A DNA stretch of 64,000 nucleotides from Pyrobaculum sp. WP30 (GTDB lineage Archaea > Thermoproteota > Thermoprotei > Thermoproteales > Thermoproteaceae). Each line of letters opens with the position of its first letter. The first letter of the stretch is position 1. Under the pieces are notes generated by a model. That model worked only from the letters and a program-made list of their open reading frames with translations, was not told the DNA's origin and did not search any database. The stretch spans positions 558,001 to 622,000 of the forward strand of contig CP012158.1 of assembly GCA_001189275.1 (NCBI GenBank), given 5' to 3'. A program made the translations under genes and the position numbers. Positions 1 to 64,000 of this stretch are shown piece after piece.

Positions 1-1
1 G

Positions 2-688
2 AACATCGGCGTGTTTCTGGCGTTGTCTATACTCTACTCCCTAGCCCTCGTCTTCATAACAGCTGTTCTAGGATCCTTCTTGAATAAGCCGGAGACCGCC
101 GGCGCGGCCCGGAGGCCGGTTATTTCGCTCTACGTAGCGGCGGCGCTGGCGGCGGGCCTGGCCGTTGGGGCGTCGGCGGAGTTTAACTACGCCTCTGCAA
201 TAGACCCTCTGTTGCTGTTCCTCCTCTTCATCGCCGGCGCCGACATGGCACACGTCGAGGTCAGGCTTGATAGGTCTGTGTTTCTTGCGCCGGCCGCTGC
301 CTTCCTCGGAGCTGGCGTGGTGGGGTTTCTCTTTGCGCTGGCTTTCCACATCACGCCTGCGGTGGCCTTAGGCATGGGCTGGTACAGCTTCACAGGTCCC
401 TACCTCGCCAGCGCCGGCGATGCGGTGGGCGGCGCCTACGGCCTTCTTGTGAACTTCCTCAGGGAGCAGTTCACCTTCCTACTGGGACCTGTGCTGGCTA
501 GGAGGTTTAGCAAAGTCGGCGTATTGGCGGTGGGCGGCGCCACGACTATGGACAACACGTTGCCTCTCTACACGGCGTTGTACGGCTCCTCCTTCGCCCT
601 ATACGCCTTCGCTAACGGCGTGATTCTTACGGCTCTAGTCCCAGTGATAGTGCCGGTGATTCATAAATTCTACATTTGCTGTATGTAA
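2..688 (+). CDS. LysO-family (DUF340) lysine exporter-like membrane protein, 5' partial
   Basis: About six hydrophobic segments fill this protein. Its second half carries the features of the LysO/DUF340 family: a GMGWYS motif, then an REQFTFLLGPVLARR helix, then GGATTMDNTLPLY, which corresponds to GATSMDFTLP in LysO. LysO proteins export L-lysine through the inner membrane. The frame is open to the window edge and the first possible start (GTG at 11) falls in a hydrophobic stretch. Only about 225 residues are present against about 300 in E. coli LysO, so the N-terminus is probably outside the window. Substrate is inferred from family only. Confidence 0.8.
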   Translation, partial: NIGVFLALSILYSLALVFITAVLGSFLNKPETAGAARRPVISLYVAAALAAGLAVGASAEFNYASAIDPLLLFLLFIAGADMAHVEVRLDRSVFLAPAAAFLGAGVVGFLFALAFHITPAVALGMGWYSFTGPYLASAGDAVGGAYGLLVNFLREQFTFLLGPVLARRFSKVGVLAVGGATTMDNTLPLYTALYGSSFALYAFANGVILTALVPVIVPVIHKFYICCM

Positions 689-735
689 ATGGGGGTATAA
701 CGGTAACTAGTTAAAAACCAGTTTGAAGGCGCTTA

Positions 736-900
736 ATGAGGAGCGTGAGGGATGTGCTCGGCGTGTCCGCGGTGTCTCTCATACGTTACGGGGTGATGCC
801 CGACGACGACGTCTACACGGCGATAAAAGTGCTGGATAAAACAGCGCCTCACCTCGCTAAGTTCCTCAAGTCAGTCCTACACGGCGACGGGGCGTCCTAG
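736..900 (+). CDS. small hypothetical protein (54 aa)
   Basis: This short ATG-initiated frame follows a TTAAAAACC TATA-like element about 25 nt upstream, which would give a leaderless mRNA. The product is mixed helical (VRDVLGVSAVSLIRYG, then a C-terminal KFLKSVLHG) with no recognisable motif. Its last 4 nt overlap the end of the convergent ubiX gene, and codon use matches the neighbours. I do not recognise the family; the call rests on promoter spacing and coding texture. Confidence 0.5.
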   Translation: MRSVRDVLGVSAVSLIRYGVMPDDDVYTAIKVLDKTAPHLAKFLKSVLHGDGAS

Positions 901-1454
901 CGGGCACCCCACCGGGGGGTGAAGTTGTGTTTAACGCCAAGTAAGTCGAGGACGCGTCCCGCAAATGTGGTGACTAGGTCGTCGATGGTCTTCGGCCTTG
1001 TGTAGAAGCCAGGCGCGGCGGGCATCACCACGGCACCCGCCATCGTGGCCAACTCCATGTTTCTTATGTGTACCAGGGAGAGGGGGCTCTCCCTAACCAC
1101 CAGCACCACCCTCCTCCGCTCCTTAAGACCCACCTCAGCCGCCCTGACGATTAGGTTCACGGTGAAGCCGTTGGCTATGGCGGCGAGGGTTTTCGTGGAG
1201 CAGGGCACCACAGCCACGGCGTCTATCCCGAAGCTCCCCGAGGCGGGCGGCGCAGAGAGGTCGCCTTCGTCCCATATGTAGTCCGCGAGCGACTTGACGT
1301 ACTGGACGTCGTAGTCCGTCTCCAGCTTAATCACCTTCTCCGCCGTCTTCGATACGGAGAGGTGGATCTCAACACCTGCCCTACGCAGAAGCTCCAGGAC
1401 TTTAACGCCGTAGATAACGCCCGAGGCGCCTGTGATGCCGACAAATACCTTCAT
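897..1454 (-). CDS. ubiX: UbiX-type flavin prenyltransferase
   Basis: The 185-aa product opens with the FMN-binding VGITGASGVIYG motif. It contains VVPCSTKTLAAIANG and VVRESPLSLVHIRNM, which are diagnostic of the UbiX/Pad1 flavoprotein family. UbiX prenylates reduced FMN with dimethylallyl phosphate to make the cofactor of UbiD-type decarboxylases. Length is usual for the family. The gene directly follows the gene starting at 2170, sharing one nucleotide with it, so the two are probably cotranscribed. No UbiD partner lies in the window. Confidence 0.93.
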   Translation of the reverse strand: MKVFVGITGASGVIYGVKVLELLRRAGVEIHLSVSKTAEKVIKLETDYDVQYVKSLADYIWDEGDLSAPPASGSFGIDAVAVVPCSTKTLAAIANGFTVNLIVRAAEVGLKERRRVVLVVRESPLSLVHIRNMELATMAGAVVMPAAPGFYTRPKTIDDLVTTFAGRVLDLLGVKHNFTPRWGAR

Positions 1455-2170
1455 CAGATGTACATGTATACGTCGTTGTCCAACACAACGCCGTCTTCCA
1501 CCTCCCTGCCTCCGTGAAGCAAGTATATGTCCTTCTTCTCCACCTTAATGGTACTCCTACCCTGCGGCGGCAGGGAAGCCGCAGTTTTTATAAGGTCCGC
1601 CACCTGTTTCGTCAAGGGCATGAACTCCCTAGGCGAAGGCGGGATCTTAAACACAAGCGCGTGGCTGTACTTCAAAGTAGCGGCGCCCTCCGGCGTATGC
1701 GGCGAGGGGGATACCCTACGCACCGCTAAGGTCTGCGCCGCGAGGTCTGTGGTGGCCACAACCTCGAACTCGCGCCCGCCTAGAAACACCGCCACCACAT
1801 TCGGCCTTGCCTTGTGGTAGAAGGCTGTGACCTCCCGCGTCTCCTGCCTCTTGAGCTCGAGGAAGTCGAAATACACGTCGATGCCTTCTCTGCCGTATGG
1901 GGAGCCGGTGAAGGCCCTCTCGTTAACCACAGGCACCGCGGCGACCGGCGGCAGATCTAGCTCGCCTCTTTTCCACCTATACAGCATCAACGTGAGGAAG
2001 TTCACAGCGGGCCAGTCCTCTGGGTAGAAGCCTGAAAGCGCCAGGATCTTCTCGTCTCCCGAGCCGAACACGGAGGGGCCTCCCCCCAGCTGCCGCAGAA
2101 GGAGGCTCTTCACATACCTCACGCAGGTTACGCTAGAGGTAAGGGCCTTGTAGGGGTGGAGATACTGCAC
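1454..2170 (-). CDS. conserved hypothetical protein upstream of ubiX
   Basis: A 238-aa soluble-looking protein. It has an aromatic-rich middle (LTLMLYRWKRGEL; YGREGIDVYFDFLELKRQE) and a C-terminal basic stretch followed by an acidic end. No signal peptide, membrane helix or metal motif is visible. The stop overlaps the ubiX start by 1 nt, which suggests translational coupling. I do not recognise the family. A link to flavin prenylation or to a UbiD-type reaction is only a guess from position. Confidence 0.7.
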   Translation of the reverse strand: MQYLHPYKALTSSVTCVRYVKSLLLRQLGGGPSVFGSGDEKILALSGFYPEDWPAVNFLTLMLYRWKRGELDLPPVAAVPVVNERAFTGSPYGREGIDVYFDFLELKRQETREVTAFYHKARPNVVAVFLGGREFEVVATTDLAAQTLAVRRVSPSPHTPEGAATLKYSHALVFKIPPSPREFMPLTKQVADLIKTAASLPPQGRSTIKVEKKDIYLLHGGREVEDGVVLDNDVYMYI

Positions 2171-2235
2171 GGGATCTAGTTAACTCCAATATTAAAACCT
2201 ACGTCATGCATAAAACCTCCCAACGAAGCTGTGAC

Positions 2236-2451
2236 ATGCCTCGGAGAAGAAGCAAGGTGCCTCTTGAGCGGGTCGCCATCAGGCTACCCACCGAGGTTAT
2301 GCTGAGGATTGACAAACTCGTCGAGAAGGGGCTCTTCAAGAGCAGGAGCCACCTGATAAAGCAGGCGTTGAGGGAGCTCCTCAGCGAGCCCGAGTATCAA
2401 GAGGCGCTGAAGGAGCGCGATGACGACTTCCCCACGCTGAGGGGGAGATAA
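2236..2451 (+). CDS. ribbon-helix-helix (CopG/Arc-type) DNA-binding protein
   Basis: The 71-aa protein starts MPRRRSKVPLERVAIRLPTE, a basic arm plus the beta-strand of a ribbon-helix-helix fold. The two helices follow (VMLRIDKLVEKG and SRSHLIKQALRELL). Such proteins bind operators as dimers through the strand. ATG at 2236 is preferred over an in-frame upstream ATG at 2206 because a TATA-like CATAAAACC lies about 25 nt before 2236. No obvious regulated partner adjoins it. Confidence 0.85.
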   Translation: MPRRRSKVPLERVAIRLPTEVMLRIDKLVEKGLFKSRSHLIKQALRELLSEPEYQEALKERDDDFPTLRGR

Positions 2452-2530
2452 ACTAATAAACAGAGACGTCGAGAGACGTGCTGATGAGGGCAGGTGTGTG
2501 GCGATGAGTGAGCGGTGGTGACAAGACTGA

Positions 2531-3139
2531 CTACGGCACCTCTATGTTGGCATGCCGCCTAGCCAGCTCGCTCTCGTTTTTACCAAGCCGCTTCATAAGC
2601 TCCGCAACCACGGCGTCTAAGACCACCATCGACGTGTCTTCAAAAAGCGTGCCCAGCGGCGAGAGCGGCTCGTGGATCCCCAGTATCTGGCGGGCGAAGT
2701 AGTCGTCCATAGACGCAAGCTTCGTCCTGCCCGGCACGAAGACCACCAGATCTGCCAGGCGGCCCAGCGGCGAGTCGTAGTAAGTCGTGATGGCGGCGAC
2801 CTTGGCCTTCATCCTCTTAGCTGCCTCAGCCGCTGCGACAACAATCTGCGTGGAGCCGCTCCCCGAAATAGCCACCAGCAGGTCGCCCTCCTCCACAGAG
2901 GGCGTTATGGTCTCGCCAACAACGTACGACCTAGCGCCAAGATGCCTAAGCCTCATGGCGAAGGCACGGCCCACTAGCCCGCTCCTCCCAACCCCAACGA
3001 CCAAAATCTTGTTGTTCGCTCGGTATATCTCCTCAATAGTTTTGACAAATTTCTCGATCTCCTCAGGCTTTATAGTATCTAAGGCACGGAATATAAAAGT
3101 AGCAATTTCTAGGTAGGCTTGTTTAAAGTATGTAACCAT
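2531..3139 (-). CDS. hxlB: 6-phospho-3-hexuloisomerase (SIS domain)
   Basis: A 202-aa single SIS-domain protein. Key stretches are [46 protein letters not shown] and a C-terminal [10 protein letters not shown], which match archaeal phosphohexuloisomerase (MJ1247 type). The enzyme interconverts fructose-6-phosphate and 3-hexulose-6-phosphate. In archaea lacking the oxidative pentose-phosphate pathway this is part of the ribulose-monophosphate route to ribulose-5-phosphate. The partner synthase HxlA is not adjacent, so the gene appears to stand alone. Confidence 0.9.
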
Positions 3140-3167
3140 GTGACTTGAAAAATATTAATTTAAAAAT

Positions 3168-3545
3168 CTACTCACCGTACATCGACCTGTCGCCGAAGAA
3201 AGCCTCCACCCTCTTGGGCTTAAGCCTAGATGCTATATAGTCAAAAGCCGCCTTGGGGTCTGTGTGGTCGCCACAGGTATATACATCAACTGTGGCGAAG
3301 CCGTGCTCCGGCCATGTGTGGATGGAGATGTGGCTCTCCGCCACCACGGCGAACACCGTGAGGCCGCCGTCCGGGCCGAACCTGTACGAGCCTATGGAGA
3401 GCAACATGGCGTTAGCAACCTTTACAGCCTCTTTCACTATGGTTATCAAAGCCGCCTCGTCTCTCAACACGTTCTGATCACACCCGTATAGGTTGCCGTA
3501 GACGTGTCTCCCGACGACCAATCTGCCCCCCACGCCCCCCGCCAT
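3168..3545 (-). CDS. speD: SpeD-family pyruvoyl decarboxylase proenzyme (arginine or S-adenosylmethionine decarboxylase)
   Basis: A 125-aa proenzyme with the self-cleavage site Glu70-Ser71 in the context AESHISIHTWPE. Ser71 would become the pyruvoyl group. His76 and Cys91 sit at the catalytic spacing seen in prokaryotic AdoMet decarboxylase (Ser+5, Ser+20). Crenarchaea use paralogues of this family both for S-adenosylmethionine and for arginine decarboxylation in polyamine synthesis. The GRHVYGNLYGCD start resembles the arginine-type enzymes, but specificity cannot be settled here. A TATA-like TTTTTAAACTG lies about 30 nt upstream. Confidence 0.88.
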   Translation of the reverse strand: MAGGVGGRLVVGRHVYGNLYGCDQNVLRDEAALITIVKEAVKVANAMLLSIGSYRFGPDGGLTVFAVVAESHISIHTWPEHGFATVDVYTCGDHTDPKAAFDYIASRLKPKRVEAFFGDRSMYGE

Positions 3546-3692
3546 GGGTTATGCGTATTTCCGCAGTTTAAAAACTTAACCCCCAAAAACCCTTATACTA
3601 CAGCTTTGTACCTGCACATACCCTACTTGTTAAAATATTGGAAGACCCCTGGAAAAATATAAAGAGATAAAATGGGAGACTTTTGAAAAAGT

Positions 3693-3791
3693 TTACCACT
3701 CCTCTTCCTCCTCCCACTCCTCCTCAAACTCCTCCCAGAGCTCCTCCTCCTCTTCCCACTCCTCCTCTTCCCGGTAGTACCAAATCGGCAT
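3693..3791 (-). CDS. Glu/Trp-rich acidic microprotein (32 aa)
   Basis: The frame begins MPIWYYR and then consists almost only of Glu and Trp, with one Leu and one Phe. It has 19 Glu and 5 Trp. Trp12, Trp19 and Trp26 are exactly seven residues apart, with Leu18 and Phe22 between, giving a heptad-like hydrophobic face on a very acidic helix. A TATA element centred near 3814 lies about 24 nt before the ATG. The low-complexity GAG/GAA run is therefore in frame with a proper start, promoter and stop. I know no family for it; function is unknown. Confidence 0.5.
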   Translation of the reverse strand: MPIWYYREEEEWEEEEELWEEFEEEWEEEEEW

Positions 3792-3810
3792 AGGCCCCCC
3801 GAAAGCTTGA

Positions 3811-3820
3811 TTTTATAAAT
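3811..3820. promoter_or_regulatory. shared bidirectional TATA element
   Basis: TTTTATAAAT is near-palindromic. It lies about 26 nt before the GTG at 3840 on the plus strand and about 23 nt before the ATG at 3791 on the minus strand, the spacing expected for leaderless archaeal transcripts in both directions. Confidence 0.5.
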
Positions 3821-3839
3821 ATTGAGCCGCAAAACGTCG

Positions 3840-4400
3840 GTGAGGCGGGCGTATGTGCAGGGTCTTCTGCAGAGGCGTGTTAAGTACCGGTTCGACCTCC
3901 CCGCGCCGACATCCATCAAGAGCTGGCTGGCTGAGGTCCGTCAAGAAGTGAGGACTTTGCTGGAGAGGGATTGGGAGGCCGTCATGTGCCCCGAGGCGGA
4001 GCTACCGAGCCTGGGGATGCTTCTTGTGGAGTGGCGGGGGGCTCATCTATTGGCGGATGTCTCCATCTGCGCCCCCGTGTCTCATCCCAGGCCGCCGCCG
4101 CTGTCCTACGACGTGCCGGTGGAGAGGGTGGATGTCTGCGTCGAGCCCATCGCGCCTGTTTTTCCGCCGGCTGAATACATAGCAATACATATCCCCTCTG
4201 TCAAGACATTTGGAAGGATCACGCTACGGAGAGACTACGCCGTGGTGAAGTACAGAGGCTTATTATTCGCCACAGAGGTTAAATACGGCCCCGAGGCGAG
4301 AGGCGGCGTGGTGTTAAGCCTAGCGCGGTATCGTTGCGGCCCCTATGACGTGGGGGAAGCTCTAAAAAAATTGAAACGCATACTTTATTCAAAGTATTGA
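3840..4400 (+). CDS. hypothetical protein
   Basis: A 186-aa protein with a basic N-terminus (VRRAYVQGLLQRRVKYRFDLP). The middle contains alternating strands and several cysteines, and the C-terminus is lysine-rich (GEALKKLKRILYSKY). The GTG start at 3840 is chosen because the only TATA box is centred at about 3815; an in-frame TTG at 3822 is too close to it. The C-terminal ATEVKYGPEARGG resembles a restriction-like nuclease core, but a full motif is not present. Its stop overlaps the next ATG by one base, implying coupling to the zinc-ribbon protein. Confidence 0.65.
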   Translation: MRRAYVQGLLQRRVKYRFDLPAPTSIKSWLAEVRQEVRTLLERDWEAVMCPEAELPSLGMLLVEWRGAHLLADVSICAPVSHPRPPPLSYDVPVERVDVCVEPIAPVFPPAEYIAIHIPSVKTFGRITLRRDYAVVKYRGLLFATEVKYGPEARGGVVLSLARYRCGPYDVGEALKKLKRILYSKY

Positions 4401-4594
4401 TGAAGTACGTTGCTGTCGTGTGTCCTAAATGCGGGAGGGCAAGCGGCGCCAGGTTCGATGCGAAAAGACATCAATGTCCTTACTGCGGCGCCGTTTTCCA
4501 ACTAAACGACGCGTCTATTATCGCAATGGGCAACGCCAAGGCGGTAAGAGAGGCGGTGGCGAGGTACAACAGCGGCGAATTTAGACAGTTGTAG
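4400..4594 (+). CDS. zinc-ribbon protein, DUF1922-like
   Basis: A 64-aa protein with a CPKC...CPYC zinc ribbon in its first half and a short helix (AKAVREAVARYNSGEF) in its second. This arrangement resembles the archaeal DUF1922 family. The start ATG overlaps the previous stop (TGATG), so it is translated with the upstream gene. Such small zinc ribbons often bind nucleic acid or act as subunits of larger complexes; here the role is unknown. Confidence 0.75.
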   Translation: MKYVAVVCPKCGRASGARFDAKRHQCPYCGAVFQLNDASIIAMGNAKAVREAVARYNSGEFRQL

Positions 4595-4652
4595 AATTGC
4601 AGTGAGCTTCCCTCTTAAATAAACTATTTTAAGTTTAGGCGGTGGGGTGGCG

Positions 4653-7280
4653 ATGCGCATAGAGAAGTTTACAGTGGGCAACAAGACGTATCGTTTCTTC
4701 AGTTTAAAGGCCTTGGAAAGAGAGGGTTATGACATTGCCAGGCTTCCCTACTCCGTCAGAGTTTTACTCGAAAACGTAATGCGGAACCTCGACGGGCGGG
4801 ACATAACCAAAGACCACCTGGAGAGGTTGGCGAGGTGGAGCCCCAAGGCGCCTGAGGGGGAGGTCGCCATAAAGATCTCCCGGGTCGTGATGCAAGACTA
4901 CACCGGCGTCCCGGCCGTGGTGGATTTGGCCACCATGCGGGACATCGCCATCAAGATGGGGAAGGACCCGTCAATCATAAACCCGCAGGTCCCCGTGGAT
5001 CTGATCATCGACCACTCGGTGCAGATCGACTTCTGGGCGTCGCCAGATGCGCTCAGGAGGAACCTAGAGCTGGAAATCCAGCGGAACAGGGAAAGGTACC
5101 GCTTCCTCAAGTGGGCCCAGCGGGCCTTTAAAAATCTCACCGTGTTTCCGCCGGGGACAGGGATCATCCACCAGGTGAACCTCGAGTATCTGGCGAAGGT
5201 TGTGATGACAGACGGCGACTTGGCGTTCTTCGAAACCCTCGTCGGCATGGACAGCCACACGACCATGATAAACGGCCTCGGCGTGGTGGGCTGGGGCGTC
5301 GGCGGCGTGGAGGCGGAGGCCGCCATGCTGGGCGAGCCCATCACCATCAAAGTGCCGAGGGTAGTCGGCGTCCACCTCTACGGCGAGCCGAGACCCGGCG
5401 TCACTGCCACGGACATTGTCCTTGCCGTCACCGAGTTCCTACGCAAGGTAGATGTCGTCGACACCTTCGTGGAGTTCTTCGGCGAAGGGGTCAAGAAGCT
5501 TTCTGTGCCGGACCGCGCCACCATAGCCAACATGGCGCCGGAGTACGGCTCAACCACCGGCCTCTTCCCCGTGGACGAAAACACCCTGTCGTACCTAAGA
5601 GCCACCGGCAGGCCGGAGGACCTCATCGCGCTGGTGAGGATGTACTACGAGCTACAGGGAGTCTTCGGCGGGGTCGAGGGGGCTGAGTACAGCCAAGTCG
5701 TTGAGTTCGACCTCTCCGCAGTGGAGCGCAACGTGGCAGGACCCACGCTGACCTGGCAGAGGAGGACTCTGGCGGAGGTGCCGAAGAGCTTCTACGGCTT
5801 CCTCCAGGAGAGGAAGAAGCGGACGGCTAGAAAAGTCGTCGAGATAGAAATCGACGGGAAGAGGACACAGTTTGGAGATGGAGACGTAGTCATCGCGGCT
5901 ATCACCAGTTGCACAAATACAAACAACCCGTACCTCCTCGTCACAGCCGCGTTGCTCGCCAAGAGAGCCGCCGAGCTGGGGATAAGACCGCCTCCCTACG
6001 TCAAGACCAGCTTCGCCCCGGGCTCCAGGGCGGCCGCCGAGATACTTGAGAGAAGCGGCTTGCAGAAGTACCTTGACGAGCTGGGCTTCCACGTAGCGGC
6101 GTTTGGTTGCACCACCTGCATAGGCAACTCGGGTCCTCTGCCCGAGCCCGTTGCCAAGGCGATTAAGGAACACGACATACTCGCCGCCGCGGTGCTCTCC
6201 GGCAACAGAAACTTCGAAGCTAGGGTGCACCCAGACGTGCGCGCGGCCTACCTGGCGTCGCCGCCGCTGGTGGTTGCCTACGCCCTGGCTGGGACCGTCA
6301 CCAAAAACATAGAGGTGGAGCCCGTCGCATATACGCAGGACGGCAAACCGGTCTACCTCAGAGACCTCTGGCCGAAGCCGGAGGAGGTCAACCGAGTAGT
6401 GGAGGAGTGGGTAGACCCCAGGATCTACGTTGAGAAATACAGCAAAGTCGGCGAGCTTGTGCCCGAGTGGCAGGCCCTGGAGGCGCCCACCGGACTGCTG
6501 TACACCTGGAGACCCGACGACACGTACATACAGCCGTCGCCCCTGTTCGAAGGCGAGGTGAAGATAGGCGACATAGCAGGCGCCAAGCCTCTGCTTATAC
6601 TTGGAGACAGCATAACCACGGACCACATATCACCCGCGGGCAACATAACCAAGGACAACCCCGCCGGGCAGTACCTGCAGTCGCTAGGCGTGAAACCATC
6701 GGAGTTCAACACCTTCGGCGCCAGGCGGGGCAACTGGCAGGTGATGGTACGCGGCACCTTCTCCAGCAAAGGTTACAAAAACAAAATCGGCAACCTAGAC
6801 GGCGGACTCACCATAAAGTTCCCCGAGGGCAAGACGATGACGATCTACGAGGCCGCCGAGGCCTACAAGAAGGAGGGCACTCCCGTGATTGTGCTGGCCG
6901 GGAAGAACTACGGCGCCGGCTCCAGCCGCGACTGGGCCGCCAAGGGGCCGAAGCTCCTCGGCGTCAAGGCTGTCATCGCCGAAAGCTTCGAGAGGATACA
7001 CAGGTCAAACCTCACCATGGTCGGCATTATACCAGTCCAGCTACCGCCCGGCGTCACCGTCGACAGCCTCAACCTAGACGGGTCGGAGACCTTCGACATA
7101 GTGGGGCTTTCAGACGGCTTGGCGCCGGGGAAGGAGGTGACAATTAAGATACACAGGAAAGACGGGCGCGTCCACGAGGTGAAGGCAAAACTCGCCATAT
7201 ACACCTGGGCTGAGGTGGAGTACATCAAACACGGCGGCATCTTGCCCTACGTGCTGAAAAAACTTCTACAAAAAACTTAA
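4653..7280 (+). CDS. acnA: aconitate hydratase A
   Basis: A roughly 875-aa aconitase of the AcnA/IRP1 type, isomerising citrate and isocitrate through an [4Fe-4S] cluster. Cluster ligands are Cys420 (TSCTNTNNP) and Cys486/Cys489 (GCTTCIGNSGP). The QDYTGVPAVVDLA and GDSITTDHISPAG motifs, the latter opening the swivel domain, are intact, as is GSSRDWAAKG. The ATG at 4653 is preferred; a GTG two codons upstream is possible. The enzyme serves the TCA cycle, fitting the ferredoxin-dependent oxidoreductase at 46-49 kb. Confidence 0.97.
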   Translation: MRIEKFTVGNKTYRFFSLKALEREGYDIARLPYSVRVLLENVMRNLDGRDITKDHLERLARWSPKAPEGEVAIKISRVVMQDYTGVPAVVDLATMRDIAIKMGKDPSIINPQVPVDLIIDHSVQIDFWASPDALRRNLELEIQRNRERYRFLKWAQRAFKNLTVFPPGTGIIHQVNLEYLAKVVMTDGDLAFFETLVGMDSHTTMINGLGVVGWGVGGVEAEAAMLGEPITIKVPRVVGVHLYGEPRPGVTATDIVLAVTEFLRKVDVVDTFVEFFGEGVKKLSVPDRATIANMAPEYGSTTGLFPVDENTLSYLRATGRPEDLIALVRMYYELQGVFGGVEGAEYSQVVEFDLSAVERNVAGPTLTWQRRTLAEVPKSFYGFLQERKKRTARKVVEIEIDGKRTQFGDGDVVIAAITSCTNTNNPYLLVTAALLAKRAAELGIRPPPYVKTSFAPGSRAAAEILERSGLQKYLDELGFHVAAFGCTTCIGNSGPLPEPVAKAIKEHDILAAAVLSGNRNFEARVHPDVRAAYLASPPLVVAYALAGTVTKNIEVEPVAYTQDGKPVYLRDLWPKPEEVNRVVEEWVDPRIYVEKYSKVGELVPEWQALEAPTGLLYTWRPDDTYIQPSPLFEGEVKIGDIAGAKPLLILGDSITTDHISPAGNITKDNPAGQYLQSLGVKPSEFNTFGARRGNWQVMVRGTFSSKGYKNKIGNLDGGLTIKFPEGKTMTIYEAAEAYKKEGTPVIVLAGKNYGAGSSRDWAAKGPKLLGVKAVIAESFERIHRSNLTMVGIIPVQLPPGVTVDSLNLDGSETFDIVGLSDGLAPGKEVTIKIHRKDGRVHEVKAKLAIYTWAEVEYIKHGGILPYVLKKLLQKT

Positions 7281-7302
7281 TTTCAGCTCATCTCTCATCC
7301 AC

Positions 7303-7632
7303 ATGAAAAAGATCCTGGCCGCACTCCTCCTGTTGCTCGCGGTGGGGTACCTCGGCATAAACTTCGTGGGCCTCCCCCCTCTCCTAGTAGCTGAAAACGT
7401 GGTACTGGCCGTGGCTTACGGGGCGTTTGCTTGGGCGGTGATGCGGAGGCCGAGCCGCGGCGTCTACGCCGCACTTCTCCTAGTTACAGCCTTCAACGCC
7501 GGCAGGGTGTCCCGCACGTTGTGGTCGCCCGTTGAGGGGTTCGGCAGACTCGCCGCGGAGCACGTCCCGCTGTTTGTCTACCTGATGGTGGTGGCGGTCC
7601 TGGCGTTTCTCGCCCTAATCAAGAGGGATTAA
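7303..7632 (+). CDS. small membrane protein, hypothetical
   Basis: A 109-aa protein made of four hydrophobic segments: residues about 4-24, 30-46, 55-67 and 88-105. A basic MRRPSRG loop and a KRD C-terminus suggest cytoplasmic loops. It starts 22 nt after the aconitase stop and may be cotranscribed with it. I recognise no family. Confidence 0.65.
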   Translation: MKKILAALLLLLAVGYLGINFVGLPPLLVAENVVLAVAYGAFAWAVMRRPSRGVYAALLLVTAFNAGRVSRTLWSPVEGFGRLAAEHVPLFVYLMVVAVLAFLALIKRD

Positions 7633-7692
7633 GTTGACCTAGGTACACCAGGTTCAACACGTTTCCTTTTAATACCTGGCCAACTGTTTGTC

Positions 7693-8370
7693 ATGAAGTT
7701 GCCAATCCTAATAATAAACTTCAAGGCCTACGGCGAAGCCGCGGGGCGCAGAGCCGTGGAGGTGGCGAAAGCCGCCGAAAAGGTGGCGAGAGAGCTCGGC
7801 GTAAACATAGCGGTGGCGCCTAACCACCTCGAGCTGGCGCTGGTGGCGCAGTCGGTGGAGATCCCGGTCTACGCCCAGGGGGCCGACGTGGAGGCGCCCG
7901 GCGCATACACCTCCCACGTGGCCGTGGACAACATCAAAGCCGCCGGCGCCTCCGGCGTAATCCTGAACCACAGCGAGGCCCCCCTAAGGCTCAACGACCT
8001 AGCCAAGCTCGTGGCCCGGGCGAAGGCGGCTGGCCTAGACGTGGTGACGTGTGCCCCGGATCCCAAGACGAGCCTAGCCGCCGCAGCGCTGGGCCCGCAC
8101 GCCGTGGCGGTGGAGCCGCCGGAGCTGATAGGCACGGGCAGGGCCGTGTCTAAGTACAAGCCGGAGACTGTTGTGGAGACGGTGCGCCTCGTCTCTACGC
8201 ACTTCCCAGACGTGGCCGTAATCACGGGAGCCGGCATAGAGTCGGGGGAAGACGTGGAGGCGGCGCTTAGGCTGGGCACTAAGGGAGTTCTGCTGGCGAG
8301 CGCGGCGGTGAAGGCCAAGGACCACTACCAGAAGATAATGGAACTCGCAAAACCGCTCGCAACCGCGTAA
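7693..8370 (+). CDS. tpiA: triosephosphate isomerase (archaeal short form)
   Basis: A 225-aa enzyme, the shortened length typical of archaeal TIM rather than the roughly 250 aa of bacterial forms. Catalytic Lys11 (INFKAYGE), His93 (ILNHSEAPL) and Glu141 ([11 protein letters not shown]) are in place. The C-terminal [26 protein letters not shown] forms the phosphate-binding strands. It interconverts dihydroxyacetone phosphate and glyceraldehyde-3-phosphate in central carbon metabolism. A TTTTAATACC TATA element lies about 25 nt before the ATG. Confidence 0.97.
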
Positions 8371-8539
8371 GTCGCCCTTGGTTTGAAAATCACATTAGGC
8401 GACATCGAGCCAAGCGCATCCAGAAGTAAAATCCCGTCAAGGTTCAAATGCTTAACGTACTACGCCACGGCCCAGTTATAAACAGCTAGCCGCTACGGTG
8501 TCTGTTCTTCCCGCAGAAGCGGCGACGTATATATGTAGC

Positions 8540-9109
8540 CTACTGCCCTATTAGGCCTTGTACTAAATCCTTAAGCGCATCTATCGCTTCCTTGCGTTGT
8601 GGAGGAAGGTAGAGGGCCTTTACGTAACGCGGCATTCTGGGAGGGAGGGAAGGCATATCCGCTGTAAATAGATGAAGGACGGCAAATTTTATCGAATATC
8701 TTCTGAGTACCGGTAGCATTTCTGCAACTTGTCTCTCCAACTAGGTCTCAACCACCGGAAATTCTAAATACCTCTCGTGGTGTAACTTAACTTCGACTAT
8801 AAGGAGCTCTTCAGCGCCCAAAACTGCAACGTCGGCTTGTAACCTCTTTTTTGCCTCGATGAGGCTGGGCTCAGGTACAGTATCTATGCAAAGAGTTTTT
8901 ACAGCGCAGAGAATAAGGGCGTTGCCCAGTAGACCCATATGACCTCTGTACTTTTCGCCAAATCTGTTCCTTAGCCAAGTTATGCCATCCCTAATCCAGC
9001 CAGCGCAGACTGCGTCTATAAACACCGAATATTCATTAAATGTGAGGTTAGTTCGCGTAAAGCGTATCGTCAAGTTTTTGTGCTGTACCTCTTCCTTTAT
9101 GTCACCCAC
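8540..9109 (-). pseudogene. PD-(D/E)XK nuclease-like gene interrupted by an in-frame TAG
   Basis: Two open stretches, 8741-9109 and 8540-8740, are in the same frame and separated only by one TAG codon at 8743-8741. Read through, they give about 189 residues. The first part holds Asp93 and Glu106-Val-Lys108 (ADVAVLG then LLIVEVKL), the spacing of a PD-(D/E)XK nuclease core. The GTG start overlaps the end of the Panacea-domain gene by 8 nt. The TAG is either a recent nonsense mutation or marks a real stop, leaving a 122-aa protein that keeps the catalytic motif. Recoding is possible but unsupported. Confidence 0.6.
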
Positions 9110-9623
9110 ATATTTCTCTTTGCTTCAGCTCTATGCCCTCCTCCTTCGCGTAGTCCTCCACCATCCATCCCATATAAGCGCCTAGCTTCTCCGGCATATC
9201 TACACCAAGTCTCTTTTTTACAATTTTTTCGAGTTCCCAAGCTTTCTTGCCGCCGTATTTCTTCAGCACTTCGTCTATTCGAGCCTTGACAGCTTGTGGA
9301 AGCTTAGGCTCCGTCCCTCTATATGCCAGCAAGTAACCCCGCTCATCCTGCCTCACCTCAACGCGGTCTAGGACATCGTAAACCTCATCGCTCACTGGAC
9401 CATATGTCCAGAGGTAAAACTGGGCTCTGGCAAGAGGTCTCCCGCCACATAGATACTTAGTAATGTGAAGACTAAACAATTTACTCACATCATACTGAAC
9501 AAGGAAGATAAGCTTCATAAGTTTTTTAAGAGTAGCTACTTCGCCTCCCAACCTGTGTATCATATACACTACTACATCAGCAGTAGTGTACTCAACCTCT
9601 ACTCTGCTAGCTCTGTGATCCAC
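9102..9623 (-). CDS. Panacea-domain (DUF4065-like) protein, possible antitoxin
   Basis: A 173-aa protein whose first 90 residues contain the DUF4065/Panacea pattern: LKKLMKLIFLVQYD, then FYLWTYGPVSDEVYDVLD. The C-terminal half is a charged helical region (AVKARIDEVLKKYGGKKAWELEKIVKKR). Panacea domains are known as antitoxin modules that pair with unrelated toxins. This gene is immediately upstream of, and overlaps, a nuclease-like gene, which fits such a pair. A CATAAATAAT element lies about 22 nt before the GTG start. Confidence 0.75.
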   Translation of the reverse strand: MDHRASRVEVEYTTADVVVYMIHRLGGEVATLKKLMKLIFLVQYDVSKLFSLHITKYLCGGRPLARAQFYLWTYGPVSDEVYDVLDRVEVRQDERGYLLAYRGTEPKLPQAVKARIDEVLKKYGGKKAWELEKIVKKRLGVDMPEKLGAYMGWMVEDYAKEEGIELKQREICG

Positions 9624-10045
9624 TAAGAAATATGTGCCAGAATTATTTATGCGTTGTTGGCTGATGCATTATCACAAGCGCTGATCGCGTGGCGATAATA
9701 CTGATAGTGTACAGACCCCCTTCTTGTTGCGTCTCGGCACCTACAGAAGAGACGTAATCCGATTTCTGAACATTGTTCCAAATCCGGCGAGATACCCAGC
9801 CGTTAGTAGGTCGAATGACCTAGCCACAACAAAGGGAACCCTCATAGTTTATCACATTTCATTTGGGTCTCTGCGACTAAACACGTCTCGCCAAGCTTCT
9901 CAACTCAACAGAGCCTAGGATCCTTCTATCATAGCTACACCCGAGACTCCCAATGCAGGTATCGCGGCGGGGCCGCCTCAAGTGTCCGCCGCTCATCTGC
10001 CCCCGCTCCGGGGGAATTAACCGGTACTTGACGTTATAAGTTTTT
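9624..10045. other. 420-nt stretch without a convincing gene
   Basis: Apart from the minus-strand TATA box of the Panacea gene near 9640, I see only a weak hairpin (ATTATC at 9669-9674 with GATAAT downstream) and short, poorly structured frames. It looks like decayed accessory DNA beside the nuclease pair. Confidence 0.4.
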
Positions 10046-10324
10046 TCAGAGGCTGTTTATGTAGTCAATCCAGAGCTCCAGGTCGCGGAGGTTTACCCTG
10101 TCTCTCACGCCTGTTTGGTCCTCAACGTATGCCTCTGTCAGCCTCACCACGTCGCCCTCCACGACCCCCTTCACCACGAAACGCCGCCTCTCTCCGCCCA
10201 GCTCGGGGTCCGACGCGGCGTCTCCAAGGGTGGGTGTTGCGAATTCTATCTCCACCTCGCGCCCCCTCACCGCCACCTGGTAGCCTCCTTGTCTAAGCAT
10301 CTCCAGCTTATCCAGCGGAAGCAT
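10046..10324 (-). CDS. hypothetical protein (92 aa)
   Basis: A small, strongly charged soluble protein with strand-rich texture (YQVAVRGREVEIEFATP; FVVKGVVEGDVVRLTEAYVE) and an acidic, aromatic C-terminus (LRDLELWIDYINSL). A TATA-like TTTAAATT lies about 20 nt upstream of the ATG. It is divergent from the gene at 10394. No family recognised. Confidence 0.6.
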   Translation of the reverse strand: MLPLDKLEMLRQGGYQVAVRGREVEIEFATPTLGDAASDPELGGERRRFVVKGVVEGDVVRLTEAYVEDQTGVRDRVNLRDLELWIDYINSL

Positions 10325-10393
10325 AGATACTCGTATTTCATTTAAATTTTTGGCTAAGGTGAAGTATATTAGTAGCTCGCAGATTTTTCACAT

Positions 10394-10747
10394 ATGCTAC
10401 CACCGGCAGTCCTACGTCAGCTCTACGTACAGGGAAGCTTGACAAACACGCCCGAAGGCGCCACCTTCAAGCTCAAAAACTCGCTGGCCCCCGCCACGGT
10501 GATAGGCCTCGAAATTGCGATAGACGGGCAGAAGGTGCCGCCAGAAAAGATCTTCATAGTAGCCGGAGGACAGAAAAGAGGGGTCTCCGAGCTGGCGTCT
10601 GCAGGCCAGAAGTTCAACGTACGAGACGAGGTGACTGTGTTAATGGCGGGCGTCACGCTCACCCCCAGCGCCCACAAGATAGACATCAAGGCCAAGACGA
10701 AGGAGTGGGGCGAGCTGGCTTTCGACATCACCGACACGCCGAGATAG
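10394..10747 (+). CDS. conserved archaeal hypothetical protein (117 aa)
   Basis: A beta-rich 117-aa protein opening MLPPAVLRQLYVQGSLTNT, followed by FKLKNSLAPATVIGLEIAIDG and a C-terminal GELAFDITDTPR. The alternating strand texture suggests an immunoglobulin-like or sandwich fold; I associate this pattern with a widespread uncharacterised archaeal family but cannot name it. There is no signal peptide. The last 20 nt overlap the convergent gene at 10728. Confidence 0.65.
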   Translation: MLPPAVLRQLYVQGSLTNTPEGATFKLKNSLAPATVIGLEIAIDGQKVPPEKIFIVAGGQKRGVSELASAGQKFNVRDEVTVLMAGVTLTPSAHKIDIKAKTKEWGELAFDITDTPR

Positions 10748-11354
10748 AGAGAAACCGCGCCACGAACTCCTCCAACGTTTTTCTCAATTCCTTCAACACA
10801 GGGGTCAGCTCCGGCGTAGCCTGCGCCAGCAGGAAGGCGCCGGCCAGCGTCCGCACGCCAGCAGAGGCCACCTTCACGCCGCCCCACTCCACCACAACGC
10901 TACCAATCGCCATGGTCCTCCCCCTGCTCTCAGCCGCCACCACGGCGTCTGGAAACGGGTAGGCTACATATGTCAAAGTCAAGGCGTGGCCGCTGTAGGG
11001 CATATACACCCTCCTGAGAAAGCGCCGCACAGAGAAAGGCCCCACGCCGTCGACCACCCTCCCCCACCTGGCACTCGCCTCGTCTATGAACGCCACGTGG
11101 CTTCTCAGCCAGGTAAAGAGATCCCCCGCAGCGGGGCTGTACCCAAGTCCCAGAATCCTCCCCACCTCAAACCCCAGCCAGTCGTACAGCTCCATATAAG
11201 GCGCCACGAGGCCCACGACGTCTTCCGCCGCAATGGGCCTCTCGTCGAACCCCTCGGCGGTTCTGCCCACAGCCAAGACGCCGCCCTCCCTAACTACGAC
11301 GGTGGCTTCTTGAAACCCGCGCCAAGGCTGACAGAGGGGGATCACGAACTCCAC
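10728..11354 (-). CDS. hypothetical protein (208 aa)
   Basis: A 208-aa soluble protein with strand-rich N-terminal and central regions and a helical C-terminus (TPVLKELRKTLEEFVARFL). No catalytic motif or membrane helix stands out. It converges with, and overlaps by 20 nt, the small gene at 10394 and is divergent from the S6e gene. No family recognised. Confidence 0.65.
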   Translation of the reverse strand: MEFVIPLCQPWRGFQEATVVVREGGVLAVGRTAEGFDERPIAAEDVVGLVAPYMELYDWLGFEVGRILGLGYSPAAGDLFTWLRSHVAFIDEASARWGRVVDGVGPFSVRRFLRRVYMPYSGHALTLTYVAYPFPDAVVAAESRGRTMAIGSVVVEWGGVKVASAGVRTLAGAFLLAQATPELTPVLKELRKTLEEFVARFLSISACR

Positions 11355-11401
11355 GGGGGAGAAGAAAGAAATGTTTTTAAACCAAGCCTCCCACGCGCCA
11401 C

Positions 11402-11848
11402 ATGCCCACTTTTAAGCTGGTGCTCTCAGACCCGATGTCCGGAAAGGCGAGGCAGTTCGAAATAAAGGACCCGCTGGCCCAGCGCTTCGTCGGCCTCAAA
11501 ATCGGCGACGAGATAGACGGCACGGCGCTGAAGGACTTCATCGAACTGCCCAAAGGCGCTAAAGTCAAGATCACCGGCGGAAGCGGCGTCGAGGGGGCCC
11601 CCATGCACCCCGGAATCCCCGGACCCGCCAAGAAATACGTCCTAGCAGATGGGCCTCCCGGCTACAGACCCCCCAAGAGAGGCATGAGGAAGAAGAAGCT
11701 CATGAGAGGCAACACGATTTCCGACTCCATAGTGCAGATAAACGCGGTGGTGGTGTACCCCGAGGGGTACGCGGGGCCGCCCGCCATCCCGCTGGGAGCT
11801 AAAGAACTAGAAAAAGGAAAGAAAACCGAAGAGGCGGCCGCCCAGTAG
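11402..11848 (+). CDS. rps6e: 30S ribosomal protein S6e
   Basis: A 148-aa protein beginning PTFKLVLSDPMSGKARQFEI, with KITGGSGVEGAPMHPGIPGP and GMRKKKLMRGNTISDSIVQIN, the hallmark segments of eS6. A Gly/Lys/Glu/Ala tail follows. It is a small-subunit ribosomal protein shared by archaea and eukaryotes. A GTTTTTAAACC promoter element is about 27 nt before the ATG, so the mRNA is probably nearly leaderless. Confidence 0.97.
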   Translation: MPTFKLVLSDPMSGKARQFEIKDPLAQRFVGLKIGDEIDGTALKDFIELPKGAKVKITGGSGVEGAPMHPGIPGPAKKYVLADGPPGYRPPKRGMRKKKLMRGNTISDSIVQINAVVVYPEGYAGPPAIPLGAKELEKGKKTEEAAAQ

Positions 11849-12091
11849 CTACTTCACTATAGACTTCGCGATTATTAGCGTCGTTGTGCTTTTAATCTTC
11901 GGCATCTTCCTGATCTTCTCGCTGATTAACTTCCTCAAGTTCTCGGCGGTGTCGGTCGAAATCCTCACCACAAGGTCGTAAGGCCCGTAAACAATCAATG
12001 CCTCCTTAACCTCGGGAATTTTAATCAACGCGTCCATCACCTCGTCTTCCGCGCCGATCTCCGTATTTATGAACACAAACGCCTCCACCAT
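11849..12091 (-). CDS. stand-alone RAM (Lrp/AsnC ligand-binding) domain protein
   Basis: An 80-aa protein that is only the alpha-beta RAM domain of Lrp/AsnC regulators: MVEAFVFINTEIGAEDEVMDAL, GPYDLVVRISTDTAENLRKLI and a final TTTLIIAKSIVK. It lacks the helix-turn-helix, as in archaeal stand-alone RAM proteins that bind amino acids or modulate full-length Lrp proteins. The ATG at 12091 is chosen because ATTTAAAT lies about 24 nt upstream. It abuts the S6e stop convergently. Confidence 0.85.
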   Translation of the reverse strand: MVEAFVFINTEIGAEDEVMDALIKIPEVKEALIVYGPYDLVVRISTDTAENLRKLISEKIRKMPKIKSTTTLIIAKSIVK

Positions 12092-12150
12092 AAATAGAAA
12101 ATACGTCCCCCTATTTAAATATTCAGGGGTACAATTCTGAAAAAACCACA

Positions 12151-12304
12151 AGAGAAAAGCCCGGCGGGCTTCGAGGGGCCTTTCCCTAACTGTCTAGCTC
12201 CTCCACGCGCCCATCCGCGTTACACGCGTCGCTGGCCCCTCACAGCCCAGCTCGGGAAACTGCAACCCGTTAAAGCCACAAACCCTGTCTCACCCACCGG
12301 GCTC
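12151..12304 (-). ncRNA. candidate structured non-coding RNA, family unknown
   Basis: Minus-strand transcription from the TATA box at 12323-12332 would start near 12304. The RNA would begin with an 11-nt strand (12303-12293) that pairs, with one G-U, to 12168-12158 just before a T-rich TTTTCTC end. Inside, GAGGGGCC and GGCCCCTC form a second long-range 8-bp helix enclosing a GC-rich arm. No open frame is convincing on either strand. The design (promoter, closing helix, U-rich end) is that of a stable RNA. I looked for RNase P, SRP and 5S signatures and could not confirm any. Confidence 0.5.
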
Positions 12305-12322
12305 GTATATTAGATATACACA

Positions 12323-12332
12323 TATATATAAA
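12323..12332 (-). promoter_or_regulatory. TATA box of the candidate ncRNA
   Basis: On the minus strand it reads TTTATATATA, centred about 25 nt before the 5' strand of the closing helix at 12304. Confidence 0.45.
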
Positions 12333-12518
12333 TCTTTCTATCGCCGACACACTTTACATAGATATTAAAGACACAACTAAATAAAAAACAAGAAAACACG
12401 ACACAGCCAACCCACCTACCACGACCTCCCCGGGCATACAGAAAAGAGAAAGGCACCCCCTCCTTAATTCAAATCCAGATCTCGCCCGCGTCAAGCGGGC
12501 ATCAAAAGCATACAGGAA

Positions 12519-12546
12519 TGCCCCGGCCGGGATTTGAACCCGGGTC
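12519..12546 (-). repeat. left attachment-like repeat (displaced tRNA-Glu 3' fragment)
   Basis: Identical over 28 nt to the T-arm and acceptor end of tRNA-Glu at 14981-15008. Homology continues after a 6-nt insertion: ACGGGCTCGAGA of the anticodon arm is also present at 12553-12564, then decays. A perfect hairpin (GCCCGC/GCGGGC) sits just outside at 12484-12500. Confidence 0.75.
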
Positions 12547-12622
12547 GCGTGTACGGGCTCGAGAAGCCCTTAGTTTTTGGAAGAAGCGCAACGTCTTAAA
12601 CGGAGCAAACCAAATACACACA

Positions 12623-13846
12623 ATGACTATAACTTCTATCTGGTACATGCTGACTGACGAGCAGAGGAGGAGCGTCGTTGCGTGTCTACGCAACAAGCTC
12701 GGGTTTTCGCTGAGCGACATTGCGAGGGCGGCTGGCGTGAACCCCAGCACCGTCCACGCCTGGCTGACTGGCAGGACGGCGCCTCAAGCCGACAAGCTGG
12801 AGAGGCTCTACGCCGCAATGCCCGACACGGTGGAGAGGTGCCTCCCCGAGCCGCCCATTGGTGAGCTGGACGTCATGCAGGCGATAAGCGTCATAGCCAA
12901 GGCCCTCAGGACAAAGGCGCTGAGGGACAGAGTCATAGAGGAGCTGTCTAAGCTCCTGCCAGGCGGTCTCAGGCGGGAAATCGCCTACCGCGTCGAGAGG
13001 GACGATATCGAGCTCTTCAGGGCGAAGCTGGCGGCTGAGGGCGTGTCGCGCGACACAGTCAGCTACTACGTACGGTACCTAGTCAAGTTCCTTGATGATG
13101 TGGGGTGGGTTTTGTCGCCTGAGACGCTTCAGCGCGTCTATACGATTAAACAGCCGCGGGTCATGGGGAAGACGGCGGTGGCGCTTAAGCGCTTTATCGA
13201 CACGGTGGTGAAGGTCAAAGACCCCCAGATAGCGCCCCTGCTGTACGACGCCTTCAAGACCGTCCCAAGCAGGCAGAAGAACGGCTTCCGCGTCCCCACC
13301 CTGGAGGAGGTGAGGCGGGTGTGGGAGGAGGCGCATAAAATCACGCCTTGCGCCGCCGCCGTGTGGGGGCTGATGGCTGAAACCGGCGTGAGGCTGGACC
13401 ACCTGCTGAGGGCTAGGCTAGACGGGCTACAGCTGGACAAGAAGCGGCTCCTGCTGGGCGAGACGGAGGGGCCTAAGAGACAGCCGCTGGTATTCTTGAC
13501 GGAGGGCGCCGTCAAGTACCTCAAGGAGGTCTACCTGCCCTGGCGGGAGAGGTTTGAACGCATGCTGAGGCAACGCACGGAGCGCCTCTTTCCCTGCGAG
13601 GAGCTGACCGTCTACAGGTGGCTCAAGGAGGCTAGGGAGCGGGCTGGCCTGCCGTGGCTCGAGCCCCGCCTGCTGAGGAAGTTCAGCGCCCAGTGGTTGC
13701 TGGACAGGGGCGTAGACCCCACCGACATAGACCTCCTGCAGGGGCGCTCGGTGAGGGAGCGGGTGCTGTTTGAGCACTACATAGCCGACTACGAGCGGCA
13801 CCTGAGGCAGGTCTTCGAGCAACATGCGCCGAGGGTCTTCCCCTAA
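12623..13846 (+). CDS. tyrosine recombinase (integrase) with N-terminal helix-turn-helix
   Basis: A 407-aa protein. Residues about 28-50 form a helix-turn-helix (LSDIARAAGVNPSTVHAWL). A core-binding region follows, then a C-terminal catalytic domain with Arg257 (AETGVRLDHLL), Arg349-x-x-Arg352 (PRLLRKFSAQWLLDRGVD, where His is usual at 349) and Tyr386 or Tyr390 near the end as nucleophile. The ATG at 12623 excludes a 35-codon upstream extension that merely reads through the tRNA fragment. The gene is whole, not split as in SSV-type integrases. It is the likely agent of integration. Confidence 0.85.
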   Translation: MTITSIWYMLTDEQRRSVVACLRNKLGFSLSDIARAAGVNPSTVHAWLTGRTAPQADKLERLYAAMPDTVERCLPEPPIGELDVMQAISVIAKALRTKALRDRVIEELSKLLPGGLRREIAYRVERDDIELFRAKLAAEGVSRDTVSYYVRYLVKFLDDVGWVLSPETLQRVYTIKQPRVMGKTAVALKRFIDTVVKVKDPQIAPLLYDAFKTVPSRQKNGFRVPTLEEVRRVWEEAHKITPCAAAVWGLMAETGVRLDHLLRARLDGLQLDKKRLLLGETEGPKRQPLVFLTEGAVKYLKEVYLPWRERFERMLRQRTERLFPCEELTVYRWLKEARERAGLPWLEPRLLRKFSAQWLLDRGVDPTDIDLLQGRSVRERVLFEHYIADYERHLRQVFEQHAPRVFP

Positions 13847-13899
13847 CGCATCGGTATTCCCCGTTATTAAGTTTCGCTCACCCTCTAACCACGTCTTTT

Positions 13900-13916
13900 T
13901 TAACGCTAGGCGTTAA
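13900..13916. promoter_or_regulatory. perfect inverted repeat, probable operator
   Basis: TTAACGC-TAG-GCGTTAA is a perfect 7-bp inverted repeat with a 3-nt spacer. It lies 24 nt before the ATG at 13940, over the expected TATA position, so a bound repressor would block transcription. The recombinase's helix-turn-helix is one candidate regulator. Confidence 0.55.
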
Positions 13917-13939
13917 ATACCCTGTGTCATCATTGGTTC

Positions 13940-14380
13940 ATGAATCAGCTAACCCCCAATCCCGTCTCGGAACCAGTCACCAATCCACACACGGAAAAAA
14001 TAATGGGGGATATAAAAACGACACTTACTTTTGCCAATACTGTAGTAGCAGGTGTGCCTGCGTTTGTGTCGGTCCACGACAGTAGCTACGTGGCGATCAG
14101 CGGCAAGCCCCTCTCGGACCTGCTGAGGGCGTTTTACGACGCCGGCGTCCGCCGCGTTGAGGTCGTCATAGAAGCCGCGGGCCAGCGGCTGGCGGCTGAG
14201 GCTAATGTCCACCGGAGGACGGACAAGCGCAGTGGCCGCGCTTACTATTGGCTGTATCCGCTCCAGCCCGCGCAGTACCTGCTCCGCGACATGCTCCGCA
14301 GGTACCGCGGCGACGCTTCGTACAACGCCAAGAGACCCATGCCGATAAAAATCCTCACAATAATGCCGAAACTAAAATAA
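13940..14380 (+). CDS. hypothetical protein of the integrated element (146 aa)
   Basis: The N-terminal 25 residues are disordered (rich in Asn, Pro, Thr). A compact alpha/beta domain follows with GVPAFVSVHDSSYVAISG, LLRAFYDAGVRRVEVVIEAAG and a basic C-terminus (LRDMLRRYRGDASYN; KRPMPIKILTIMPKLK). A second in-frame ATG at 14003 would remove the disordered part. I do not recognise it. The palindrome upstream and its place between the recombinase and the tRNA suggest an element-encoded regulatory or DNA-binding protein. Confidence 0.6.
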   Translation: MNQLTPNPVSEPVTNPHTEKIMGDIKTTLTFANTVVAGVPAFVSVHDSSYVAISGKPLSDLLRAFYDAGVRRVEVVIEAAGQRLAAEANVHRRTDKRSGRAYYWLYPLQPAQYLLRDMLRRYRGDASYNAKRPMPIKILTIMPKLK

Positions 14381-14389
14381 AAGGGGGCT

Positions 14390-14644
14390 ATGGACGCGCC
14401 CACATATCAGCCTGCCGCGCCCATCCCGCGGCGGGCTGATGAGATGAAGATGCGGGATTTAAAAGATTGCGAAAAAGCTAGAAGCAAGGCTTTCCTGACT
14501 CCTCCGGGGCTCATCGACGGGCTGTGTAAAGGGGCGCCTCTGCAACCTGTATGCCGCGAGGCCATATTTGCCGAGGAGCTGATCGAAATAGCCAAAGAGC
14601 TTGACTGCGCGCACCTCGTCACGTTTGAAAAGTGCGATCCGTAG
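14390..14644 (+). CDS. hypothetical protein of the integrated element (84 aa)
   Basis: Starts 9 nt after the preceding stop and so is probably in the same transcript. The 84-aa product has a Pro/Ala-rich start, a charged helix (ADEMKMRDLKDCEKARSKAF), four cysteines and an acidic C-terminal helix (AEELIEIAKELDCAHLV). No known domain recognised. Confidence 0.5.
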   Translation: MDAPTYQPAAPIPRRADEMKMRDLKDCEKARSKAFLTPPGLIDGLCKGAPLQPVCREAIFAEELIEIAKELDCAHLVTFEKCDP

Positions 14645-14980
14645 CTATGTCGAACAGCCAACTTGCGCCGAATGATGATGCGGAGTTGCTTGGCGTAGAC
14701 AGAGTGCGGACTTGCCACGAGGAGGGTGCAGAGGTGTTCAAAGCTAACTCGGCAACGGTGGTAGTATCATTTATCTTTAACAGTTTATTGTTTTCGTGCT
14801 CCATCAACTTGCCTCCGCTCTTTGGCTACAGGCTGAACGCGCGGACACGTTAATGCCTTGGATAACGTTGGGTGTTGTACTGGTGCACCGCTTTTGGATA
14901 TTTTTGGTGTGCTTTTGAAAACGGCGCGCCGCTGTTGCAAAAGCGGCGCCGTGAATTGATATGTGTCAAGAGGAGAAAAG
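14645..14980. other. gene-poor right end of the integrated element
   Basis: A frame from ATG 14647 to 14853 (68 aa) has uneven composition and I do not consider it a gene. At 14921-14952 an imperfect GC-rich hairpin (ACGGCGC...GCGCCGT with an AT-rich loop) precedes the right repeat. It could be a terminator or a recombination accessory site. Confidence 0.4.
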
Positions 14981-15008
14981 TGCCCCGGCCGGGATTTGAA
15001 CCCGGGTC
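14981..15008 (-). repeat. right attachment-like repeat within tRNA-Glu
   Basis: The 28-nt copy of the direct repeat forming the T-arm and acceptor end of the tRNA; its twin is at 12519-12546. Confidence 0.75.
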
Positions 15009-15078
15009 ACGGGCTCGAGAGGCCCGCATCCTTGACCGGGCTAGACTACCGGTTGGGGTAGCCGGCGCTGGCTACGGC
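14981..15078 (-). tRNA. tRNA-Glu (anticodon CTC), acceptor 5' strand interrupted
   Basis: Downstream of 15052 the minus strand gives a complete D-arm, an anticodon arm CGGGC-CTCTCGA-GCCCG with CTC at positions 34-36, a T-arm with GGTTCAAATCC, and the acceptor 3' strand CCGGGGC plus A. The matching GCCCCGG is absent as one block: CCGG at 15052-15049 is preceded by AA. A GCC at 15078-15076 would complete it if 23 nt (15075-15053) were removed as an intron after position 3. That segment folds as GTAGCC/GGCTAC. The TATA box (about 15117-15125) is too far from 15052 for an unspliced tRNA. A standard bulge-helix-bulge is not evident, so the 5' end is uncertain. Confidence 0.75.
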
Positions 15079-15192
15079 CCCCGTGACGTCGCCGGAGCGA
15101 CCTTGATTACTGGCGCGTTTAAAAATTTTTCGTCTTTAGACACGCCGGCGGGCGCGGCGCGAACTTATTAAAATCTTGGGGAAGAGTTAGAC

Positions 15193-15996
15193 ATGGAGGT
15201 TATAACTAAGTATCTCGAGGGCGTTCCTCTCATAACGGTGTTTGTGGTTGATGTCGGCGGGGTCAGGTTTGTGGTTGACCCGGGACCGGCGGCTCTCCAC
15301 TCCCCGCTGGATGTTGACGCGGTGCTTTGTACGCATATACACCTAGATCACTGCGGCTCCGCCGGCCATTTGGCGAGGCCCACCTACGTCCACGAGAGGT
15401 ATACCAGACACGTGGCAGATCCTTCGAAGCTGTATGAAGCCAGCAGGTCGGTGCTGGGGGTTTTTGCAGAGAAGTTCGGCCGCCCGTTGCCCAACGAAAA
15501 GGTGGCGGGGGTGCCGGACGGGGCTAGGCTTTTCGATGTGTTCGACGCCGTACACACCCCCGGCCACGCGCCGCATCACGTCATGTATTACCACAGAGAC
15601 CTCAAGACGCTGTTTGTGGGAGACGGGGCGGGGGTGCACATCCCGGAACTCGGCGCCGTTATTCCCACAACGCCGCCGCCATTTAGGCTCGACCTCTACC
15701 TGCAGTCCCTCGACAGGTTGCGCGGCCTCGAAGTAGATGTGGTGTGTTACGCGCACTACTCCTGTACACGCGACGTGGAGCTCCTGAAGAGACACAAGAA
15801 GCAGGTGGAGGCGTGGGTAGAGGCTCTGCGGGGGCGTCTGGATCTGACGGTGGACGAGAACCTGCGGTTGCTGGCAAAGGAGGACGAAAACGTCGCCAAG
15901 GTGCTGGAGGCGGGCGGCCTCTACCTAGACTTCTACCTCAGGTTCAGCGTGTTGGGCTTCATGGAGTATCTCCGTCAAAGCGCCTCCTCCTCGTAG
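15193..15996 (+). CDS. metallo-beta-lactamase fold hydrolase
   Basis: A 267-aa MBL-fold protein with the metal motif His48-x-His50-x-Asp52-His53 (CTHIHLDHCG). A later DAVHTPGHAPHH and LFVGDGAG supply further ligands, and AHYSCTR carries the last histidine. The overall pattern matches archaeal glyoxalase II-like/RNase Z-unrelated hydrolases of unknown substrate. It is divergent from tRNA-Glu and its 3' end overlaps the amidase gene by 22 nt. Confidence 0.9.
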   Translation: MEVITKYLEGVPLITVFVVDVGGVRFVVDPGPAALHSPLDVDAVLCTHIHLDHCGSAGHLARPTYVHERYTRHVADPSKLYEASRSVLGVFAEKFGRPLPNEKVAGVPDGARLFDVFDAVHTPGHAPHHVMYYHRDLKTLFVGDGAGVHIPELGAVIPTTPPPFRLDLYLQSLDRLRGLEVDVVCYAHYSCTRDVELLKRHKKQVEAWVEALRGRLDLTVDENLRLLAKEDENVAKVLEAGGLYLDFYLRFSVLGFMEYLRQSASSS

Positions 15997-17180
15997 GAGG
16001 CGGCCACAGCGAGCAACACGTCTTCGTCTCTAGCCGCGATCTGGAGACCCACGGGGAGACCTGAGGCGGGGGCGGGCACCGATATCGCGGGGTGCCCCGT
16101 CAAGTTGAAGAGCTCGGTATACGCCAGGAGCCTCGGCCTCACGGCAATGCTCGCGGCCTCCTCTATCGGCACCGCCTCGGTGGCTGTGGTGGGCGACACC
16201 ACCACGTCGTATCTCTTGAGGAGAGAGCTGAAAAACTGCGTGGCCTCCTCCTTGACCCTCTTGGCGGTTATGTACGCCACGGCGGGTAGCGCGACCCCGG
16301 CGCTGAGCAAAGTGGCGACGTCCCGGCCCATGTAATCCGCGGCGCTTCGCAGGTAGTCGTAGTAGTTGGCCGCGGCCTCCGAAAGCAAGATGGCGGCCCT
16401 CGCTGAGGAGTACCTTACGGCGTCTATAAACACCTCATCCCTCAACCCGCCGATGCCCTCCAACGCCTCCACCGCCCGCCAGAAGGCCTTCTCCACATAT
16501 TTAGTCGGCTCCGCCACGCCCATCAACACGGCGAATCTAAACCTCCTGAGCGGGGTGAGCTGCTGAGGCGCCCACCCCACCGCCGACAGCATCCTCACCA
16601 ATTCGCGAACCGACCGCGCAAAGAAGCCCACGTGGTCTAGGCTCTGCGCCAGAGGGTAGACCCCCTCCAAGGGCATCTTGCCATAGGGCGGCTTGTAGCC
16701 CACGACGCCGCAGAGCGCCGCGGGTATCCTCACGGACCCCCCCGTGTCTGTGCCGATGCCCAAGTCCGCCACTCCTATCGCCACCGCACCTGCGCTACCC
16801 CCGCTGGAGCCCCCAGTTATGCGGGAGGGGTCGTGGGGGTTTTTAGCCGGGCCGAAGTGGGGGTTTACGTTTGTTGCGCCCAGCGCCAGCTCGTGCATAT
16901 TTGTCTTACCCAGCACCACCGCCCCCTCGGCCATGAGCCTGCGGATAACCGCCGCCGTTTTATCCGCAATCCTTCTCATATACGGCGCGCCGTTTGTCAC
17001 AGGCATGCCGGCCACCTCTATGTTGTCCTTAACCGCCAACGCGACGCCGCACAGGCTCCCACATCTACCGGCCCTCTGCAGAAGCTCCACCTCCTCAGCC
17101 GCCCTCTCGTTTAGATACAGGAAGTAGTTCAAGTCGGCGCGCCGCCGCGCCTCCTCCACCTTCTTTGCCACCTCGCTCAT
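15975..17180 (-). CDS. gatA: amidase-signature enzyme, GatA-like
   Basis: A 401-aa amidase-signature protein with the Ser-cisSer-Lys triad: Lys51 (LAVKDNIEV), Ser125 (GGSSGGSAG) and Ser149 (GTDTGGSVRIPAA), at GatA spacing. GatA releases ammonia from glutamine to make Gln-tRNA or Asn-tRNA from the misacylated form. It is shorter than usual GatA (about 480 aa), so a general amidase is the alternative. A 35-aa GatC-like frame overlaps its start by 4 nt, which favours the GatCAB role. No gatB lies in the window. Confidence 0.8.
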   Translation of the reverse strand: MSEVAKKVEEARRRADLNYFLYLNERAAEEVELLQRAGRCGSLCGVALAVKDNIEVAGMPVTNGAPYMRRIADKTAAVIRRLMAEGAVVLGKTNMHELALGATNVNPHFGPAKNPHDPSRITGGSSGGSAGAVAIGVADLGIGTDTGGSVRIPAALCGVVGYKPPYGKMPLEGVYPLAQSLDHVGFFARSVRELVRMLSAVGWAPQQLTPLRRFRFAVLMGVAEPTKYVEKAFWRAVEALEGIGGLRDEVFIDAVRYSSARAAILLSEAAANYYDYLRSAADYMGRDVATLLSAGVALPAVAYITAKRVKEEATQFFSSLLKRYDVVVSPTTATEAVPIEEAASIAVRPRLLAYTELFNLTGHPAISVPAPASGLPVGLQIAARDEDVLLAVAASYEEEAL

Positions 17181-17284
17181 ATCAGCTGAAGACCCCTCAG
17201 AATCCTCTCCACCAGGCGCCTCACCTCCTCCACGTCAGGTGGGGATATGTCAAGGCTTTTCAGAAGAGGCTCCACGTAGTCCAC
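17177..17284 (-). CDS. GatC-like small protein (35 aa)
   Basis: A GTG-initiated frame with product MDYVEPLLKSLDISPPDVEE, then a Leu/Arg-rich helix. Its TGA overlaps the amidase ATG (ATGA). ATTTAAAT at about 17302-17309 is about 21-25 nt upstream, giving a leaderless start at exactly this GTG. The layout, one strand-turn motif like LDISPPDVEEV followed by a helix, recalls the N-terminal part of GatC, although it is much shorter than the usual 90 aa. It may be a minimal chaperone-like partner of the amidase. Confidence 0.45.
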   Translation of the reverse strand: MDYVEPLLKSLDISPPDVEEVRRLVERILRGLQLI

Positions 17285-17299
17285 GACAAGATCTACACG

Positions 17300-17881
17300 T
17301 TATTTAAATTCCTCTGACGTCTGGCGGCAGGTGGTGGCGTAAAATAACTTTTCAGAGACCCAATTTGCCTGGGACCCCACGTAGTCTGCCTTCTTTCTCA
17401 GCTCGTAGTCGCGGGGCTCCAGCGAGAGGAGGTCTAGGTAGAGGCTCTCCACGGCCTCCTTGAGCCGCCTAGCTGCCTCCACGTTTTTGCGCAGTAGTTC
17501 CTCGGTGGCTGAGCGGCCCAGCTCCCCGGCCACGTCCGCCACGCCCATTAGGTAGGTGTAGACGTCTACCCCCAGCTCCTCTCTGCTGGGTAGGCGGCCC
17601 TCCTTTGCGAAGAGGTAGAGGGAGTAGGCCTCCACGTATTCCTGGAGGCCCGTCGCGGCGTTGCCGTAAAACATGGGCCACTCCTCAATCATCTTCTTGA
17701 GCTTGGCGACCACCTCCTCCATGTCGTGGAGAGCCTTCTCCGCGGCGGCCATGTCCCTCCTAATCACGGAATAGACCACCGCCTTGGATAGCCTTGCCAC
17801 CTTTATGGAGGTCTGCACCACCTCGTCTTTGACTTGCTCGTACCTCCTGAGCTCTTCGTATAGGGTCTTCGTGTGTAACAT
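17300..17881 (-). CDS. translin-family protein
   Basis: A 193-aa all-helical protein with the translin/TRAX texture: long charged helices from LYEELRRYEQVKDEVVQTSIKV, a central EYVEAYSLYLFAKEGRLPSREELGV that is close to the conserved translin segment, then VYTYLMGVADVAGELGR. Translin relatives bind single-stranded nucleic acid, and some are RNases. The ATG at 17881 is chosen from the TTTTAAATAC element about 28 nt upstream; a longer N-terminus has no such support. The gene follows the presenilin-like gene by 20 nt. Confidence 0.85.
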   Translation of the reverse strand: MLHTKTLYEELRRYEQVKDEVVQTSIKVARLSKAVVYSVIRRDMAAAEKALHDMEEVVAKLKKMIEEWPMFYGNAATGLQEYVEAYSLYLFAKEGRLPSREELGVDVYTYLMGVADVAGELGRSATEELLRKNVEAARRLKEAVESLYLDLLSLEPRDYELRKKADYVGSQANWVSEKLFYATTCRQTSEEFK

Positions 17882-17901
17882 GGCGTGGAAAAGACCTGTA
17901 T

Positions 17902-18822
17902 TTAAAAGAACCAGGCCAGGGCGATGAGGGGCGAGAGCAGGAGCATGGGGAATGGGAGCGCCGGCCCGTAGCCCCACCGCTTGAGGAACACCTCAACTGT
18001 CAGCTTCAGGCCGAAGTATATGAGCACCGCGCCGAGGCTCACCGCGATCAGCGCAGTGTCTCTGCCGTATTCCATAAGCCGCATAGCCAAGAAGGACAAG
18101 GCCATGGAATACACCACGAAGTCGCCCACGCCTAGAGAAAGCGTTTTGAGCCTCACCACGAAGCCGAACAAAGGCGTGTCGGCCTTCCCCCCCTCCCCGC
18201 CGCCCGCCGAAGGGGACATCTGCCTGCTCCTCCTCACCATCTTCCCGAGAAGCCCCTTGCTGACCATCACGTAGTCGTAGATGGGGAGGGCGGCTAGGAG
18301 CGCCACGACAGTGGCCGGCGGCAACAACCACACAAACATGGCCCCGGCGAGGGAACCCAAGAAGCCGAGGAGGAGATCCCCCCTCCTCCTCCGAAGCAGA
18401 AACACGGTTAAGGCCCCAAAGAGGAGGGAAGCCCACATGAGCCTCACGGCGTTTACCTCGTCGATGAAGCCCGCCCAGTAGTACATTATCACGTAGAACT
18501 GAAACACGCCGACGGAAAGCACGAACCAGATGAAGGAGAGGAACAGAGAGAGGAGCCTCCGCCTGGTGAACATGATATAGATCACGGCGGTGGCGGTCAC
18601 CAACAGTACAAAAAACAGCGCCAAGTTGTATATAGTGGCCCCGGCGTCCTCGGCCTTGACATACGGCGTCGGCTCCACCGGCAACGCCTCCGTCCGCTGG
18701 CTGATGAAAGCGGGCCCGGTCCCAATCAACACGGCCAAAACCACGACGAGCAACGCCGGAATCACCACAGCCCCGATGGATACATAAATAATAACTTTCC
18801 CGTCGCCGTCTAGCCACGGCAC
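17902..18822 (-). CDS. presenilin/signal-peptide-peptidase-type intramembrane aspartyl protease
   Basis: A 306-aa protein with about nine membrane helices. Both catalytic motifs are present: Tyr182-Asp183 (LPIYDYVMV) and Gly-Val-Gly-Asp234 (LSLGVGDFVVYS). A PAL motif (Pro287-Ala-Leu289) lies in the last helix. This is the archaeal A22 family (presenilin homologue), cleaving peptides within the membrane. A cytoplasmic linker of about 25 residues between the two catalytic helices is rich in Ser, Gly and Lys. GTG at 18822 follows CTTAAAAATATTT by about 25 nt. Confidence 0.9.
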   Translation of the reverse strand: MPWLDGDGKVIIYVSIGAVVIPALLVVVLAVLIGTGPAFISQRTEALPVEPTPYVKAEDAGATIYNLALFFVLLVTATAVIYIMFTRRRLLSLFLSFIWFVLSVGVFQFYVIMYYWAGFIDEVNAVRLMWASLLFGALTVFLLRRRRGDLLLGFLGSLAGAMFVWLLPPATVVALLAALPIYDYVMVSKGLLGKMVRRSRQMSPSAGGGEGGKADTPLFGFVVRLKTLSLGVGDFVVYSMALSFLAMRLMEYGRDTALIAVSLGAVLIYFGLKLTVEVFLKRWGYGPALPFPMLLLSPLIALAWFF

Positions 18823-18858
18823 TACGCAAATATTTTTAAGCTGGACACCCGGCGGCTT

Positions 18859-19005
18859 ATGGGAACGATCATGGAAAAGTTAGGCCCCCTCTCAAAAATA
18901 CTTAGCGAGCTGGGCATAGACCCCCGCTACCCAGCACATCTTATAACACCACGCCTCTACACGCTGGCACCGAGACTAGCCGCGAAGCTGGCAGACGCCT
19001 CTTAA
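18859..19005 (+). CDS. small hypothetical protein (48 aa)
   Basis: The ATG frame encodes MGTIMEKLGPLSKILSELGI followed by DPRYPAHLITPRLYTLAPRL and a short Ala/Lys end. It is divergent from the presenilin-like gene and uses the same AT-rich promoter region (TATTTTTAAG, about 25 nt upstream). A GGCGG ribosome-binding-like stretch precedes the start. Function unknown; amphipathic helices and conserved-looking composition support it as a gene. Confidence 0.5.
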   Translation: MGTIMEKLGPLSKILSELGIDPRYPAHLITPRLYTLAPRLAAKLADAS

Positions 19006-19078
19006 CTTAAAGAGAATTCAAAATGCAGATCGCCAAGGGCCGCCGCAGTCCGAAAACCCTGGCGTTACATAGAAAAAT

Positions 19079-19342
19079 TTAGTTTATTGGTTTTACATTG
19101 ATAAAATCTGTATATTTCTTCAAAATTTCCATAGTTATTCTCAACTTCTCTTTTGTAACTATTGCGACGACGCCTTCTTTCTGGACGCCAGTTAGGTAGC
19201 ACGCATCTACGACGTAGTAGCCGTTGAGCCAGTGTGGGCCACGGGGCTGGAGCGGGACCTCCACATACTCCAGTGCCTTGACTATTTTGACAGTTCTGTT
19301 TTCAGGGTGCACGACATGCCGCATCACGTCGTCTACGGCCAC
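19079..19342 (-). CDS. hypothetical protein (87 aa), possibly the intact end of a decayed gene
   Basis: A small strand-rich protein (VKALEYVEVPLQPRGPHWLNGYYVVDACYLTG; VVAIVTKEKLRITMEILKKY). The frame remains open for about 25 codons upstream of the first ATG and has sensible residues (FPLTAGAWASPFCNGTYYGP). The true start may therefore lie further upstream, or the gene may be truncated by the decayed region at 19343-19811. No family recognised. Confidence 0.5.
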   Translation of the reverse strand: MAVDDVMRHVVHPENRTVKIVKALEYVEVPLQPRGPHWLNGYYVVDACYLTGVQKEGVVAIVTKEKLRITMEILKKYTDFINVKPIN

Positions 19343-19811
19343 CCCAGGCCCTGGCTGAGGGCCGTAATACGTGCCGTTACAAAACGGACTAGCCCAGGCA
19401 CCCGCAGTAAGCGGGAAATTGTAGAGGTGAAGAAGACTTATCTGATGCGGAGTTTGTCTATGTAGGTGATGAGGAACTCGGGTCTGCAGAGTTTGAAGAG
19501 GACATAGGCCGCTGACATCTACAAAAGAGGAAAGGGTGCTACGACATCCAGAGGCATCTAGACGCCGGACTGTTTGCAGTTACATCTAAAAGACTTCCAT
19601 AGGTCCGACGTGTAGAAAGAGCCGTTTCCGTAGGTCTCTAGACGCTTAGGCACAACCACGCCGCCGTAGACGCCGCATCTCACCGCGTCTCCTGCCAAGA
19701 CTCATACAGCAAAAAGCCCGCTTAGAAAAGCCAGCATAGAAGACAGAAGCACCCCCCGCCATCGGCAGGTAGATCAACTCCACAGACTCCGCCGGAGGCT
19801 CAATTTAAGGG
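19343..19811 (-). pseudogene. decayed tract, unknown origin
   Basis: No intact gene in about 470 nt. On the minus strand short in-frame pieces look protein-like (GVYGGVVVPKRLETYGNGSF and YTSDLWKSFRCNCKQSGV; MSAAYVLFKLCRPEFLITYI) but are broken by stops and frameshifts. I cannot assign the parent gene. Confidence 0.35.
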
Positions 19812-20771
19812 TTACCTTATTAACGCGGCCACCAGCTTGACTGCATGCGCCGGTCTTTTTGAAAGCGCTAGGAAGAGCGTCTTCGCGGAGAGGTTCTCCT
19901 CTATGTAGTCTCTCAGCACCGAGTCGTCCGCCAGCTCGATGAGGAGCTCGCCGCGGGCGAGCAACCTCTGCGCAGTTCTGAGGAGCCTCTTCTGGAACTC
20001 CACCTGACCAGCTATCTTCTCCACGCCGCGGCGGTAGGCCTCCAGCGGCCTCTTGGTCTTAAGCGCCTCAGCCAAGGCAAGCGCGGAGAGTATGCCCGGC
20101 CTTATGCCCTCGCCCGTCAGCGGGTACACGAGACCCGCCGCCTCGCCCACGCGGAACGCCTCCCCATCGTGAAGCACCACCCTGGGCACGACGGTGAGGG
20201 GGGCGCCCCGGACGTCCACCACCCGGCCGCCGCCTAGCCACTTCTCCACAAAGGCGTATACATAGGGGACGGGGTTCTCCACGCCGACGAAGCCTCCCCC
20301 GACGTTGTAAACCCCGCCGTGTGGAAACACCCAGTAGAACCCCGCCGCGTCCGGCGGGAAGACGAAGTAGGCGGTTTCGTCGTCCAGCTTCACCCCCTCT
20401 ACATACGCCCTCGCCACCGTTATCCTCTCGCCGACGCTCATGTAGGGCCCACCCGCCTTCACCCGGACCTCGGCGGGCTCCTCTGCGTCGGCGCCACCCA
20501 CGCGCATAGACTCCACCCACCGCTGCTTATCCACTATGTACCACCGCGGGGCGCGGTAAGACACCTCCCCCACCGCCCTCCTCCACGAGTAGAAAACATA
20601 GCGGCGCACCTTGTCAACCACGTATTTCAACTCCACCATGGGCGTCTCGACGGGCACAGCCTCGCCGCAGGCCTTAAAGTATCGCCGAGACCTCTCCACC
20701 CCCCTACCACCGCCGTACGCCCTCAAAAAAGCCGCGCCGGAGGGGCCAAGCCCTACCACCTCCACAAGCAT
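19812..20771 (-). CDS. FAD-dependent geranylgeranyl reductase-like oxidoreductase
   Basis: A 319-aa flavoprotein with the N-terminal dinucleotide fold VEVVGLGPSGAAFLRAYGG. The mid-protein GFYWVFPHGGVYNVGGGFVG and the C-terminal GEAAGLVYPLTGEGIRPGILSA match geranylgeranyl reductases, which saturate archaeal membrane isoprenoids, and related FAD monooxygenases. It is somewhat shorter than the usual 390-450 aa, with a compact N-terminal half. Substrate is inferred from the motifs only. Confidence 0.8.
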   Translation of the reverse strand: MLVEVVGLGPSGAAFLRAYGGGRGVERSRRYFKACGEAVPVETPMVELKYVVDKVRRYVFYSWRRAVGEVSYRAPRWYIVDKQRWVESMRVGGADAEEPAEVRVKAGGPYMSVGERITVARAYVEGVKLDDETAYFVFPPDAAGFYWVFPHGGVYNVGGGFVGVENPVPYVYAFVEKWLGGGRVVDVRGAPLTVVPRVVLHDGEAFRVGEAAGLVYPLTGEGIRPGILSALALAEALKTKRPLEAYRRGVEKIAGQVEFQKRLLRTAQRLLARGELLIELADDSVLRDYIEENLSAKTLFLALSKRPAHAVKLVAALIR

Positions 20772-21115
20772 CGTGAAGCAACCGACTCAGATATTTAACC
20801 TTGTGTTTATCCCGGGTTGGGATTGTCTAATCGGCCTTGAGACCGCCCCACCTCTCAATCGGCTCCCTCAGCTCTCCGCAACGCACCTACGCAACCTCCG
20901 AGGCTCTTGATGCCCCCCCCCGTGGGCCGTGGGTTTTTCGCCGGTTATTTAACCCCGCCGCCCTCGCCGCGTCGTCGACGCCGGCGGCTTCCGCGCTGGG
21001 CGGCCGGGGGGGGGGGCGGGGGTTACGAGGGGCCACGCCGTGGGCGTTTTCAAACGGATCGGCGCCGGGACTGTTGGAGAGGGGTTCGCCGCGGCGGCGC
21101 TTCCGCGACACGCCG
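20772..21115. other. GC-rich tract with long homopolymers, no assured gene
   Basis: Contains a C9 run (20913-20921) directly after an ATG at 20910, a GTTATTTAAC TATA-like element and a G11 run (21006-21016). Plus-strand frames on the two sides of the G run look more protein-like when joined with a frameshift (AALAASSTPAASALGG before; VTRGHAVGVFKRIGAGTVGE after). This suggests a decayed or slippage-prone coding sequence, but no family is identifiable. Confidence 0.35.
21006..21016 (+). repeat. poly-G homopolymer, 11 nt
   Basis: An uninterrupted G11 run in a GC-rich intergenic or decayed frame. Runs of this length are slippage hot spots; P. aerophilum was reported to have variable mononucleotide runs. 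Confidence 0.8.
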
Positions 21116-21541
21116 CTAGGCGCTCATCCCGGGTTCGAAGGTCCATTCGTAGTACTCCGCGACTTCTCTGAGGATCGCCTCTTCCCTTATTAGATCCCTT
21201 ATGGAGAGCACGCCGTAGAGCCTCTCGTCTTTTGTAACCACGACGTGTCTAATCCCGTATCTCCTGAAAACCTCAGCGGCCCTCGCCGCCGGCTCGTCGT
21301 GCTCCAGCGTGATTACGGTTTTCGTGGCTATGGTGTCCACAGCCGCGTCTAGGGCCACGTCGTACGCCACAGCCCTCACCACGTCGCGTTCTGAGACAAC
21401 GCCGACTATTCTGTTTGGGTCTTTGGGGTCAACCAACACGACTAAGCCAACCCCGCGTTGAGACATGAGCCTCGCCACCTCCCTTATGGACGTCGTTGGG
21501 TAGGCCTTAACCACGTCGGTCTTCGCATACTGCCCGATCAT
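21116..21541 (-). CDS. tandem CBS-domain protein
   Basis: A 141-aa protein consisting of two CBS motifs. The first is TTSIREVARLMSQRGVGLVVLVD with VVSERDVVRAV; the second is EPAARAAEVFRRYGIRHVVVTK with VLSIRDLIREE. A paired CBS module binds adenine nucleotides and acts as an energy sensor, usually on a partner enzyme; here it stands alone, a common archaeal form. A TATA-like TATAAATATT lies about 25 nt before the ATG. Confidence 0.93.
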   Translation of the reverse strand: MIGQYAKTDVVKAYPTTSIREVARLMSQRGVGLVVLVDPKDPNRIVGVVSERDVVRAVAYDVALDAAVDTIATKTVITLEHDEPAARAAEVFRRYGIRHVVVTKDERLYGVLSIRDLIREEAILREVAEYYEWTFEPGMSA

Positions 21542-21591
21542 GTACTAAATTCTCCCCATATAAATATTTATAGTGACGACGAAGCTTCCCC

Positions 21592-21972
21592 ATGGATAGG
21601 CTCAGGAGCGAGGAGCTACTCCACCTCGTGGAGCTCGTCAAGCTGAAGTCAGCTGTGGAATCCGACTACCTCAAGGAGTTTATCGACGGCATTATCAGGG
21701 AGACCTACCTAAGGCTAAGGATCCTGGACGTGTTATCTCTGCCCGAGATATCGCTGGACTCAGCCGAGGAGAAGCCGCTGGGAGACGTCGTGAAAAACCT
21801 GGAAGATATGTGCGCCCGCTACGAGCAACACCTAGCAGACGTGAGGCGGCTAAGGGAGGCGGCGAAGACACCCCTAGAGCTGGAGCTCGCCGCCGCGCTG
21901 GAGAAGTCGCTGGAGCGGTCCCACGTGACCATCCGCATGTTGATCAACGCCCTGACGGAGTCAGGGAGGTAG
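21592..21972 (+). CDS. helical hypothetical protein (126 aa)
   Basis: An acidic, nearly all-helical protein. Helices include [40 protein letters not shown] and [20 protein letters not shown], separated by a short [17 protein letters not shown] linker. The pattern suggests a coiled-coil or helical bundle; no DNA-binding or membrane motif is seen. It is divergent from the CBS gene and its last 12 nt overlap the convergent gene at 21961. Confidence 0.65.
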
Positions 21973-22140
21973 CCGCATCACGACCTTCCTCACCGTCTTG
22001 CCGTCCGGCAACTTGAAGAGAGCCACCACCACCCCCGGCTTCCCCGGCGGCTGAAGCACCCACGCCTTCACCGGCTTAAGCCAATATACCCTCCCGGCGT
22101 ACTCCACCTCGTACTCGCGGTTTAAGATCTCCTCAGCCAC
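21961..22140 (-). CDS. small basic protein (59 aa)
   Basis: A GTG-initiated frame encoding [20 protein letters not shown], then [20 protein letters not shown] and [17 protein letters not shown]. It has an SH3-like or OB-like strand pattern. TATAAATATTTATA lies about 24 nt before the GTG, indicating a leaderless transcript. The end overlaps the convergent gene by 12 nt. The clear strand periodicity and promoter support a real gene; function unknown. Confidence 0.6.
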
Positions 22141-22275
22141 GGGAATACCTCAATCATGTTCTATAAATATTTATACAGGCGATGGCCGTAGATGTCGGAT
22201 CTGTCGGCCGCAACGTCGGCATTAAGGAGGCATAGACCCGCGGTACGTTTACCGGCTCGTCTCCTCTAGCCACTA

Positions 22276-22512
22276 ATCGAGCCGTGGGTGAAGCCGGAGG
22301 CCGTGTGGAACCCCTTCCCGCCCCTCTAAAAGTTCTCCGGCTGGCGCATCGACGGCTCCATCGCGCGTCGCATCGCGGTGGCGGGCCCCGCCCCAGGCGA
22401 GGCGGTGCGGACGGTGAACCCCCCGCCGGCCGCCGCGTTGGCTGACCCCGCCGCGGTTGCCTACCTGCTGTGGCGGAGGAGGTCCAAGAGGAGCCGCCTC
22501 CAGTCTGCTTAG
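22276..22512 (+). pseudogene. decayed reading frame with an in-frame TAA
   Basis: One frame reads IEPWVKPEAVWNPFPPL, then a TAA at 22327-22329, then KFSGWRIDGSIARRIAVAGP and on to a Lys/Arg-rich end at a TAG. Both sides share the codon texture of genuine genes here, so the stop looks like a lesion. There is no initiating codon with a promoter. Parent family not recognised. Confidence 0.4.
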
Positions 22513-22527
22513 TCTCCGCGGAGACTA
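22510..22527. repeat. 18-bp perfect palindrome
   Basis: TAGTCTCCGCGGAGACTA is a perfect palindrome overlapping the stop of the decayed frame. It may be a terminator-like stem or a protein-binding site. Confidence 0.5.
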
Positions 22528-23042
22528 GCTACGGGGCGTCTTCTCCTCGGTGGTTCTATTGTTGCCGTGGGGGTGTGGCATTACCAGCGTACCGGTCGGT
22601 TCTGGTGCTTGTCGTGGAGCCGCCTTAGAGGCGACAACTTTAGCTGGAGCTCCGGTGTCTGCGGCGATCCCGGGGGTTATTCGAGTTCGGCAGTACATTT
22701 CGTTGCCGGTGGATACATTCCCGTCCCCAGCGACTGAGGAGGCGAGACGCAACCATGAGACGTTGACTCGCCGCCGGCACTGCAACGGCAGTCTATGGTT
22801 ATTGAGTTAAACCTCTGCAAAACATTAGAAAACACGTGGCGTCTCGCATTCCTGAGACTGGGTAGTTCTACTCTTCGCACTGGTTGCCCCCTCCACAGCC
22901 TCTGCTGGGGCCCGCGAAGGATTTTTATCGTGTTTCGAGTTTTAAATATTCTTTGGCGTGCCTTAAAAACCGCATTAAGATGTTACTTAGACAAGAAGTG
23001 GACCAGACAGCAAAGTATTTATAGATGTAATCAGACTAGTCT
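22528..23042. other. about 500 nt without a recognised gene
   Basis: Several short frames on both strands lack promoters and show uneven composition; all are broken when followed. The end of the tract carries the GTATTTATAG promoter (near 23017) of the gene at 23043. The rest looks like decayed DNA. Confidence 0.4.
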
Positions 23043-23360
23043 ATGTTTGGGGTTTCTAAGGTGGGGGCTTCCATTCTTCTGCCGGCTGTGGCCAGAGTCT
23101 TGGGGGCGGCTGTGGTTTCTGTGTTTTTCAACGTGATGTACAGTCCATCTCGGCCGCGACTCGTGGCCGGGTCTGCAAAGCCGCTACGTGGAGCCCTCTG
23201 CATGAACAAGGTATATAGCATACATCAAGGCAGTGTAGGCTCGGCGGGGGGAATGAGGGTGGGGCTGGGCGAGGTGGGGTTTAACACGCCTACATACTGC
23301 CCGAACTACGCGTACCGTCTCGCCGACCCCGGGGGCGGGTTTGCGGAGGGGTGGCCATGA
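23043..23360 (+). CDS. small membrane-anchored protein preceding a surface protein
   Basis: A 105-aa protein with one N-terminal hydrophobic segment (residues about 8-32, SILLPAVARVLGAAVVSVFF). A glycine- and tyrosine-containing outer part with two cysteines follows. ATG at 23043 lies about 25 nt after TATTTATAG. Its TGA overlaps the ATG of the large surface protein (ATGA), so the two are translationally coupled and probably act together. No family recognised. Confidence 0.6.
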   Translation: MFGVSKVGASILLPAVARVLGAAVVSVFFNVMYSPSRPRLVAGSAKPLRGALCMNKVYSIHQGSVGSAGGMRVGLGEVGFNTPTYCPNYAYRLADPGGGFAEGWP

Positions 23361-26248
23361 GGAGGCTGGCTGCAGTTGCCGCTTTTGCTCTTTTTGCCGC
23401 CCTCGCGGCTATAGTCTTGTTTTTCTTCTTCGGCGCGCCTAGGGAACCGGCGGAGAAGGGGCCGGCGGATGGGCACACCACCGTTACGCGAGGTACGGCG
23501 GCTAGCATGGCGGCTAGAATAAACGTGGTGCCTTCCTCCGCCGGGGGTCTGCAGTGCGTTGTCGCTGGGGGAGATCACCTCCGCTATGTAGTGACCGACG
23601 AGAAGGGGCATGTGGTCTACAACGGGTCAGGACCTCCGCCTTGTCCTCCAGCTAGGCCAGGTAGCTACGTCTACAAGGCGGCTAGGAGAGACGGCGGCTT
23701 CGACGTAGCTACGGTGGCTGTGGGCGACGTGTCGCTTCAATTTGCGGCCGATAAGATGAGCGCCGTGGTTAACGACTACATGAGAACCGCCGAAGTGGAG
23801 ATACGCGCCACCTTGACTAATCCACAGAGCGCCTACGTCGTTGTTACGGGCATAACGGCCACAGCCGGCGCGCCTGGCTTTGTGTGTTCTGAGCTCAAGA
23901 TTGACAAGCCTCTAGTGATCCCGCCGGGAGGCTCTGTGGTGGTGGAGTTGGGCTCCGTCAAGTGCAACGCCACCGACGACTACCTCTATGGCCTCGGCGG
24001 GGCCCCCACCACTCTGACGGTGAGCGGCAGGGCTCACTACGGCAACTTGCAGATCTCCGAGGTTTCACAGCCCCTTGTCAGCATCAACACGCCGGCCCCC
24101 AGACCTGGAAGCTTCGCGGCGTCGGACGGGAGCTGTAGGGTTGGCAATATCCCGCCCGGCGAGAAGCCGGTGTATTACGTCTTGCTCAGCGCGGGGAAGC
24201 CGACCCTCCGGGGCTCGGTGTCTGAGGTGAGGGGGGGCTACGCCGTGGTGCCGTGCCCCACATCGAGCGGTGTTTTTAAATACCGCGTCGTCACGGCTTC
24301 GGGCTCTGTGGTGGAGGTGCCGGTGGCCGTGGGGAGAGTCTCGGCGTCGGCTGAGAGCAACATGACGGCGGCCCAGGTCAACGCCGCGGGTCAAGTAGTT
24401 TTCTTCGACCTCTACCTACGCTTCACCAACCCCAACGCGGGCTACACAGCCCTAAACTACACCTACACGCTTAAATACAACACCAACCTCCTAGACTGCA
24501 GTCTACACGCCGGGCGGCTAGTCGGCTCTCTCACGCTTCAGCCCGGCGAGACCAAGACAATACGCGTCGCCACCTACAGGTGCCTAGTATTATCCAAGTT
24601 CAGAGAGGCGAAAATAGCGGTGGATACCACAGCCACCTACACAGGGGGCGGCATCTCCACAACTCTTTACAAAGGCACGACGGAGGGACTTAGCTTTGTG
24701 ATGAGCCCCCCGCCGGCTTGCCCCGCCACTCTCGTCTACGTAAACCAGTCGCTGTTTCCGCTTCTCTCCGCCAGCTGGGCCCTTGCGGGAAGCTACAACG
24801 TCACGACCCTCACCATGAAGGTGTTCCCCGGCTGGCCCGAAGACTACGTGCCTGCGGCTCTGGCCCCCACCGAGCCGACCCAGTGGCTTTCGCTTCTGCG
24901 CAAGGACTTCTCCGGCTCCGCCCTATACTCTATCTACCTCGGCGGCCTTCTGCAGTTTAACGACTCCTCCCCAGGCCCCGGCCCCTCCGCCTCCCTCCCC
25001 GTCCCCCTCAGGTGGTCAACCACGACTGAGGCTGGATACGTAGCATCCGCCGACGCCAGCGTGCCAGCGATATGCACATACCCGTTGCTAAGCCTTAAGG
25101 CCCAGCCCATGTCCATCCTCCACCAACAAACCTTCACCTGCGGCACCTCTCGGCTCTACGATAATTTCACCAACTACTGTACTGGGACAAGATGCGTCTT
25201 ACCCGCAAACATCAAGACGTATGTCAAAGGTCACTCATACACAGTTGTGTATTTAGATCCTAAGACAAGTCCCACCTCTCCGCCTTCTTTAGTTACGGAA
25301 GTTGATGCCAGCGGTATGTCTAGCTACCCGTCTACTGACTGGGGGGCGGCGATTGCGGTTTACTGGCTCTCCAGCCCCGTGCCTGCTTACGGCACCACAG
25401 TTTCGGTGTGGGGTAGGTATGTGAGAGATAGCCGGGACTGGGAGAGCAACGTGGCTTATCTCTCCATAGGCGTAGATGCAAACGGCGACGGGCAGGTGGA
25501 CAAGGAATACATCATATACCGATACGACGATTATGGCGCAATTGTGTCGGCCTTCTTTAGAGATGCAAATGGGAACCCAGTCTACGTCTGCACGGTGAGT
25601 AGAGGCACGTGCAAAACCACGGACCCCCGCTTCGTAGTCATCGACGCCGGCTCTATGACCAGCGGCAACAACTTCCAGTGGAGCTACACCCTGTACGAAC
25701 AAGGGGCGGTGGTCGCAGTGGCGTTTGCGGCCGTAGACGCCTATGGCTACGCCGACGGCACGGAAAGCGACTTCTGGGTGTTTTGGGATGACTTGACTAT
25801 TCAATACAGCGCCTGCCCCCCGCCCACCAGCTGGAGTGTAGGCGGGAGATACGTGTGGCAGTCTAACAACTATCTGCTGGTTACCGGCTCGGCCACGGCG
25901 TATATGCCGCTTATCACCACGCCTACCCGCGCCTTGACCTACGTGGCTAACTTCACCGGCGTGGGGACGTACGCCGTCTTGGACTCTTCGCTGAACGAAA
26001 TATTCGGCGTCTCTGCCAGCGGTAGCTCGTTTACGGCGTTGTGCCGAGGCGCATCCGTGCCGCTGGGCTCTCTGCCGGCGGCGAGGTATGTAGAGCTTAG
26101 GCCGCTCAACGGCCTCGGCGACGTGATAATACGGGACCGCTACGGCACAATACTAGCCAGACACAGCTGCAGATACGTAGTCACCCCGCGATACGTGGGG
26201 TTCAGCGGCGGACTGCTGAGGGTGTACTCGGTAGAGGCTTGGGGTTAG
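23357..26248 (+). CDS. large secreted or membrane-anchored surface protein (963 aa)
   Basis: A single N-terminal hydrophobic helix (about residues 4-27) is followed only by extracellular-type sequence rich in Ser, Thr, Gly, Tyr and Asn-x-Ser/Thr sequons, with many paired cysteines. Residues about 55-245 and 245-440 look like two copies of one module: each has a short Cys-containing strand domain ending VAVGDVS or VAVGRVS, then a DUF11-like strand domain with TNPQSAY or TNPNAGY and Cys near its end. The C-terminal third includes a jelly-roll-like region with VDANGDGQVDK, an EF-hand-type calcium loop. Likely an S-layer-associated or adhesive protein. Confidence 0.8.
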   Translation: MRRLAAVAAFALFAALAAIVLFFFFGAPREPAEKGPADGHTTVTRGTAASMAARINVVPSSAGGLQCVVAGGDHLRYVVTDEKGHVVYNGSGPPPCPPARPGSYVYKAARRDGGFDVATVAVGDVSLQFAADKMSAVVNDYMRTAEVEIRATLTNPQSAYVVVTGITATAGAPGFVCSELKIDKPLVIPPGGSVVVELGSVKCNATDDYLYGLGGAPTTLTVSGRAHYGNLQISEVSQPLVSINTPAPRPGSFAASDGSCRVGNIPPGEKPVYYVLLSAGKPTLRGSVSEVRGGYAVVPCPTSSGVFKYRVVTASGSVVEVPVAVGRVSASAESNMTAAQVNAAGQVVFFDLYLRFTNPNAGYTALNYTYTLKYNTNLLDCSLHAGRLVGSLTLQPGETKTIRVATYRCLVLSKFREAKIAVDTTATYTGGGISTTLYKGTTEGLSFVMSPPPACPATLVYVNQSLFPLLSASWALAGSYNVTTLTMKVFPGWPEDYVPAALAPTEPTQWLSLLRKDFSGSALYSIYLGGLLQFNDSSPGPGPSASLPVPLRWSTTTEAGYVASADASVPAICTYPLLSLKAQPMSILHQQTFTCGTSRLYDNFTNYCTGTRCVLPANIKTYVKGHSYTVVYLDPKTSPTSPPSLVTEVDASGMSSYPSTDWGAAIAVYWLSSPVPAYGTTVSVWGRYVRDSRDWESNVAYLSIGVDANGDGQVDKEYIIYRYDDYGAIVSAFFRDANGNPVYVCTVSRGTCKTTDPRFVVIDAGSMTSGNNFQWSYTLYEQGAVVAVAFAAVDAYGYADGTESDFWVFWDDLTIQYSACPPPTSWSVGGRYVWQSNNYLLVTGSATAYMPLITTPTRALTYVANFTGVGTYAVLDSSLNEIFGVSASGSSFTALCRGASVPLGSLPAARYVELRPLNGLGDVIIRDRYGTILARHSCRYVVTPRYVGFSGGLLRVYSVEAWG

Positions 26249-26390
26249 TCTTTTTTTCTGTTGCAGGTTTGCGTAGAGGGGTAAGCGTCACTGTCTGTGC
26301 GCTCCACGCCTAGTGTAAAAAGACGTGGGGAGACGAAGCTTGCCGCCGCAGCGTCTGCGGGGCTCGGCTGTATCTAACTTTTAGAAAAGG
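26249..26390. other. intergenic stretch after the surface protein
   Basis: TCTTTTTTTCTGTT directly after the stop is a likely U-rich terminator. The rest holds no frame of note. Confidence 0.4.
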
Positions 26391-26512
26391 GGGTTGCAGA
26401 AGTTATTCTTTTGCCGCCGCGGCGATAACGCCTTCTAGGCTTGGAGGGCCTTCTCCGCGGTGTTGCGGGCGAAGCCCCTCTCAAGATACTCTAACGCTGG
26501 GCAGAAGTTGCT
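26391..26512 (-). pseudogene. PaREP1-like gene remnant
   Basis: The minus strand reads SNFCPALEYLERGFARNTAE followed by KALQA, a TAG (26437-26435), then KALSPRRQKN. The LEYLERGFARNTAEKALQA-x-KAL pattern resembles the conserved helix of PaREP1-family proteins, which I recall as LE-x-G-x-x-RNAAGKAFQAWKAL. The W of QAWKAL is replaced by the stop. Neither start nor C-terminus survives. PaREP1 genes are multicopy in Pyrobaculum, so this supports the genus call. Confidence 0.5.
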
Positions 26513-26605
26513 CTAGCTGTTTTTCCTCCCCTTTATATTTTTGTAGCGAAAATCGACGCTGTCGTGGGCTTGCATCTCTTCAGCCACGGGTCTACCCCTC
26601 TCCGG

Positions 26606-27094
26606 CTATACTGGCACTTCTATCTCTACGTCTGCCTCCACATTGTGCGGTTGGTAGACCGCCTCTAGAAGCTCCCCTAGAGGGCCTCCGACCTTCACTA
26701 GGATCATCTTGTGTACGTACCGCCTTGCGTCTGGCAACGGGGCCCCGAGGCACACGATCCCGACGTCAAAGGGGCCGAACTCTCTGAAGACGTCTTCGGC
26801 GGACCAACCGCCTTCAAGCACCACAAGGGCGACACGATCTGGAAGCGACGCGGCGAGCTCCACGGCGCCTGAGGTTTCGAAGGGCCCCACCGCCGTCACG
26901 TAGGGCGCTAGGAACAAGACGTCGCCGTGCCAGCCGCAGGGGTAGGTAAAAACCAGCGCCCTCTTGGGCGATAATTTAAGAACTTTCTCCATTACGTACA
27001 CACGGTGTTTCTGGAGGAGTACGGAGAAGGCTCTGTACAGCTTGAGAACCCCCTCGTCGCGCCACTCTCTTGAGTATATGACAAGCCTCTTCAC
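26606..27094 (-). CDS. hypothetical protein (162 aa)
   Basis: An alpha/beta protein. The start RLVIYSREWRDEGVLKLYRA is followed by strands ALVFTYPCGWHGDVLFLAPY and RVALVVLEGG, then FGPFDVGIVCLGAPLPDARR. The alternation suggests a Rossmann-like or CARF-like nucleotide-binding fold, but no glycine-rich loop or catalytic motif is visible. It is divergent from the aIF5B gene. No family recognised. Confidence 0.65.
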   Translation of the reverse strand: MKRLVIYSREWRDEGVLKLYRAFSVLLQKHRVYVMEKVLKLSPKRALVFTYPCGWHGDVLFLAPYVTAVGPFETSGAVELAASLPDRVALVVLEGGWSAEDVFREFGPFDVGIVCLGAPLPDARRYVHKMILVKVGGPLGELLEAVYQPHNVEADVEIEVPV

Positions 27095-27184
27095 AACTGC
27101 CGCAGTCCAGTCTCTTAAATACTGTCCGTTACGCCTTAGAAGCAGTACTGGTAAGGTATTTTAATGGGGGTTCCGGTTTTTTCT

Positions 27185-28951
27185 ATGGCTGTCAGGTCGC
27201 CCTTCGTGGTGGTTATGGGACACGTGGACGTGGGGAAGACTCTCCTGCTGGACAAGATAAGGGGGACCTCCGTGGCGTATAGAGAACCCGGCATGATTAC
27301 ACAACACATAGGCATGAGCTTCGTCCCGTGGCAGGCGGTGGAGAAGTTCGCAGGCCCGCTGGTGGATAGGCTGAAACTAAGGGGGCGCATCTGGATACCG
27401 GGTTTCCTCTTTATAGACACGCCGGGACACGCCGCCTTCGCCAACCTACGCAGGAGGGGCGGGTCGGTGGCCGACTTGGCCATCCTTGTGGTGGATATTA
27501 CCTCCGGCCTGGAGGACCAGGGAGTGGAGTCCCTCAAGCTTATCCAGAGCAGGGGGGTGCCCTTCGTCATCGCCGCAAACAAGCTAGACAGGATATATGG
27601 GTGGAGGTCCGTGGAGAACAGGCCATTTCTGACGGCCGTTGAGGAGCAGGAGTGGCACGCCGTGGCCACCCTCGAGGAGAGGATCGGGAAGCTTATCGAC
27701 CAGCTCTCCCGCTTCGGCATAGAGGCGGATAGGTACGACCGCGTCAGAGACTTCAAGACCCAGGTCCCCATAATACCCACAAGCGCCGTGACGGGGGAAG
27801 GCGTGGCCGACCTCCTCCTCGTCTTAGCCGGCGTCAGCCAGAGGTTTATCCCAAGGCAGAAGCTGGAGGTCCACGAGGGGCCGGCCAAAGGCGTAGTCAT
27901 GGAGGTTAAGGAGGAGAGGGGGCTTGGTGTGGTGGCCGACGCCATCCTCTACGACGGGAGGCTGAGGAGGGGGGACACCGTGGTGACCGCCGGAATAGAT
28001 GGGCCGAGGGAGGCGAGGGTCAGGATGTTGATAATGCCGAAGCCTCTGGAGGAGATGCGGGACCCGGAGGACCGCTACATGGCTGTGGAGGAGGTCAAGG
28101 CGGCCGCCGGCGTGCGCATAGTGGCGGACGGGCTTGAGGGCGTCGTCTCGGGGGCGCCGGTGTTCGCCGTGTGGACGCCGCAGGACCTCGCAGAGGCCCT
28201 TAAACTTGTGAAGGAGGAGATCGCGGAGATAAAGATAGAGTCAGATAGAGAGGGTGTCTTGGTGAGGGCGGATACCTTCGGCACGCTGGAGAGCATAGTC
28301 CTGTTCCTGAAGCAACAGGGCGTGCCGGTGAGGAAAGCCGACGTGGGGCCGCCCACCCACAAAGACGTGGTGGAGGCGGTCCTCAGCAGGAGGAAGAACC
28401 CCGCCTACGGGGTCATCCTAGCCTTCAACGTGAAGACCCCGCCGGAGGTGGAGAAGGAGGCCATGTCCGCCGGCGTCAAGATCATAAGAGGCGAGATCCT
28501 CTACCGCATCTTCGACGAGTACATGAAGTGGTCGCACGAGGTCAAGACGAAGACCGTGGAGCAGATACTCTCCCAGATGACCCGGCCCGGGAAGATCCAA
28601 ATACTGCCCGGCTACGTGTTTAGGCGGAGCGACCCGGCGATTGTGGGCGTCAAGGTGCTGGCCGGCACCATAAAGCCAGGCATCACCCTGGTCAAAGACG
28701 GGAAAGAAGTCGGCAGGATCATGCAGATCCAGAAGACAGGCCAGACGGTAAGCCAAGCAACGGCAGGCGACGAAGTCGCCATATCTATACAAGGCGACAT
28801 CATCGTCGGCAGACAAGTGAAGGAGGGCGACGTCCTCCACGTCTACATACCCGACGAACAAGCCCGCCAATGGCTCTTCCAATATAAGCAACACCTCCGC
28901 GAAGATGAGCTAAAGGCGCTGGAGGAGTACCTAAAGACCAGGAAGAAATAA
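27185..28951 (+). CDS. infB: translation initiation factor aIF5B (IF-2-like GTPase)
   Basis: A 588-aa GTPase with G1 GHVDVGKT, G3 DTPGHAAF, G4 NKLD and G5 TSAVTGEG, then the beta-barrel and helical domains ending [15 protein letters not shown]. It promotes subunit joining and initiator tRNA positioning. The ATG at 27185 is chosen because the TATTTTAAT element at about 27157-27165 gives a leaderless start there, and because family members begin close to RSPxVxVxGHVD. An ATG seven codons upstream lies inside the promoter. There is no intein in the G1 region. Confidence 0.95.
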
Positions 28952-29431
28952 CGCCACGGCGAAGACGCCTTGGAGAAAACACTGAAGACACCACAGCACT
29001 CCAGACGAGTAGAGGAGGACACACAGCGGTAGTGCGTTTTTACCTACCTGCTATCACCTGAGGCGTTCTACGCCTTGGGCCTAGCCGCGTTGGTTGATAA
29101 GAAGACGGCCGCTGGTGCCGTTGTTGACAGGTGTGGCTGGGGCGTATGTGCTGGCTGTGGCGCTGGAGGGCGGCGTCTTGGCGCCGGATATGCAGAGGCG
29201 TTGCGGTTTAGGCAACTTGGCCGAAGAGGCGGCGGCCAGGGCGGAGAAGTTGATAGAGGTGCTGAAGGGGGACCTCAGACGAGACCATGACGGGAGGATT
29301 AGGATCAGGGCTCCGGCGGTCGTATAGACGCCCCGGCGCTGTGCGAGGAGGTTAGAGTGACGATAGTGGAGCAGTCGCAAGTCGGCGCCGGAAACCCGAA
29401 AAACTTTTAAACAAACACGTTATGAAACTCG
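28952..29431. other. gene-poor tract before tRNA-Leu, with one possible small frame
   Basis: A TTG-started frame 29094-29327 (77 aa) has a hydrophobic start (VPLLTGVAGAYVLAVALEGG) and a helix LAEEAAARAEKLIEVLKGDL that looks protein-like. It may be the fragment of an older gene. The surrounding DNA has no promoter or intact gene except the tRNA promoter CTTTTAAAC at 29404-29411. Confidence 0.35.
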
Positions 29432-29516
29432 GCGGGGGTGCCCGAGCCAGGCCAAAGGGGCAGGGCTCAAGACCCTGTGGCGTAGGCCTACGTGGGTTCA
29501 AATCCCACCCCCCGCA
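29432..29516 (+). tRNA. tRNA-Leu (anticodon CAA)
   Basis: An 85-nt cloverleaf: acceptor GCGGGGG/CCCCCGC, anticodon arm CAGGG-CTCAAGA-CCCTG with CAA at positions 34-36, a long variable arm (class II, as for Leu) and a GTGGG-TTCAAAT-CCCAC T-arm. The discriminator is A29516, and the genome continues with CCA, so the 3' CCA appears to be encoded. CTTTTAAAC lies about 25 nt upstream. No intron is needed. Confidence 0.95.
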
Positions 29517-29705
29517 CCACTTCTCTGTCTTCGCGGTGTCTCTTCTTTTGGCTGCTTGTGGCGGCGTTGCGGCTGGTTGGTCGCGTCTTGCTTGGTGTTT
29601 GCTCCTTCTATGGCGCCTCTCCCTGCCTTTCATGGCGCGTTAGTGCGTTGCATGCTGACGTCTTTAATCGTGGTACAGCTGTTGGCCGTCCGTAGGCCCG
29701 GGTGG

Positions 29706-29819
29706 ATGAACTTCGTTGTGGAGGCCCACGACGTCCTTAAGAGATATCTCCTCGGCCAGGTGGGAGAGGAGGTTGCGGTCAAGATATTGAGTAGAATGGG
29801 GGTGGCGTTGAGGAGCTAA
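29706..29819 (+). CDS. small hypothetical protein (37 aa)
   Basis: The frame MNFVVEAHDVLKRYLLGQVG, then EEVAVKILSRMGVALRS is compact, helical and gene-like. In-frame upstream starts (for example ATG 29654) would add a hydrophobic stretch. The promoter is unclear, so the start is uncertain. Function unknown. Confidence 0.4.
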   Translation: MNFVVEAHDVLKRYLLGQVGEEVAVKILSRMGVALRS

Positions 29820-29935
29820 GCCTCTTGACGAAATATTTTTGAAAGAGCCGCGTATAGCTCGCGGCCCTTTCTATTTGTGTGGTTACGAGTCCTCCTTTTG
29901 TCTCGCTGTGTCGACCTTTTCGATGCCGTTTTTAT

Positions 29936-30439
29936 TCAGTCTACTGGGGGGCGGCAGGCTTCTCGGGTCGCTACTTCGATCTCTAGGAGGGCGTAGTACT
30001 GTTGTTCTGTGAGGGAGACGTTGGGGTTTACCTGCTCGACGGCTCTTATGGCGTCGTCTGCCTTCATGCATCTGGTGGCTATTAGGTAGGCCGCGAGCGC
30101 CGTGGGGGTCCTACCCATGCCGCCGACGCAGTGGACCACCACGACGCCGTTTTTTGCAGCTTTCTTTATGACCCCCACGAGTTCGTCGAGTCTCCTGGGG
30201 GGGTACCCGTCTGGTGTGGGCCAGTGGATCCATTTCATTCTCCTGTCTGCGAGGGATCTGCGGAGTTCTAGGAGGCCCCATCTGCCGTAGTACTCGATCT
30301 CCCACGCCTCGGCGAGGGATATGACTGTCCTCACGCCGAGTTGCGCCCATTTGTCCAGGTCCTCCCTCCTGGGCATGCAGGAGCCGGCGACCCGGGGCTC
30401 CACGAAGTATGGACATTCCATCTTTTTTCTCTTCCTCAT
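29936..30439 (-). CDS. dual-specificity protein phosphatase (DSP/PTP family)
   Basis: A 167-aa protein with the cysteine-phosphatase P-loop VVVHCVGGMGRTPTA (Cys104, Arg110) and a preceding WPTPDGYPP loop carrying the general-acid Asp77. This matches archaeal low-complexity dual-specificity phosphatases of about 150-170 aa. Its ATG overlaps the permease stop (ATGA), so it is the last gene of the ABC transporter operon. An internal ATG six codons on is an alternative start. The pairing hints at phosphorylation-linked control of transport, or simple cotranscription. Confidence 0.9.
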   Translation of the reverse strand: MRKRKKMECPYFVEPRVAGSCMPRREDLDKWAQLGVRTVISLAEAWEIEYYGRWGLLELRRSLADRRMKWIHWPTPDGYPPRRLDELVGVIKKAAKNGVVVVHCVGGMGRTPTALAAYLIATRCMKADDAIRAVEQVNPNVSLTEQQYYALLEIEVATREACRPPVD

Positions 30440-31158
30440 GCCCATTTTATTAGTTTTTTCTCTAGTGTGGTCATTGCGGCGTAGGTCGCCACGCCGGCGG
30501 CGCCCAGCGTGATTATGGCGGCGTACATCTCCAGGAAGTCGAGGCGGTGCCAGCTGTCGTATATCAACGCGCCTAGTCCGTCCGTGAGGGCGAGGCTCTC
30601 CGCTATGAAGGAGACGGAGTACGCCGTGTTTAGCGCTATCTTTAGGCCTGTCACTATGCCCGGCAGGGCGGGGGGGAGAACCACGTATCTCACCACGTCG
30701 CGTCGCCTCCCGCCCATGGCGTATATGAGGGCGGCGAGGTCCCGGGGATACCGCTGCGTCCACTCCATTACCGAGAGGGCGATTGGGTAGAAGGCTATGA
30801 GCGAGATCAAGGCGATTTTGCTGGCCTCTATGCCGAAGAGGTGTAGCAGTATGGGTAGCAACGCCACGTGTGGGATGGGGTACGTGAGCAGTATGAGGGC
30901 CTTGAGGAGGTTTGCGCTTGTTCTTTCTGTAAGCCAGCTGGCGGCGAGTCCGCATGCCAGACCCGCCGCCAGGGCCAGGGTCGTTGCGGCGGCGATTCGG
31001 GCAAGGGTTGAGGCTAGGTTTCTCAACAGGGTCTGGTGATCCGACGCGGCGCGCATGGCCACGTCTGTGAACGGCGGGAGGTACGGCTTGTTCACCACGT
31101 AGGCCGCTATCTGCCACAGCACGAGCAACGACGCCAGCGCTGCTAGGTAGTACCTCAT
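30436..31158 (-). CDS. ABC transporter permease (nitrate/sulfonate/taurine type)
   Basis: A 240-aa membrane protein with about six helices. The cytoplasmic EAA loop sits in the form ALIYAMGGRRRDVVRYVVLPPALPGIVTGLKIALNTAY (residues about 143-180; AxxxGxxxxxxxxxVxLPxALPxI pattern). It resembles SsuC/TauC permeases. It overlaps the ATPase gene by 4 nt upstream and the phosphatase by 4 nt downstream. Confidence 0.9.
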   Translation of the reverse strand: MRYYLAALASLLVLWQIAAYVVNKPYLPPFTDVAMRAASDHQTLLRNLASTLARIAAATTLALAAGLACGLAASWLTERTSANLLKALILLTYPIPHVALLPILLHLFGIEASKIALISLIAFYPIALSVMEWTQRYPRDLAALIYAMGGRRRDVVRYVVLPPALPGIVTGLKIALNTAYSVSFIAESLALTDGLGALIYDSWHRLDFLEMYAAIITLGAAGVATYAAMTTLEKKLIKWA

Positions 31159-31841
31159 GACTTAAATGCCTCCCGTGCCGTCTCTGCGAGTCTTTCGGCG
31201 TCTGTGTATTGGCCGGGCGCCGCCGTCGCGACCAGCTGTAGCGGGGGCCCCTTCACGATGTAGATGTAGCCCCCGAGGTCCACGGCGTCTTGCACGTTGT
31301 GCGTGATGACCACCATGGATCTGCCAGCCTTCTTCAGCAACTGGATTATCTCCCTGCGGTAGTCTATGTCGATCATGGAGAGCGGCTCGTCTAGGAGCCA
31401 GACCTCGGCGCCGGAGGCCAGGGCCCTCGCTATTAACGTCTTCTGCTGTTCTCCCCCCGAGATCTCCTTTGGGTACCTGTCGAGGAGGTGGCTTATCCCC
31501 AGCGACTCTGCCACAGACTCCACCTCCCTCTCTGGGTTGGAGCGGCGCTGTAGTTTTAGAGGGAGGGCGATGTTTTCCCGCACGGTCATCCAGGGGTAGA
31601 GGCCGCCCGTCTGGGGTATATAGGCGATTTTGCCTCTGAGCTCATCTGGGGGTCTTCCCATGACCTCCACGGTGCCGCTTTGGGGCTTCAGTATGCCTGC
31701 CGTGATCTTCAGCAACGTTGTTTTCCCGCTTCCGTTGGGGCCTAGTATTACTGTTATCCCCGGGGGGAACTCCGCGGTGAAGTTCTGCAACACCACGGGG
31801 CCTCTCCGGTATCTGTACGTCACGCCGGTTAGCCTAATCAC
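31155..31841 (-). CDS. ABC transporter ATP-binding protein
   Basis: A 228-aa ATPase with Walker A GPNGSGKTT (residues 34-42), the Q-loop YIPQTGG, signature ISGGEQQK, Walker B VWLLDEP and the H-loop VVITHNVQDAV. It would energise the neighbouring permease. The pattern resembles SsuB/TauB ATPases. Overlaps of 4 nt with both neighbours define the operon. Confidence 0.94.
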   Translation of the reverse strand: MIRLTGVTYRYRRGPVVLQNFTAEFPPGITVILGPNGSGKTTLLKITAGILKPQSGTVEVMGRPPDELRGKIAYIPQTGGLYPWMTVRENIALPLKLQRRSNPEREVESVAESLGISHLLDRYPKEISGGEQQKTLIARALASGAEVWLLDEPLSMIDIDYRREIIQLLKKAGRSMVVITHNVQDAVDLGGYIYIVKGPPLQLVATAAPGQYTDAERLAETAREAFKS

Positions 31842-32737
31842 GAAACGCAGTCTTCGTATTTGAGCTGTTGTTTAACAAGCCCCTTCTGGAGTAGCCACGA
31901 CGCGGCGTCGCTGAACACGTCTCTAGGCATCTCCGTTACCTTGGCCTTCCACACTATCTGGTATGTCTTCCTGAGCTCGGCCGGAATCCTGAGCTTGTCC
32001 GCCAGGAGGTCCCGGTACCTCTCCGGGTTGGCGTTGTATAGGTCGACAGCCCTGTTTAGCGCCGTCGTGAGCCTCCGCACCGCCTCTCTGCCCTCGGGCG
32101 TTTTTAACAGGGATTCGCTCGCCACAACCACGACCAGGTCTCTGTGTTTGGCGATGAGCGTGGCGTTTCTGCCCAGCGCAAGGGTGCCCCAGGGGTCGGG
32201 CAGAACCGCGGCGTCTACTTTGCCCTCCACAAGCAACTGGAACCTGTTGGCTATGCTGGGCACGTCTACGAGCTCCACGTCGCCCTTAACCATCTTGGAG
32301 GCGACGTATTCAATTATGGTGTTTCTGGATATGGCGACTGTCCTTATCTGCGACGCCCCGGGGGCCTTCACGTAGTAGAATCCGACGTTGGAATCCCCCT
32401 CGCCGGCGCAACAGAGGAAGCCCACAATCTTTATGGGGACGCCATTGCCTATTAACATAAGCGCCCCCACGGGGTCGTGGATCGCCGCGTCTACCTGGCC
32501 GCTCACTACGGCGGAGTCCCTATCTCTGGCTGAGCCGAAGTAGACAAGCTCCACAGACAGGCCCTCCTTCTCGAAAAGCCCCTCCTTCTCCGCCACGACG
32601 AAGGGCAGGGCGTCTACTACGGGCAGTAGGCCGATCCTCAGCTTGGGGGGCGGGGCCTGGGCGGTCTGGAACAGGAAAAACGCAACAAAGAAGACCACAG
32701 CCGCGGCCAGGAGAGCTGGGAGTAGCCAACGTGGCAT
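31838..32737 (-). CDS. ABC transporter substrate-binding protein (SsuA/NMT1-like)
   Basis: A 299-aa protein with an N-terminal hydrophobic anchor (residues about 4-27) and then an SsuA/NMT1-type binding fold: KLRIGLLPVVDALPFVVAEKEGLFEKEG, GQVDAAIHDPVGALMLIGNG and EGKVDAAVLPDPWGTLA. It is the first gene of the operon. Family members carry sulfonates, nitrate or pyrimidine precursors such as thiamine HMP; no residue here decides among these. Confidence 0.9.
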   Translation of the reverse strand: MPRWLLPALLAAAVVFFVAFFLFQTAQAPPPKLRIGLLPVVDALPFVVAEKEGLFEKEGLSVELVYFGSARDRDSAVVSGQVDAAIHDPVGALMLIGNGVPIKIVGFLCCAGEGDSNVGFYYVKAPGASQIRTVAISRNTIIEYVASKMVKGDVELVDVPSIANRFQLLVEGKVDAAVLPDPWGTLALGRNATLIAKHRDLVVVVASESLLKTPEGREAVRRLTTALNRAVDLYNANPERYRDLLADKLRIPAELRKTYQIVWKAKVTEMPRDVFSDAASWLLQKGLVKQQLKYEDCVS

Positions 32738-32788
32738 AGGTGGAGTATTGCCGGCAGTTTTAAAGTTTGGTTAAGCGGTTTCTGCGGG

Positions 32789-34021
32789 TTAAAGCTTGAA
32801 GAGCGCGGAGAAGGTGCCCAGGCCGAGGGCCTCTCCGATGAGGAGGACGCCGAGTATTATCGACGCCACGCCCACGGCGTATTCGATCTTCCGGCCGAGG
32901 GAGCCCCACCTCATGCTCTTCGCGGCGCGGCCCGCGCCCCTCCTTACCGCTACTATAAGCAGGTAGATGACGAGGGCCAGGCCGGCGGCGTATGCGAGAG
33001 TCGCGGCGAAGAGGAGCAGGTAGTTGCCCGTCAGCGCCGAGGCCACCAAGTTCGCCACCACCACGGCGCCGAAGAAGGGAGCTATGCAGGGGGTCCACAC
33101 GGCGCCGAGGGACGCGCCGAGCATGAAATCTCCGGCTAGCCCGACGCCCCTCTTGGAGGCCTTGTAAGCCGAGGTCTGGAAGCGGGAGGCCCAGATGACG
33201 AAGGCCTTGTTTAGCCTCTCCACCACCAGCACCGCCCCCATCGCCACCAGCAGGACCCCGCCCACCGCGTATAACACGACGTTGACCACCTCGCCCACCC
33301 AAGCAGCCACCGCTGACACCACAGTGGCTATCACGGCGTAGGACGCCGCCATGCCGGCCAACACAAGCGGCAGACTACGCCTAACGAGGTAGGTGGTCGC
33401 CGCAATTGTCAAAACCGGCAGGACGCAGGGCGAAAACACGCTGGCAACCCCCGCGGCGAAGGACAGGGCGATCTGTGCAAACGCCTGCATGCCCTCGCGC
33501 GCGGCGGGTTGCTGTGTCTGCTGTTGCGGCGTCGAGGTCTGTTGCCCGTAGGCCATGTCTAGGAATTTTAGGAAGGTGTCTGGGTCGGCGGCGCCGATCA
33601 TCACAAATGTGACGTGCAGAACGCCGTCTTTCACGTAGCCCATGATGACAGTCGGCGTCCCTATCACTGGGATGTTCTGCCGGCCTGAGACCTTCTGCTC
33701 CCGGAGCGAGCCGCCGTAGTATATGTAAACTTGCCCATCGGCCACCGCCTCCACGCCTCGCACCAAGTAGTTAGCCAAGTCTATAGACACCAGATTGATG
33801 CCCTTAAGAGCCGACGCCACCCGGCCGTCTGTAAATACCTGCGTCTTGAGGTATTGACAGCCGGGGCAGTCGGGCTGGTGGATAAATATGAGAACGCGAC
33901 CATCTCTCCCGAGGGCGGCGGCCAGGTCCTGCTGGGACTTGACGTCTGTGAACTGCAACTGGCCTATCTGCAACGCCGCCGCGAGGGCGGCCAGCAGTAG
34001 GAGCGCCGTGGCGGTTTTCAT
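32789..34021 (-). CDS. thioredoxin-CcdA fusion protein (disulfide carrier, DsbD-like)
   Basis: A 410-aa protein. After a signal peptide comes a thioredoxin-like domain with Cys52-Pro-Gly-Cys55 (HQPDCPGCQYLKTQ) and cis-Pro123 (VIGTPTVIM). A Gln/Thr-rich linker (160-175) leads to a six-helix CcdA domain with Cys199 (FSPCVLPVL) and Cys312 (WTPCIAPFFG). CcdA/DsbD pass reducing equivalents from the cytoplasm to external proteins such as cytochrome c or disulfide isomerases. Here the outer thioredoxin precedes the transporter in one chain. The next gene upstream is divergent. Confidence 0.9.
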   Translation of the reverse strand: MKTATALLLLAALAAALQIGQLQFTDVKSQQDLAAALGRDGRVLIFIHQPDCPGCQYLKTQVFTDGRVASALKGINLVSIDLANYLVRGVEAVADGQVYIYYGGSLREQKVSGRQNIPVIGTPTVIMGYVKDGVLHVTFVMIGAADPDTFLKFLDMAYGQQTSTPQQQTQQPAAREGMQAFAQIALSFAAGVASVFSPCVLPVLTIAATTYLVRRSLPLVLAGMAASYAVIATVVSAVAAWVGEVVNVVLYAVGGVLLVAMGAVLVVERLNKAFVIWASRFQTSAYKASKRGVGLAGDFMLGASLGAVWTPCIAPFFGAVVVANLVASALTGNYLLLFAATLAYAAGLALVIYLLIVAVRRGAGRAAKSMRWGSLGRKIEYAVGVASIILGVLLIGEALGLGTFSALFKL

Positions 34022-34049
34022 GGAAAGCTATTTACGGAAATCCCTATAT

Positions 34050-34679
34050 ATGTTTGTGCACGTGGAGAAGGTGGTCACAGGGCCCTTGGCGACTAACACG
34101 TACATAGTATGTAGCGCTGAGGAGTGCATCGTGGTGGACCCCGGCGGTGGCGCGGACAGGGTCCTGGCGCGTCTGGGCGGCAGATCTGTGGCGGCTGTGG
34201 TGGCGACCCACCTCCACTTCGACCACGTGGCCGCAGTCGCCGCGTTGACGGAGGCCGCGGGGGCGCCCTTCTACGCGCACCCGGCTGACTGGGCCGTCTA
34301 CAGGGAGCTCAACGCGGTGGCTGAGGAGTGGGGCTTCGAGACGCCCGACCTCCCGACGCCCAAGCCTCTGGGCGAGAGGCTGTGGATTTTCGACGTGTGG
34401 CACACGCCGGGTCACACCCCCGGGTCCGTCTCCCTCGTGGCTAACGGCGCCGTGTTCACCGGCGACACGCTCTTCTACCAGTCCGTCGGCAGGACCGACC
34501 TACCCCTGGGCGATTGGGATCTGCTGGTTCAATCCGTCTGTAGGCTCTACAGCCTCCCGCGGAACTACGTGGTGTACCCCGGCCACGGCCCCGAGACGTA
34601 CATAGGGCTGGAGGCGGCGGACAACCCGTTTATAAACGCCGACGTTTGCAAAACCGGGGGCCACCGCAACCCATATTAG
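34050..34679 (+). CDS. glyoxalase II-like metallo-hydrolase
   Basis: A 209-aa MBL-fold enzyme with VATHLHFDHVAAV (HxHxDH), VWHTPGHTPGS, FTGDTLFYQSVGRTDLP and VYPGHGPET, all of which are typical of YcbL/glyoxalase II proteins (S-acylglutathione or related thioester hydrolases). Because archaea of this group lack glutathione, the substrate is unknown. ATG at 34050 is chosen from GCTATTTACGG about 20 nt upstream; longer frames run into the divergent CcdA gene. Confidence 0.9.
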   Translation: MFVHVEKVVTGPLATNTYIVCSAEECIVVDPGGGADRVLARLGGRSVAAVVATHLHFDHVAAVAALTEAAGAPFYAHPADWAVYRELNAVAEEWGFETPDLPTPKPLGERLWIFDVWHTPGHTPGSVSLVANGAVFTGDTLFYQSVGRTDLPLGDWDLLVQSVCRLYSLPRNYVVYPGHGPETYIGLEAADNPFINADVCKTGGHRNPY

Positions 34680-34698
34680 CATAGCCGCCGTTCCCTCC

Positions 34699-35367
34699 AT
34701 GCAGGCCGCCGCTAAGGCCAAGTTGCTACAGTATCCGCCGCCTCCCGTCCTCACGCCTCAGCTCATCACAGCGGCTTCGGTCATCTCCACCAGGCTCTAC
34801 GGCCTTTTTGATCTAGGCGTCTTCATCGCCAAGCTGGTTGAGGCGGGCGTGCAGAGATACGGCGAGCCGCTGGATCCCTGCTGGCTCTACATAGTCCTCC
34901 CCAACGGCTACAAACACTTCGCATACTTCTCAAACGACGTGCCGGAGGCAACCGAGCACACGTCTCTCTACCCGGACCCCTACCTCGGCGCGTTGTTTAC
35001 AGCCGCGTCGGGGAGGAGGGCGGTCTTCAGGCCGCTTGGCAGGGACTACCTAGACGGGCTGTTCGAGACGCTTGCGCAGAGCGAGGGGTGGAACATACAT
35101 ATATCTAACTACGTCGAGTTCGAGCCGCATCTCAACCAACATGTGGTTGGCAGCGAATGCGTGGCGGAGCGCTTGAGGGCCATACTTCCCAAGGAAGCCA
35201 CATATGAGAAAGACGCGTTGCTGTCGGTGCTGGTCCCCACGGTGCCGCAAGCCTTCTTGACGGATCCCCAGCTCATGAAACTCATCTCATTGGGTTTAAT
35301 GGAGTATAGAGAAACGACGATAGTGCCTACGCAACTTCTGGTGTCCCTCCTCGGGATGCTGTTTTAA
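34699..35367 (+). CDS. hypothetical protein (222 aa)
   Basis: A soluble protein of mixed alpha/beta texture with QLITAASVISTRLYGLFDLG, EPLDPCWLYIVLPNGYKHFA and a C-terminal LISLGLMEYRETTIVPTQLL. It starts 20 nt after the metallo-hydrolase and may be in its transcript. No family recognised. Confidence 0.65.
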   Translation: MQAAAKAKLLQYPPPPVLTPQLITAASVISTRLYGLFDLGVFIAKLVEAGVQRYGEPLDPCWLYIVLPNGYKHFAYFSNDVPEATEHTSLYPDPYLGALFTAASGRRAVFRPLGRDYLDGLFETLAQSEGWNIHISNYVEFEPHLNQHVVGSECVAERLRAILPKEATYEKDALLSVLVPTVPQAFLTDPQLMKLISLGLMEYRETTIVPTQLLVSLLGMLF

Positions 35368-35388
35368 ATCTCCTGCCTAAGCCGCCAC

Positions 35389-36417
35389 GTGAAGGCGGTG
35401 ATTTTAGGAGGCGGCATAGCCGGGGTGCTCACGGCGTATTTCCTCAGGGAGGCTGGCTTCGATGTGGTGGGCTTCGGCGGCGAGCTCACGTATCCGCTGG
35501 CGTCGCTGGTGCTTACCCAATCTATGCCATTTGGAGAAGACGTGGAGCTGGCGCGGAGGAGTCTGGAGATATACAGGAGGTTCGTGGAGCCGCGGGAGGT
35601 CGTCTCGGTGGACATCCTCCCCAGGTGGGTTGACCTCTCCAGGCTCGCCACGCCGCACGAGGTGGCCGACAAGCTGGAGGGTCTGCGGCTGAGCCCCGAC
35701 GAGGTGGCTGTGATAACCCGCGACTACTTGATACCTGTGAGGAGGGTGGTGGCGCGCCTACGTAAGGAGCTGGGCTTCACCGACTCATACGGCCTTCTGA
35801 AGGTTGAGGACGGGAGGGCATTCGTGGTTGCAGACGGCAGGCGGGTGGGGGGCGATGTAGTTGTGCTGGCCGCCGGCTACAGAAACAGCATTTTGGCAAG
35901 GGAGGCGGGCCTGGCCCTGCCGCTGGAGCCCTATGAGTGCTACGGGGTGTTATACATCGTGGGAAGGCGGCTGTGGAGATACAGCATTGGAGACCACGTC
36001 TTGGGCTGGTACGGGAGGCCGGCGACGCCTCCCCTCTACATAGCTGGGGACGGTTGCGGGCGGCTCGGGCAGGGGCCGCCGCCGAACTACGTAAGACGAA
36101 TCACAGCCTTGATGAGGCAACGGGGGGCGCCGGTCCTCCCGCTGTATCTAAAAACCGGCTACTGCGAGGTGGGGCCGCACGGCGGCCCGCTGTATGGGCG
36201 GCACCCCGCCGTAGAGAACCTCTACGTTATCGGCGGTTTCAACGGCTATGGGAGCATGGTGGGGCCCGCCCTCGCCGAGCGCCTCGCCGAGCTCGTAGGC
36301 GGCCGCGGCTCAGGCGACGTATTCAGGCTGGAGAGGCACCTAGACTCCAGGCCCTTCAACCCCTGCGAGGTGGCTGAGCGCCACGACTGGGGCGCCGTTT
36401 TGCTCCGCAATGCTTAA
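35389..36417 (+). CDS. FAD-dependent oxidoreductase (DAO/glycine-oxidase fold)
   Basis: A 342-aa flavoprotein: KAVILGGGIAGVLTAYFLREAGF at the N-terminus, VVVLAAGYRNSILAREAGL for the second FAD contact, and a C-terminal HPAVENLYVIGGFNGYGSMVGPALAERLAELV typical of DadA/GlpA-like amine dehydrogenases. It begins with GTG 22 nt after the preceding stop. The substrate is not predictable. The C-terminal MVGPALAERLAELVGG is well conserved in the family. Confidence 0.85.
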   Translation: MKAVILGGGIAGVLTAYFLREAGFDVVGFGGELTYPLASLVLTQSMPFGEDVELARRSLEIYRRFVEPREVVSVDILPRWVDLSRLATPHEVADKLEGLRLSPDEVAVITRDYLIPVRRVVARLRKELGFTDSYGLLKVEDGRAFVVADGRRVGGDVVVLAAGYRNSILAREAGLALPLEPYECYGVLYIVGRRLWRYSIGDHVLGWYGRPATPPLYIAGDGCGRLGQGPPPNYVRRITALMRQRGAPVLPLYLKTGYCEVGPHGGPLYGRHPAVENLYVIGGFNGYGSMVGPALAERLAELVGGRGSGDVFRLERHLDSRPFNPCEVAERHDWGAVLLRNA

Positions 36418-36421
36418 AAAT

Positions 36422-36439
36422 CCGCTACTCAATTAGCGG
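36422..36439. promoter_or_regulatory. inverted repeat just before a ribbon-helix-helix gene
   Basis: CCGCTA and TAGCGG form a perfect 6-bp inverted repeat with a 6-nt spacer, ending 2 nt before the GTG at 36441 and overlapping the expected transcription start. It is a natural autoregulatory operator for the encoded repressor. Confidence 0.5.
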
Positions 36440-36440
36440 C

Positions 36441-36608
36441 GTGTCGAAAGAGAGGGAGAAGATGGTGCTCATATCGTTTCACGTGCCTCGGTCCTACGTC
36501 GAGGTGATCGACGAGCTAGTGAGGCTGGGGCTCTACCCCAGCAGGAGCGAGGCGATTAGGGCAGCCCTCAGAGAGTTGTTGGGTAAGTACAAACTAGACG
36601 GCGTTTAG
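36441..36608 (+). CDS. ribbon-helix-helix DNA-binding protein (55 aa)
   Basis: A 55-aa protein: MVLISFHVPRSYVEVIDELV, then RLGLYPSRSEAIRAALRELL, the strand-helix-helix of a CopG/MetJ-type repressor, close in pattern to the 71-aa protein at 2236. GTG at 36441 follows a CTTAAAAAT element by about 25 nt. The gene sits directly upstream of the DMT-type exporter gene and could regulate it. Confidence 0.8.
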   Translation: MSKEREKMVLISFHVPRSYVEVIDELVRLGLYPSRSEAIRAALRELLGKYKLDGV

Positions 36609-36636
36609 TTTATAGCCCCCCAACATCCACGCCCCG

Positions 36637-37449
36637 ATGGACGGATACGTGTCGGCTCTTACAGCCGCCTTAGCTTTTTCCTTCAACGCGCCGCTGGCGT
36701 ACGCCGCGACTAGAAAGGGAGTGAGCTCCACCGCGTTGGTGGCGATACGCAACACGGTGGCGCTGGCGGTGTTGCTACCCCTCGCAGATTTCAAGACATC
36801 TACGTCGACGCTTCTTGTGGTTACAGCCTCCGCCCTGCTTGGGCCGGGCCTGGGGGACTACGCCTACTTCAAGGCCATGTACCACAGCGGGGTGGCCGCG
36901 GCGGTGACCATCGGCTATACGTATATATTCACAGCGCAACTGTTCTCAGTCGCTATGGGCTTGGAGAGCTTCAGGGCCTCCGCCGCTGTGGGAGCCGCCT
37001 TGGCATTTCTTGGCATCGTGGTGGCGCTTGGCGGAAGGCCAAGGGGGCCCGGGGTGTTCTACGGGGCCGCGGCGTCTGCGGCGTGGGGTCTCGCCTCTGC
37101 GTTGCTGGGGGCCGCCGCCGAGGAGGCCACGCCGTATACAATCGCCGTGGTGAGGTCCGCGATTCTCGCACCGCTTTTCTTCGCCCTCCCAGAGGGGCGG
37201 AGGGCCTCTGCGTCTGGGCTCCCCTACGCCGTTTTGTCAGGCGTCGTGGGCCTCGCCCTGGGCTCACTGGCCTTCATCTACGCCATCTCGAAGATAAAAG
37301 TCGCCGCGACCGCGGTGGCCACCTCCCTCACGCCGATATTGTCGCAGATACTAGACAGAGCGATAAACAAAAGCGCCATCTCGCCGAAACATATATTAGG
37401 CGCGTCGCTGGTAGCATTAGGCATAGCAACCACAGTGATGAATAATTAG
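36637..37449 (+). CDS. DMT superfamily (EamA) transporter
   Basis: A 270-aa membrane protein with about ten helices arranged as two EamA repeats: the first half ends FLGIVVALGGRP, the second contains GLALGSLAFIYAISKIKVAATAVATSLTPILSQ, a hallmark of EamA exporters. Such proteins export amino acids or metabolites; the substrate is unknown. It starts 28 nt after the ribbon-helix-helix gene. Confidence 0.88.
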   Translation: MDGYVSALTAALAFSFNAPLAYAATRKGVSSTALVAIRNTVALAVLLPLADFKTSTSTLLVVTASALLGPGLGDYAYFKAMYHSGVAAAVTIGYTYIFTAQLFSVAMGLESFRASAAVGAALAFLGIVVALGGRPRGPGVFYGAAASAAWGLASALLGAAAEEATPYTIAVVRSAILAPLFFALPEGRRASASGLPYAVLSGVVGLALGSLAFIYAISKIKVAATAVATSLTPILSQILDRAINKSAISPKHILGASLVALGIATTVMNN

Positions 37450-37483
37450 ACAGCGGAAAAATGAAGAGCTGACGACGGTCTGA

Positions 37484-37786
37484 CTACGGCTTCTTCAACT
37501 CGGCGAGTTTCTTGTTTATCTCGTCAAGTATCTGCTCCTTGGTCTTCCCCTCCGTAGATATGCCCAGGGACCTAGCCATCTCGATGATCTTCTGATCTAT
37601 CTCCTCCTTCTTTTCAACCCTCCTGACCTCTTCCTCGGCCGCGCCGGAGGCCGCCTTTCTGAACTCCCTAATGGCCTCGCCCATCCCCCTGGCCAAAGAC
37701 GGAAGTTTAGAGGGGCCCCAGATGAGGATAATCACTATTGCTATTAGTATTATCAACCACTCTTGCCCAGCAAGTATGAGATACAT
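37484..37786 (-). CDS. tatA: TatA/TatE-type Sec-independent translocase protein
   Basis: A 100-aa protein: an N-terminal membrane helix (WLIILIAIVIILIWGPSKLPSL) followed by the amphipathic helix LARGMGEAIREFRKAASGA and a charged tail. The GPSKLP hinge is typical of TatA/B. TatA polymerises into the pore that moves folded proteins. It is divergent from tatC, with ATTAATATAG about 27 nt before its ATG. Confidence 0.93.
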   Translation of the reverse strand: MYLILAGQEWLIILIAIVIILIWGPSKLPSLARGMGEAIREFRKAASGAAEEEVRRVEKKEEIDQKIIEMARSLGISTEGKTKEQILDEINKKLAELKKP

Positions 37787-37857
37787 AGGCGCTAGTTGTT
37801 TAGTGCTATATTAATTTTGTGGCCCAAAAGCTTTTATGGAGGAGACTTAGGTTGAAC

Positions 37858-38703
37858 GTGGAGCCTAAGCCGCCTCGCGACAGGGAGATGCCGCTGTGGG
37901 AGCACTTGGCGGAGTTGGGGAAGCGGCTGAAGCGGGTCCTCATAGCGTTTGCCGTGGTGTTTGTCGTAATGTGGATGCCCGCGCCCAACCTAGACTCGGG
38001 AGGCGTACTCAACATCCTTGCCTCGTTTTTTGTGTCGGGCGAATACAACCCCTTCGCCTACTGGGTCTTCATGCAGTCTATGAACCCTCTGCTCCGCGAG
38101 CTCAACAGCACAGGTAACATCAAACTGGTCTTGATAGGCGGCGAGGTGTGGAGCCCGCTTTCGGCCGTTATGTACGCCGCGGTGTATCTCTCCGTGTTGG
38201 TGGTCTTTCCCTATTTTCTCTACGAGCTCTGGCTGTACATCCAGCCGGCTCTCTACCCCCACGAGGAGCGTGCCGTGAAGAAATACCTCTGGATAGGGCT
38301 TATGCTGTTCTACGCCGGCAACCTCTTCGGCATATTAATCATATACCCAATGCTTCTGAGGTTCATAACAGGCCTCGCGAAGATTCTTGGGATAGAACAG
38401 CTTTTTAGCGTCTCGTCTGTTGTAAGCACGTGGATCCAAATGGCGTTCTGGACCGGCGTCATATTCGAGACGCCCATCGTAATGGCTGTTTTGTCTGAGA
38501 TCTGTCTGCTCAACCCGTGGACTTTGGCGGAGTACAGGCCGCTGGTCTACGCCGCGGCGCTGATATTAATAGCCGTGATAACCCCCGACACGACGCTTGT
38601 CTCCACGTTTCTGACATTTATACCCTTTGTGATCCTCTTCGAGCTCGGCCTGGTGTGGAGCAGGAGGATCGTGCGGAAGTGCCCCGACATTCAGCGCCGG
38701 TAG
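37858..38703 (+). CDS. tatC: TatC, Sec-independent protein translocase core
   Basis: About 281 aa with the conserved N-terminus MPLWEHLAELGKRL and six helices; the conserved SPLSAVMYAAVYLSVLVVFPYFLYELW and AFWTGVIFETPIVMAVLS segments are present, as is VITPDTTLVSTFLTFIPF. TatC binds twin-arginine signal peptides. The start is taken from CTTTTATGG about 25 nt upstream, giving GTG 37858 or TTG 37852. The long first loop of about 60 residues, between helices 1 and 2, is larger than in bacteria. Confidence 0.93.
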   Translation: MEPKPPRDREMPLWEHLAELGKRLKRVLIAFAVVFVVMWMPAPNLDSGGVLNILASFFVSGEYNPFAYWVFMQSMNPLLRELNSTGNIKLVLIGGEVWSPLSAVMYAAVYLSVLVVFPYFLYELWLYIQPALYPHEERAVKKYLWIGLMLFYAGNLFGILIIYPMLLRFITGLAKILGIEQLFSVSSVVSTWIQMAFWTGVIFETPIVMAVLSEICLLNPWTLAEYRPLVYAAALILIAVITPDTTLVSTFLTFIPFVILFELGLVWSRRIVRKCPDIQRR

Positions 38704-39527
38704 AGACCGTGGAGATACATCAACTTCGGCGTGGCGGACCACCCGCCGGGCATCTGCCTCACCAGGTCCCACTTCACGAGGTAGCCCAACTGCCACGGCG
38801 ACAGGAAGTCCATAAGGTAGCCGTGGCTCACAACCCCATGCGCGGCGAGGTCTTCAAACACGTCTAGGCCTACGCCGAGGACCTCCGCCACCCTCTCCAG
38901 GGCTTTGTGGAAGTGCGGCTCATATACTTGGACAGCTGGACCCTCCAGCGGCGCCTCCCGCAGGGAGACCTCGCCCCTCTGCACAGACACGTCGCCCGGC
39001 GCCTTCACGTACCTCTCCTTTATGTAGGGGGGCGTTGAGGCGTGGAAGACCACCTCGCCCGGGAGGTCAAGAGGCCTCGTCGCTATAACCTGTAGCTCGG
39101 CGCCGACCTCCTCGGCGTAGTCCGCCGCGATGTAGACATACCTCGCATAGCCGAACCGGAGGTCCACCGCAATGGACCTAGGCCGGTGTGAAAGCACGGC
39201 GACCGCCGCCGTGATGGGGTCCGGCCGCGGGGCGGCGCATCTCCGGAGCCCGTCTCCGTGGGGCATCAGCCGCGCCGCCCACGCCGCGTCCAGCTGTAGC
39301 TGGCCGAAGAGGAGGACCGGGTCCGCGGCCTCCAGCCCTAGATCTCTCTGGTCTTGCAGGGCGGGCAGTATCTGCGGCCCGTGTATTTGGCGTATGGCTC
39401 TGGCTAGGTGGGGAGCAGACGCGAGGCGGGGGGCTGGTGGCGGAGCTCCGCAACGTGGAGCAACCAACACGTCCACCTCCCCGAGCACGTGCGGCGTCTC
39501 GCTGTGGTCGACTATTTGCATGGGCAT
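38691..39527 (-). CDS. hypothetical protein (278 aa)
   Basis: Starts MPMQIVDHSETPHVLGEVDV, with a proline- and alanine-rich middle, then SIAVDLRFGYARYVYIAADY, GEVVFHASTPPYIKERYV and a helical C-terminus. The ATG at 39527 is supported by ATATATAAAG about 20 nt upstream; this region also lies before the plus-strand gene at 39564. The end overlaps tatC by 13 nt. No family recognised; the C-terminal half resembles a small winged-helix or SAM-like bundle but without certainty. Confidence 0.65.
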   Translation of the reverse strand: MPMQIVDHSETPHVLGEVDVLVAPRCGAPPPAPRLASAPHLARAIRQIHGPQILPALQDQRDLGLEAADPVLLFGQLQLDAAWAARLMPHGDGLRRCAAPRPDPITAAVAVLSHRPRSIAVDLRFGYARYVYIAADYAEEVGAELQVIATRPLDLPGEVVFHASTPPYIKERYVKAPGDVSVQRGEVSLREAPLEGPAVQVYEPHFHKALERVAEVLGVGLDVFEDLAAHGVVSHGYLMDFLSPWQLGYLVKWDLVRQMPGGWSATPKLMYLHGLYRR

Positions 39528-39563
39528 GGCCACATCTTTATATATGGGGGCTATTAAAGGGGC

Positions 39564-39929
39564 ATGAGCGTGGCAGGTATTAGGTTTGATTATATACATG
39601 CGGAGAGACTCGGCGTGCCGCCCCCGGGGGTCCAGATCCAGATGAACATGCAGGTCATGATAGAGGGGGAGAGGGCCGTCAAGAGGGGCGGCGCCACGGA
39701 GATACCGTTTACCATAAGCATCTCCTCAAGCCCAAGCGTCGTCACGGTCACCATAAGAGGCGTTGCCACCGTACAGGGCGAGGTAGATGTGAAGAACCTC
39801 CCGCCGCATGTGGCAGGGCCTATAATGCAGGCCGCCCTCTTTGAGGCGGCGTTGATAATGAGGGAGCTGGGCTTCCCGCCGCCTCTGCCCGTCCAGCCGC
39901 AACCCCAGCAGACGCCTCACTACGCGTGA
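39564..39929 (+). CDS. conserved hypothetical protein (121 aa)
   Basis: A beta-rich protein: VQIQMNMQVMIEGERAVKRG, then IPFTISISSSPSVVTVTIRG and a helix GPIMQAALFEAALIMRELGF; the tail is a Pro/Gln-rich disordered stretch. The sheet-plus-helix layout resembles a SecB-like or chaperone fold, but I am not sure. It is divergent from the gene at 39527 and may share its near-palindromic TATA region (39537-39547). Confidence 0.6.
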   Translation: MSVAGIRFDYIHAERLGVPPPGVQIQMNMQVMIEGERAVKRGGATEIPFTISISSSPSVVTVTIRGVATVQGEVDVKNLPPHVAGPIMQAALFEAALIMRELGFPPPLPVQPQPQQTPHYA

Positions 39930-39968
39930 TGAGCCAACCCCGGCACCGATCTGTGAGGTAGTTTTCGA

Positions 39969-41063
39969 ATGCTGAACCCCTTCCCCCTGGTCCTCCTGGC
40001 TAGGGGCGTATATGCGCTCATGTGGTTCTACGTAGCCCCCGTGATTCCGGCCATGCTACGCGAATTCGGCGTAGCCCCCGCCGACGCCGGGCTTCTGCCG
40101 GCGGCCTTCATCGTGGGAGCTGCGGCGGCTCAGCTCCCGGCCAGCTACCTCGGAGCCCGCTACGGCCACGACAAGGTGGCAGGTACCGGCATGGTGATCT
40201 TCGGAGCCTCCTCGGCGTTGATGGGCCTTGCCCCCAGCTGGGGGTGGGCTGTGGGCCTTAGGGCACTGGGCGGGGTCGGCGCCGGGCTTTTCTTCTCCAC
40301 CGCTGGCGCTGTCTTAGTCGCCTTGAGACCCAACGCGGTGGGGTCGGCCTTGGGGTGGTACAACGCCTCTTTTAACATAGGAGGCTTCGTGGGGTACTAC
40401 TGGGGATACGTCGCCTCCGCTACCGGCTGGCGTCTTGCGTTGGCGGCTCCCGGCGTGTTGGCCGCGGCTTTAGGGGCCGCGCTTCTCATGGGACGCGGCG
40501 TCAGGAGCAGGGCGGCGATAAAGCGGGAGGCCGCCCTCTTTGGTTTGGCGTCTTTTCCGTTTTGGGGCGCGGTGTACGCCGCCAACAGCCTCACGGCGAC
40601 TTGGATTCACCTGTACCGCCATGTGGGCGAGGACGTTGCCGGCGCAATATCCTCGGCTGCCATGGTCTCGGGCTTCTTCGGCGGCTTGGTCGGCGGGCTT
40701 TACGACAGGGCTAGGAACAAGCTGTATATCTTCCTCGGCGCGCCGCTTGTCGCCGCACTGGCTTATGCGGCTCTTCCCCACGTCCCGCTGGGGGCTGTGC
40801 CGCTGTTGATATTTCTCTACGGGGCGTCTTTCTCCGCCTACATCACGGCTGTGTACGCCACGGCCTCTAAGACATCGGAGAACCCCGCCGCCGCGCTGGC
40901 GGTGATCAACGTGACTAACATGGCGCTGGGTCTGCACTTCAGCTACGTCTTCTCCTGGCTCATGGCCGCCGGGCCCGTAGGCCCGTGGCTCCTCTTGTCG
41001 TCGCTGGCTCTTTCCTCGGCCGCGTCTACATATGTAGTTGTAAATAGGTTAAAGATTTATTAA
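39969..41063 (+). CDS. major facilitator superfamily transporter
   Basis: A 364-aa membrane protein with about eleven or twelve helices. The first half has the MFS loop LGARYGHDKVAGTG and GAGLFFSTAGAVLVAL; the second half has a GLYDRARNKLY loop. Residues match sugar/drug:H+ antiporter-like MFS carriers. The substrate is unknown. The next gene, carbamate kinase, starts 11 nt later, so a nitrogen compound is conceivable. Confidence 0.88.
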   Translation: MLNPFPLVLLARGVYALMWFYVAPVIPAMLREFGVAPADAGLLPAAFIVGAAAAQLPASYLGARYGHDKVAGTGMVIFGASSALMGLAPSWGWAVGLRALGGVGAGLFFSTAGAVLVALRPNAVGSALGWYNASFNIGGFVGYYWGYVASATGWRLALAAPGVLAAALGAALLMGRGVRSRAAIKREAALFGLASFPFWGAVYAANSLTATWIHLYRHVGEDVAGAISSAAMVSGFFGGLVGGLYDRARNKLYIFLGAPLVAALAYAALPHVPLGAVPLLIFLYGASFSAYITAVYATASKTSENPAAALAVINVTNMALGLHFSYVFSWLMAAGPVGPWLLLSSLALSSAASTYVVVNRLKIY

Positions 41064-41074
41064 TAGACGACATC

Positions 41075-41980
41075 ATGGCAGGGGTGAGGGTGGTCGTGGC
41101 GTTGGGGGGCAACGCGTTTAACCGACCGGGGGAACCCATAACCCAAGAAACCCACCTAAGAAATGTCGACGTAGCCGCCAGAGTCGTGGCGGGGATAATG
41201 CAGGGAGGCCACCAGGTAGTGGTGACGCACGGCAACGGGCCCCAGGTGGGCTACCTGGCGGAGTTGCAGAAGGACAACGGCACATTTCGGCTGGATGCCC
41301 TAAACGCCATGACGCAGGGGATGCTCGGCTACTTCCTTGTCTCTGCGCTTGATAAATACTTAGGCAGGGGGAGGGCTGCGGCTTTGGTGACCAGAGTCGA
41401 GGTGGACTGCGACGACCCGGCTTTTAAAAACCCGACCAAGTTCATAGGTCCCTTATACGGCAAGGAACAGGCAGGGGCCCTCGCACAGAGGTACGGGTGG
41501 CAGTTTAGGCAAGACCCAAGAGGTGGCTGGCGTCGCGTCGTCGCGTCGCCTACGCCGCTCAGAATCGTGGAGATAGAGGCTGTAAAGAGGTTGCTGGACG
41601 CGGGTTTCGTCGTTGTGGCGGCGGGCGGCGGCGGTATACCGCTCTGCGGAGGCAGAGGCGTAGAGGGGGTTATAGACAAGGACTTGGCCTCTTCTCTCCT
41701 GGCTCTGGAGCTCGGCGCGGACTTCTTCATGATGCTGACCGACATAGACGCCGTCTACCTAAACTACGGGAAGCCGAACCAGAGGAGGCTAGACAGCGTA
41801 GGGGCTGACGAGCTGGAGAGGTATTTCGCCGAGGGCCACTTCCCGCCGGGCTCCATGGGGCCGAAGGTGCAGGCCGCGATAAGCTTCGTGAGGAAGACCG
41901 GAAAGAGGGCGGCCATCGGGGCGCTGGAGGAGGGCTACGACGTGTTTAGGGGAATAAAGGGGACCCAGGTGACGCCTTAG
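41075..41980 (+). CDS. arcC: carbamate kinase
   Basis: A 301-aa amino-acid-kinase-fold enzyme. RVVVALGGNAFNRPG, VVVTHGNGPQVGYL, FVVVAAGGGGIPLC, GVIDKDLASSLLALELGAD and FPPGSMGPKVQAAISF are all ArcC hallmarks. It forms ATP and carbamate from carbamoyl phosphate, or the reverse to make carbamoyl phosphate in some archaea. It is preceded by an MFS transporter and its last 4 nt overlap the convergent hisS end. No arcA or arcB lies nearby. Confidence 0.95.
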   Translation: MAGVRVVVALGGNAFNRPGEPITQETHLRNVDVAARVVAGIMQGGHQVVVTHGNGPQVGYLAELQKDNGTFRLDALNAMTQGMLGYFLVSALDKYLGRGRAAALVTRVEVDCDDPAFKNPTKFIGPLYGKEQAGALAQRYGWQFRQDPRGGWRRVVASPTPLRIVEIEAVKRLLDAGFVVVAAGGGGIPLCGGRGVEGVIDKDLASSLLALELGADFFMMLTDIDAVYLNYGKPNQRRLDSVGADELERYFAEGHFPPGSMGPKVQAAISFVRKTGKRAAIGALEEGYDVFRGIKGTQVTP

Positions 41981-43230
41981 AGCTCGTTTATTGGCTTTTC
42001 GTATTCCTCCCTCTTCTGGAGGTCTCTGATCTTCACTACGCCGCGCTCCAGCTCTTTTTTGCCGATTATGATTAGGTACCGCGTGCCTATCTTCAAGATG
42101 TATTCAAAGGCCTCTTTTAGGCTTTTCTCGCCCAGCTCCACAGCCACGCTGAAGCCTGCGCTCCTCAGCTTCTTCGCAACTGCCACGGCCTGCGGGTACG
42201 CCTCATCGTCGAAGATGTAGATGTAGTAGTCCAGCGGCTTCTCCACGTTGTGGAGCCCCACGGCCTCCATAAGCCTCTCAACGCCAATGGCGAAGCCCAG
42301 CGCCGGGGTTTTTATGCCGCTGTAGAGCTCCAGCAGGTCGTCGTATCTGCCGCCTCCCCCGACCGCCAGCTTGTACTCCCCGGCGAACGCCTCGAATACA
42401 ATCCCGGTGTAGTAGTCGAGCCCCCTCACGATGGACATGTCGAACCTAAACCCCCCAAGCCCCGTCGATGCGTCTAGGTACTTCACCAGCTTGGCGTAGT
42501 GGGCGCCGAGGCTCTGGTCCAGCCGCGTCAGGTGGTCCGCGGCTTCTTGCAACGGCATTTCGCTGGTCATGTCGTATATCTTCTCCGCCTTATCCCGCGG
42601 GACGCCGCCGCTGGTCATCACGGCCACCACCTCCTCCCGCGGGAGCTTGAGCTTTTTATCTAAGGCGCGGTAAATTACATCTCGGTAGGCGGAGAGCCCC
42701 AGGGCTTCCAGCATCTTGTCCACGGCCCTCCGGTCGTTTATCTTAACCACGTAATCTACGGCGCCGGCCGCCGACAGGGAATCAGCCAACACATGCAGAA
42801 CCTCCGCGTCTGCCCTCGGGGTGGACGACCCCACAAGCTCTATGCCGAATTGGTAAAACTCCCTGTAGCGCCCATGTTGCGGCTCGTCGTATCTAAACAC
42901 CTTGGTGAAGTAGTACCACCTAACGGGCCTCGGCACGTCTAGGCTGTAGGAGAGTGCCCTGGCGACTGGGACCGTCATGTCGAACCTCAGCCCCAGATCC
43001 CTGCCCGCCTTGTCCTTGAAGTAGTAGATCTCGTTGATAACCTCCTGCCCCGCCTTCTTGGCCAGCACCTCGAAATGCTCGACAACTGGCATCTCCACCC
43101 TCCTGTATCCAAAGGACTCGGCAACCCTAGACAGAACATCCTCCATATGTTTCAACGCGTAGAACTGCGGCGGGAGCCAATCCCGCATGCCGCGCGGAGG
43201 CCTCCTAAGGTGGTCGGGTAGCCCGCTCAT
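41977..43230 (-). CDS. hisS: histidyl-tRNA synthetase
   Basis: A 417-aa class II synthetase. Motif 2 FRYDEPQHGRYREFYQFGIE, the histidine A loop GLDYYTGIVFEAF, motif 3 LGFAIGVERLMEA and a C-terminal anticodon-binding domain with IGTRYLIIIGKKELERG are intact. It charges tRNA-His. The start ATG overlaps by 4 nt the end of the saccharopine dehydrogenase-like gene, so the two are cotranscribed. Confidence 0.96.
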   Translation of the reverse strand: MSGLPDHLRRPPRGMRDWLPPQFYALKHMEDVLSRVAESFGYRRVEMPVVEHFEVLAKKAGQEVINEIYYFKDKAGRDLGLRFDMTVPVARALSYSLDVPRPVRWYYFTKVFRYDEPQHGRYREFYQFGIELVGSSTPRADAEVLHVLADSLSAAGAVDYVVKINDRRAVDKMLEALGLSAYRDVIYRALDKKLKLPREEVVAVMTSGGVPRDKAEKIYDMTSEMPLQEAADHLTRLDQSLGAHYAKLVKYLDASTGLGGFRFDMSIVRGLDYYTGIVFEAFAGEYKLAVGGGGRYDDLLELYSGIKTPALGFAIGVERLMEAVGLHNVEKPLDYYIYIFDDEAYPQAVAVAKKLRSAGFSVAVELGEKSLKEAFEYILKIGTRYLIIIGKKELERGVVKIRDLQKREEYEKPINEL

Positions 43231-44273
43231 AAGGCGATTCTCTCCACCACCTCCTGTGTGACGGAGACCCCCCGTTGTTTGATAGCCGTTAGAAGCCTGG
43301 GGAAGAGCCTGTTGGACATGCCGACGTATTCCGGGGGCGTGACGCCCGGCTCCAGGTCCTTGATAACATACTGCATCCCCACTGCCACGTTACCCGTCGC
43401 TATCTGCATAGCCGTCCAGCCGCCGTGTGGCCTCACGAGCACCTCGTAGACCACCCTCTTTTCCCCCCTGACGCCTACCACCTTCATATATACCAGGTCC
43501 GGCACGTCGAATTTAAGCCGTGAGAGGACTCTCGCCGTCACCGCCCGGGGCGGAGGCTCCCCCTCCTCCGACATGAGGCCTAGGTCTCTGAGGAGGCGGA
43601 TCTTCTCCACGTGGCCTGGCCACCTAAGCGTTTTTTCGTACATGGTGGTGACCTTGCCGGCCAGCGTCTTAAGGAGGGTTCTGAGGCCATCGGTGTAGAA
43701 CGCCTCCAGCGTGCCTGCGGGCGAATTGACTTGCTCCACATCGCTGAGGGGGTCAACCACAACGGTCTCCCCGCCTCTGATAAGCCTGGCGGGTCTGGTG
43801 TACTCCTCGATCAAATCCAGCGGGCTCCATGTGATGGAGTAGCCCAGCGGACCCACCGGCCTCTCTGGTATGCCCCCCACGTATATGCCGAGCTCGTCAA
43901 CGTGTCCCAAGTCGGCCACGAGCCTCCCCGCCAGCACGTTGCTGAGACCCGGCGCCACTCCTGCGTCAGGCACGTACCTAGCCCCCGTCTTCGCCGCAAT
44001 CTCCTGCAACGTGAAGGGGTCCTCCGCGTAGAACGATACGTCGATTGTGTCCAGCCCCGCCTCAAGCACACGCCTAGACGCCTTGTACGCCACGTTGCCT
44101 GGGAGGGCGTTCACCACGAGGTCGTAGCCGCCTAGGGGAACCTCCAAGGCGTCTTGCTGAACGGCGGCGGGACAGCCCCTGGCCCTATCCACCGCCACCA
44201 CCTCATGTCTAGCTGAGAGGGCCTCGTGGAGGTACCTGCCTATGTGTCCGCATCCTAGCAGAAGTATCCTCAC
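43227..44273 (-). CDS. saccharopine dehydrogenase-like NAD(P)-dependent oxidoreductase
   Basis: A 348-aa protein opening RILLLGCGHIGRYLHEALSA, a Rossmann loop, then DLVVNALPGNVAYKASRRVLEAGLDTIDVSFYAEDPF and PDAGVAPGLSNVLAGRLV, which define the saccharopine dehydrogenase/lysine-6-dehydrogenase family. Likely substrates are lysine or related amino acids. The GTG start at 44273 lies 65 nt inside the preceding gene. It overlaps hisS by 4 nt downstream. Confidence 0.88.
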   Translation of the reverse strand: MRILLLGCGHIGRYLHEALSARHEVVAVDRARGCPAAVQQDALEVPLGGYDLVVNALPGNVAYKASRRVLEAGLDTIDVSFYAEDPFTLQEIAAKTGARYVPDAGVAPGLSNVLAGRLVADLGHVDELGIYVGGIPERPVGPLGYSITWSPLDLIEEYTRPARLIRGGETVVVDPLSDVEQVNSPAGTLEAFYTDGLRTLLKTLAGKVTTMYEKTLRWPGHVEKIRLLRDLGLMSEEGEPPPRAVTARVLSRLKFDVPDLVYMKVVGVRGEKRVVYEVLVRPHGGWTAMQIATGNVAVGMQYVIKDLEPGVTPPEYVGMSNRLFPRLLTAIKQRGVSVTQEVVERIAL

Positions 44274-45321
44274 AATTTTCTTGATTTACGGTGTTTTTAT
44301 CTATGAATACCATGAGCTCCGAGGTTACGTAATTCGCGACATACCCCGCCGCCACCCCAACCACATACGCCGCATATATCCAAACGCCGAGTAGGTGGAG
44401 GATCAGCGTTGTCGCGTAGTTCACCCCGTTGCCCACCGCGGTGGCTACGTGGTACTTGGCCCAACCGGCGAGAAGCGGCGTGCGCCGATTTGCGAAGGTC
44501 CACCGCCGGTTGAGAAGGTAGTTAGAGGTGAGGCTCGTCTCTATGGCGAGGGCGACAGACACAGGCTTTGGAAGGAAGGAGGTGAGGTGTATCACGGCGA
44601 GAGCGACGCCGATTCCCGAGGCGCCCACCGCGGCGAACTTGAGGGGACGCCACCTGGCGAGGGCTAAGACTTGCCTGAGGTAGTCCGCTATGTGGCGGGT
44701 GCCCAGCTTGGAGCGGCCCCGCGTCCTGAGGCCGAAGAGGTATGGCACCTCCACGACGCACCGCGGCTTGCACTGGACGAGGACGTCTAGGAGGATCTTG
44801 TACAGCCCCGTGGGCTTCACGTTGGCCACGCACTCTCTTCGGTACGCGAAGAAGCCGGAGACGGCGTCCCTCACGGCCCTCGCCTCGGGGAGGAGGATCC
44901 TCGCCAGGAGGACAGCGCCGCGGGACACGAGCCGCCTATGCCAAGGCCACCCCTCAACCCCGCCGCCCTTCACGTACCTCGACGCAACGGCGAGGCAACC
45001 CCTCCCCGCCGCCTCGGCAAGCTTCGGCACAAGCTCCGGCGGATGTTGCAAGTCGGCGTCCATGACCACCACCACGTCTCCCCCCGCCGCCCTGGCCCCC
45101 TCCACCACCGCGCTTGAAAGCCCCCGGCGGCCCTCCCTCACGAGAACCCTCACGGGGTACCGCCCCGCCAGCCTCCTGGCCACCTCCGCGGTCCCGTCCG
45201 GGCTCCCATCGTCTACCACAACCACCTCGTAACTCCTCCCCGCCAAGGCCCGATCCAGACGCTCCAGTAGCTCGGACAGGTTCTCAGCCTCGTTGTACGT
45301 GGGCACCACTACGGAGATCAT
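44209..45321 (-). CDS. family 2 glycosyltransferase fused to a GtrA-like membrane domain
   Basis: A 370-aa protein. Residues 1-220 are a GT2 domain of dolichyl-phosphate mannosyltransferase type: ISVVVPTYNEAENLSELLER, VVVDDGSPDGTAE, VVMDADLQHPPEL. A DVLVQCKPRCVVEVPYLFGLRTRGRSK stretch is typical of DPM1. Residues about 230-345 form a four-helix GtrA-type domain (LKFAAVGASGIGVALAVIHL; SNYLLNRRWTFANRRTP). It probably loads sugar on a lipid carrier for glycoprotein or glycolipid synthesis. The final 65 nt overlap the next gene. Confidence 0.9.
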   Translation of the reverse strand: MISVVVPTYNEAENLSELLERLDRALAGRSYEVVVVDDGSPDGTAEVARRLAGRYPVRVLVREGRRGLSSAVVEGARAAGGDVVVVMDADLQHPPELVPKLAEAAGRGCLAVASRYVKGGGVEGWPWHRRLVSRGAVLLARILLPEARAVRDAVSGFFAYRRECVANVKPTGLYKILLDVLVQCKPRCVVEVPYLFGLRTRGRSKLGTRHIADYLRQVLALARWRPLKFAAVGASGIGVALAVIHLTSFLPKPVSVALAIETSLTSNYLLNRRWTFANRRTPLLAGWAKYHVATAVGNGVNYATTLILHLLGVWIYAAYVVGVAAGYVANYVTSELMVFIDKNTVNQENCEDTSARMRTHRQVPPRGPLS

Positions 45322-45419
45322 GTGCGCCGACGCCGCAGTCTTTTCATCTTGCCGCGATACACACAATTTTAAATATCTCTATAACCGCAAAATATTAAAA
45401 CGCCGTATTCTATTTATGT

Positions 45420-46436
45420 GTGGATCTAAAGCGGGTTTTTGCAGAAAAAGTGGCCTTCGTGTACGGGCCCAGCGGCGCCGGGAAGACTGTGCTTATTTCA
45501 AAGGTTGCGTTCGACTTCGCCAAGGAGGGCAGAAGAGTGCTGTGGGTAACCTTCAACGAAGGGAGAGACACCCTTCACGAGACTTGGAGAAGCTTCGGCT
45601 GGAAGGCCGAGGAAATAGTTGTTTACGACTACCCCTTCGTGCCGCAGTATAGAGAAACGTTGTTTAACCAGGTGGTGGACCTCGCCTACAAGGAGAGAGC
45701 CGAGGTCTTCGTCATAGACGGGGTGGAGGCGATAGTTTTCGACCGCGCCTCGGCAGATGCCTTGACCAAGATCGGCCTCCTCAGCGTCATAGGCATAGAG
45801 GCGAAGTACAACCCGCTTGGCGACATCTCCGACGTGATCATAAAGATGGAGGCTAGGTATACAAACTACGCCGCCATTAGGCGTGTTAAGATACAGAAGG
45901 CGCGGGGCTTGGAGGTGCCGAAGCCCACCTACTACCTAGCAATACTCCCCACAGGCCCCGTCTTGCTAAGCGACGAACACGTGCCCTCTGCGGAGCAGAG
46001 ACACGTGCCGCCGCCGGGCCTCCTGGCGCACCTCGTCAAGGAGGTGCCTCTAGGCTCACAAATAGCCTTATACGGCCCTTACCAAAGGCTCTCAGCTGCG
46101 GTGGTGGACTCGCCTAACTCCATCGCGTATATCCACAAGTACTACCAATTGGGATTCTTTAAGAGAGCGAAGCCGCGGCTGGTCTCTCTGTTTGAACACC
46201 GACGCCTAGAGCACTACGCCCAGAGGATACTTTCCCAGTACGTAATTACACTCGACGCAGAGCAAGTGCCGAAGTGGTTTAGATCTTTCAGAGACCAGAG
46301 GGCAGTTTGGGTGGATATCTACACAACGCCGCCAGACGTCGTTGGCTATGACTACGTGTTCTACGTAGACAAGGAGAAGATAAGAATAGAGCACTCGCCA
46401 GAGCCCCCACCGCAGATTGAATTACCTCTCAAGTAG
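45420..46436 (+). CDS. P-loop ATPase, RecA/KaiC-like
   Basis: A 338-aa protein with Walker A GPSGAGKT (residues 16-23), FDFAKEGRRVLWVTFNEGRD like the KaiC-type strand after the P-loop, and Walker B EVFVIDGVEAI. The core is a RecA-like fold. The C-terminal 130 residues have no known motif. Related single-domain KaiC-like proteins occur in Thermoproteales; some are circadian- or signalling-like ATPases of unknown role. The 3' end overlaps the oxidoreductase beta gene by 15 nt. Confidence 0.75.
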   Translation: MDLKRVFAEKVAFVYGPSGAGKTVLISKVAFDFAKEGRRVLWVTFNEGRDTLHETWRSFGWKAEEIVVYDYPFVPQYRETLFNQVVDLAYKERAEVFVIDGVEAIVFDRASADALTKIGLLSVIGIEAKYNPLGDISDVIIKMEARYTNYAAIRRVKIQKARGLEVPKPTYYLAILPTGPVLLSDEHVPSAEQRHVPPPGLLAHLVKEVPLGSQIALYGPYQRLSAAVVDSPNSIAYIHKYYQLGFFKRAKPRLVSLFEHRRLEHYAQRILSQYVITLDAEQVPKWFRSFRDQRAVWVDIYTTPPDVVGYDYVFYVDKEKIRIEHSPEPPPQIELPLK

Positions 46437-47309
46437 TTTCAGCACCTCTCTTGGCTGAAGCTCCGCCTCGATGGGCGCCCTCCCTATGAGCTTCAGAAGC
46501 TCCTCTTCGTAGGCTGGCTTCTCCTCGGATTTATAAAACACTCCTATGGGTATCTTCCCGTAGGGGTCTAGGGTGGGCCACTCCAGCGCCTTTCTGTACG
46601 CCTGGAAGTAGTCGGAGGAGTCGTGGTCAGACTCCTCAAGCCTGTAGATGCGTGCTCTGAACCAGTCGTAGGTGTTGACGCGGTTGAAGGTGACGCATGG
46701 GCTTAAAACGTCCACCAGGGCGAAGCCTCTGTGCGTCAGCGCGGATTTCATGAGTTGCGTGAGGTGGGGGACATCTCCGCTGAATCCCCTGGCCACGTAG
46801 GTGGCGCCGGCCGCCAAGGCGAGCGCGAGCGGGTTGACGGGCTCGTCCACGGAGCCGAAGGGCGTCGTCTTCGTCTTCGTCCCCCTGAGCGTGGTGGGCG
46901 ACATCTGCCCCGTTGTGAGGCCGTATACTTGGTTGTTAGAGACTACATATGTGATGCCAACGTTTCGCCTCGCCGCGTGGATCATGTGGTTTAGGCCTAT
47001 GCCGTAGCCATCGCCGTCCCCGCCAACCACGATCACCTTCAGCCTCGGATTCGCAATTTTCACCCCAGCGGCTATGGCCACCGCCCGGCCGTGTATGCCG
47101 TGGATGCCGTAGGTCTTCATGAAGTGGGGTAGCTGTGAGCTACAGCCGATGCCAGACACCACCACCACCTCATGGTTGGGCGCCGCAAGTTCCGCCAAGG
47201 CTCTGCGGAGGGCCTCCAATATGCCGTAATCGCCGCAGCCAGGACACCAAATAGGCGGCCTATTGACGGCGTAGTCCAGAGGCTTTTTGAGGTCTATCTT
47301 CATAACCAC
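46422..47309 (-). CDS. 2-oxoacid:ferredoxin oxidoreductase, beta subunit
   Basis: A 295-aa TPP-binding subunit: WCPGCGDYGILEALRRAL and CSSQLPHFMKTYGIHGIHGRAVAIA, then the TPP-Mg motif GGDGDGYGIGLNHMIHAARRN ending VVSNNQVYGLTTGQ. It carries cluster-ligand cysteines (Cys at the CPGC). With the alpha chain it oxidises pyruvate or 2-oxoglutarate to acyl-CoA, reducing ferredoxin. The start overlaps the alpha gene by 10 nt. Confidence 0.93.
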   Translation of the reverse strand: MVMKIDLKKPLDYAVNRPPIWCPGCGDYGILEALRRALAELAAPNHEVVVVSGIGCSSQLPHFMKTYGIHGIHGRAVAIAAGVKIANPRLKVIVVGGDGDGYGIGLNHMIHAARRNVGITYVVSNNQVYGLTTGQMSPTTLRGTKTKTTPFGSVDEPVNPLALALAAGATYVARGFSGDVPHLTQLMKSALTHRGFALVDVLSPCVTFNRVNTYDWFRARIYRLEESDHDSSDYFQAYRKALEWPTLDPYGKIPIGVFYKSEEKPAYEEELLKLIGRAPIEAELQPREVLKLLER

Positions 47310-48928
47310 TCCTCCAACTCGTCTATGCTAAACGGCTCGCCCCACCACTTCAACACACGCCTGTCTATCCTAACTCCCTTGGAGGCCAGGTAGTTGGCAA
47401 ACTGGCCCGAGTAATTGAGCTCCACAGCCACAACCTCCTTTGCCGAGTTCAGTCTCTCAATCCATGAATCCCGAGGCAGGGGGTAGAGGTCTTTGAAGAG
47501 GGCGAGGCCGATTTTCTTCTCAGCCGCATAGTCGAGAAGGGGCATCGCAGTGGAGCCCCAGGCCACCACGTACCTCTCCCCGTCTCCCATCAGATCGGGT
47601 GGCTCCAGCTCTTCCAACACCTCGGCCAACTTCTTCATACGCTTAGCATGCATAGCCTTCCTAACCTCCGGCATGTGGCGGTCTGTTATTACGTCTCCCC
47701 TCTCGTCGTGTTCGTCGCTGGTGGCTATATGCATGCCCCCGGGCGTGCCTGGGACGGCTCTAGGAGACACGCCGCTGTCTGTTATCTTATACCTCTTGTA
47801 CTCCTCCCACACCAGCGGGCCCGCGGCGAGTTCGCCCCTCTCGATCTTGAAGCGGGTGGGGTCGAACTCCACCGTGGAGAGCGACTCCGTGAAGTAGAGG
47901 TCAACAAGCACAATGACGGGCGTCTGGTACTTCTCGGCGATGTTGAAGGCCTTAGCCGCGGCGTATAGACCCTCCTCAATCCAGCGCGGCGCTATGACTG
48001 CGTGTGGGTACTCGCCGTGGGCGGGGGAAAGGGCCATGCTGAGGTCGGACTGCTCAGTCTCTGTGGGCACGCCCGTGCTGGGGCCGCCTCTCTGCGCCAG
48101 AAACACCACGACCGGCGTCTCTATCATGGCCGCCAGCCCAAACGCCTCGTGCATCAAGTCGAAGCCTCCGCCCGAGGTGCCGGTGGCAGCCCTGACTCCG
48201 GCGTAGGCCGCCCCTATGGCCATGTTTATCGCCGCTATTTCATCCTCAGGCTGTACCACGGCCACGCCGAATCTCGGGCCCCACTCCGCCAGCCAGTGGA
48301 GGATGGGGCTTGCCGGCGTCATCGGATAGGCCGCGTAGAACTTCATACCAGCCATGACCGAGCCCAAGGCGAGGACCTCGGCGCCGGACATCAGAAGCTT
48401 AGATTCGCCTATCTTCTTAACCTCGGCCACCGGCGCATATCTGGCGCCGGCGTATTTATACGCCTCCTCCAAAACCGCTATATTGGCCTCTGCGATCTTC
48501 TCGCCTCTCTCTCCAAACTCACTCTTAATCTGCTCCGCTATATATTTCGTGTCGAGGCCTATAAGCGCCGCGAGGCCGCCGAGAGCCGCCACGTTCCTCA
48601 TAATTCTATTTCCATGTCTCGTGGCTATTTCCGTAAGCGGTATCTCCTTCTCAGAAATCACGTGCCTAGCCCCCGACCTGTACGCAGAGAGAGCCGCGTC
48701 GTTAAGCGCAATCAACACGTCGAAGTTTTTCCACCTGCCGTGGCTGTATATACGTCTGTCGGATGCTCTGATCTGGTAAAACATTGTGGGGTTGCCCTTT
48801 ATGATGGAGCCGTACTGCCTGTAGGCGAAGACATGGTAGCCGAGTCTCGCAAACACGGCGGCCAGCGTCCTGCCTGTAGTTTCTATGCCCTCTCCCTGCG
48901 CCCCGGAGATCCTAATAGTCAAGTCCAT
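47300..48928 (-). CDS. 2-oxoacid:ferredoxin oxidoreductase, fused gamma-alpha subunit
   Basis: A 542-aa protein. Residues 1-180 are the gamma domain (RISGAQGEGIETTGRTLAAV); the rest is the alpha domain with YPMTPASPILHWLAEWG (variant of YPITPSS), QPEDEIAAINMAIGAAYAG and RAATGTSGGGFDLMHEAFGLA. This two-subunit design is the crenarchaeal OFOR type seen in Sulfolobus. Electrons go to ferredoxin; the enzyme feeds the TCA-type cycle with aconitase. The Met in YPMTPAS departs from the usual Ile. Confidence 0.92.
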   Translation of the reverse strand: MDLTIRISGAQGEGIETTGRTLAAVFARLGYHVFAYRQYGSIIKGNPTMFYQIRASDRRIYSHGRWKNFDVLIALNDAALSAYRSGARHVISEKEIPLTEIATRHGNRIMRNVAALGGLAALIGLDTKYIAEQIKSEFGERGEKIAEANIAVLEEAYKYAGARYAPVAEVKKIGESKLLMSGAEVLALGSVMAGMKFYAAYPMTPASPILHWLAEWGPRFGVAVVQPEDEIAAINMAIGAAYAGVRAATGTSGGGFDLMHEAFGLAAMIETPVVVFLAQRGGPSTGVPTETEQSDLSMALSPAHGEYPHAVIAPRWIEEGLYAAAKAFNIAEKYQTPVIVLVDLYFTESLSTVEFDPTRFKIERGELAAGPLVWEEYKRYKITDSGVSPRAVPGTPGGMHIATSDEHDERGDVITDRHMPEVRKAMHAKRMKKLAEVLEELEPPDLMGDGERYVVAWGSTAMPLLDYAAEKKIGLALFKDLYPLPRDSWIERLNSAKEVVAVELNYSGQFANYLASKGVRIDRRVLKWWGEPFSIDELEEWL

Positions 48929-49025
48929 GACGATGGTTCGATTTCTAGTTAAAAACCTAAATTATAGATAATGCATGAGGCGGGTGAACTGTTTATAAAC
49001 TTTTCCCAACGACGCAGTTCTCGCA

Positions 49026-49070
49026 GTGAACTTTGGTTCCTCACGTGAAAAACGTCGTGAACCTTCCTCA
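49026..49070 (+). repeat. two direct repeats upstream of the gene at 49101
   Basis: GTGAACTTTGGTTCCTCA at 49026-49043 and GTGAACCTTCCTCA at 49057-49070 are similar, 31 nt apart (about three helical turns). They lie just before the CTTAAAAACG promoter element (about 49073-49082). GTTCCTC also recurs inverted as GAGGAAC before the start. They look like tandem binding sites for a regulator. Confidence 0.45.
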
Positions 49071-49100
49071 TCCCTTAAAAACGGCGAGGAACGTAGTCCC

Positions 49101-49508
49101 ATGGAAATCGTGGTAATAGGCAGGGGGCCCCGCCCAGGCCTTTACTACGTCGCCACGACCCCCCCACGTTGCGGCCAGATCACGGTAAAACTCATGGAGC
49201 TACCCACAAGCGCGGAGCCGCCCTTTAAGGCCGACCTCCTCAAGACCAGGCGGGGCACTGCCCTCCTCAACACAACCCCCCTCGACCTAGACGAGTGGCT
49301 TCTGGAACACCTAGATCAGCTCATAGAGGGGGAGGTGAAAGACGGCGTGCTTGAGGGCGTGGTGTGCAACAAGAAGCTACAGGTTAAGGTGCTGGACCCC
49401 TCCGTCTCGGGTCCCGTCTTCGCAGTTGTGCCGGTCGCAAGGAGGAAAAAAACACCGCCGCCCCTAGTACTGACGTTGCTTGCATATAAGATTCAGATCG
49501 CAGGTTAA
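49101..49508 (+). CDS. hypothetical protein (135 aa)
   Basis: A 135-aa protein of strand-rich texture, MEIVVIGRGPRPGLYYVATT, PPRCGQITVKLMELPTSAEP and GVVCNKKLQVKVLDPSVSGP, ending in a basic KTPPPLVLTLLAYKIQIAG. ATG at 49101 is chosen because CTTAAAAACG is about 25 nt upstream; a longer frame runs through the repeats. No family recognised. Confidence 0.6.
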   Translation: MEIVVIGRGPRPGLYYVATTPPRCGQITVKLMELPTSAEPPFKADLLKTRRGTALLNTTPLDLDEWLLEHLDQLIEGEVKDGVLEGVVCNKKLQVKVLDPSVSGPVFAVVPVARRKKTPPPLVLTLLAYKIQIAG

Positions 49509-49622
49509 CCACCGATCATGAAGGTGTTCTGATTGTACGACGGCTACGGCGAGACATAATAACAGCAAAGACTGTGTTTGGTCCTAAAGGATGACTATTT
49601 ATTTAGGTGTTGTCTCCCCTTT

Positions 49623-50177
49623 ATGCCTGTAGAGAGGACGCTTGTTCTATTGAAGCCGGATGCAGTTGCGCGGGGGCTGGTGGGGGAGATAATTGCCAGG
49701 TTTGAGAGGGTTGGTCTTAAAATAGTCGCCATGAAGATGGTGAGGGCTACGCCGGGGCAGATGGAGCGCTTTTACCCCTCGTCTGAGGAGTGGTTTAGGT
49801 CAGCCGGCAATAAGCTGTTGAAGGCGTATCAGGAGCTCGGCATAGATCCCAAGAGTAGGCTCGGGACGGACGACCCCGTGGAGGCAGGCCGCCGTATAAA
49901 AGACAACTTGATAAGGTACATGACGTCGGGGCCCATAGTAGTCATGGTGCTTAAGGGAAACAGGGCCGTGGAGGTGGTTAGGAAGCTGGTGGGGCCCACC
50001 GCCCCACACGCCGCACCTCCGGGCACCATCCGCGGTGACTACTCCGTGGATTCCCCCGACTTAGCCGCTGAGGAGGGAAGGGTCGTCTTTAACCTAGTCC
50101 ACGCCTCAGACAGCCCGGCGGAGGCTGAGCGGGAGATAAAGTTCTGGTTCAGCGAGGAAGAACTGGTTCACTACTAA
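49623..50177 (+). CDS. ndk: nucleoside diphosphate kinase
   Basis: A 184-aa NDK with RTLVLLKPDAVARGLVGEI, catalytic His160 (NLVHASDSPAEAEREIKFWF) and the GTIRGDYSVDS loop. It transfers the gamma phosphate between nucleotides. Residues about 55-100 are an insertion (SSEEWFRSAGNKLLKAYQEL and on) compared with the usual 130-150 aa, a crenarchaeal feature. ATG at 49623 follows TATTTATTTAGG by about 25 nt. Confidence 0.96.
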   Translation: MPVERTLVLLKPDAVARGLVGEIIARFERVGLKIVAMKMVRATPGQMERFYPSSEEWFRSAGNKLLKAYQELGIDPKSRLGTDDPVEAGRRIKDNLIRYMTSGPIVVMVLKGNRAVEVVRKLVGPTAPHAAPPGTIRGDYSVDSPDLAAEEGRVVFNLVHASDSPAEAEREIKFWFSEEELVHY

Positions 50178-50238
50178 CGATGCGAAAACCAGAGGGTGCT
50201 AAACACTAGAAAGCTGGGAGGTAACGGACTCCCCTGTA

Positions 50239-51474
50239 TTAGAAAAGCACGTAGGCCACGAGGGGCATCACCAGGCCGAGGGCAGTCGACACGAAGGCGG
50301 TATACGAGGAGGTGATGTTGTCGGCAATGGGGCTCGGCGCCTCGGCGACCATCCGCAGAGCCCGTAGGTAATACGGCGTGGCCATGGCGCTGTTTACCAC
50401 GATCCACAACACCAGAAACGCCGCGATTGCGGCGGGGTACGACAAGGCGAGAAGAACCAGAAAGAGCTTTGGCCAGAAGCCGAGAAGCGGCGGGAGCCCG
50501 AGTAGGGAGAGGATATTAAGCACGTTCAAGGCGCTCCTCCTCGGCGGGAGCAGGTCGGAAAACGCCGTGGTCAAGTAGCCGAAAACTCCCGCCTTGGCGA
50601 GACCTGAGGTCAAGGCCTCCAGAACCACCACCAAAGCCGCTAGGTCGGCCGCAGAGACGTATATGCCGAAGAGTTGCGGGGTCGTCGCCGGCTCGCCGAG
50701 CCACCACACGAGGGCGACCGCCGCCAGCGCGTAAGACATGTGCGCGATGGAGGACCACGCCATGACTCTGCCGAGGGTCTTCGCCGTAAGGCCTGCCACG
50801 TTGGCCACAAGCATCGACGCCAGGGCCACCACCAACGCCGTTAGGCCGACCGCGCCGTCTCCCGGCAGAGATCTAAACAGCGTAAGCAAGACGAAGAGTG
50901 CGGTCACCTTGCTAAACGCCGCAAGAGCCGCCGCGCCTCTCGGCGAGCCCAAGGCGTAGGCATCCACAACCCAGGCGTGAAACGGCGCAATCCCCAGCTC
51001 AAACATGAAACCCAGCACTGCCAGGTAGAGTCCTTGGACCCAGCCGTAGGCCGCCAAGGCGTAGCCCAGCACGATGAGCACCTTCCCCACGCCTGAGAAG
51101 ACAAGATACTTCATGGCTCCCTCCACGTTTTCCCGGGTCCTCTCCATGGCGAGGAGCCCGTACACGGCGGCTGTGGCAAGCGCCAGCGCTATCAGCCCGT
51201 ACACAGGTGGCGCCCCGGCGTAGTAGACATACGCCGCCAGAACCGCCGCTGAGGCGGAGAACGCCAGGGCAAAGCCAAAGGCCCCCATGCGCCAGTCCAG
51301 AGACAGAGACAGCGCTACGACGGCGATCACCACGCCTATTGGCAGGCCGAGATACGCCGAGATGGCGAGCAACATCGCAGACGTCGCCGCGGCCACGTAG
51401 CGCCCCTCCAGCCTGCCTGCAACCACCGCGGCGGCAGACAGCGCTAGGATCAGGTAGGCAAATAGGTCAATCAT
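50239..51474 (-). CDS. nuoN: complex I-like subunit N (NuoN)
   Basis: A 411-aa Mrp-antiporter-like membrane protein with about twelve helices: YLVFSGVGKVLIVLGYALAAYG, ELGIAPFHAWVVDAYALGSPRGAAALAAFSKVTALFVLL (with the conserved Lys in helix 7-8) and MAWSSIAHMSYALAAVA. It is one of three proton-pumping subunits of the membrane arm. It is the last gene of the operon and overlaps nuoL by 4 nt. The C-terminal helices are somewhat shorter than in bacterial NuoN (about 480 aa). Confidence 0.9.
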   Translation of the reverse strand: MIDLFAYLILALSAAAVVAGRLEGRYVAAATSAMLLAISAYLGLPIGVVIAVVALSLSLDWRMGAFGFALAFSASAAVLAAYVYYAGAPPVYGLIALALATAAVYGLLAMERTRENVEGAMKYLVFSGVGKVLIVLGYALAAYGWVQGLYLAVLGFMFELGIAPFHAWVVDAYALGSPRGAAALAAFSKVTALFVLLTLFRSLPGDGAVGLTALVVALASMLVANVAGLTAKTLGRVMAWSSIAHMSYALAAVALVWWLGEPATTPQLFGIYVSAADLAALVVVLEALTSGLAKAGVFGYLTTAFSDLLPPRRSALNVLNILSLLGLPPLLGFWPKLFLVLLALSYPAAIAAFLVLWIVVNSAMATPYYLRALRMVAEAPSPIADNITSSYTAFVSTALGLVMPLVAYVLF

Positions 51475-53324
51475 AGCACCACCAGCAGAAGCAGTGTTAT
51501 CAATATGCCCAACACGCCGTATAGCACGTAGAGGCTGATGTTGCCCGTGATCAGTCTCCTAGCCCAGTTTGACAACGTCTCGAAAACCCCCGGAATCGCG
51601 TTGTGGTACAAGCCGTCAAACAGCCCCCTGTCGAACACCACGTAGATAAACCTAGAGAACCAGAGATACAGCAGTGGGAGTACGCCGTCGTAGAGGATGG
51701 GCAGATAGAACCTGCGGTAGGCCACCTCCCACAGGGGCCTCAACGCCTCGGATCTCACGCCGGGGAGCCAGATGTACAACACAAGGCCTGTCAGGAAGCC
51801 CAGCAACACCGCTATGAGGGCCTCGGTTAGTGGGAACTTCACAAACACGGCGAAGTAGGCGCCTAGCGCCAGCGTGGCCACCGCAAGCGCCGTGTAGGGT
51901 AGCCACATGAGAAGCGGCGCCTCGTGCACCTCCTTAGGCTCCTTCCCGTGCACAAAGGTGAGGCCGATCAGCCGCAGGCCGTAAATAGGCGTGATGAACA
52001 GAAGCAGATAAAGCGCCGGCGCAAGCCAATCCACGTGATACACATGACCGGCCTCCAGCACGTTTTCCAGGGCCAAGTCTTTGGTTACGTACCCCACGAA
52101 GGGCGGGATGCCCACGAGGCTTAACATGGAGAGAGACATGGCGACGGCCGTGATCTTCATGTGGCGCCACAGCCTGCCCACCTCGCCTATGAAGCGCGTG
52201 CCAGCCTCATGGATCACTGCGCCGAAGCCCATGAAGAGAGACGCCTTAGAAACGGCGTGACCCACTATGTGCAGAAAGGCGAAAAACAGCAGGCCCTGCA
52301 ACAACTCGTGCTCGTGCAGGCCGAGGAGCCCCGCGGCGCCGGCCGCAGCTGCAATTATGCCCAGATTCGCCGCTGTGGAGCCCGCGAGCACAAGTTTAAA
52401 CTCCATGGCCGTCAAGGCGATTATGGTAGCAACCAGCGCCGTGGCCACCCCCACCACTGTCACAACCCAGAAATACAGCTCCGCCCCGGGCACAAGCAGA
52501 AAGATAGGCGTAGTCACGATCAACACATAAACTCCAGCCTTAACCATAGTAGCTGCGTGGATAAGCGCAGAGACGCTCGTGGGGCCCGTCATTGCTGTGA
52601 GGAGCCACTCGTGGAATGGGAACTGCGCACTTTTGGTGAAGGGCCCGAGGGCGAAGAAGAGCAGTGGGACTATCCCCAGCGTCTTCAGGGCCCCGGCGTG
52701 TGTGAGAGCTGTAAGCGAGACTGTGCCTGTGACTGCGTAGAATAAGGCAATCGCCACGAGGAAGAAGGAGTCGCCGAAGCGCACTGTCAATATGGCGCGG
52801 AGGCCAGCTTTGCTGGGCGTCCACCAATAAGGCACGCCGAACACCTTCTCCTCCTTGCCGACCCACTTGTCGTACTCGTCTCTGTACCAGTGGCCTATGA
52901 GAGCCCAGGAGGCCAGCCCAACGCCCTCCCAGCCCGCGAGGAGGAACCAGAGGTTGTCCGCATACACAATTATCAACATGGAGGTGGCGAAGAAGCCGAA
53001 GAAGAACCAGTACCACCCGGGCCTGTAGTCTCCCTCCATGTACTTCACCGAGTAGAGCGAAATCGCCGCTATCAGCCACGCCACCAACACTCCCATGGGG
53101 AGGCTGAAGTGGTCCAGCCGCACGGCGATTTCGGCGCCTATCGAGCCTATCCAGGTTACGCTGTAGACGCCCGGCTTGATAGACATATATACATACGTCG
53201 CCAGCAACGCTGAGACGAAGGTGCCTAGGGTGACCGCCCACGTCTTGAACTTCTCGGCTGTGCTAAACAGCGAGATGAGGGAGGCGATGAGCGGCGCGAA
53301 AATGGTGAGAAGTACTACTTCCAT
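51471..53324 (-). CDS. nuoL: complex I-like subunit L (NuoL)
   Basis: A 617-aa protein with about sixteen helices. It has YSVKYMEGDYRPGWYWFFFGFFATSM, LVGLASWALIGHWY, FHEWLLTAMTGPTSVSALIHAATMVKAGVYV and LVGIPPFVGYVTKDLALENVLEA, all typical of NuoL/NdhF. The long amphipathic C-terminal helix expected of NuoL is present around 545-590. It pumps protons or Na+ in the respiratory complex. Overlaps nuoM by 10 nt. Confidence 0.94.
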   Translation of the reverse strand: MEVVLLTIFAPLIASLISLFSTAEKFKTWAVTLGTFVSALLATYVYMSIKPGVYSVTWIGSIGAEIAVRLDHFSLPMGVLVAWLIAAISLYSVKYMEGDYRPGWYWFFFGFFATSMLIIVYADNLWFLLAGWEGVGLASWALIGHWYRDEYDKWVGKEEKVFGVPYWWTPSKAGLRAILTVRFGDSFFLVAIALFYAVTGTVSLTALTHAGALKTLGIVPLLFFALGPFTKSAQFPFHEWLLTAMTGPTSVSALIHAATMVKAGVYVLIVTTPIFLLVPGAELYFWVVTVVGVATALVATIIALTAMEFKLVLAGSTAANLGIIAAAAGAAGLLGLHEHELLQGLLFFAFLHIVGHAVSKASLFMGFGAVIHEAGTRFIGEVGRLWRHMKITAVAMSLSMLSLVGIPPFVGYVTKDLALENVLEAGHVYHVDWLAPALYLLLFITPIYGLRLIGLTFVHGKEPKEVHEAPLLMWLPYTALAVATLALGAYFAVFVKFPLTEALIAVLLGFLTGLVLYIWLPGVRSEALRPLWEVAYRRFYLPILYDGVLPLLYLWFSRFIYVVFDRGLFDGLYHNAIPGVFETLSNWARRLITGNISLYVLYGVLGILITLLLLVVL

Positions 53325-54745
53325 AGCCCCGCCGCAACTATAGTCTTATATATATTGTCCGCCAGTGCGCTGGAAAACGGCGGCAGAAACAGAAGCACAG
53401 AGAGGAATGCCACGACCACGATTGACATAAGCGCTATGTCCACGGGTCCCCGGTCCTCCCGCTTGTGCGGCCCGAAGAACACAACGCGGATTGTGTTGAA
53501 GGCGTAGATGCCGGTGATCAACAGCACAACGGCGTACGGGATGTAGTACATGTAGCCCTGTATGAAATACTTCGCATAAGCCACAGTGAGGAGGATTTCA
53601 GACACCATGCCCACGGTCAAGATGCCAGCGAGGTTAAGGAAGCCCACGATCGCCGCGCCAGCCAGCTCGGGCCTCCAGCCGTAGAGCCCGCCCATCTTCT
53701 CGACGTCGCGCGTATGGAGATACATGATGAAGTAGCCCGCCGTCATGAAGAGGACGGCTTTGCCGAGGCCGTGGCTGAGGTAGAAAAGGGCGGCCGCCGT
53801 GTAGCCGTGGGGGTTGAACAACGCGACGCCGAGTAGGAGGTAGCCCATTTGGCTTACTGTGGAGTAGGCGAAGAGTCTTTTGATGTCTTTCTGTAGAAAG
53901 GCCATGAGGCCGCCGTATATCGCAGTGGCAATTGCGTAGTAGACTAGCCACTTGACCCACTCGGCGTTTGGCACGACGTACATAGCTACAGAGGCGATTA
54001 GGTAGCCGCCGATTCCCACAAGCACGGGCGACAGAAGAGCCGACAGGGGGGTGGGCGCCTCGGCGTGTACGTAGGGGAGCCACATATGTACGCCTAAGGC
54101 CGCCATTTTGATAAGAGAGCCTATCAGAATCAGGAGGAAGGCAGTCTGGTCAGCGCCTAGATACTTAAGATCCGTCAGCAGGGGCACGTAATATACACCT
54201 TTAAGGTACAGGAGGAGGAAGCCGGCGAGTACGAGCAAAGCGCCGAGGTGAGACCACACTAGGTACATGACAGTTATTCTCACTCTGTCGCCGTAGCCGT
54301 AGTAAAGCACTTGGAACAACGACGCTATCAAGGCTATTTCGATGAAGACGTAGACCATGATTAGGTTGGCCGCCACAAAGGCGCCGGCCAGTCCACCGAC
54401 GAAGAAGCCATAGGTCAGGTAGAAGATAGAGGAGTCGCGGCCGAGTTCATGACTTCTGTGTTCCATGTAGGGCGGGCTGTACAAAGCGACGAAGATGCCC
54501 ACCAGCGCCACGGTGAAGGCAAATACGCCGTTGAAGGGCGTTATCTTAAACGCAGTGATGTCAAACCCTTGGAAGGAGCCCTCGACAAACTCCCAGCCTG
54601 TGAAGACTGAATATGCCGATATCAAGAGGAGGGGCATCAACGCGATGGCTGAGATGTAGCCAGCGAGGTAAGACGACCTCCTCGCCGCTACGTATGCCGC
54701 CAACGACAACGCCATGGGTATGAGGATGGAGAGTAGGATCATCAT
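53315..54745 (-). CDS. nuoM: complex I-like subunit M (NuoM)
   Basis: A 476-aa protein with about fourteen helices; ENLM-like VYVFIEIALIASLFQVLYY, KMAALGVHMWLPYVHAEAPTPLSALLSPVLVGIGGYLI and RLFAYSTVSQMGYLLLGVAL match NuoM. It belongs to the antiporter trio of the membrane arm. Overlaps nuoK by 4 nt upstream and nuoL by 10 nt downstream. Confidence 0.93.
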   Translation of the reverse strand: MMILLSILIPMALSLAAYVAARRSSYLAGYISAIALMPLLLISAYSVFTGWEFVEGSFQGFDITAFKITPFNGVFAFTVALVGIFVALYSPPYMEHRSHELGRDSSIFYLTYGFFVGGLAGAFVAANLIMVYVFIEIALIASLFQVLYYGYGDRVRITVMYLVWSHLGALLVLAGFLLLYLKGVYYVPLLTDLKYLGADQTAFLLILIGSLIKMAALGVHMWLPYVHAEAPTPLSALLSPVLVGIGGYLIASVAMYVVPNAEWVKWLVYYAIATAIYGGLMAFLQKDIKRLFAYSTVSQMGYLLLGVALFNPHGYTAAALFYLSHGLGKAVLFMTAGYFIMYLHTRDVEKMGGLYGWRPELAGAAIVGFLNLAGILTVGMVSEILLTVAYAKYFIQGYMYYIPYAVVLLITGIYAFNTIRVVFFGPHKREDRGPVDIALMSIVVVAFLSVLLFLPPFSSALADNIYKTIVAAGLWK

Positions 54746-55035
54746 ACCTCCCTCCCGCTGGCGGCTGCCGAGATGTCTGTGGCTTTGGTAAGCATGTAGT
54801 TGCGGTATATCAACGCGGCGAGAATGGAGGCTTCAGAGACGCTTATCATGACTAAGACTAGGACTCCGTAGAATAGGAGACCTGGGTTGTTGGCCGCCAG
54901 GGGGGCCAACGCGGCGAAGGCCCCCACAGTCGCGAGCTCTAGAGCGATTAAGACTCTTACCAGGTTTCTAGTTACTGCGATGTTGTATAGACCGAGGAGT
55001 ATAAGTATAAACCCGACGACGACTGGTGGGCTCAT
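54742..55035 (-). CDS. nuoK: complex I-like subunit K (NuoK)
   Basis: A 97-aa protein with three membrane helices and the NuoK acidic-residue helix: NLVRVLIALELATVGAFAAL with Glu in helix 2, and VSEASILAALIYRNYML with Glu in helix 3. It is part of the proton channel linker of complex I. Overlaps nuoJ by 4 nt and nuoM by 4 nt. Confidence 0.92.
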   Translation of the reverse strand: MSPPVVVGFILILLGLYNIAVTRNLVRVLIALELATVGAFAALAPLAANNPGLLFYGVLVLVMISVSEASILAALIYRNYMLTKATDISAAASGREV

Positions 55036-55457
55036 GTCCTCTTCGACACTTCGATGCTTACTAGTAGGGAAACTGCCGCGACTCCTATCAACATGATTAC
55101 TGCGGTTAAAAGATCGCCTAGCTGAACCGGCACCGGCTTAGCTGGTGGGGCTTCCCACAACAACGCTCCTAGAGCTGCCGCTACTAGGAATACCAAGGTA
55201 GAGGCGAGGAAGTATCTGCCTCCCCATCTCTGGACGCCGCCGTACATGGCGGCTGTGATGATTACTAACAACATCACTGCCCCTATGTAGATGACGAAGA
55301 TCAGAAAGGCAGAGGCGAACTGCGCGAGATAGGCGTAGTAGGCGCCTACGGCGCCTGCGGCTGACGCCAGACTCACGGCTGAGTAAACGTTGTCCCGGGA
55401 GTATACCGTTAACAACCCAAAAAACAGAGCCGCCAATAGGAGTATGAGGTCTATCAT
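55032..55457 (-). CDS. nuoJ: complex I-like subunit J (NuoJ)
   Basis: A 141-aa protein with five helices and the NuoJ core SAFLIFVIYIGAVMLLVIITA in helix 3. It is a membrane-arm subunit of the complex. The 30-nt gap to nuoI upstream contains no separate promoter of note. It is shorter than bacterial NuoJ (about 180 aa) at the C-terminus. Confidence 0.92.
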   Translation of the reverse strand: MIDLILLLAALFFGLLTVYSRDNVYSAVSLASAAGAVGAYYAYLAQFASAFLIFVIYIGAVMLLVIITAAMYGGVQRWGGRYFLASTLVFLVAAALGALLWEAPPAKPVPVQLGDLLTAVIMLIGVAAVSLLVSIEVSKRT

Positions 55458-55487
55458 AATGTTTAAGTAAGTAAAGCTTTTAAAGTA

Positions 55488-55970
55488 TTACCCATGTACT
55501 CGAATCTTCTTGGGAACTCCTCCTTCGTACTTAATAGCCACCTTGACTGATTTATAGGGCTCTTGAATCTTGGGAGGTTCTCTCTCCATGTCGGGGGTGT
55601 ATATCATCTCTTTGTAGTCGTACCAGGCGAGCTCCTTTATGCCAGTGCCGTATAGGGCGTCTGTGGGGCAGACGTCTATGCAGAAGTGACACATGATACA
55701 TCGGCCGTAGTCTATGCCGGGGTACCGCTTCCCGTTTGGTGCTAGATACATCTTTATGGCGTTAGTGGGGCAGATCCTTGCGCACATCATGCAGGAGGTG
55801 CATTTCTCCGTCCACAGTCCTATCCAGCCGCGCAACCTGCCGTATTCAAGCTTCTCGTAGGGGTAGTACACTGTGATTCTTTCCGGCTTGACGAAGTTTC
55901 TGGCGGCTACCGCTAACGCATCTATGGTGGCTTTTACAACACCCCCCAGCGTCATCTTTTCACCAGTCAT
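55488..55970 (-). CDS. nuoI: complex I-like subunit I (NuoI), 2[4Fe-4S] ferredoxin-type
   Basis: A 160-aa iron-sulfur subunit with two CxxCxxCxxxCP motifs: CTSCMMCARICPTNAIKMYL and CIMCHFCIDVCPTDALYGTG. These carry clusters N6a/N6b in the peripheral arm of complex I. ATG at 55970 overlaps the nuoH stop (ATGA). Because no NADH-binding module is in the operon, the electron source may be ferredoxin or another donor. Confidence 0.93.
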   Translation of the reverse strand: MTGEKMTLGGVVKATIDALAVAARNFVKPERITVYYPYEKLEYGRLRGWIGLWTEKCTSCMMCARICPTNAIKMYLAPNGKRYPGIDYGRCIMCHFCIDVCPTDALYGTGIKELAWYDYKEMIYTPDMEREPPKIQEPYKSVKVAIKYEGGVPKKIRVHG

Positions 55971-56998
55971 GGCACCACGCCTCCGAGACGTAGCGCGGCA
56001 GACCACAACACGGCGAGGAAACCCAGCACTAAAAGTCCACGCCAGCCGAGAACCAGCGTATGGTCTAGCCTAAGCACCGGCATCGCGGCGCGTAGGAAGG
56101 CGAAGAAGAACATGAGCACAGTGGTCTTGAGAAAGACCCATAGGGCAAGTATTAGATGTCCTATCACGTCCTGGGGCCATGGGCCGGGGGCGTAGCCTGG
56201 GAGCGCCCAGCCGCCGAGAAAGAGGAGGGTGGCGAGGAAGGAATAGGAGAAGGTGGCGTAGTAGGTGCCGCCGGCGAAGGAAAGTACTAGGAATATACCG
56301 CCATAGTCGCTGTAGGGGCCGGTGGCCACGTCGCCTTCGTAATCCGCTATCTCAAAGGGGAAGCGGGCTGTGGCCATTGCCGTAGTTATGACGAAGACTA
56401 GGAATGCTATGGGGTTGAGAACAGCCCCCACCAGTAGTGTCTGTTTCTGCACTATCTCAAGAGGGTTTAACGTGCCGTAGAGTATAGCCATGGCCAAGAA
56501 GGACAGAATCAACGGCAGTTCGTAGGCCGCGACGAGTAACGCCTCCCGCGCGGCGCCGATGTAGGCAAACTTGTTGTTTACAGACCAGCCGATCACTACC
56601 ACCGATATTGAGACTAAGAGGAGTATAACTAGTGAAAATACGAGGCCGTGGGGGAGTAGGGCGGGGTCTTTGATTAGCCTCAGCTCGGGGGTGAGGGGGA
56701 GGAGGAGGGAGGCTCCGAACGCCAAAGTGACAAATATGGCGGGGCTCCAGGTGAAGAGTAGCTTGTGGGCGCCTCTCGGCACTATAGGTTCGCTTATGAT
56801 GAATTTGAAGGCGTCTGCCAACAGCTGTAGGTAGCCGCCGAGTTGCGGCGACACGTGGTACGGCCCGACACGCATCTGCACCCTCGCGGCGGCTTTCCGC
56901 TCGAACCACACCACTGTGAGGAGGACTCCGCCTGAGGCTGCAAACATGAGTATGAAAAACCAGAGGCGGGGCGAGAGGAGGAGACTCCAGATGTTCAT
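55967..56998 (-). CDS. nuoH: complex I-like subunit H (NuoH)
   Basis: A 343-aa membrane subunit with about eight helices that anchors the peripheral arm and forms part of the quinone site. It has VVWFERKAAARVQMRVGPYHVSPQLGGYLQLLADAFKFI, VIGWSVNNKFAYIGAAREALLVAAYELPLILS and FEIADYEGDVATGPYSDYGGI, all conserved in NuoH/ND1. Overlaps nuoI by 4 nt. Confidence 0.95.
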   Translation of the reverse strand: MNIWSLLLSPRLWFFILMFAASGGVLLTVVWFERKAAARVQMRVGPYHVSPQLGGYLQLLADAFKFIISEPIVPRGAHKLLFTWSPAIFVTLAFGASLLLPLTPELRLIKDPALLPHGLVFSLVILLLVSISVVVIGWSVNNKFAYIGAAREALLVAAYELPLILSFLAMAILYGTLNPLEIVQKQTLLVGAVLNPIAFLVFVITTAMATARFPFEIADYEGDVATGPYSDYGGIFLVLSFAGGTYYATFSYSFLATLLFLGGWALPGYAPGPWPQDVIGHLILALWVFLKTTVLMFFFAFLRAAMPVLRLDHTLVLGWRGLLVLGFLAVLWSAALRLGGVVP

Positions 56999-57027
56999 GG
57001 TTACGTCTAAATATGCATTTTAATCTA

Positions 57028-58236
57028 TTACCGATCCTGCTCCGGCGGGAAGTAGCCAAATGAGCCGTATATGGCGGGCAGGTCCATGAGCCTCGCGCCT
57101 ATGAAGGCCTTTATCATGGCGCGTAGGTTCTGCCAAGACGGCGTCGATATCCTGACTCTGTAAGGCTTCTCGGAGCCGTCGCCGTAGACGTGGAAGAAGT
57201 AGCGGCCGCGGCCGCCCTCTGTGATGCCGAGACCCTCGCCCTCTGGCAACCTAGAGGTGAAGAGGGCACCCAGTCTTATGAGTTGGTTTGCGGTCTCCTT
57301 CTGCTTCGGCGGCATTCTGTGAAGCACCGCCTCGCCCACGAGGGGCCCGTCTCTAGGCGCGCGGTCGAGGGCTTGTCTAATTATCCTGGCGCTTTGTCTT
57401 ATCTCACATATCCTCACCATAGTCCTGGCTAGGGAGTCGCCGCCGTCCTCCACACACACGTCCCATTCGAACTCGTCGTAGATGCCGTATTTATATACGC
57501 GGCGGGCGTCCCAGTCTATGCCGGAGCCGCGGGCGCCGGGGCCGGTGGCCATGAGCCTCGCCGCGTCTTCCCTGCCTAGGTAACCCACCTCCTTGAGTCT
57601 GTAGTAGCCCACTGGGTTCTTGACGACGACGCGGACGAACTCATCTATTTTCTTCTCTAAATAATCCAGAAAGCCCTTCGTCTGTTCGTAGAAGGCGTCT
57701 GGCGGCGCAGTGCGGACGCCACCGGGGAGGACCCAGGTGGGGGTTGTCCTTGAGCCAGAAACCATGGCCCAGAGCTGCACCACCAGCTCTCTGAGGCCGA
57801 AGCCCCACATGAAGCCGGTGGATGAGCCTATCATTATGGCATGGAGGCCCAGGTCGTATAAGTGGGTGGAGATGCGGCTTAGTTCGGCCATTATGACTCT
57901 GAGGTACTGAGCCCTGGGCGAGACGTCCATCTTGGCTAGGCGCTCTATGGCCGTGGAGTAGGCCCAGGTGACGTTTATGGCGTCTGGTAGAGAAAGCCTC
58001 TCGAAGAGTGGTATGTTCTGTATCCAGTGCCGGGTTTCGCCTAGCTTCTCCATGGTGCGGTGGACGTAGCCTGGGTCCGGCGTGACGTTGACCACTACGT
58101 CGCCGTCTACCTCCACTATGAAGCGGGTGTGTCCCGAGGTGGGGTGTTGCGGCCCCCAGAAAAGATCGAGAACGCGGCGGCCGCCCTCTAGTTTTTCCTC
58201 TTTTAAAACTAAGCCATATTCCTCTGACTTGATCAT
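57028..58236 (-). CDS. nuoD: complex I-like subunit D (NuoD, 49-kDa)
   Basis: A 402-aa protein: LDLFWGPQHPTSGHTRFIVEVDGD, GYVHRTMEKLGETRHW, LEYxERLS-like FERLSLPDAINVTWAYS and the C-terminal FGYFPPEQDR match NuoD, the quinone-reductase subunit. It is the first gene of the operon and stands without a nuoC fusion. A promoter is near 58260; upstream is a divergent gene. nuoA, B and C are missing here. Confidence 0.95.
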   Translation of the reverse strand: MIKSEEYGLVLKEEKLEGGRRVLDLFWGPQHPTSGHTRFIVEVDGDVVVNVTPDPGYVHRTMEKLGETRHWIQNIPLFERLSLPDAINVTWAYSTAIERLAKMDVSPRAQYLRVIMAELSRISTHLYDLGLHAIMIGSSTGFMWGFGLRELVVQLWAMVSGSRTTPTWVLPGGVRTAPPDAFYEQTKGFLDYLEKKIDEFVRVVVKNPVGYYRLKEVGYLGREDAARLMATGPGARGSGIDWDARRVYKYGIYDEFEWDVCVEDGGDSLARTMVRICEIRQSARIIRQALDRAPRDGPLVGEAVLHRMPPKQKETANQLIRLGALFTSRLPEGEGLGITEGGRGRYFFHVYGDGSEKPYRVRISTPSWQNLRAMIKAFIGARLMDLPAIYGSFGYFPPEQDR

Positions 58237-58282
58237 ATCTGAACGATGAATTAACTATTTATCTATAATCTCCTCCCAGGCC

Positions 58283-59179
58283 ATGTGGATATTTGCTGTG
58301 GCGATTTTGGCCTATGAGCTTTTGCATCTTGCCGCCGAGGCTTCTATGCGCGCGACGCCAAGCGGCAGCTGTAGGGCTGTGGTGTTTTTGCCCGTCAGAA
58401 GACCTCGCGATTTGCGGAGATTCGCGGGGGTGGTGGACTACGTAGTGGTAGACGACGAGGTGGACGCAGAGGCGGCTGAGGCGGCGGGGCTTAGGTGGGT
58501 TTTAAACAAGTACGGGGACAAGTCGGGGGCGCTGGCCACGGCTTTGGAGGAGGTGGAGGCAGATCTCTACGTCTTTATCGACGACGACGCTTATCCCGGC
58601 CGTTGGCTGGAGGCGCTTCGGGGGGCCTGCGGCAGGTTCGCCACGGCCTACCGCTGGGTGATGGACAGATTTCAGAACCTCTTCTCCCTGGGGGGCTTCG
58701 ACTGGATGGTGTGGAGACGGACCCGGTTTCTCTACGGCGGGGCCATGACGGTGCCGGCGGCGAGAAGGCGGGAGGCGGCGGAGGCGCTTAAGAGGTGCCC
58801 CGTGGACGACATGGCTCTCACTGCGGTGGCTGGCGACATCGAGGTTCTGCCGGTGTTGGTCCCGATGGACGGAGCCGAGGACACGTCGGGCTTCTTCTTA
58901 CGGCAGGCCACGGCGGCTAAGCTGGCGAATTTCAAGCTGTGGCTCGTGGAGACCCTCTACTACGTCTTGTGGACGGCGGTGGCCGTTTTCTTTCCGCCTC
59001 TTTTCCTCATCCACGCGGCGAGGACTGCCCTCAGGTCACGGAGGGCGCTTGGGCGGGTGGACTGGGTCCAGGTCTTGCTCTCTCCACTAGAGAGACCGCT
59101 TCAGGCTTTTATCTTCGCCGCCTCGGCGTTTAGACGTTGTTTCGAGTGGCGGGGCCGGGTGGTGTGTGGCAAATGTTAA
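58283..59179 (+). CDS. family 2 glycosyltransferase, membrane-bound
   Basis: A 298-aa protein with an N-terminal membrane helix and a GT2-like core: VFLPVRRPRDLRRFAGVVDYV, VFIDDDAYPGRWLEAL (DxD-type metal site) and FLYGGAMTVPAARRREA, then VDDMALTAVAGD. Two or three hydrophobic segments end the protein (LVETLYYVLWTAVAVFFPPL). The pattern resembles ceramide-glucosyltransferase-like GT2 enzymes. It is divergent from nuoD. The next gene folE starts 17 nt later. Confidence 0.78.
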   Translation: MWIFAVAILAYELLHLAAEASMRATPSGSCRAVVFLPVRRPRDLRRFAGVVDYVVVDDEVDAEAAEAAGLRWVLNKYGDKSGALATALEEVEADLYVFIDDDAYPGRWLEALRGACGRFATAYRWVMDRFQNLFSLGGFDWMVWRRTRFLYGGAMTVPAARRREAAEALKRCPVDDMALTAVAGDIEVLPVLVPMDGAEDTSGFFLRQATAAKLANFKLWLVETLYYVLWTAVAVFFPPLFLIHAARTALRSRRALGRVDWVQVLLSPLERPLQAFIFAASAFRRCFEWRGRVVCGKC

Positions 59180-59196
59180 AATAGTGTATTCGAGGC

Positions 59197-59769
59197 ATGG
59201 CTGTGATCACTGAGAGCGAACAGAAACTTAAGCCCGAAAGGGCCGTACAAGCTTTGTTGCGACATCTCGGCGAAGATGTGTCTCGGCCTGGAGTGGTCGA
59301 TACGCCTAGGAGGTTTGTGAAGGCTATGGAAGAGTTGACCAGGGGGCTTAGGGAGCCGCCGCCTGAGGTGGTGTTTTTCCCTCTGGAGTACGACGCCGAG
59401 GTGGGGCCGGTAGTTATTGAGAACATAAGCGCCGTGTCTATATGTGAACATCACCTCCTGCCCATCTTGCTACGGGTCTCTGTGGCGTATGTCCCGGGCG
59501 ATGGGGTGCCGGGGCTCAGCAAGGTGATTAAACTAGTGAAGTGGGCCGCGGCGAGGCCTATTATGCAGGAGCGGTTTACCGAGTGGCTTGCTGATCTGCT
59601 CATGGAGAAGCTAAGAGCTAGAGCGGTGAAGGTGAAGGTGTGCGGAGTGCACATGTGTTCCTTCATCAGGGGGGTGCGGGATGAGCACCACAACATGGTG
59701 ACGGAGGCTAAGAGAGGCGAAATAGAGGTTAAGTTGAGGTGTAAAAAACCGCTTAATTGTATAGACTAG
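59197..59769 (+). CDS. folE: GTP cyclohydrolase I
   Basis: A 190-aa enzyme with zinc ligands Cys83, His86 (SICEHHLLP) and Cys154 (CGVHMCSFIRGVRD), and QERFTEWLADLLMEKL and GLSKVIKLVKWAAARPIM as expected for FolE. It converts GTP to 7,8-dihydroneopterin triphosphate, the first step of tetrahydropterin or related pterin synthesis. The neighbouring SDR gene may act in the same route. Confidence 0.95.
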   Translation: MAVITESEQKLKPERAVQALLRHLGEDVSRPGVVDTPRRFVKAMEELTRGLREPPPEVVFFPLEYDAEVGPVVIENISAVSICEHHLLPILLRVSVAYVPGDGVPGLSKVIKLVKWAAARPIMQERFTEWLADLLMEKLRARAVKVKVCGVHMCSFIRGVRDEHHNMVTEAKRGEIEVKLRCKKPLNCID

Positions 59770-59829
59770 TCTGCGGCAACCGGTCTTGACTGCCGGTGTT
59801 ACGAAACAGACAGCCTCGTCGGGGGGTTC

Positions 59830-60510
59830 ATGCCGTTGAGGATTGTAGTTACGGGCGCCAGCGGCGGCATTGGTAGCGCCTTGCTGAGGATCGCAAGGAG
59901 CCGTGGCGATTTTGTCGTGGGGATTTCGCGTAGGCGCTCGGAGGCCGATGTGCACTACGACTGCGACGTGCTTGATCTACAGTGCCTCAAACAAGCGGCG
60001 AGGGAGGTCGGCAGGGTGGATGGCATAGCGTTGCTACACGGCCACGGCGACCCCAAGCTGTGGACTAGGAAGGTGGAGGAGCTAGACGCCGACGACTTCT
60101 TTCAAGTTTTCGGAGTAGATGTAGTGGGGAGTTTTAACGTGGTTAAGGCATTTCTGCCTAACCTCTCGTCTGGGTCCTCGGTCGTCTTTGTCTCCTCAAC
60201 GCCTGGCCTCATCGGCGACGTCTACGGCATACCCTACGCGGCGGCTAAGGGCGCCCTCCTCGCGCTTGCGAGAAGCCTCGCCAAGGCTTTGGCGCCTGTT
60301 AGAGTGAACGCCGTGGCGTTTGGCCCCATTGAGACCGGGTGGACAGGGTGGGTCTCTCCGCAAGAGCTTGCGGCGTTTCGGGAGAGGACTATATTGAGGC
60401 GGTTGGGCACGCCGAAGGAGGCGGCTGAGGCGATCTACTGGCTTCTCTCGCCGGCTTCTAGCTACGTGACGGGGCACGTGTTAGTTGTGGACGGCGGCGA
60501 GTCGCTTTGA
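59830..60510 (+). CDS. short-chain dehydrogenase/reductase, possible pteridine reductase
   Basis: A 226-aa SDR with the N-terminal GASGGIG motif, VSSTPGLIGD, YAAAKGALLALARSLAK (YxxxK) and a C-terminal VTGHVLVVDGG. The location 60 nt after folE suggests a pteridine-related reduction, but no residue proves this; a general SDR reductase is equally possible. Its last 53 nt overlap the convergent surface-protein gene. Confidence 0.85.
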   Translation: MPLRIVVTGASGGIGSALLRIARSRGDFVVGISRRRSEADVHYDCDVLDLQCLKQAAREVGRVDGIALLHGHGDPKLWTRKVEELDADDFFQVFGVDVVGSFNVVKAFLPNLSSGSSVVFVSSTPGLIGDVYGIPYAAAKGALLALARSLAKALAPVRVNAVAFGPIETGWTGWVSPQELAAFRERTILRRLGTPKEAAEAIYWLLSPASSYVTGHVLVVDGGESL

Positions 60511-61744
60511 TTGCGAGCAACGCAGTGGCCGCTATGGCTACTGCTATGACGACTACGAAGACGTAGGTCATATCTGTGTTTGTCTTTTGTTGTTGTGGAG
60601 ATGTGGAAAGCCCAACTGTCAACTGCAGGACTTGCCCCGGCCTAAGCGTCACCGTGTATGTGACGTTTCTCCCTCCTACGTCTACGTGGACTGTGTATTT
60701 TCCAGGCGGGAGCTCCACGCGGCGCGGCATGCGGTCCACTACGCTGTAGTTGCCCAATATGTAGACTCTTGCCGGCGGCTGGAGGTAGTTGAGGACTAGG
60801 TAGCTGTTTTCGATGTTGACTATGAGAGTCTCGGAGGGATATCTCGTGGCGATGGACACATCTTTCTTTGTGAAGCCGGCGTCTATCTCCACCTTATAGA
60901 CCACGCCGGGGAGGGCCCAGAGCTCCGCCTGACCTCTATAGGTGCGGCCAGCCGCTTTGATTAACCAGTCGTCTCTCACAGCTCCAAAGGAGTCCACGAC
61001 ACGTATGGTGAGTCTAGTGGCGTTTACGGCATAGAGACGGCCGCAGTAGTCTTGCGGCCGGAAGACTGTGGTGTAGCTAGTGCCGTTTGGCAGGAGTACT
61101 TCGGTGTAGACCACTGCGCTGTAGTTCAGCCCCCTGATGAGGTAGGTGGTCAAGTTCCCCGCTCCCCTCGCGGCGGCGCGGCCATCTACGTATAGAACCG
61201 CTGAGGTGATGGGCGGAGCCAGAATTACTCTACAACTTGTCACAAGGCCAGCCGTCTCGAGGTTTACCACGGGATTCCACAACTCTGTCTTAAGCAAAGT
61301 AGCGTTTGGAAGTCTATAGTTTCCTACCTCTGTTATGTATATTTCTAGGTGATAATTTATACTGCCTACGGGTAGAGGCCGCGAGAGGTTGTTGTTTCTA
61401 AACTCTATCTTAAGGTCTCCATACGTCCCGTTGAGAAATTTAACCATCTTGACTATAACGTATCCACTGGCCTCCATTGGCTGTATGGATAAGGCCTCTA
61501 GGCGGTTTATTGTGACGTTGTCGTGACCTGTTGAGTAGGTTTTCCCCACCAACATGTCGTTGAGGTATATCTCCACCGCCACGCCGAGGGGGATCTCCGC
61601 AATACCTGTGGCGTTTGTCTTAACACATCCGTTAGAGACGCACACGGTGGCGTTTGGTATCGGGAAGCCGAAAGCGTCTCGGACCTCCACCAGGGCGCCT
61701 AGAGTCATGATTGACATTAGTAGAAGCAGGGCCACAAGCTTCAT
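60458..61744 (-). CDS. secreted/membrane surface protein with carboxypeptidase-regulatory-like domains
   Basis: A 428-aa protein: a signal peptide (MKLVALLLLMSIMTLGALVE), then a carboxypeptidase-regulatory/CNA-B-like domain (DAFGFPIPNATVCVSNGCVK, TNATGIAEIPLGV), further strand domains rich in Asn-x-Ser/Thr sites, a second VVDSFGAVRDDWLIKAAGRT unit, a Gln/Thr linker and a C-terminal membrane helix (TYVFVVVIAVAIAATALLAI) with basic tail. ATG at 61744 follows GATTTATTTAGG by about 26 nt. The final 53 nt overlap the convergent SDR gene. Confidence 0.8.
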   Translation of the reverse strand: MKLVALLLLMSIMTLGALVEVRDAFGFPIPNATVCVSNGCVKTNATGIAEIPLGVAVEIYLNDMLVGKTYSTGHDNVTINRLEALSIQPMEASGYVIVKMVKFLNGTYGDLKIEFRNNNLSRPLPVGSINYHLEIYITEVGNYRLPNATLLKTELWNPVVNLETAGLVTSCRVILAPPITSAVLYVDGRAAARGAGNLTTYLIRGLNYSAVVYTEVLLPNGTSYTTVFRPQDYCGRLYAVNATRLTIRVVDSFGAVRDDWLIKAAGRTYRGQAELWALPGVVYKVEIDAGFTKKDVSIATRYPSETLIVNIENSYLVLNYLQPPARVYILGNYSVVDRMPRRVELPPGKYTVHVDVGGRNVTYTVTLRPGQVLQLTVGLSTSPQQQKTNTDMTYVFVVVIAVAIAATALLAIKATRRRPQLTRAPSRS

Positions 61745-61824
61745 ATGCGGCTGGTTCAGTCTCCTAAATAAATCTATGGCCGTGTAAAGATGCGTCACGT
61801 GGTCTTTACAGGTTGTGAGAAAAG

Positions 61825-61890
61825 TTTATATATTTACAACCAATAGCGGCATGCCGTTGCCTGCCGCGTGTTCTACGTCGTTTTCCTTAA
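61825..61890 (+). promoter_or_regulatory. orphan promoter with downstream hairpin, possible small RNA
   Basis: GTTTATATAT at about 61824-61832 would start a transcript near 61855-61860 rather than at any gene here. It precedes a hairpin (GCGGCA at 61846-61851 with TGCCGC at 61862-61867) and a T-rich GTTTTCCTT. The Lrp gene has its own TTTAAATAT about 28 nt before its start. Possible short ncRNA; weak evidence. Confidence 0.3.
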
Positions 61891-61962
61891 CTAAAAAAAT
61901 ACAGAGATCCAATGCTTTCAATTTAGCGATACATTTAAATATCTAAAATTGTCTCCATTACT

Positions 61963-62433
61963 ATGACCGAGGAAACCAAGTTGACAGACCGCCAATACCA
62001 ACTGTTAAACCACCTGCTACAGAGGGCCCAGCCCATGAGGGTGTACACAGTATATGGCGATCAAGACGAGATTGCAAGAGAGTTGGGCATGACTAGACAA
62101 GCCTTAGCGATACATCTAAAGCGACTTAAGGAGCTTGGCCTTGTCAGGACTGGCCGCGAGTTTGTGGACATCACCGAAAAGGCCGTGAGGCTTCTGAAGG
62201 GTCAGTCCAGCGACGTTATTATACTGGTGAAGATCGAGCCGAAGTACCGAGACAAGGTATACGACGCGACTAAGAAACTGCCCATCGAGAAGGCGCTTAG
62301 GCTCGCCGGCGACTACGACCTGGCAATCATTACGCAGGAGACTGTGTTAGATAAGGTACTTGATTCTGTGAACAACATGGAGGGCGTGAAGGAAACCAAG
62401 ACCTTCATCTCCATAGGCGCCGTCAAAGAATAG
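61963..62433 (+). CDS. Lrp/AsnC-type transcriptional regulator
   Basis: A 156-aa regulator: an N-terminal winged helix-turn-helix (DEIARELGMTRQALAIHLKRLKELGLVR) and a C-terminal RAM-like sensor (VIILVKIEPKYRDKVYDATK, GDYDLAIITQETVLDKVLDS). The first 20 residues are polar. The domain order is that of Lrp/AsnC, though the DNA-binding part resembles a MarR/BirA-type HTH. ACATTTAAATATC is about 28 nt before the ATG. The target is unknown; the stand-alone RAM at 11849 could be a partner. Confidence 0.88.
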   Translation: MTEETKLTDRQYQLLNHLLQRAQPMRVYTVYGDQDEIARELGMTRQALAIHLKRLKELGLVRTGREFVDITEKAVRLLKGQSSDVIILVKIEPKYRDKVYDATKKLPIEKALRLAGDYDLAIITQETVLDKVLDSVNNMEGVKETKTFISIGAVKE

Positions 62434-62446
62434 CCTCCTTTTTTCT

Positions 62447-63133
62447 CTAAACTGAACTTGCCGAGGTGTTTAAGACAGCGTAGAAGGCCGGGGTCACGTA
62501 TCTTAGCGTCTTCAGTCTCTCGACATCTGGAGGTATCCACACGTCGGCCGCAACGGCTTTTCCCTCCTCTGTCAACCTGTAGCGTTCTCCCTCTTTCGTC
62601 ACATATCCTCGCTTCTCCATCTCAGCCAATATAGCGCCGAGTATCACGTTGTCTCTTACTGTCTCAAGCGGCGGCAACAACCTACCTCTGCTTGCCACCA
62701 TCTGCCAAACAGCGGCTAGGAAGTCGGGCGACGCCTCGCCAACAGCCTTCAAGAGCCCCGCCACCGTGGGGATTATGCGCTCTAGGTCTATCTTGCCCGT
62801 GAGTATTCCAAGCTCAGCTGGCATTACGCCCTTCTCCACGTAGCTCCTAACCGTCGTGAGGGCAGCGTCGCCGCGCTCGACGTCGTATAGCGCGAGGGAT
62901 AGTATGAGGGGGGTCTCGCCGGGACGCAGATATTTAGCTACGTCGTAGCTGTAGAGCTTGTAGAAGGCGAGTTCGCAGAATCTCCTGTCTTTCTTGTCGC
63001 ACCACTTAGCCGCCATGGCTCTTGCATATAGTTGCTTTATGTCCGGCAACTTCGCAACATTTCTGATCCCCAACACATAGAGTAGCCATGCTATGTTGTA
63101 CGCTATTTTTGCCTTGAGCTCCCTTGTCATCAT
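62447..63133 (-). CDS. hypothetical protein with C-terminal winged-helix-like end (228 aa)
   Basis: The first half is helical (TRELKAKIAYNIAWLLYVLG; LAFYKLYSYDVAKYLRPGET) and the second half contains ILAEMEKRGYVTKEGERYRLTEEGKAVA, a winged-helix-like wing with basic turn. ATG at 63133 is preferred; an earlier GTG at 63193 lies in the divergent promoter. Convergent with the Lrp gene, 13 nt apart. Family not recognised. Confidence 0.6.
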   Translation of the reverse strand: MMTRELKAKIAYNIAWLLYVLGIRNVAKLPDIKQLYARAMAAKWCDKKDRRFCELAFYKLYSYDVAKYLRPGETPLILSLALYDVERGDAALTTVRSYVEKGVMPAELGILTGKIDLERIIPTVAGLLKAVGEASPDFLAAVWQMVASRGRLLPPLETVRDNVILGAILAEMEKRGYVTKEGERYRLTEEGKAVAADVWIPPDVERLKTLRYVTPAFYAVLNTSASSV

Positions 63134-63219
63134 ACCTTCCGCCCAGGTGTCCACGTATCTTGGGATTAAAGTTTTGCGGTTTCTGAGCAACACTTTTAAA
63201 CCGCATCCCCTAGGGGGCC

Positions 63220-64000
63220 ATGAAGCACCTTGTGGGGAGGGACTTCGCGTTCCCGGAATACCTGCCCCGGTACCCCAGGTCGTATGACTTCGACGTGGTG
63301 CACATGCGGCTGGACGTAGACATAGACGTTGAGGGCGGCGCCGTTGAGGGGGCGGTGAGGTACCGGGTGAAGGCCAAGAAAGACGGCGCGAAGGTCTTGC
63401 TCGACGCTGTGGAGATGGAGGTTCTTGACGTAAGCCATGACTATTACTACGACGGTGAGAAGATAGAGGTAAGGCCCCAGTGGAGGGCCGGGGAGGAGGC
63501 GGAGGTGGTGGTTAGGTACCGCGCCAGGCCTAGGACCGGCATGTACTTTGTGAAGCCTGATATGCGGCAGAGGAGAACTATATATGTGTGGACCCAGGGC
63601 GAGAGCGAGTACAACCGCTATTGGGTGCCTATTCCAGACTCCCCTAATATAAAGTTCCCCTGGACAGTCGCCGTGACTGTGCCCAAGCCGTTTGTGGCCG
63701 GTAGCAATGGCGTGTTGGTTGAGATAAGGGACAGAGGGGAGAGGCAGACGTATGTGTGGGATATGAGGCATCCCATGTCGCCTTACCTCCTCGCTATCGC
63801 CGTAGGTGACTTCGAGGTTCATAGGGAGAAATGCGGTGAGGTCCTCCTCGAGTACTACGTGCCTAAGTACGTGGGTGATGCTTGGCGTTTCTCCTTCTAC
63901 AACACCTGCAGAATTATGGAGTTCTTCTCTGAGTACCTCGGCGTGTCGTATCCCTACGAGCGGTATGCCCAGGTGGTGGTGCCGGAGTTCATCTACGGCG
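63220..64000 (+). CDS. M1-family zinc aminopeptidase, 3' truncated by the window
   Basis: The frame from ATG 63220 is open to the end of the window (260 codons). It has YDFDVVHMRLDVDIDVEGGA at the start, the M1 N-terminal beta domain, and VWTQGESEYNRYWVPIPDSP, matching the TQ...E..Y.P..D.P region. VPEFIYG at the window end corresponds to the stretch that precedes GAMEN/HExxH, both of which are outside. CACTTTTAAACC is about 22 nt before the ATG. It hydrolyses N-terminal residues from peptides. Confidence 0.9.
   Translation, partial: MKHLVGRDFAFPEYLPRYPRSYDFDVVHMRLDVDIDVEGGAVEGAVRYRVKAKKDGAKVLLDAVEMEVLDVSHDYYYDGEKIEVRPQWRAGEEAEVVVRYRARPRTGMYFVKPDMRQRRTIYVWTQGESEYNRYWVPIPDSPNIKFPWTVAVTVPKPFVAGSNGVLVEIRDRGERQTYVWDMRHPMSPYLLAIAVGDFEVHREKCGEVLLEYYVPKYVGDAWRFSFYNTCRIMEFFSEYLGVSYPYERYAQVVVPEFIYG

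Follow-up and report, generated by a model that had tools for sequence, protein, structure and literature searches.

A conserved Glu/Trp microprotein gene in Pyrobaculum, probably one of a Thermoproteota-wide class often found beside abce1

Several described systems resemble in part the Glu/Trp microprotein reported here. DSS1/SEM1 is small and acidic with spaced Trp and Phe, as the microprotein is, and differs in being longer, richer in Asp and provided with a C-terminal helix. The acidic chain with spaced Trp/Phe that marks DSS1/SEM1 is found throughout the class of look-alike genes described below (101 members). ABCE1 (Rli1) is universal in archaea and eukaryotes, and we know of no dedicated archaeal peptide partner described for it. 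In eukaryotes, a Trp in the N-terminal acidic motif of eIF3j/Hcr1 occupies a hydrophobic pocket of eIF3b (PMC2824034), and eIF3j assists ABCE1 (PMC7196836), the two occurring together on the 40S post-splitting complex (PMC10175282). The likeness to the microprotein lies in a Trp within an acidic run; eIF3j is also a partner at the ABCE1 recycling step (PMC2824034, PMC7196836, PMC10175282), where gene linkage suggests a putative role for the microprotein. However, the eIF3j motif is a short part of a larger folded protein with one key Trp, whereas microproteins of the present kind are free peptides of 20-50 aa with many Trp; sequence homology is not among the likenesses, and searches of Pfam and NCBIfam returned no eIF3j domain match for the microprotein.

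The iron-sulphur clusters of Rli1/ABCE1 arrive via Yae1-Lto1, with the C-terminal Trp of Lto1 binding the loading complex (PMC4523923). Yae1-Lto1 and the eukaryotic CIA targeting tripeptide [LIM]-[DES]-[WF] resemble the microprotein in having a Trp at a free C-terminus, preceded by an acidic residue, and the client there is ABCE1/Rli1 (PMC4523923, PMC10623007). Unlike the microprotein, Lto1 carries a deca-GX3 domain, a motif absent from the microprotein sequences read, and the tripeptide differs at position -3: set against [LIM]-[DES]-[WF]-COO-, the E-E-W of the microprotein fits the last two positions and fails at -3. The PBP1 subunit of the Sulfolobus PolB1 holoenzyme likewise has a crenarchaeal Glu-rich C-terminus (12 Glu in 19 residues; PMC5418573), which belongs to a Cys-rich subunit encoded beside ribokinase, whereas the microprotein is a free peptide. 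The acidic C-terminal tip of SSB is the tail of an OB-fold ssDNA-binding protein, in contrast to the stand-alone microprotein. In Pyrobaculum TBP, the acidic C-terminal tail EEELGEEFEEEL resembles the microprotein core EEELWEEFEEEW, but it is a portion of TBP and is devoid of Trp. The TBP of Thermoproteaceae ends in an acidic tail, as read in five family genomes (L062, L072, L073, L075, L077), the Pyrobaculum form being ...EEELGEEFEEEL or similar.

The microprotein gene lies in the window, by which we mean the whole 64-kb stretch of DNA analysed, among the following features:

3168..3545, minus strand: SpeD (S-adenosylmethionine decarboxylase), neighbour of the microprotein; adjacent gene in 12/15 genomes
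3660..3692, minus strand: T-rich terminator-like stretch directly 3' of the microprotein stop; T-rich in 9/9 aligned genomes
3693..3791, minus strand: Glu/Trp microprotein gene, 32 aa, ATG...TAA; frame homologues in 15/19 genomes of the family; substitutions by codon position (1/2/3): 0/0/71
3792..3804, minus strand: short G-rich stretch immediately 5' of the microprotein ATG (TTTCGGGGGGCCT); TTTCGGGGG(G) kept in most genus genomes
3812..3821, no strand assigned: near-palindromic TATA element TTTATAAATA in the spacer of the divergent gene pair; same distance to the ATG in 9 aligned genus genomes
3840..4400, plus strand: P0002, the divergent partner, a basic protein with four invariant Cys; also present in the 15 genomes that have the microprotein frame and in two genomes of the sister genus g3

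Translation of the minus strand at 3693-3791 gives MPIWYYREEEEWEEEEELWEEFEEEWEEEEEW followed by a stop, with Trp at positions 4, 12, 19, 26 and 32. The composition given in the original prediction (19 of 32 residues Glu; Trp12, Trp19 and Trp26 seven residues apart; Leu18 and Phe22 between them) agrees with this translation in every count, as do the start and stop codons, which are ATG and TAA. A TATA had been placed at -23; a TATA-like element is indeed present and sits slightly further out, TTTATAAATA spanning approximately -21 to -30 from the microprotein ATG and some 19-28 nucleotides upstream of the GTG at 3840. The proposal that this element also serves the plus-strand gene gains from the conservation of both the TATA box and the divergent neighbour, which supports a predicted shared promoter for the microprotein and P0002. 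Conservation in the genus extends to the TATA box, the G-rich sequence ahead of the ATG and the T-rich one beyond the stop; the last of these suggests a monocistronic unit. Together with the conservation of the frame described below, these signals mark the 32 codons as a real, stand-alone gene that has an ATG, TATA box and stop to itself and is predicted to form a separate transcription unit. A composition rule for Glu/Trp frames gave no other match on either strand of the 64-kb window.

At the DNA level, the Trp heptad is a 21-nt tandem repeat, since TRF reports 3.5 copies of a 21-bp unit at 3699-3771, inside the frame. The heptad could therefore conceivably be a repeat artefact, and for this reason we tested it by conservation. 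The original prediction had staked itself on conservation of the frame in Thermoproteales, and a search of 19 genomes of the family recovered homologues of the frame in 15, representing two of three genera. All 15 share the stop position, an M-P start and the core EEEWEEEEELWEEFEEEWEEEEEW, which varies by at most one lost Glu or an E-to-D exchange; length variation is confined to residues 3-7. Fitch counting over 25 core codons in the 15 species, on the tree of the neighbour P0002, counted no change at the first or second codon position and 71 at the third. Just two amino-acid replacements fall on this tree, both E to D. In these genomes, P0002 has diverged and is 35-65% identical to the window copy. 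The codon-position pattern indicates that selection at the protein level maintains the 21-bp repeat, and by this measure the microprotein is under extreme protein-level selection. The sister genus g3 holds a diverged 29-aa version, MRPFLMEEELWEEEEFEEFEEWEEEEEEW, in two genomes, approximately 420 bp upstream of abce1.

The original prediction envisaged a helical amphipath with one aromatic face. AlphaFold2, run on the single sequence, models one helix over residues 4-31 (mean pLDDT 82), in line with the helical part of that proposal. The amphipathic part fares less well: the hydrophobic moment is only weakly higher than in shuffled sequences (p approximately 0.056). With a net charge of approximately -18, a free helix is doubtful.

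The earlier view that the microprotein belongs to no known family held in Pfam, NCBIfam and PDB and in the open-licence literature, including a search for the peptide string. A profile built from the genus found no match outside g1/g2, protein and profile searches beyond the family gave none either, and nothing matched in viral, phage and plasmid collections. Low sequence complexity keeps profile searches from reaching beyond the family, and we therefore turned to a DNA pattern encoding EEEEW-stop. Of 81 genomes in the class, 32 matched this pattern, as did 151 of the 398 in the phylum Thermoproteota, against approximately 15 genomes, as counted from the table, for the reversed pattern in the same phylum set. 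At the pattern loci we read 101 microproteins from 29 families, 18-53 aa long and consisting of 63% Glu and 14% Trp (for example, MIFEEEDEWEEGDDEEWEEEEW in f15, MIWFEEEWWEEEEEEEWEEEEEEWWEEEEEW in f16 and MIFEEEEDLWEEEEDWDEEEEDLWEEEEEEW in f32), many of them preceded by a GGAGGTGA-type Shine-Dalgarno or a TATA signal. The members have runs of Glu and spaced aromatic residues in common, and almost every one ends in W or F. Since the pattern itself demands EEW, this ending is not independent evidence in the pattern-derived set; microproteins found independently of it also end in W or F, save L276 and L279, which end in Glu. The exact seven-residue Trp spacing, real at this locus, is a lineage-specific detail that does not define the class, being dominant only in Pyrobaculum/Thermoproteus (elsewhere 1-17, mostly 4-8). 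One member, L278 (G021, f4), has Phe in place of Trp throughout, MAEEEELEEFEEFEEFEELEEFEEF, and lies upstream of abce1. Pattern and composition searches found no such gene in f17, f54, f25, f23 and most of f3.

Eight class members compared with all of Pfam at E<=10 hit no family, the DSS1/SEM1 model included. The window microprotein has what the class has, namely its own start, Glu runs broken by W/F and a C-terminal W/F, and it probably belongs to this Thermoproteota-wide class, as far as sequence can tell. We infer common ancestry of the whole class, with convergence possible, because sequences of such low complexity do not allow alignment to prove descent across families. The novelty we claim is that no known family is matched; it does not extend to a new mechanism.

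Clustering the frames that neighbour the microproteins yielded one cluster across 20 families, which blastp identified as ABCE1 (42-100% identity over the Fe-S and first nucleotide-binding domains; NCBIfam name RLI). By blastp against ABCE1, it adjoins 56 of the 101 microproteins, from 20 of the 29 families; all 56 are among the 86 loci outside Pyrobaculum/Thermoproteus. Typically, the microprotein stop lies approximately 40-530 bp upstream of abce1 on the same strand, apart from a few f15 loci 870-1,030 bp away and four divergent f16 loci. Searching outward from abce1 with the composition rule (approximately 1.5 kb upstream, 77 genomes) recovered 17 same-strand and 2 divergent microproteins of E/W or E/F type without use of the DNA pattern; an 18th same-strand match, which proved to be a Zn-ribbon protein with an acidic tail, was left out. 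Those without a pattern match come from G188, G223, G306, G185, G170, G027, G175, G147, G021 and G086/G094. The same rule applied to 237 kb of control strand sequence returned none except the window microprotein itself. In f14, f24, f35, f37 and a number of families represented by one genome, blastp detected no abce1 adjacent to the microprotein. Within the window genome, approximately 0.84 Mb separate abce1 (G000:C1:1399688-1400071) from the microprotein (561696-561791), and the abce1-adjacent position is found in the sister genus g3. Gene order conserved to this extent shows, on genomic grounds, a functional or regulatory link, which does not amount to binding.

In several families, an RPB9/TFS-like Zn-ribbon protein with a conserved EYYEVFLE tail is encoded between the microprotein and abce1 or divergently from the microprotein (L170, L171, L169, L161, L162, L165). 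We considered PBP1 as the identity of this gene beside abce1 and set it aside, PBP1 being reported beside ribokinase and the gene being RPB9/TFS-like.

The original prediction had suggested nucleic-acid mimicry or a basic partner. Because look-alikes occur phylum-wide and mostly beside ABCE1, ribosome recycling takes the lead over generic mimicry. From the linkage we infer physical binding and a step in the ABCE1 cycle, the microprotein most likely being an acidic-aromatic adaptor that works with ABCE1. Stated in full, that a stand-alone acidic-aromatic microprotein of a Thermoproteota class would work in trans with ABCE1 (Rli1) through Glu/aromatic docking, this reading is tentative, and we put it somewhat short of an even chance. 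The free peptide would be disordered or loosely helical; its Glu runs would dock on a basic surface, and its spaced Trp/Phe, chiefly the free C-terminal Trp, would plug hydrophobic pockets. Candidate sites for these pockets are ABCE1, the post-splitting small subunit or the apparatus that loads the ABCE1 iron-sulphur clusters, and the outcome could be to aid ABCE1 maturation, loading or release. In Pyrobaculum/Thermoproteus, the gene has relocated to the divergent promoter predicted to be shared with P0002, so that any action on ABCE1 there would be in trans. A further-reaching version is doubtful: an ancestral, unannotated recycling cofactor of 20-50 residues that docks on ABCE1 or the Fe-S loading machinery, as forerunner or counterpart of the eIF3j/Lto1 adaptors. 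Gene finders and profile searches could have missed such a cofactor in Thermoproteota, its length and its sequence complexity both being too low for them. Biased microproteins can escape gene finders and profile HMMs that discard low-complexity frames; here, DNA pattern and gene order together recovered the class. A peptide gene adjacent to abce1 in approximately 20 families, and nearly invariant where this is measurable, is a directly testable candidate, with genetics and ribosome-splitting assays available in Saccharolobus and Sulfolobus.

The best-surviving alternative is a general nucleic-acid mimic or multi-partner acidic adaptor, similar to DSS1 or an SSB tail, that competes with DNA or RNA for basic, aromatic-lined surfaces of several proteins, the ABCE1 neighbourhood then reflecting co-expression with translation genes rather than one specific partner. 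A net charge of approximately -18 with regularly placed Trp would suit such a role, and the Glu-rich tail of Sulfolobus PBP1 impairs DNA binding and has been proposed as a DNA competitor (PMC5418573). The genome G004 adds a case of apparent portability, as it carries the same segment as the C-terminus of three paralogous proteins of approximately 100 aa near TnpB-like genes, much like a portable docking tail; two of them end in ...LWEEFEEEWEQEDEWEEEWEEEEEW and one in ...LWEEFEEEW:

L050:1581-1901, L051:2580-2933 and L052:2447-2824: G004 tailed proteins, ending in microprotein sequence

Mobile elements thus seem to have adopted a host peptide as a C-terminal tail, and this putative capture fits a docking function that needs a free C-terminus. 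Near-invariance in Pyrobaculum/Thermoproteus, however, argues for one conserved site over loose charge competition, and a recurring association with one and the same gene in 20 families exceeds the specificity usual for co-expression. We regard this alternative as unlikely.

Rather less likely still is an iron-sulphur maturation adaptor for ABCE1, whose free C-terminal E-E-W would act like the Lto1 Trp or the [LIM]-[DES]-[WF] tripeptide in recruiting the Fe-S loading machinery. An acidic residue followed by a C-terminal W/F occurs in all members read but L276 and L279, the mobile-element tailed proteins included, and the neighbouring ABCE1 has two [4Fe-4S] clusters, for which its yeast counterpart needs a Trp-ended adaptor (PMC4523923, PMC10623007). 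Yet position -3 is E rather than L/I/M, the tripeptide is reported in CIA clients and is absent from the archaeal homologues checked (PMC10623007), the long E/W repeat is left unexplained, and the EEW ending stems partly from the search pattern.

The frame could also act in cis. Acidic runs destabilise ribosomes, and a Glu-rich frame located immediately upstream of abce1 on the same strand, as in most linked families, might as a leader peptide destabilise or stall them during its translation and so tune abce1 expression to recycling capacity. The strongest measured amino-acid constraint, though, is in Pyrobaculum/Thermoproteus, where abce1 does not lie downstream of the frame; frame and abce1 diverge at four f16 loci, a Zn-ribbon gene intervenes in f18, f65 and others, and the Pyrobaculum stop codon is followed by a T-rich sequence resembling a terminator. 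These points make a leader peptide improbable.

We give very little weight to a transcription-linked peptide that binds TBP or TFB by imitating the acidic C-terminal tail of Pyrobaculum TBP. That tail, ...EEELGEEFEEEL, is the sole other near-match to the WEEFEEEW codons in Pyrobaculum beyond the G004 elements, and in several families the gene that separates the microprotein from abce1 encodes an RPB9/TFS-like Zn ribbon; but the likeness is a single low-complexity one with three mismatches, which may be due to chance, and no linkage to TBP was seen. Hardly credible is a GAG/TGG micro-repeat open by accident and devoid of protein function, for the start, stop, TATA and T-rich 3' flank around the 21-bp tandem repeat that would prompt it are conserved, and the 0/0/71 codon-position changes rule out a repeat artefact in favour of selection on the protein.

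The adaptor proposed to work with ABCE1 forms a divergent pair with P0002 in nearly every genome that bears it, the two lying approximately 0.7 kb apart in G001. P0002 gave no match in Pfam, NCBIfam or PDB, and AlphaFold2 models from two sequences reached a pLDDT of 35. Its homologues have a pI of 9.3-10 (nine measured), keep four cysteines invariant in 17 of 17 aligned sequences and, in g3, are weak matches in two genomes; among the order genomes searched, the P0002 family is confined to this taxonomic family. SpeD and HxlB lie downstream on the microprotein strand in 12 of 15 genomes. Immediately after P0002, window positions 4403-4594 encode a 63-aa double-CxxC zinc-ribbon protein that is kept in most genus genomes, and positions 9959-10015 match the Rfam family Pyrobaculum asRNA3 (RF02793) with 77.7 bits.
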